DNA of 12,777 bases from Bacteroidota bacterium (GTDB lineage: Bacteria > Bacteroidota > Bacteroidia > Chitinophagales > Chitinophagaceae): NCBI GenBank assembly GCA_023429365.1, contig JAEYVW010000486.1, positions 1-12,777 of the forward strand, read 5' to 3'. The notes under the pieces were generated by a model. That model saw only the letters and a program-made list of their open reading frames with translations. It ran no database searches and was not told the DNA's origin. A program made the position numbers and the translations under genes. Of the stretch, positions 1 to 12,777 are shown one piece after another (positions within the stretch are counted from its first letter, which is position 1; every line of letters starts with the position of its first letter).

Positions 1-729
1 GATGCTGATTTTTATAATGTACCGGTGGCTACTCTTACCAGCGATACCTACCTGAAAGAAAGAATGCAAAGTTATAACCCGCTTAAAGCGACTCCAAGCA
101 CGGAAATAAAACCCGGTTCGGCACCCATTGCTGAAAGCGAAGAGACCACGCATCTCAGCGTGATCGACAAAGATGGCAACGCGGTGGCCGTGACTACTAC
201 GCTCAACAATTCCTATGGCAGTCGCACTGTAGTTGGCGGAGCCGGATTTTTCCTTAATGATGAAATGGATGATTTCAGTATCAAACCCGGTGTACCGAAT
301 ATGTACGGCGCAGTTGGTGGTGAAGCCAATGCCATTCACCCGGGTAAGCGCATGTTAAGTTCGATGACACCAACGCTTGTGCTTAAAAATGGACAGCCAT
401 ATATCGTAGTAGGAACACCCGGTGGCACCACCATCCCCACTTCCGTTTTCCAGACCCTGGTCAATATTCTCGAATTCAACATGAGTACAGAAGAAGCGGT
501 ATACAAACCAAAATTTCATCACCAGTGGCTGCCCGATCGCGTCGATATCGAAGAAGGATTTCCAAAAGCTGTTGCTGATTCCCTGCAGGCCATGGGTTAT
601 ACCCTCAGGTCACGTGGTGGTATCGGTCGCACGGAAGTAATAAAAGTTATTAATGCGGGCACAGATCCCAAACCCCGTTTCGAAGCCATCGCCGACCGAC
701 GTGGGGATGATGATGCGAGAGGATGGTAG
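1..729 (+). CDS. ggt: Gamma-glutamyltransferase, C-terminal part (5' end outside window)
   Basis: This is the 3' part of a gamma-glutamyltransferase (glutathione hydrolase), a periplasmic or secreted N-terminal-nucleophile hydrolase that cleaves or transfers the gamma-glutamyl group of glutathione. The frame is open from base 1 and stops at 727-729, giving 242 visible residues. The large subunit and signal peptide lie upstream. The autoprocessing site is visible: in TTHLSVIDKDGNAVAV the first Thr (visible residue 49, codon 145-147) should become the N-terminal nucleophile of the small subunit. Counting from it without gaps, the substrate-binding positions known from E. coli GGT all fall on the expected motifs: Asn69, Glu88 (Gln in E. 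coli) and Asp91 in LNDEMDDFS, Ser120-Ser121 in LSSMTP, and Gly141-Gly142 in GTPGG. The RFHHQWLPD-like segment is also present. The enzyme looks intact and active. An internal GTG at 25 is not a real start. Confidence 0.95.
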   Translation, partial: DADFYNVPVATLTSDTYLKERMQSYNPLKATPSTEIKPGSAPIAESEETTHLSVIDKDGNAVAVTTTLNNSYGSRTVVGGAGFFLNDEMDDFSIKPGVPNMYGAVGGEANAIHPGKRMLSSMTPTLVLKNGQPYIVVGTPGGTTIPTSVFQTLVNILEFNMSTEEAVYKPKFHHQWLPDRVDIEEGFPKAVADSLQAMGYTLRSRGGIGRTEVIKVINAGTDPKPRFEAIADRRGDDDARGW

Positions 730-766
730 GTTAGTTGGCTTGGCCGACGGAGCTTTAGCTATGGAG

Positions 767-899
767 GGATACTAGATACTGGATACTGGATGTTAGATAC
801 TGGATTTATCCGGTTATGCGATAATAGATCTTTGCCTTAATCTTTTTATCAAGTATCAAGTATCCAGTATCCAGTATCTAACATCCAGCATCCTGCATC
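767..899. repeat. Inverted pair of heptamer tandem arrays in the ggt-barrel spacer
   Basis: Two arrays of tandem 7-base units face each other. The left arm, 767-808, has six units of consensus RGATACT read on the + strand. The right arm, 851-899, has seven units read on the - strand with consensus GATACTG or GATGCTG. Both arms contain the variant unit GATGTTA, and around it they share a perfect 20-base inverted repeat (786-805 against 869-888, 63 bases apart). The transcript could fold into a long stem, so the element may stop transcription from the upstream gene. It may also be a dispersed repeat family. No transposase or target duplication was seen. The layout is read directly from the bases; the function is unknown. 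Confidence 0.8.
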
Positions 900-915
900 G
901 CCAGACTGCTCCAGG

Positions 916-946
916 TTTGCTTTGATAAAATTAATTTCTATTTTTA
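916..946 (+). promoter_or_regulatory. Candidate Bacteroidota-type promoter for the barrel gene
   Basis: TTTG at 916-919 is followed after 19 bases by TATTTTTA at 939-946. This fits the -33 TTTG and -7 TAnnTTTG elements known for the primary sigma factor of this phylum, with the last base A instead of G. It would start transcription near 953, giving a leader of roughly 120 bases before the ATG at 1071. This is a motif match only. Confidence 0.35.
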
Positions 947-1070
947 CCCCCTTATAATCCAACCTCCCCACGCAAGTGGATGGCCGCAATCCCCTGTGCA
1001 AAGGCCAGATTTTCCGTTAAAATTTGTCGCAAAAACTAAACACCGATCCGAACCCTGTAACCTGACAATT

Positions 1071-1718
1071 ATGAGAAAACTCTCTGTTACTCTCCTGCTG
1101 TGCATACTGGCCACCACACTGTTTGCACAGGTTCAAACCGCTTTTTTCGCCGGACCGCAGATCAGTTCAGTGAAATACACCATTCAAAGCAAAAAACAGG
1201 AAGCCGGCAATAAATATGGTTTCCAGGCAGGCGCCCTGGTTAAAGTGCCATTTGAAAACAATCTCTACTTTGCGCCTGCGGTGTTTTATAGCATGAAGGG
1301 TTTTAAAGTTGATCTGAGCCTGCCTTCTTATCCCCCCGATACCCTGGCGATTGATAACGACACAAGGCTCCATACTTTTGAACTTGCACCACTCCTGCAA
1401 TATGATTTAAGCAGTCGCCCGAATCATTTTTTTGTGAAACTGGGACCCTCCCTGGATATCCAGCTTTTTGGCACAGAAAAGTTCAATCGTAGCAACCAGA
1501 CAACGGTAGAACAGGATATGGTTTTCAGCTTTACCAGGTATGGCCGTTTCGCTGCCAGCCTTATTATGCAACTGGGTTATGAAACGGGGACGGGGCTGAT
1601 TATTTTTGCACAGTATAACCACGGGATGGGAAGTATGAATAATGCCGATTTCGGACCCCGGATCTGGCACCGGGCCTATGGGATTTCGCTGGGTAAGTAC
1701 CTGAACCGTAAAAAATAA
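1071..1718 (+). CDS. Outer-membrane beta-barrel protein (OMP_b-brl / PorT-like)
   Basis: This 215-residue protein looks like one of the small 8- to 10-strand outer-membrane barrels common in Bacteroidota (OMP_b-brl_2 type, often annotated porin family or PorT). Residues 1-19 are a clear Sec signal peptide (MRKLSVTLLLCILATTLFA, cut before Gln20). After it come alternating amphipathic strands ending at turns: GFQAGALVKVPF, LYFAPAVFYSMKGF, HTFELAPLLQYDL, FFVKLGPSLDIQLFG, AASLIMQLGYETG, LIIFAQYNHGMG and AYGISLGKYL. The family typically shows this pattern of strand, glycine and aromatic girdle. The frame is open back to a GTG at 996, but the ATG at 1071 is chosen because it places the signal peptide at the N-terminus. 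No Shine-Dalgarno is visible. The ligand or role is unknown. It stands alone, with 341 bases before and 272 after it. Confidence 0.8.
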   Translation: MRKLSVTLLLCILATTLFAQVQTAFFAGPQISSVKYTIQSKKQEAGNKYGFQAGALVKVPFENNLYFAPAVFYSMKGFKVDLSLPSYPPDTLAIDNDTRLHTFELAPLLQYDLSSRPNHFFVKLGPSLDIQLFGTEKFNRSNQTTVEQDMVFSFTRYGRFAASLIMQLGYETGTGLIIFAQYNHGMGSMNNADFGPRIWHRAYGISLGKYLNRKK

Positions 1719-1722
1719 TGGT

Positions 1723-1750
1723 TTACCCACAATTAAAAAGGTTATCCACA
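1723..1750 (+). other. Pair of DnaA-box-like nonamers after the barrel gene
   Basis: TTATCCACA at 1742-1750 is a perfect match to the classical DnaA box TTATNCACA. A one-mismatch copy, TTACCCACA, lies 19 bases upstream at 1723-1731 in the same orientation, with an AT-rich stretch between. A second perfect copy is at 2036-2044, inside the signal-peptide codons of the next gene. The motifs are real; binding by DnaA is not shown. Confidence 0.3.
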
Positions 1751-1768
1751 TAATTTTGGAAGGGCCGA

Positions 1769-1799
1769 TTTGGAAATCTCAGCTTTTGAAGTATCTTTA
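1769..1799 (+). promoter_or_regulatory. Candidate Bacteroidota-type promoter for the 1991-6703 operon
   Basis: TTTG at 1769-1772 is followed after 19 bases by TATCTTTA at 1792-1799, the same spacing as the candidate before the barrel gene and one base from TAnnTTTG. Transcription would begin near 1805, leaving a leader of about 185 bases before the ATG at 1991. The rest of the spacer (1805-1990) is AT-rich, and I see no strong hairpin, riboswitch or small gene in it. Confidence 0.4.
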
Positions 1800-1990
1800 T
1801 CCCCTATTGAAAATCACAGATAGCGCCAAAATTCATGCCCACCCCGGGCATTGTAATTGAACCACTCTGAAACAATATCCCGCGCAAAGATCACCCCCCA
1901 CCAATTATTCCCTGAAACTCCAGCAACTTTTAATCCTAAGACAAATTAGATTGTACATAGTAATCGGATAAATAAAGACGCGTACCTAAT

Positions 1991-4819
1991 ATGAAGCAGT
2001 TGTTTACCCTTTGCCTGGCATTTTTTACTTGTTACTTATCCACAGCGCAGGTTATTCTCACCGGCAACCCCATCGTCATCGAAAACTCATTGCCCGGAAA
2101 TCATATTTCGGAATGGGGAGTTCCTAATTTTCGCGACAATCGCATTTCAGGCTTTAGTACAAAAATGAGCTTAAACAGCGGTGAAACGGTACGCTTTAAG
2201 ATCAATGTACAGGGCGGCGCAAACTATTCATTAAGGATTTATCGTATCGGCTACTATAGCGGCAAGGGCGCCAGGCTGATGCACAATGCTGGCTTTTTAT
2301 CCGGTACGGCCCAACCAGAAGCCATGTATAATGAGGAAACGGGTATGATCGACTGCGATAACTGGAGCGAATCTTACTCCTGGGGTATCCCCTCCAACGC
2401 AGTATCGGGTATGTATATCGCCCGTATCGAAAGAGTGGGTGGCGGTAGCAACCATATAGTATTTATTGTACGCAACGACTCCCGTAATTCAGATCTATAC
2501 CTGCAGCTGCCCGATGCCAACTGGCAGGCTTACAACGCCTATGGCGGCGCTTCTTTATACGACGGCAATACCGAATACGAAGAAGGTCACGCGACCAAGG
2601 TTTCTTATAACCGTCCCATTTTCCCCTATAACGTATTGTTCAATACAGATGGCCGTGGCGCCGACTGGTATATGAACGCGGAATACCCCATGATCCGCTG
2701 GCTGGAACGCAATGGTTACGACGTGACCTATACCAGCTGTAATGACGTGGCACGCAATGGCTATAAGCTTTTAAACCATAAAGTATTTATCTCTATCGGC
2801 CACGACGAATACTGGTCGAAGAGCATGCGCGATAATGTAGAAGCTGCCCGTGATGCAGGTGTTCACCTGGCCTTTTTCAGTGGCAATGAAGTGTACTGGA
2901 AAACAAGGTGGGAAGAGACTGTCGATGGTGAAGACCGTGTGCTGGTATGCTATAAAGAAGGTACCCTGGCCAACGGCGCCCTGGGCGAACGCACCTGCGG
3001 TTTTAAATGTGATGAAACTTCATCAGAATGGACCGGGCTTTGGAGAACAGGTGAAAACTATGATGGAGGCAAACCCGAAAACAGCCTGACCGGGCAGATC
3101 AGCTGGACAGAAGCGCCGCAAGACGGTTCGATCAAGGTCCCGGCATACTATAAAAAATTACGTTTCTGGCGCCATACCACCATTCCGGATATGGAAGACG
3201 GGCAGACTACCACGCTCGGCTCGGCCACCCTCGGCTTTGAGTGGGATTTTGAGCAGGAACAGTTCAAAGATTACTATCCCAAAGGCCGTATGACACTGTC
3301 GAGCACCACCTATGGCCCGCTTACGCATAAGCTTTCACTTTATCGCCATCCCAGCGGCGCCCTGGTTTTTGGTGCCGGCACCATCCAGTGGTCATGGGGT
3401 CTTGACGGTAATCACTGGGGCGGAGCGCCTGAGACCAATAAGAACATGCAGCAGGCCACCGTTAATCTTTTTGCCGATATGGGTGTGCAGCCTTATTCAC
3501 TGCAATCGAACCTGGTGGCAGCCAGCCCCTCCACCGATAATATTGCACCTACTTCTATCATTTCATCCCCCTCCAGCGGGTCGGTTTTTGCGGCACGTGC
3601 CCCGGTAACGATCAGTGGTACAGCCACCGATGCGCAGGTAGTGGCCGGTGTGGAAGTTTCGATCGACGGTGGAGTGACCTGGAATGTAGCCGAACTGGAT
3701 AAACTGGATGGAAGTGTATCCTGGACTTATACCTGGATCCCTTCCGAACTCGGAACTTTAAATGTAAAATGCAGGGCATTTGATGATACGGGTAATATGG
3801 AAATTCCCGGATCCGGTATATCTATCACAATCGGTAATCCAGGGTTCCCCTTTACGATCTTCGAGCCTACGTCGAAACCCCTGCTCCATTTCTGGGATCC
3901 CGCGATCAATCTCGGTGTCCGGTTTAAGCCAAATGTAAACGGCTATATTACCGGCGTTCGCTTTTACAAAGGGCCCAACAATGACGGTACCCATATAGGC
4001 AACCTCTGGTCAAGTGACGGACAGAAACTGGCCGAAGTGACCTTTACCAACGAAACAGCAGGCGGCTGGCAGGAAGCCCTGTTCTCAACCCCGGTACCCG
4101 TGATAGCCGGAACGGTCTATACCGCATCGTATTATAGTCCCTCGGGTAATTTCTCGATCGACCCGCAGTTCTTCGCCTCAGCAGGGTATCCAGAAGGATC
4201 GCCCAGCATCTGGCCGGTACAGGCGCTGTCCAATCCCGATGGCGGTAATGGCGTGTACGCTTATAATAACGGGCCGGCATTCCCCAGCTCGGTTTATAAC
4301 CCTGCTAATTATTTTGTAGATATTGTTTTCACTAATACACTGGCCGCACCGGCTTCAATGAGTGGATCGGTGACCCTGCAGGGAAGATCTGCTGCGCCCA
4401 ACGCCAGCTGGCAGGTGCCGCTGACCGTTGAATTCTTTGAGCCGGGTAATAATACGACACCAGCACATTCATTCAACGTTAATACCGATCAAAACGGTAA
4501 CTTTACGATAGATGATGTACCCCTGGGAACTTTCACGATCACGGTTAAAAATCCACATACCTTAAAGAGAGTAAAATCTGCACAGAATATTGTTGCAGGC
4601 AATAACTCGTTTGACTTTGGGACATTATTGGAAGGTGACGCAAACAATAATAATACAGTAAACCTGTTTGACTTTTCAATATTGCTGGGTACATACAATA
4701 AATCCACCGGTAATCCGGGATTTGATGCACGTGCCGACTTCAACAATAATGGAACCATCAACCTTTTCGATTTTTCACTTTTATTGGGCACATACAACCA
4801 GGCCGGTGAAACGCCATAA
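1991..4819 (+). CDS. Secreted N,N-dimethylformamidase-beta-like protein with DUF4082 and C-terminal dockerin-like module
   Basis: This is a 942-residue multidomain secreted protein. Residues 1-19 are a Sec signal peptide ending STA before Gln20. Residues about 25-505 match the family named for the large subunit of N,N-dimethylformamidase (DMFA2_C): an N-terminal beta part with LRIYRIGYYSGKGAR (81-95), then a core with NAYGGASLYD, GHDEYWS (270-276) and FFSGNEVYWKTRW (295-307). The known enzyme carries iron on two Tyr and one Glu. Tyr274 and Glu300 are plausible ligands, but I could not verify the alignment. Then come an Ig-like domain (about 518-615, SIDGGVTWN), DUF4082 (about 621-781, GYITGVRFYKG, GGWQEALF), a small beta-sandwich (about 789-878) and two dockerin-like EF-hand repeats (881-942). 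There is no T9SS sorting domain. The substrate is unknown; amide hydrolysis is only a family-based guess, and no small-subunit gene is visible. The gene is probably co-transcribed with the one 33 bases downstream. Confidence 0.85.
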   Translation: MKQLFTLCLAFFTCYLSTAQVILTGNPIVIENSLPGNHISEWGVPNFRDNRISGFSTKMSLNSGETVRFKINVQGGANYSLRIYRIGYYSGKGARLMHNAGFLSGTAQPEAMYNEETGMIDCDNWSESYSWGIPSNAVSGMYIARIERVGGGSNHIVFIVRNDSRNSDLYLQLPDANWQAYNAYGGASLYDGNTEYEEGHATKVSYNRPIFPYNVLFNTDGRGADWYMNAEYPMIRWLERNGYDVTYTSCNDVARNGYKLLNHKVFISIGHDEYWSKSMRDNVEAARDAGVHLAFFSGNEVYWKTRWEETVDGEDRVLVCYKEGTLANGALGERTCGFKCDETSSEWTGLWRTGENYDGGKPENSLTGQISWTEAPQDGSIKVPAYYKKLRFWRHTTIPDMEDGQTTTLGSATLGFEWDFEQEQFKDYYPKGRMTLSSTTYGPLTHKLSLYRHPSGALVFGAGTIQWSWGLDGNHWGGAPETNKNMQQATVNLFADMGVQPYSLQSNLVAASPSTDNIAPTSIISSPSSGSVFAARAPVTISGTATDAQVVAGVEVSIDGGVTWNVAELDKLDGSVSWTYTWIPSELGTLNVKCRAFDDTGNMEIPGSGISITIGNPGFPFTIFEPTSKPLLHFWDPAINLGVRFKPNVNGYITGVRFYKGPNNDGTHIGNLWSSDGQKLAEVTFTNETAGGWQEALFSTPVPVIAGTVYTASYYSPSGNFSIDPQFFASAGYPEGSPSIWPVQALSNPDGGNGVYAYNNGPAFPSSVYNPANYFVDIVFTNTLAAPASMSGSVTLQGRSAAPNASWQVPLTVEFFEPGNNTTPAHSFNVNTDQNGNFTIDDVPLGTFTITVKNPHTLKRVKSAQNIVAGNNSFDFGTLLEGDANNNNTVNLFDFSILLGTYNKSTGNPGFDARADFNNNGTINLFDFSLLLGTYNQAGETP
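4631..4816 (+). other. Dockerin-like module of the DMFase-like protein
   Basis: Residues 881-942 of the preceding protein contain two 12-residue EF-hand loops of dockerin type I form: DANNNNTVNLFD (883-894) and DFNNNGTINLFD (916-927). Calcium-ligand positions 1, 3, 5, 9 and 12 are D, N, N, N, D in both. Each loop is followed by the helix FSxLLGTYN. The module ends the protein. In true dockerins, positions 10 and 11 help choose the cohesin partner; here both repeats have Leu-Phe. Confidence 0.8.
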
Positions 4820-4852
4820 GTTCATTTGATAAATAATTAAACCTTCTAACAC

Positions 4853-6703
4853 ATGATACCGACTTCGATGTTTAAATGGTCTATACCTGGATCATCACTG
4901 TCAAAGAAACTCTGGCTTGCTGCCGTGGCGTTTGTCATGACCCTCGCAAAAGCAGATGCGCAACATGTAAATATTGAATTCAACCAGCCGACTATAAATG
5001 CGACTCCGGGAAGTAATTTCCAGGTGATCGTGCGGGCAGATTTTCTCACTGCTGACCCGCTGAATGCAATCGAAACGCATTTTACGTTCGACGTGACAAA
5101 GCTCCAAGTTACTGCGATCACGAACCTGTCAACAGGTGTTATACCCTTTATTGTTATTTCGCCTTCATTCAATAATGCCGCGGGTACAGTTGATTTTGCT
5201 GCAGGTACAACGGGTCCATTCCCTACTGCAGATTTTAACCTGTATTCCGTCGATTTCACTGTTCTGCCAGGTGCAACCTCTGGTTCTACACCTTTGACAT
5301 TTAATTCGGCATCAACCCTGGCAGCGGGGCCTGGTGGTGTAGATATCCTCAACACCATCATCAATTCCAACGTTATCATTACTGCTGTAGGTTGTACTAC
5401 ACCAACAGCTACCATCAGCGCTCCCGGTGGCACCACTACCTGTAATAGCCAGACCTTTAACCTGATCCTCGCATCAGCTACAGGTGAAAGTCCATTTGAT
5501 GTAACCATCGATGGCCCAAACGGCAGCGCGACCTATAACGACATCACAGTTGGCTCCCCGATCACATCATTTGTTCCACCGACGCTGAATATTTTTGCAA
5601 CTCCATCACCTGTTACCTATACTGATGCCGTATACACTTTAGGAGTAAGGTTTACCAGTTCGGTACCCGGGTTTATAAGAGGAGTTCGTTTTTACGGTGC
5701 TGAAGAAGGTTCAGCAGCACCTGGAAACTATACCGGCCAGTTGTGGACTGATGGAGGCACCCTGCTCACAAGCGGTGTATTCACCGGGGTAACTACCGAA
5801 GCCTGGAATGAACTTATATTTCCCCAGCCCATCCTGATTACACCGGGCACTACTTATGTGGCCTCTTACCATACAGGTAGCTATCCTGCTTATGCCAGTA
5901 CACCAAATGGTACGGTTAATGCTATTACCAACGGACCGCTGACAGCTCTCGCCAGTGGCGGGGTTTTTAACCAGGGACCAACACCAGCGTTTCCGAATAT
6001 TTCGGTTCAGGGCAATTATTGGGTCGACGTTCTTTTTTCACCCAATCAATACAGCTTTGACCTGACCGGGATTACCGATGCCAACGGCTGTGTGAATACG
6101 GGTGCCTTGCAAACGCTCTCAATCACTTCGGTTGATTGTGAAACACTGCCAGTGAGCTTGCTGGGTCTTTCTGCTACTCCTAAAGACAATTCGGTGGTAC
6201 TGAAATGGTCCACCGCGTCTGAGATCAATAACAAGGGTTTTGAGGTACAACGTAAGACAGAAACCGGCGACTGGGTTGCCATCGGTTTTGTACAGGGCTC
6301 CGGCTCCAGCCAGAGCACTCAGTATTACGATTATACCGATAATAATCTCCAGCCCAACCGTTACTATTATCGTTTAAGACAGGTAGATATCGATGGCAGG
6401 TTTGAATATTCACCGGTTGTATCGGCGGTGATCGGCAGCGCTGAAAAATTCAGCCTCGAACAAAACTACCCCAACCCATTCCGCAGTGAGACTGTGATTA
6501 GATTTACACTCCCCGGCAAAACCAATGTGAAATTGTCGCTTTATGATATACAGGGCAGGCTGGTGAGGACCCTTGTGAATGGTTCCAGGGATAAAGGCAC
6601 CCATGCGGTAACAGTAAATTCGACAACCCTTACCAGCGGGCTTTATTATTACAAGCTCGAGTCTGAAAACTTTTCGGCTGTGAAGAAGATGACCATTCAA
6701 TAA
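4853..6703 (+). CDS. T9SS-secreted protein with N-terminal cohesin-like domain and DUF4082
   Basis: This 616-residue protein is probably surface-exposed. Residues 1-36 form a signal peptide (hydrophobic 20-31, ADA before Gln37). Met6 is an alternative start; ATG 4853 is kept, and neither has a Shine-Dalgarno. Residues about 38-178 resemble a cohesin: INATPGSNFQVIV, HFTFDVTKLQV, GTVDFAAG, YSVDFTVLPGA and TPLTFNSAST reproduce the usual order of strands. Next is a PKD-like repeat with Cys181, Cys197, Cys413 and Cys429, split by an inserted DUF4082 domain (about 245-395, GFIRGVRFYGAEEG, AWNELIF). An FN3-like domain follows (about 431-527, VVLKWSTASEINNKGFEVQRK), then a type A T9SS sorting domain (533-616). 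The protein has no enzyme domain, so a scaffold or binding role is likely. It lies 33 bases after the DMFase-like gene and is closed by a terminator at 6746. The cohesin call is moderately sure; the sorting-domain call is very sure. Confidence 0.85.
   Translation: MIPTSMFKWSIPGSSLSKKLWLAAVAFVMTLAKADAQHVNIEFNQPTINATPGSNFQVIVRADFLTADPLNAIETHFTFDVTKLQVTAITNLSTGVIPFIVISPSFNNAAGTVDFAAGTTGPFPTADFNLYSVDFTVLPGATSGSTPLTFNSASTLAAGPGGVDILNTIINSNVIITAVGCTTPTATISAPGGTTTCNSQTFNLILASATGESPFDVTIDGPNGSATYNDITVGSPITSFVPPTLNIFATPSPVTYTDAVYTLGVRFTSSVPGFIRGVRFYGAEEGSAAPGNYTGQLWTDGGTLLTSGVFTGVTTEAWNELIFPQPILITPGTTYVASYHTGSYPAYASTPNGTVNAITNGPLTALASGGVFNQGPTPAFPNISVQGNYWVDVLFSPNQYSFDLTGITDANGCVNTGALQTLSITSVDCETLPVSLLGLSATPKDNSVVLKWSTASEINNKGFEVQRKTETGDWVAIGFVQGSGSSQSTQYYDYTDNNLQPNRYYYRLRQVDIDGRFEYSPVVSAVIGSAEKFSLEQNYPNPFRSETVIRFTLPGKTNVKLSLYDIQGRLVRTLVNGSRDKGTHAVTVNSTTLTSGLYYYKLESENFSAVKKMTIQ
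4964..5386 (+). other. Cohesin-like domain
   Basis: Residues 38-178 of the T9SS-secreted protein. Cohesins are nine-stranded jelly-roll domains that bind dockerins. Seen here: a start of the form V-x-I-x-F followed by a PG-turn (TPGSNFQVIVRA), the fold's usual FxFDxxKLQVxxI strand, GTVDFAAG, and a closing LTFNSAST strand before an acidic turn. It could be another carbohydrate-binding-like jelly roll, since cohesins and CBM-like domains look alike in single sequences. Dockerin-like modules on both neighbouring genes favour the cohesin reading. Confidence 0.6.
6449..6700 (+). other. Type IX secretion C-terminal sorting domain (type A)
   Basis: Residues 533-616 show the full pattern of the type A sorting domain: FSLEQNYPNPFRSETVIRF, then LPGKTNVKLSLYDIQGRLV, then LTSGLYYYKL and the final KKMTIQ. 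It directs passage through the outer membrane by the Por/Spr/Gld machinery and is normally removed when the protein is attached to the cell surface or released. It is the only such domain visible in this window. Confidence 0.95.
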
Positions 6704-6745
6704 ATAACCTGTCAGAAGTTGGAGTTCACCGTTCTGGAATTAATT

Positions 6746-6771
6746 CCCGGGCAGTGAACTTCCGGGTTTTT
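6746..6771 (+). terminator. Intrinsic terminator after the cohesin-like gene
   Basis: CCCGG (6746-6750) and CCGGG (6762-6766) form a GC stem around an 11-base loop and are followed by five T (6767-6771). An alternative stem, AGTTCAC 6723-6729 with GTGAACT 6754-6760, overlaps it and could compete. It lies 43 bases after the stop codon and separates this operon from the gene at 7000. Confidence 0.65.
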
Positions 6772-6796
6772 GAAACTGCGACTTTTTATATCTTTG
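6769..6796 (+). promoter_or_regulatory. Candidate promoter for the PQQ-dehydrogenase-like gene
   Basis: TATCTTTG at 6789-6796 is a perfect TAnnTTTG -7 element. The nearest TTTG (6769-6772) is 16 bases upstream, shorter than the usual 19-21, and overlaps the T run of the preceding terminator. Transcription would begin near 6803, giving a leader of almost 200 bases. Confidence 0.4.
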
Positions 6797-6900
6797 GATA
6801 CTTCCTCTTTATCCAGTACCGTTGAATACCCCTTCTACTATTCTATAAAATCTCCGGCCGGTTCATACAAGCACCGTTGTATCGCTACAGGCCAAATACC

Positions 6901-6936
6901 AGGTTAAGGTAAAGGTTAAGGTTTAGGTAAAGGCAA
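6901..6936 (+). repeat. Tandem hexamer array, six units of AGGTWA
   Basis: Six head-to-tail hexamers lie 64 bases before the start at 7000: AGGTTA, AGGTAA, AGGTTA, AGGTTT, AGGTAA, AGGCAA. The + strand is nearly free of C. The array lies in the likely leader of the dehydrogenase-like gene. Function is unknown; slipped-strand length change is possible. Confidence 0.85.
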
Positions 6937-6953
6937 ATTCTGAGTCAGCATAA

Positions 6954-6973
6954 CATTTCATAAGAATGAAATG
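6954..6973 (+). promoter_or_regulatory. Perfect 8-base-pair hairpin in the leader before 7000
   Basis: CATTTCAT (6954-6961) pairs fully with ATGAAATG (6966-6973) around the loop AAGA, ending 26 bases before the ATG at 7000. A weaker 6-base stem, ATACAA/TTGTAT, lies at 6865-6882. These could affect translation or be a protein-binding palindrome. Only the symmetry is seen. Confidence 0.4.
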
Positions 6974-6999
6974 CCGTAGGACCATTAAATACTATCGTA

Positions 7000-9729
7000 A
7001 TGAAATCATTATTTCTCTTACCCTGTCTGTGCCTGTTGAGCGGCATCCTGTATGCCCAGACTTTTGCTGATCCGAATTTTGCTGCGATCCCTATCAGCTC
7101 GGGCTGGGACCAGCCGGTGGGCGCGGCTTTCAATAGCACGGGCCAGCAATTATTTGTGTGGGAAAGGGGCGGAAAGGTTTTTGTGTGCAACCGCGATGGC
7201 AGCGGTAATTATATCAAACAAACACAGCCTGTATTGGATATCAGCCCCGAAGTCGGTGATTGGAATGCGCATGGCATGCTGGGTTTTGCCCTGGATCCAA
7301 ATTTCGAAAGTAATGGACTGATCTATGTGATGTATGTTGTAAACCGTAACCACTTACTGCATTTTGGTACCGGCCAATACAATCCCAATGCGCCTGATGG
7401 CAATATGGCTACTATAGGACGGATCACCCGCTACAAAACGATCACAAGTGGCAGTGACCTTATAACCGATTATAATACACGTTTTGTATTACTGGGAGAA
7501 ACCAAGTCTACCGGTATGCCGATCCTGCACGACTCGCATGGTGTAGGGTCACTGGTATTTGCCGCCGATGGTACACTCCTGGCTTCTATTGGTGATGCAG
7601 CCAGCTACGAAGGCAACGATGCGGGCAGTTACCCAGGTACCTATTGGCAGGATGCACTTGCCGACGGCATCATCCGCCCCGAAGAGAATGTGGGCGCTTT
7701 TCGTTCACAACTGGTAAATAGCATGAGCGGTAAAATTCTGCGCATCAGCCCGCAGACCGGTGACGGCATCCCCAGCAACCCGTTTTATGATCCTGGTGCG
7801 CCGCGCGCGCCTAAATCAAGGGTTTGGGCCCTGGGTGTACGCAACGCATTCCGCTTCTCTATCAAACCTGGTTCCGGTTCACATGATCCTGCCGCGGGTG
7901 ATGTGGGGGAAATATTTTATGGTGATGTAGGTTTCTCCAGTTGGGAAGAACTCAGCGTAGTTACACAAGGTGGGCAAAACATGGGATGGCCGATCTACGA
8001 AGGAAATGAATACACGCTTGCACCTGATGGCGTAGGCCCGCGGTATGTAGACCTGAATGTAGAAAACAAAGACGAGCCCAACCCGCTTTATAATGGTGGC
8101 AGTTGCAACCAGCAATATTTTTTATTCAAGCAACTGATCCGTAATGCTAATCCCGATCAGGATAAATCGGTTTATAACCCCTGCAATCCTTCGGAATTGA
8201 TTGGAAGCGGTAATCGTTTTTATCATAAACGTCCTTCACTCGAATGGTCGCACGCACACAAATGGGCCAGGGTGCCGATCTTCAATGGCAACAACCCCGA
8301 TGTAGCCATGATTGGCTCTGTCGAATCTGGCGTACCGGGTGTACCCTTCCCCGGAAGTTGCGCCGTCGGTGGTGTATGGTACGATGGTACTACCTATCCT
8401 GCTGAATATAAAAATTCATTCTTCACCGGCGATTATGCCGGCAACCCCGCTCCACCCGTGTTTGTGAGCGCCTGGGTAAAAAGACTCAAGTTTGATTATA
8501 CCGATCATGTGGTACAGGTTGAGAATTTCGCATCTGATTTCAATGAACTGGTATGTATTGCGACCAATCCCATTGATGGCAGCATCGTTACTGTAGAACT
8601 CGCTTTATCTAACGGTGTAAAGCAAATCGTTTATGGCGGTAACCAGCCCCCTGTCGCAAAACCGACAGCCGATAAGATCTATGGTCCGTCACCGTTGACG
8701 GTTAATTTCAACGGCAGTGGTTCCTTCGATCCTACACAGGGAGGCAGTATCGTTTCTTATTCATGGGATTTTGATGGCGCCACACCAGCAACAAGCAACG
8801 TGGCGAATCCCGGCAATATCCAGTTTACCAGCGCACCAGGCGTTCCAAAAAAATATGTGGTCACACTCACCGTTACCGATAATGGCGGAGCTACACATCT
8901 GGACAGCATTATTATTTCGGTCAATAACACGCCTCCTATTGTAAACATTACCAGCCCGGATATCACGACATATGATCCCGGCCCTGATAATATTAACCTG
9001 GATTGTATTGCGGAGGTAACTGATGCGGAACATGGACCCGGGCAGTTAAAATATGAGTGGCAGACTACATTAAAACATAATTCGCACGAGCACCGTGAGG
9101 CGATCAAGAATGAAGTCAATAGCAGTACAACTATTCAAAGGATCGGGTTTATAGGCTCAGATATTTATTACTGGCTGGTAGAACTTACGGTAACGGATGA
9201 AGCAGGTCTGTCAACAACTGATGCGGTTGAGATCCATCCTAACCTGGGTGGTGCACAGGCAACTTTAAATGGCTCGATCACACTGGAAGGCCGCCCGGCT
9301 GCGCCCAATACACAATGGCAGATACCACTGGTCGTAGATTTTTATTCAGCAAGTAATTTGAGTACACCTGCATTTACCCGCAATGTGACGACAACAAATA
9401 ATGGAAGCTTTACTATAACCAATATACCAACAGGAATGTACAAGGTTGCTGTAAAGAATATCCATACCTTGCGAAAAGTAAGCGGCCTTGAAAGCTTTAG
9501 TGGTGGTCAGACCAAGTCCATGAACTTCGGCACATTAAAAGAAGGTGATTCAAATAATAATAACTCCGTCAATCTATTTGATTTCTCATTGATGCTGGAT
9601 ACGTACAACAAATCGACGGGAAATACCGGGTTTGATGCCCGATGTGATTTCAACGGTGATGGAATTGTGAATCTTTTTGACTTTTCGCTTTTGTTGGGAA
9701 GCTATAATACTTCGGGTGAGAACCCATAA
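7000..9729 (+). CDS. Secreted PQQ-dependent sugar dehydrogenase-like protein (GSDH family) with PKD and dockerin-like module
   Basis: This is a 909-residue secreted protein. Residues 1-19 are a signal peptide (LYA before Gln20). Residues about 32-545 form a six-bladed propeller of the glucose/sorbosone dehydrogenase family, quinoproteins that oxidise sugars or other alcohols with PQQ. Family hallmarks visible: WNAHGMLGFALDP (88-100), HDSHGVGSLVF followed by DGTLLASIGD (177-199, with His180 in the place of the catalytic His), GVRNAFRFS (279-287, Arg281-Asn282 as the PQQ/substrate pair), and GDVGFSSWEEL with GGQNMGWP (308-331). After it come a PKD domain (about 548-642, YSWDFDG, VTLTVTDNGG), a second Ig/PKD-like domain (about 643-746), a small beta-sandwich (about 754-845) and two dockerin-like repeats (848-909). 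No haem-binding CxxCH and no T9SS sorting domain are visible. The substrate is unknown. It has its own candidate promoter and a strong terminator. Confidence 0.85.
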   Translation: MKSLFLLPCLCLLSGILYAQTFADPNFAAIPISSGWDQPVGAAFNSTGQQLFVWERGGKVFVCNRDGSGNYIKQTQPVLDISPEVGDWNAHGMLGFALDPNFESNGLIYVMYVVNRNHLLHFGTGQYNPNAPDGNMATIGRITRYKTITSGSDLITDYNTRFVLLGETKSTGMPILHDSHGVGSLVFAADGTLLASIGDAASYEGNDAGSYPGTYWQDALADGIIRPEENVGAFRSQLVNSMSGKILRISPQTGDGIPSNPFYDPGAPRAPKSRVWALGVRNAFRFSIKPGSGSHDPAAGDVGEIFYGDVGFSSWEELSVVTQGGQNMGWPIYEGNEYTLAPDGVGPRYVDLNVENKDEPNPLYNGGSCNQQYFLFKQLIRNANPDQDKSVYNPCNPSELIGSGNRFYHKRPSLEWSHAHKWARVPIFNGNNPDVAMIGSVESGVPGVPFPGSCAVGGVWYDGTTYPAEYKNSFFTGDYAGNPAPPVFVSAWVKRLKFDYTDHVVQVENFASDFNELVCIATNPIDGSIVTVELALSNGVKQIVYGGNQPPVAKPTADKIYGPSPLTVNFNGSGSFDPTQGGSIVSYSWDFDGATPATSNVANPGNIQFTSAPGVPKKYVVTLTVTDNGGATHLDSIIISVNNTPPIVNITSPDITTYDPGPDNINLDCIAEVTDAEHGPGQLKYEWQTTLKHNSHEHREAIKNEVNSSTTIQRIGFIGSDIYYWLVELTVTDEAGLSTTDAVEIHPNLGGAQATLNGSITLEGRPAAPNTQWQIPLVVDFYSASNLSTPAFTRNVTTTNNGSFTITNIPTGMYKVAVKNIHTLRKVSGLESFSGGQTKSMNFGTLKEGDSNNNNSVNLFDFSLMLDTYNKSTGNTGFDARCDFNGDGIVNLFDFSLLLGSYNTSGENP
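9541..9726 (+). other. Dockerin-like module of the PQQ-dehydrogenase-like protein
   Basis: Residues 848-909 carry two EF-hand loops, DSNNNNSVNLFD (850-861) and DFNGDGIVNLFD (883-894), each followed by a helix of the form FSLxLxxYN. Over 62 aligned residues, 47 are identical to the module that ends the DMFase-like protein. Positions 10-11 of both loops are again Leu-Phe, so the two proteins should recognise the same partner. Confidence 0.8.
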
Positions 9730-9751
9730 ACAAATCCCCGAAACATAAATT

Positions 9752-9784
9752 AAAAAGGTCGTTCTACCAGGACGGCCTTTTTTG
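9752..9784 (+). terminator. Intrinsic terminator after the PQQ-dehydrogenase-like gene
   Basis: GGTCGTTC (9757-9764) pairs with GGACGGCC (9770-9777) over eight positions, two of them G-U, around the loop TACCA. Six T follow (9778-9783) and five A precede. It lies about 25 bases after the stop codon. Confidence 0.85.
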
Positions 9785-10104
9785 TTTTACCTATTCAGCA
9801 ATTCAAAATTGAAATCTTTTGAGATTGTTGTTATCAATAATAAGTAATGCAGATTCCTGCCAGTATAAATTTTCATTTTAAACTAGTTTTTAATTCAATT
9901 CGTCCGAGGTAATACACAGTTAATTCCCGCTTTCATGCTGTTTGATCATCCTGTAATTTCATAAAAATACTTCCTTATTAGTTTCGTGTCATCAATCAAC
10001 CGGGTTCACCGCCGGACTTCACTTTAGTGCCGTACCTGCATCCAGTTGATACATGTTTGCTCCGCAAACAGGCAATCAAAATCATTAACCAACCTTAAAC
10101 CTGT
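9785..10104. other. AT-rich spacer and leader before the giant repeat protein
   Basis: These 320 bases carry no credible gene. No promoter with good spacing was found; TAGTTTCG at 9979-9986 is the best -7 candidate but lacks a TTTG at the right distance. A perfect 7-base-pair hairpin, TGTTTGC (10054-10060) with GCAAACA (10064-10070) and loop TCC, lies 34 bases before the ATG at 10105. Confidence 0.5.
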
Positions 10105-12777
10105 ATGAAAAGATTTTTTACATGCCTGGCACTCGTGTGCCTTACCAGTCTCTTATTTGCTGCCGCGTCCCCTACTGTTCCGGGTAGTGGCCTGAGTTTC
10201 TCCGACATCGATGGCACCCGTCTCAGTTTACGATTTACATCGGGTAATGGCTCGCAGCGCATTGTGGTCGTAAAAGAAGGTAGCCCTGTGACCGGCCTGC
10301 CACAAAATGGCCGTGATTACACCAGCAACAGCAATTTCGGGACAGCTGGTACCGAATTCGGTCCCGAAGGAGAATATGTTGTCGCCAGCAAATCAAGCTG
10401 GAATAGTTTCACCGTACAGAACCTTAAGCCGGGTACCGTTTATCATATCGCTGTTTTTGAGAACAATGGCAGTGGCGCAACCGCGGAATATCTTACACTG
10501 CCGCTTACCGGTAGCCAGATGACTGCCGTGGCTCCTACCGTTCAGGCTGCTTTCAGTTCATCTACCAAAACCGGCAATAGCGTTACATTAAATCTTACCA
10601 AGGGAAACGGCAGCGGCCGGCTTGTAATTGCCAGAAAATTTGGCCCCGTCAATGCGACACCGACTGATCTGTCTTTTTATTCGTATGATGAAAATTTTGG
10701 TGCAGGTGCAAAAATGAATACTGACAACTATGTCGTATATCGCGGTGCAGGAAGTTCCGTTACTGTTAAACAACTTGAACCCAATACAACTTATCACTTC
10801 GCTGTATTTGAATACAACGGCAACAACTCACCGATATACCTTCAACCTGGTGGCAGCTATTCACTTATCACCAATGCAGGTCCCAGTACCGCTTCATCAA
10901 ATATTGGACTGAGTTATGTTGAAGGAAACAGCTTTCGTATAAGTTGCACACGCGGCAATGGTTCACACCGCCTGTTTATCATGAGCAAAAATGGCCCGGT
11001 CACATCTGTACCTGTAAACGGGCAGGTGTATAATACGAATCGTGTTTTTGGTACAGCCGGCACTGAGATCGCCGAAGGAGAATTTGTAGTAGGCGGTTTG
11101 ACCGGCAATACGGTGGATGTGACCAACCTCGAAGGCAATACCACTTATTATTTCCGCATTTTCGATTATGATGTGGATGCAGCAGGAAATACCTACTATC
11201 TTACCAGCAGCTCGGCGATCGGCAGCGGCAGTTCTGCGCTGATCCCGACACTTATCGGCAGTAACCTGAAGATCACAAATCTTACAGGCACCACGGCTTC
11301 CATCGGGCTAACGCATGGCAATGGAAGCATGCGCATGGTGATCGTAAAAGAAGAAAGCCCGGTTGATGCCGTGCCAGAAGACTACACTACCTATTCAGGC
11401 AACGCAAATTTCGGAAGTGGTGCACAGATCACAGCCGGTAATTATGTAACGCATAAAGCCATCAATGGAAATCCGTTTACCATCAACAACCTGAAACCCG
11501 GGTTTACCTATCATGTCGCCATCTATGAGTTCAATGGTTCCAATGCGCCAATGTATTCCCGCTCGGCAGCAACGATATCGTTTACGATCCCGGTTGAACC
11601 GACGAATTGTAGCACAGCACCCTGGTCTACTTTTATTGAAGGCAGTTCACTTCGTTTTATCTGGACCAATGGTAATGGTGCCCGCAGGATTGTCGTAGCC
11701 AGGAAAGACGCAGCCGTCACCGCGGCGCCTGTTGACGGTGTTAATTATACTGCGAATACAAAATTTGGACAGGGTGATGTTTTGGAAGACGGGCAGTTTG
11801 TCGTGTACAATGGTACAGGTACAAATGTTGACCTTGAAAACCTTGAGATCGGATCGACTTATCATTTCGCGGTTTACGAATATAATGTCGGCGCTAACAA
11901 CAATCCCGATTATCTTACTTCCTGCTCGCTGAAGGGCTCTGCATCGACAGCGACAACGCCTACGTTTCAAACAAACATTATTGGTGCAACGAATATACAG
12001 GCCACTCAGGTGACGATCAGCTTTACAAAAGGAAACGGTGCAAGTCGGCTGGTGCTGATGAGGGAAAATGAAGCCGTAAATAAAGCGCCACAGGATTATA
12101 CAAAATATACTTATAACAGTGGGTTTGGTTTGGGTAACAACCTGGGTGATGGCAATTACGTGGTACTTGTTTCGGGTGGTACCGGCAATTTCACCGTCAC
12201 TGGTTTGAAACCGCTGACGACTTATCATATCTCTGCTTTTGAATTTAATGGATCTTCCACTCCCGCATACTTAAGGGATATTTCTGCAGTGTATAATTTC
12301 ACGACACCAGACGTTCCTGAAGCATCCACGCCTACCACGCCTTCCAGCAACCCGTCGTTCTCCAGTATTGATGGTAACAAGTTTACTTTTAAATGGACCA
12401 ATGGAAATGGTGAAAAAAGAATCGTGGTGATGAAAAAAGATGAAGTGCCAGGCTTTGTTCCTGCATCTGCTACAAACTACGCTGCCAATAGTGAGTTTGG
12501 CAACGGCATCGACCTGGGTGGTGGCGAATACGTGGTGTACAATGGATCTGCAGGATCGGTTGAGATCAGCAACCTGGAACATTCTTCAAGTTACTACCTG
12601 AAAGTATTTGAATACAACGGTACAGGTAACCTCATACGGTATCTTACAGCATCTACGTTGACAGCGAACGGTGCAACAGTTTCCGCTCCTGCCACCGCCA
12701 GCTTTGATGTCACGACAACTGTGGGCAACAATAGTGTGAACTTTAGCTGGGAAAAAGGTAATGGTGCAGGTAGAATA
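10105..12777 (+). CDS. Giant secreted protein of FN3-like tandem repeats (3' end outside window)
   Basis: I translated this frame by hand: 891 codons with no stop, running off the right edge. Residues 1 to about 20 are a signal peptide (MKRFFTCLALVCLTSLLFAA). The rest is a tandem array of units of about 120 residues. Each unit has a strand ending in a GNGxxR[IL]V motif, a Pro and Tyr near the middle, FGxG, YVV, and an FN3-like end of the form LxPxTTYHFAVFEYNG followed by YL. The GNG motifs begin at residues 47, 167, 284, 405, 523, 643, 767 and 885, so seven units are complete and the eighth is cut. Such repeats occur in very large surface or secreted Bacteroidota proteins, probably as stalks or adhesins. 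A T9SS sorting domain beyond the window would be expected but is not seen. The ATG at 10105 is set by the signal peptide. No enzyme domain is visible. Confidence 0.85.
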   Translation, partial: MKRFFTCLALVCLTSLLFAAASPTVPGSGLSFSDIDGTRLSLRFTSGNGSQRIVVVKEGSPVTGLPQNGRDYTSNSNFGTAGTEFGPEGEYVVASKSSWNSFTVQNLKPGTVYHIAVFENNGSGATAEYLTLPLTGSQMTAVAPTVQAAFSSSTKTGNSVTLNLTKGNGSGRLVIARKFGPVNATPTDLSFYSYDENFGAGAKMNTDNYVVYRGAGSSVTVKQLEPNTTYHFAVFEYNGNNSPIYLQPGGSYSLITNAGPSTASSNIGLSYVEGNSFRISCTRGNGSHRLFIMSKNGPVTSVPVNGQVYNTNRVFGTAGTEIAEGEFVVGGLTGNTVDVTNLEGNTTYYFRIFDYDVDAAGNTYYLTSSSAIGSGSSALIPTLIGSNLKITNLTGTTASIGLTHGNGSMRMVIVKEESPVDAVPEDYTTYSGNANFGSGAQITAGNYVTHKAINGNPFTINNLKPGFTYHVAIYEFNGSNAPMYSRSAATISFTIPVEPTNCSTAPWSTFIEGSSLRFIWTNGNGARRIVVARKDAAVTAAPVDGVNYTANTKFGQGDVLEDGQFVVYNGTGTNVDLENLEIGSTYHFAVYEYNVGANNNPDYLTSCSLKGSASTATTPTFQTNIIGATNIQATQVTISFTKGNGASRLVLMRENEAVNKAPQDYTKYTYNSGFGLGNNLGDGNYVVLVSGGTGNFTVTGLKPLTTYHISAFEFNGSSTPAYLRDISAVYNFTTPDVPEASTPTTPSSNPSFSSIDGNKFTFKWTNGNGEKRIVVMKKDEVPGFVPASATNYAANSEFGNGIDLGGGEYVVYNGSAGSVEISNLEHSSSYYLKVFEYNGTGNLIRYLTASTLTANGATVSAPATASFDVTTTVGNNSVNFSWEKGNGAGRI
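10171..12777 (+). repeat. Protein-coding tandem repeat, about 360 bases per unit, 7 full units plus a partial one
   Basis: The codons for the GNG motif start at 10243, 10603, 10954, 11317, 11671, 12031, 12403 and 12757, giving periods of 360, 351, 363, 354, 360, 372 and 354 bases. The units are clearly related as protein but have diverged as DNA, which points to old duplications kept by selection and not to recent expansion. Unit edges are approximate. Confidence 0.8.

What the first reader, a model, noticed from the sequence alone, without database searches (positions are those of the whole stretch)
1991..9729. Possible compact cohesin-dockerin system: one cohesin-like surface protein between two dockerin-bearing enzymes
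Seen: two enzyme-like proteins end in near-identical dockerin-like modules, and the gene between them encodes a protein that starts with a cohesin-like domain and ends with a T9SS sorting domain. Known: cohesin-dockerin pairs assemble cellulosomes in Firmicutes, and both domains occur outside cellulosomes. Inference: here a T9SS-anchored, single-cohesin protein would collect a DMFase-like and a PQQ-dehydrogenase-like enzyme on the cell surface. The cargo is oxidoreductase and amidase-like and includes no glycoside hydrolase, which would be unlike known cellulosomes.
Basis: partly seen in the sequence, partly recalled or inferred. Interest (0 to 1): 0.75.

Follow-up and report, generated by a model that had tools for sequence, protein, structure and literature searches.

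The report
Surface cohesin carrier for dockerin enzymes
A Bacteroidota-type DNA fragment encodes a secreted "socket" protein flanked by two enzymes that carry the matching "plug", and comparison with relatives suggests that plug and socket really fit, which points to a small, dedicated way of fixing enzymes to an exported carrier, unlike the large cellulose-degrading complexes in which such plugs are best known.

Summary
The middle protein starts with a true cohesin (Pfam above cut-off; model pLDDT 93; all 50 Foldseek rows shown are cohesins or chains containing one) and ends in a type A T9SS tail; both flanking enzymes end in X-module plus dockerin, closest to cellulosomal type II X-dockerins. 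These ends are 60% identical, not "near-identical".

The two domains belong together. Among 394 family genomes the same nine have the strong dockerin and the strong cohesin, one each, in neighbouring genes. Over 18 operons cohesin and dockerin distances correlate after removing the rest of both proteins (partial r 0.59); the neighbouring X-module does not (-0.04). The two dockerin repeats vary in step. Among 240 relatives of both enzymes, 52 end in dockerin, 117 in a T9SS tail, none in both, 71 in neither.

Best reading: a dedicated cohesin/X-dockerin pair that fixes tail-less enzymes to a T9SS-exported carrier, one enzyme per cohesin, so no cellulosome. The third gene is not part of the conserved pair; one contig pairs a carrier with a tail-bearing enzyme. 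How tail-less enzymes cross the outer membrane is open; riding along with the carrier is the most novel reading. T9SS-tailed scaffoldins were proposed before in Cloacimonadota (PMC8542988).

The parts
1991..4819 (+). P1, 942 aa: signal peptide (by eye), DMFA2_C amidase-like domain (aa 81-475), Big_7 (520-587), DUF4082 (638-776), X-module, C-terminal dockerin; no T9SS tail found
4373..4594 (+). X-module of P1 (weak CarboxypepD_reg-like match), directly before the dockerin
   Evidence: together with the dockerin it matches type II X-dockerin dyads (2b59_B E 5.8e-6; Foldseek 5g5d_B and 2b59_B)
4595..4816 (+). Dockerin of P1, two F-hand repeats (DANNNNTVNLFD, DFNNNGTINLFD); positions 10-11 are LF in both
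   Evidence: Pfam Dockerin_1 aa 882-931; custom profile aa 869-942; repeats printed
4853..6703 (+). P2, 616 aa: signal peptide (by eye), N-terminal cohesin, linker, DUF4082, further region, type A T9SS C-terminal domain
4961..5395 (+). Cohesin of P2 (aa 37-181)
   Evidence: Pfam PF00963 aa 46-158, 27.3 bits; profile vs PDB, 1g1k E 1.2e-6; AlphaFold2 pLDDT 93.0, pTM 0.85; Foldseek and VIA
5624..6025 (+). DUF4082 of P2 (aa 258-391); absent from the P2 of genome G638
   Evidence: L156
6467..6700 (+). T9SS type A C-terminal sorting domain of P2 (aa 539-616)
   Evidence: PF18962 45 bits, TIGR04183 48.5 bits
7000..9729 (+). P3, 909 aa: signal peptide (by eye), GSDH (sugar-dehydrogenase-like) propeller (aa 37-341), PKD domains, X-module, C-terminal dockerin; no T9SS tail found
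9283..9507 (+). X-module of P3
9508..9726 (+). Dockerin of P3 (repeats DSNNNNSVNLFD, DFNGDGIVNLFD); positions 10-11 LF as in P1
   Evidence: Pfam aa 849-898, 26.9 bits; 69% identical to the P1 dockerin
6769..6796 (+). Bacteroidota-type promoter-like motif (TTTG-N-TAnnTTTG, motif recalled) upstream of P3; weak evidence that P3 may have its own promoter
   Evidence: 2 matches in the window, 0.44 expected; 19 of 200 shuffles had 2 or more
9752..9782 (+). Terminator-like stem of 14 pairs after P3

Best explanation
P2 is a T9SS-exported carrier protein whose N-terminal cohesin binds the C-terminal X-dockerin of P1 (and, in this organism, also of P3). The enzymes have a Sec signal peptide but no T9SS tail; the dockerin stands in for the tail, so the enzyme is fixed to the carrier and, through it, placed at the cell surface (or, if the type A substrate is released, in a secreted complex). 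Each carrier has one cohesin and therefore holds one enzyme at a time. Cohesin and dockerin have changed together between relatives, so the pair is tuned to its own operon. Shown by computation: domains and folds, adjacency, one-to-one co-occurrence, covariation, and that dockerin and T9SS tail do not occur together in the two enzyme families as listed. Inferred: physical binding, calcium dependence, surface location, and the compartment in which the two meet.
For: Cohesin. X-dockerin. T9SS tail on P2; found in 7 of the 9 neighbouring-gene P2 orthologues (TIGR04183 over its cut-off in the 6 put). T9SS translocon SprA over the cut-off in 9 of 9 genomes with the pair. Co-occurrence in 394 family genomes: strong dockerin (3.3e-25 or lower) in 9, strong cohesin (4.1e-25 or lower) in 9, the same 9, one copy each, neighbouring genes. 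Covariation, 18 operons: dockerin~cohesin partial r 0.59 given the P1 body and the rest of P2, 0 of 5000 label shuffles; X-module~cohesin -0.04; jackknife 0.52-0.64; thinned to 14 operons 0.51, 0 of 2000. Window versus contig c20352: P1 body 88% and P2 remainder 77% identical, dockerin 52% and cohesin 29%. Dockerin repeats agree at positions 10-11 within a protein in 0.725 of positions, between proteins in 0.211, 0 of 10000 shuffles, n = 20. Tail or dockerin: P1 family 27 dockerin / 35 tail / 0 both / 58 neither of the 120 listed; P3 family 25 / 82 / 0 / 13 of the 120 listed.
Confidence: 0.75

Rival explanations
1. Cohesin-like and dockerin-like modules are here independent Ig-like and EF-hand-like modules of surface proteins that do not bind each other.
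For: Both domains are known outside cellulosomes (recalled; title of Peer et al. 2009 in the reference list seen); binding was not tested; Pfam scores are only a few bits above the cut-offs; on contig 17928 a cohesin protein pairs with a tail-bearing, dockerin-less P1 relative.
Against: Same nine of 394 genomes, one copy each, neighbouring genes; covariation beyond the rest of the proteins, with the X-module as negative control.
Confidence: 0.09
2. The pair binds, but P1 and P3 stay in the periplasm or leave by another route; the dockerin is a retention or storage device, or docks the enzyme only after separate export, rather than sorting it.
For: P1 and P3 have Sec signals and no T9SS tail; the paper listings seen (25 of 105; 20 of 970) showed me no tail-less T9SS passenger.
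Against: Listed relatives of both enzymes carry either their own T9SS tail or the dockerin, never both, which suggests the same destination.
Confidence: 0.12
3. A cellulosome-like complex: P2 collects P1, P3 and further dockerin enzymes on one scaffold for joint attack on a polymer.
For: Two dockerin enzymes flank P2; 6 of 81 P2 relatives have two cohesins; operons with several cohesins exist in three other Bacteroidia genomes.
Against: One cohesin in the window's P2; one strong dockerin protein per genome in the nine genomes; no glycoside hydrolase domain in P1 or P3.
Confidence: 0.04

Closest known systems
Single-cohesin cell-surface proteins ScaD and ScaG of Clostridium thermocellum (OlpA, OlpC; equation of names recalled)
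   Same: one cohesin on a surface protein that takes a dockerin enzyme directly (PMC5141474, passages); OlpC and OlpA cohesins are among the structural matches
   Different: there a Gram-positive with type I dockerins of cellulosomal enzymes; here a T9SS type A tail and X-dockerins on an amidase-like and a sugar-dehydrogenase-like enzyme
Type II cohesin / X-dockerin of cellulosomes (CipA X-dockerin, 2b59, 5g5d)
   Same: X-module plus dockerin as one C-terminal unit; best match over the whole unit in sequence and fold; role in surface attachment (PMC5141474)
Cellulosome-like complex proposed for Ca. Stygibacter (Cloacimonadota)
   Same: dockerin enzymes and a cohesin scaffoldin with a C-terminal domain for attachment to its own surface, with a T9SS review cited (PMC8542988, passages)
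   Different: there one 3,755-aa scaffoldin with tandem cohesins and CBMs and several hydrolases; here one cohesin and a dedicated neighbouring enzyme
T9SS type A substrates with their own C-terminal domain
   Same: P2 is one by profile; many relatives of P1 and P3 are such by profile
   Different: P1 and P3 lack the tail and carry an X-dockerin at that end

Membership tests
Cohesin (PF00963) | profile match over the curated cut-off | tested here: met
   27.3 bits, cut-off 24.1; family profile vs PDB cohesins, best E 1.2e-6
Cohesin (PF00963) | cohesin jelly-roll fold | tested here: met
Cohesin (PF00963) | binds a dockerin | not testable with these tools
   only indirect: co-occurrence and covariation
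Dockerin (PF00404) | two F-hand repeats with Ca-ligand residues at positions 1, 3, 5, 12 (positions recalled) | tested here: met
   both window dockerins over the cut-off; all these positions are D or N in the four window repeats. In relatives 51 of 52 dockerins could be parsed; the parser itself demanded D at 1 and, in repeat 2, D/N at 3 and 5; free positions: repeat 1 pos 5 D/N 49 of 51, pos 12 D 51 of 51, pos 3 N only 29 of 51; repeat 2 pos 12 D 50 of 51
Dockerin (PF00404) | calcium-dependent folding and binding | not testable with these tools
   none
X-dockerin dyad of type II | Ig-like X-module directly before the dockerin | tested here: met
T9SS type A substrate | Sec signal and C-terminal TIGR04183/PF18962 domain on P2 | tested here: met
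   tail; signal peptide read by eye, no predictor was run
T9SS type A substrate | the same domain on P1 and P3 | tested here: not met
   no Por_Secre_tail/TIGR04183 match in P1 or P3 at E <= 1 nor with the local tail profile
Cellulosome | multi-cohesin scaffoldin | tested here: not met
   one cohesin in P2; 6 of 81 relatives have two
Cellulosome | plant-polysaccharide hydrolases as dockerin cargo | tested here: not met
   DMFA2_C and GSDH domains, no GH domain in P1 or P3
N,N-dimethylformamidase | catalytic iron site | tested here: inconclusive
   DMFA2_C 328 bits; two tyrosines, in HDEYW and GNEVYW, align with N-acetyl-(R)-beta-phenylalanine acylase 8huy; that they bind iron is recalled; the third ligand was not aligned
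PQQ sugar dehydrogenase (GSDH) | PQQ and calcium site residues | not tested
   only the family match, 70 bits, and weak hits to hedgehog-interacting protein propellers

The most novel reading that the evidence does not exclude
Two-component T9SS substrate: the enzyme has handed its secretion tail to a neighbour. P1 (and P3) bind the cohesin of P2 in the periplasm and cross the outer membrane as folded passengers of P2's C-terminal domain, so that the dockerin works as a detachable secretion ticket, with pair specificity kept by cohesin-dockerin coevolution.
Probability: 0.3. Interest if true: 0.86.

Novelty: new variant of a known kind. Interest (0 to 1): 0.63.

Why it matters
It would extend cohesin-dockerin assembly to Chitinophagaceae-type Bacteroidota (the named full-length P2 relatives are Chitinophagaceae MAGs), to cargo without a glycoside hydrolase domain, and to a minimal form of one carrier and one enzyme. 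A passage in PMC5831590 says that the Bacteroidetes genome studied there, like others, lacks cohesins and dockerins, and one in PMC6247017 says that two soil cellulose degraders of the phylum lack dockerin and scaffoldin proteins. If the passenger route is right, a clear question becomes testable: can the T9SS export a tail-less protein that rides on a substrate? The operon series also offers natural cohesin/X-dockerin pairs of differing type on matched proteins, useful for reading specificity from sequence.

Tried and rejected
Six of these loci (L054, L078, L016, L022, L046, L052) were put to to obtain genome handles; G001 (from L054) became the centre of the order search.

The order search with the P2 region aa 37-369 matched 14 of 396 genomes and the family search 25 of 394; most of these matches cover only the linker and DUF4082, so the cohesin-only profile A3 was used for counting. 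A class search with the dockerin profile matched 3 of 365; the genus of G426 holds only G426.

Considered and dropped: P1-P2-P3 as a conserved three-gene unit. P1-P2 length matches, counted by eye: 11, of which 10 with a dockerin P1 and one (17928) with a tail-bearing P1. Considered and dropped: a DUF4082-based interaction; G638's P2 has cohesin and tail but no DUF4082. The sigma-70 promoter scan was uninformative (24 found, 22 expected). Is each P3 dockerin most like its own operon's P1 dockerin? P0251: first; P0242: second after P0131 (the list holds duplicates, 34 rows for 27 proteins). Two cases only, not used as evidence. Residue-level coupling was not attempted (too few pairs). No complex could be predicted with the tool.

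Flaws in the covariation test: c14665's P1 is a 771-aa fragment, so its 'body' includes its dockerin (its removal is covered by the jackknife); contig 221857 has two P2-type proteins and I used P0047, not P0013; in proteins with more than one cohesin the last was used; label shuffles do not respect kinship, which the two control distances only partly replace; G499 (P2 cut by the contig end) and G638 (no DUF4082) were left out of the 20 operons. The T9SS-tail profile was iterated on the same protein ends that it then counted.

Full report
What is there. Three genes on the + strand: P1 1991-4819, P2 4853-6703 (33 bases after P1) and P3 7000-9729. P1 has DMFA2_C, Big_7, DUF4082 and a C-terminal dockerin; P2 an N-terminal cohesin, DUF4082 and a T9SS tail; P3 a GSDH propeller, PKD domains and a C-terminal dockerin. 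The cohesin and both dockerins pass the Pfam cut-off. NCBIfam classes the P2 tail as type A. P1 and P3 show no such tail. The two enzymes' ends are 60% identical over 122 residues.

The pair in other genomes. No whole genome is held for the window. In 394 genomes of the family of G225, the dockerin profile A2 has 11 genomes with a match at E <= 1e-5: nine strong (3.3e-25 or lower) and two weak (G281 3.3e-6, G533 7.4e-6). The cohesin profile A3 has ten: the same nine (4.1e-25 or lower) and one weak (G520, 3.1e-6). G281 and G533 have no A3 match. In all nine the cohesin gene is the next gene after the dockerin gene; in G499 it is cut by the contig end. Each has one strong copy of each. With plain Pfam models the dockerin passes its cut-off in 7 of 9 and the cohesin in 5 of 9, with some extra matches under the cut-off. 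The first look scores only part of the candidates in each genome, so counts are lower bounds. A T9SS tail was found in 7 of the 9 P2 orthologues; G499's is cut and G524's open frame ends without it, in a locus that looks frame-broken. Upstream, a gene with the C-terminal letters of the window's gamma-glutamyltransferase appears in seven of nine loci (tested by Pfam only in the window), and a beta-barrel gene was identified in L151. In G638 P2 is only cohesin plus tail with no DUF4082, so those two modules are the core. All nine genomes have SprA over the cut-off. Among the 81 best of 401 P2 relatives, 77 have a cohesin, 6 of them two; rows from P0082 on share only part of the protein and were not counted.

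Do they fit each other? With 18 usable ones, dockerin and cohesin distances correlate at 0.63; after removing the distances of the P1 body and of the rest of P2 the partial correlation is 0.59 (0 of 5000 label shuffles). The X-module, which lies between body and dockerin, gives -0.04. Jackknife range 0.52-0.64; thinned to 14 operons 0.51 (0 of 2000); contig-length pairs plus window (11) 0.58 (1 of 2000); genome loci plus window (8) 0.43 (64 of 2000). The clearest case: window against contig c20352, where P1 bodies are 88% and P2 remainders 77% identical while dockerins are 52% and cohesins 29%. Within each dockerin the two repeats agree at positions 10-11 in 0.725 of positions against 0.211 between proteins (0 of 10000, n = 20). 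That is what dockerins with two equivalent binding faces would show; such dual binding is described for cellulosomal dockerins (titles and abstract starts in the listing). Contig-length pairing is not proof: one coincidence (3404 bases) cannot be real, and an eleventh P1-P2 pair (contig 17928, P0151 and P0018) joins a cohesin carrier with a P1 relative that has its own T9SS tail and no dockerin. That pair counts against a strict rule.

What does the dockerin replace? Of the 120 listed P1 relatives (of 7328 found), 27 end in the dockerin, 35 in a T9SS tail, none in both, 58 in neither. Of the 120 listed P3 relatives (of 1421), 25, 82, none, and 13. Two unrelated enzyme families thus show either tail or dockerin. 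With a tail-bearing cohesin protein next door, the simplest reading is that the dockerin connects the enzyme to a neighbour's tail. This is inference; the two classes also differ in ancestry, as the dockerin forms are mostly each other's nearest relatives.

How would it work? Shown: domains, folds, adjacency, covariation. Inferred: Sec export of all three proteins (signal peptides read by eye), calcium loading, one-to-one cohesin/X-dockerin binding, and export of P2 by its type A tail. Type A substrates leave with PorV and are released or linked to surface lipopolysaccharide (PMC10994853, passages). The T9SS moves folded proteins (PMC9251779, passages). The open step is how tail-less P1 and P3 cross the outer membrane; passenger export on P2 is the most novel option. 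The listings seen (25 of 105 papers, 20 of 970) showed me no report of tail-less T9SS passengers; the library holds only openly licensed papers.

Prior art. PMC8542988 (passages) infers dockerin enzymes and a multi-cohesin scaffoldin with a C-terminal attachment domain in Ca. Stygibacter, so a T9SS-tailed cohesin scaffold is not new as an idea. PMC5141474 (passages) describes single-cohesin anchors and X-dockerins. PMC10266427 (passages) reports dockerin matches in gut Bacteroidota. The search 'cohesin, dockerin, type IX secretion' gave 7 papers, all listed; some searches listed 25 of 140, 25 of 105, 20 of 31 and 15 of 461. None of the titles and abstract starts seen describes this pair. Peer et al. 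2009 on non-cellulosomal modules is not held, so a mention there cannot be excluded.

Wider system. In three other Bacteroidia genomes, larger operons combine dockerin proteins, proteins with both cohesin and dockerin, and cohesin proteins with a T9SS tail: G134 (1734-aa dockerin protein, 2754-aa protein with four cohesins and a dockerin, 594-aa protein with two cohesins and tail), G074 and G050. Some proteins there carry dockerin and tail together, against a general either-or rule.

Verdict. Most likely a real, dedicated cohesin/X-dockerin pair with a T9SS-tailed carrier: new variant of a known kind. Binding is likely, surface placement probable, passenger export possible.

Noticed in passing
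L158 4433-14558, L183, L184 (genome G134): Operon with dockerin-ending proteins, a 2754-aa protein with four cohesins and its own dockerin, and a 594-aa protein with two cohesins and a T9SS tail: the layout of a two-level scaffold in a genome of the searched order. Two further dockerin proteins there also carry a T9SS tail.
   Followed up: partly
L199 (G050) and L200 (G074): Two more Bacteroidia loci with very long dockerin proteins next to cohesin proteins with T9SS-like tails.
   Followed up: partly
L081, L084 (genome G004, contig C17) and contig C12: A Bacteroidota MAG with five PF00963 matches, four over the cut-off, but no match to the dockerin profile A2.
   Followed up: no
window 10105-12777: Protein of repeated fn3-like units (repeat seen by eye; fn3 matches) that runs off the window end; not part of the pair.
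   Followed up: no
window 767-893: Intergenic stretch of 7-base repeats in both orientations (GGATACT / TATCAAG, TATCCAG), by eye a possible imperfect palindrome after the gamma-glutamyltransferase gene.
   Followed up: no
   Followed up: partly
L155 1430-9632 (genome G524): The transferase and P1 reading frames look interrupted and P2 lacks the T9SS tail in its open frame; SprA is also in three pieces in this genome, which suggests assembly errors rather than decay.
   Followed up: no
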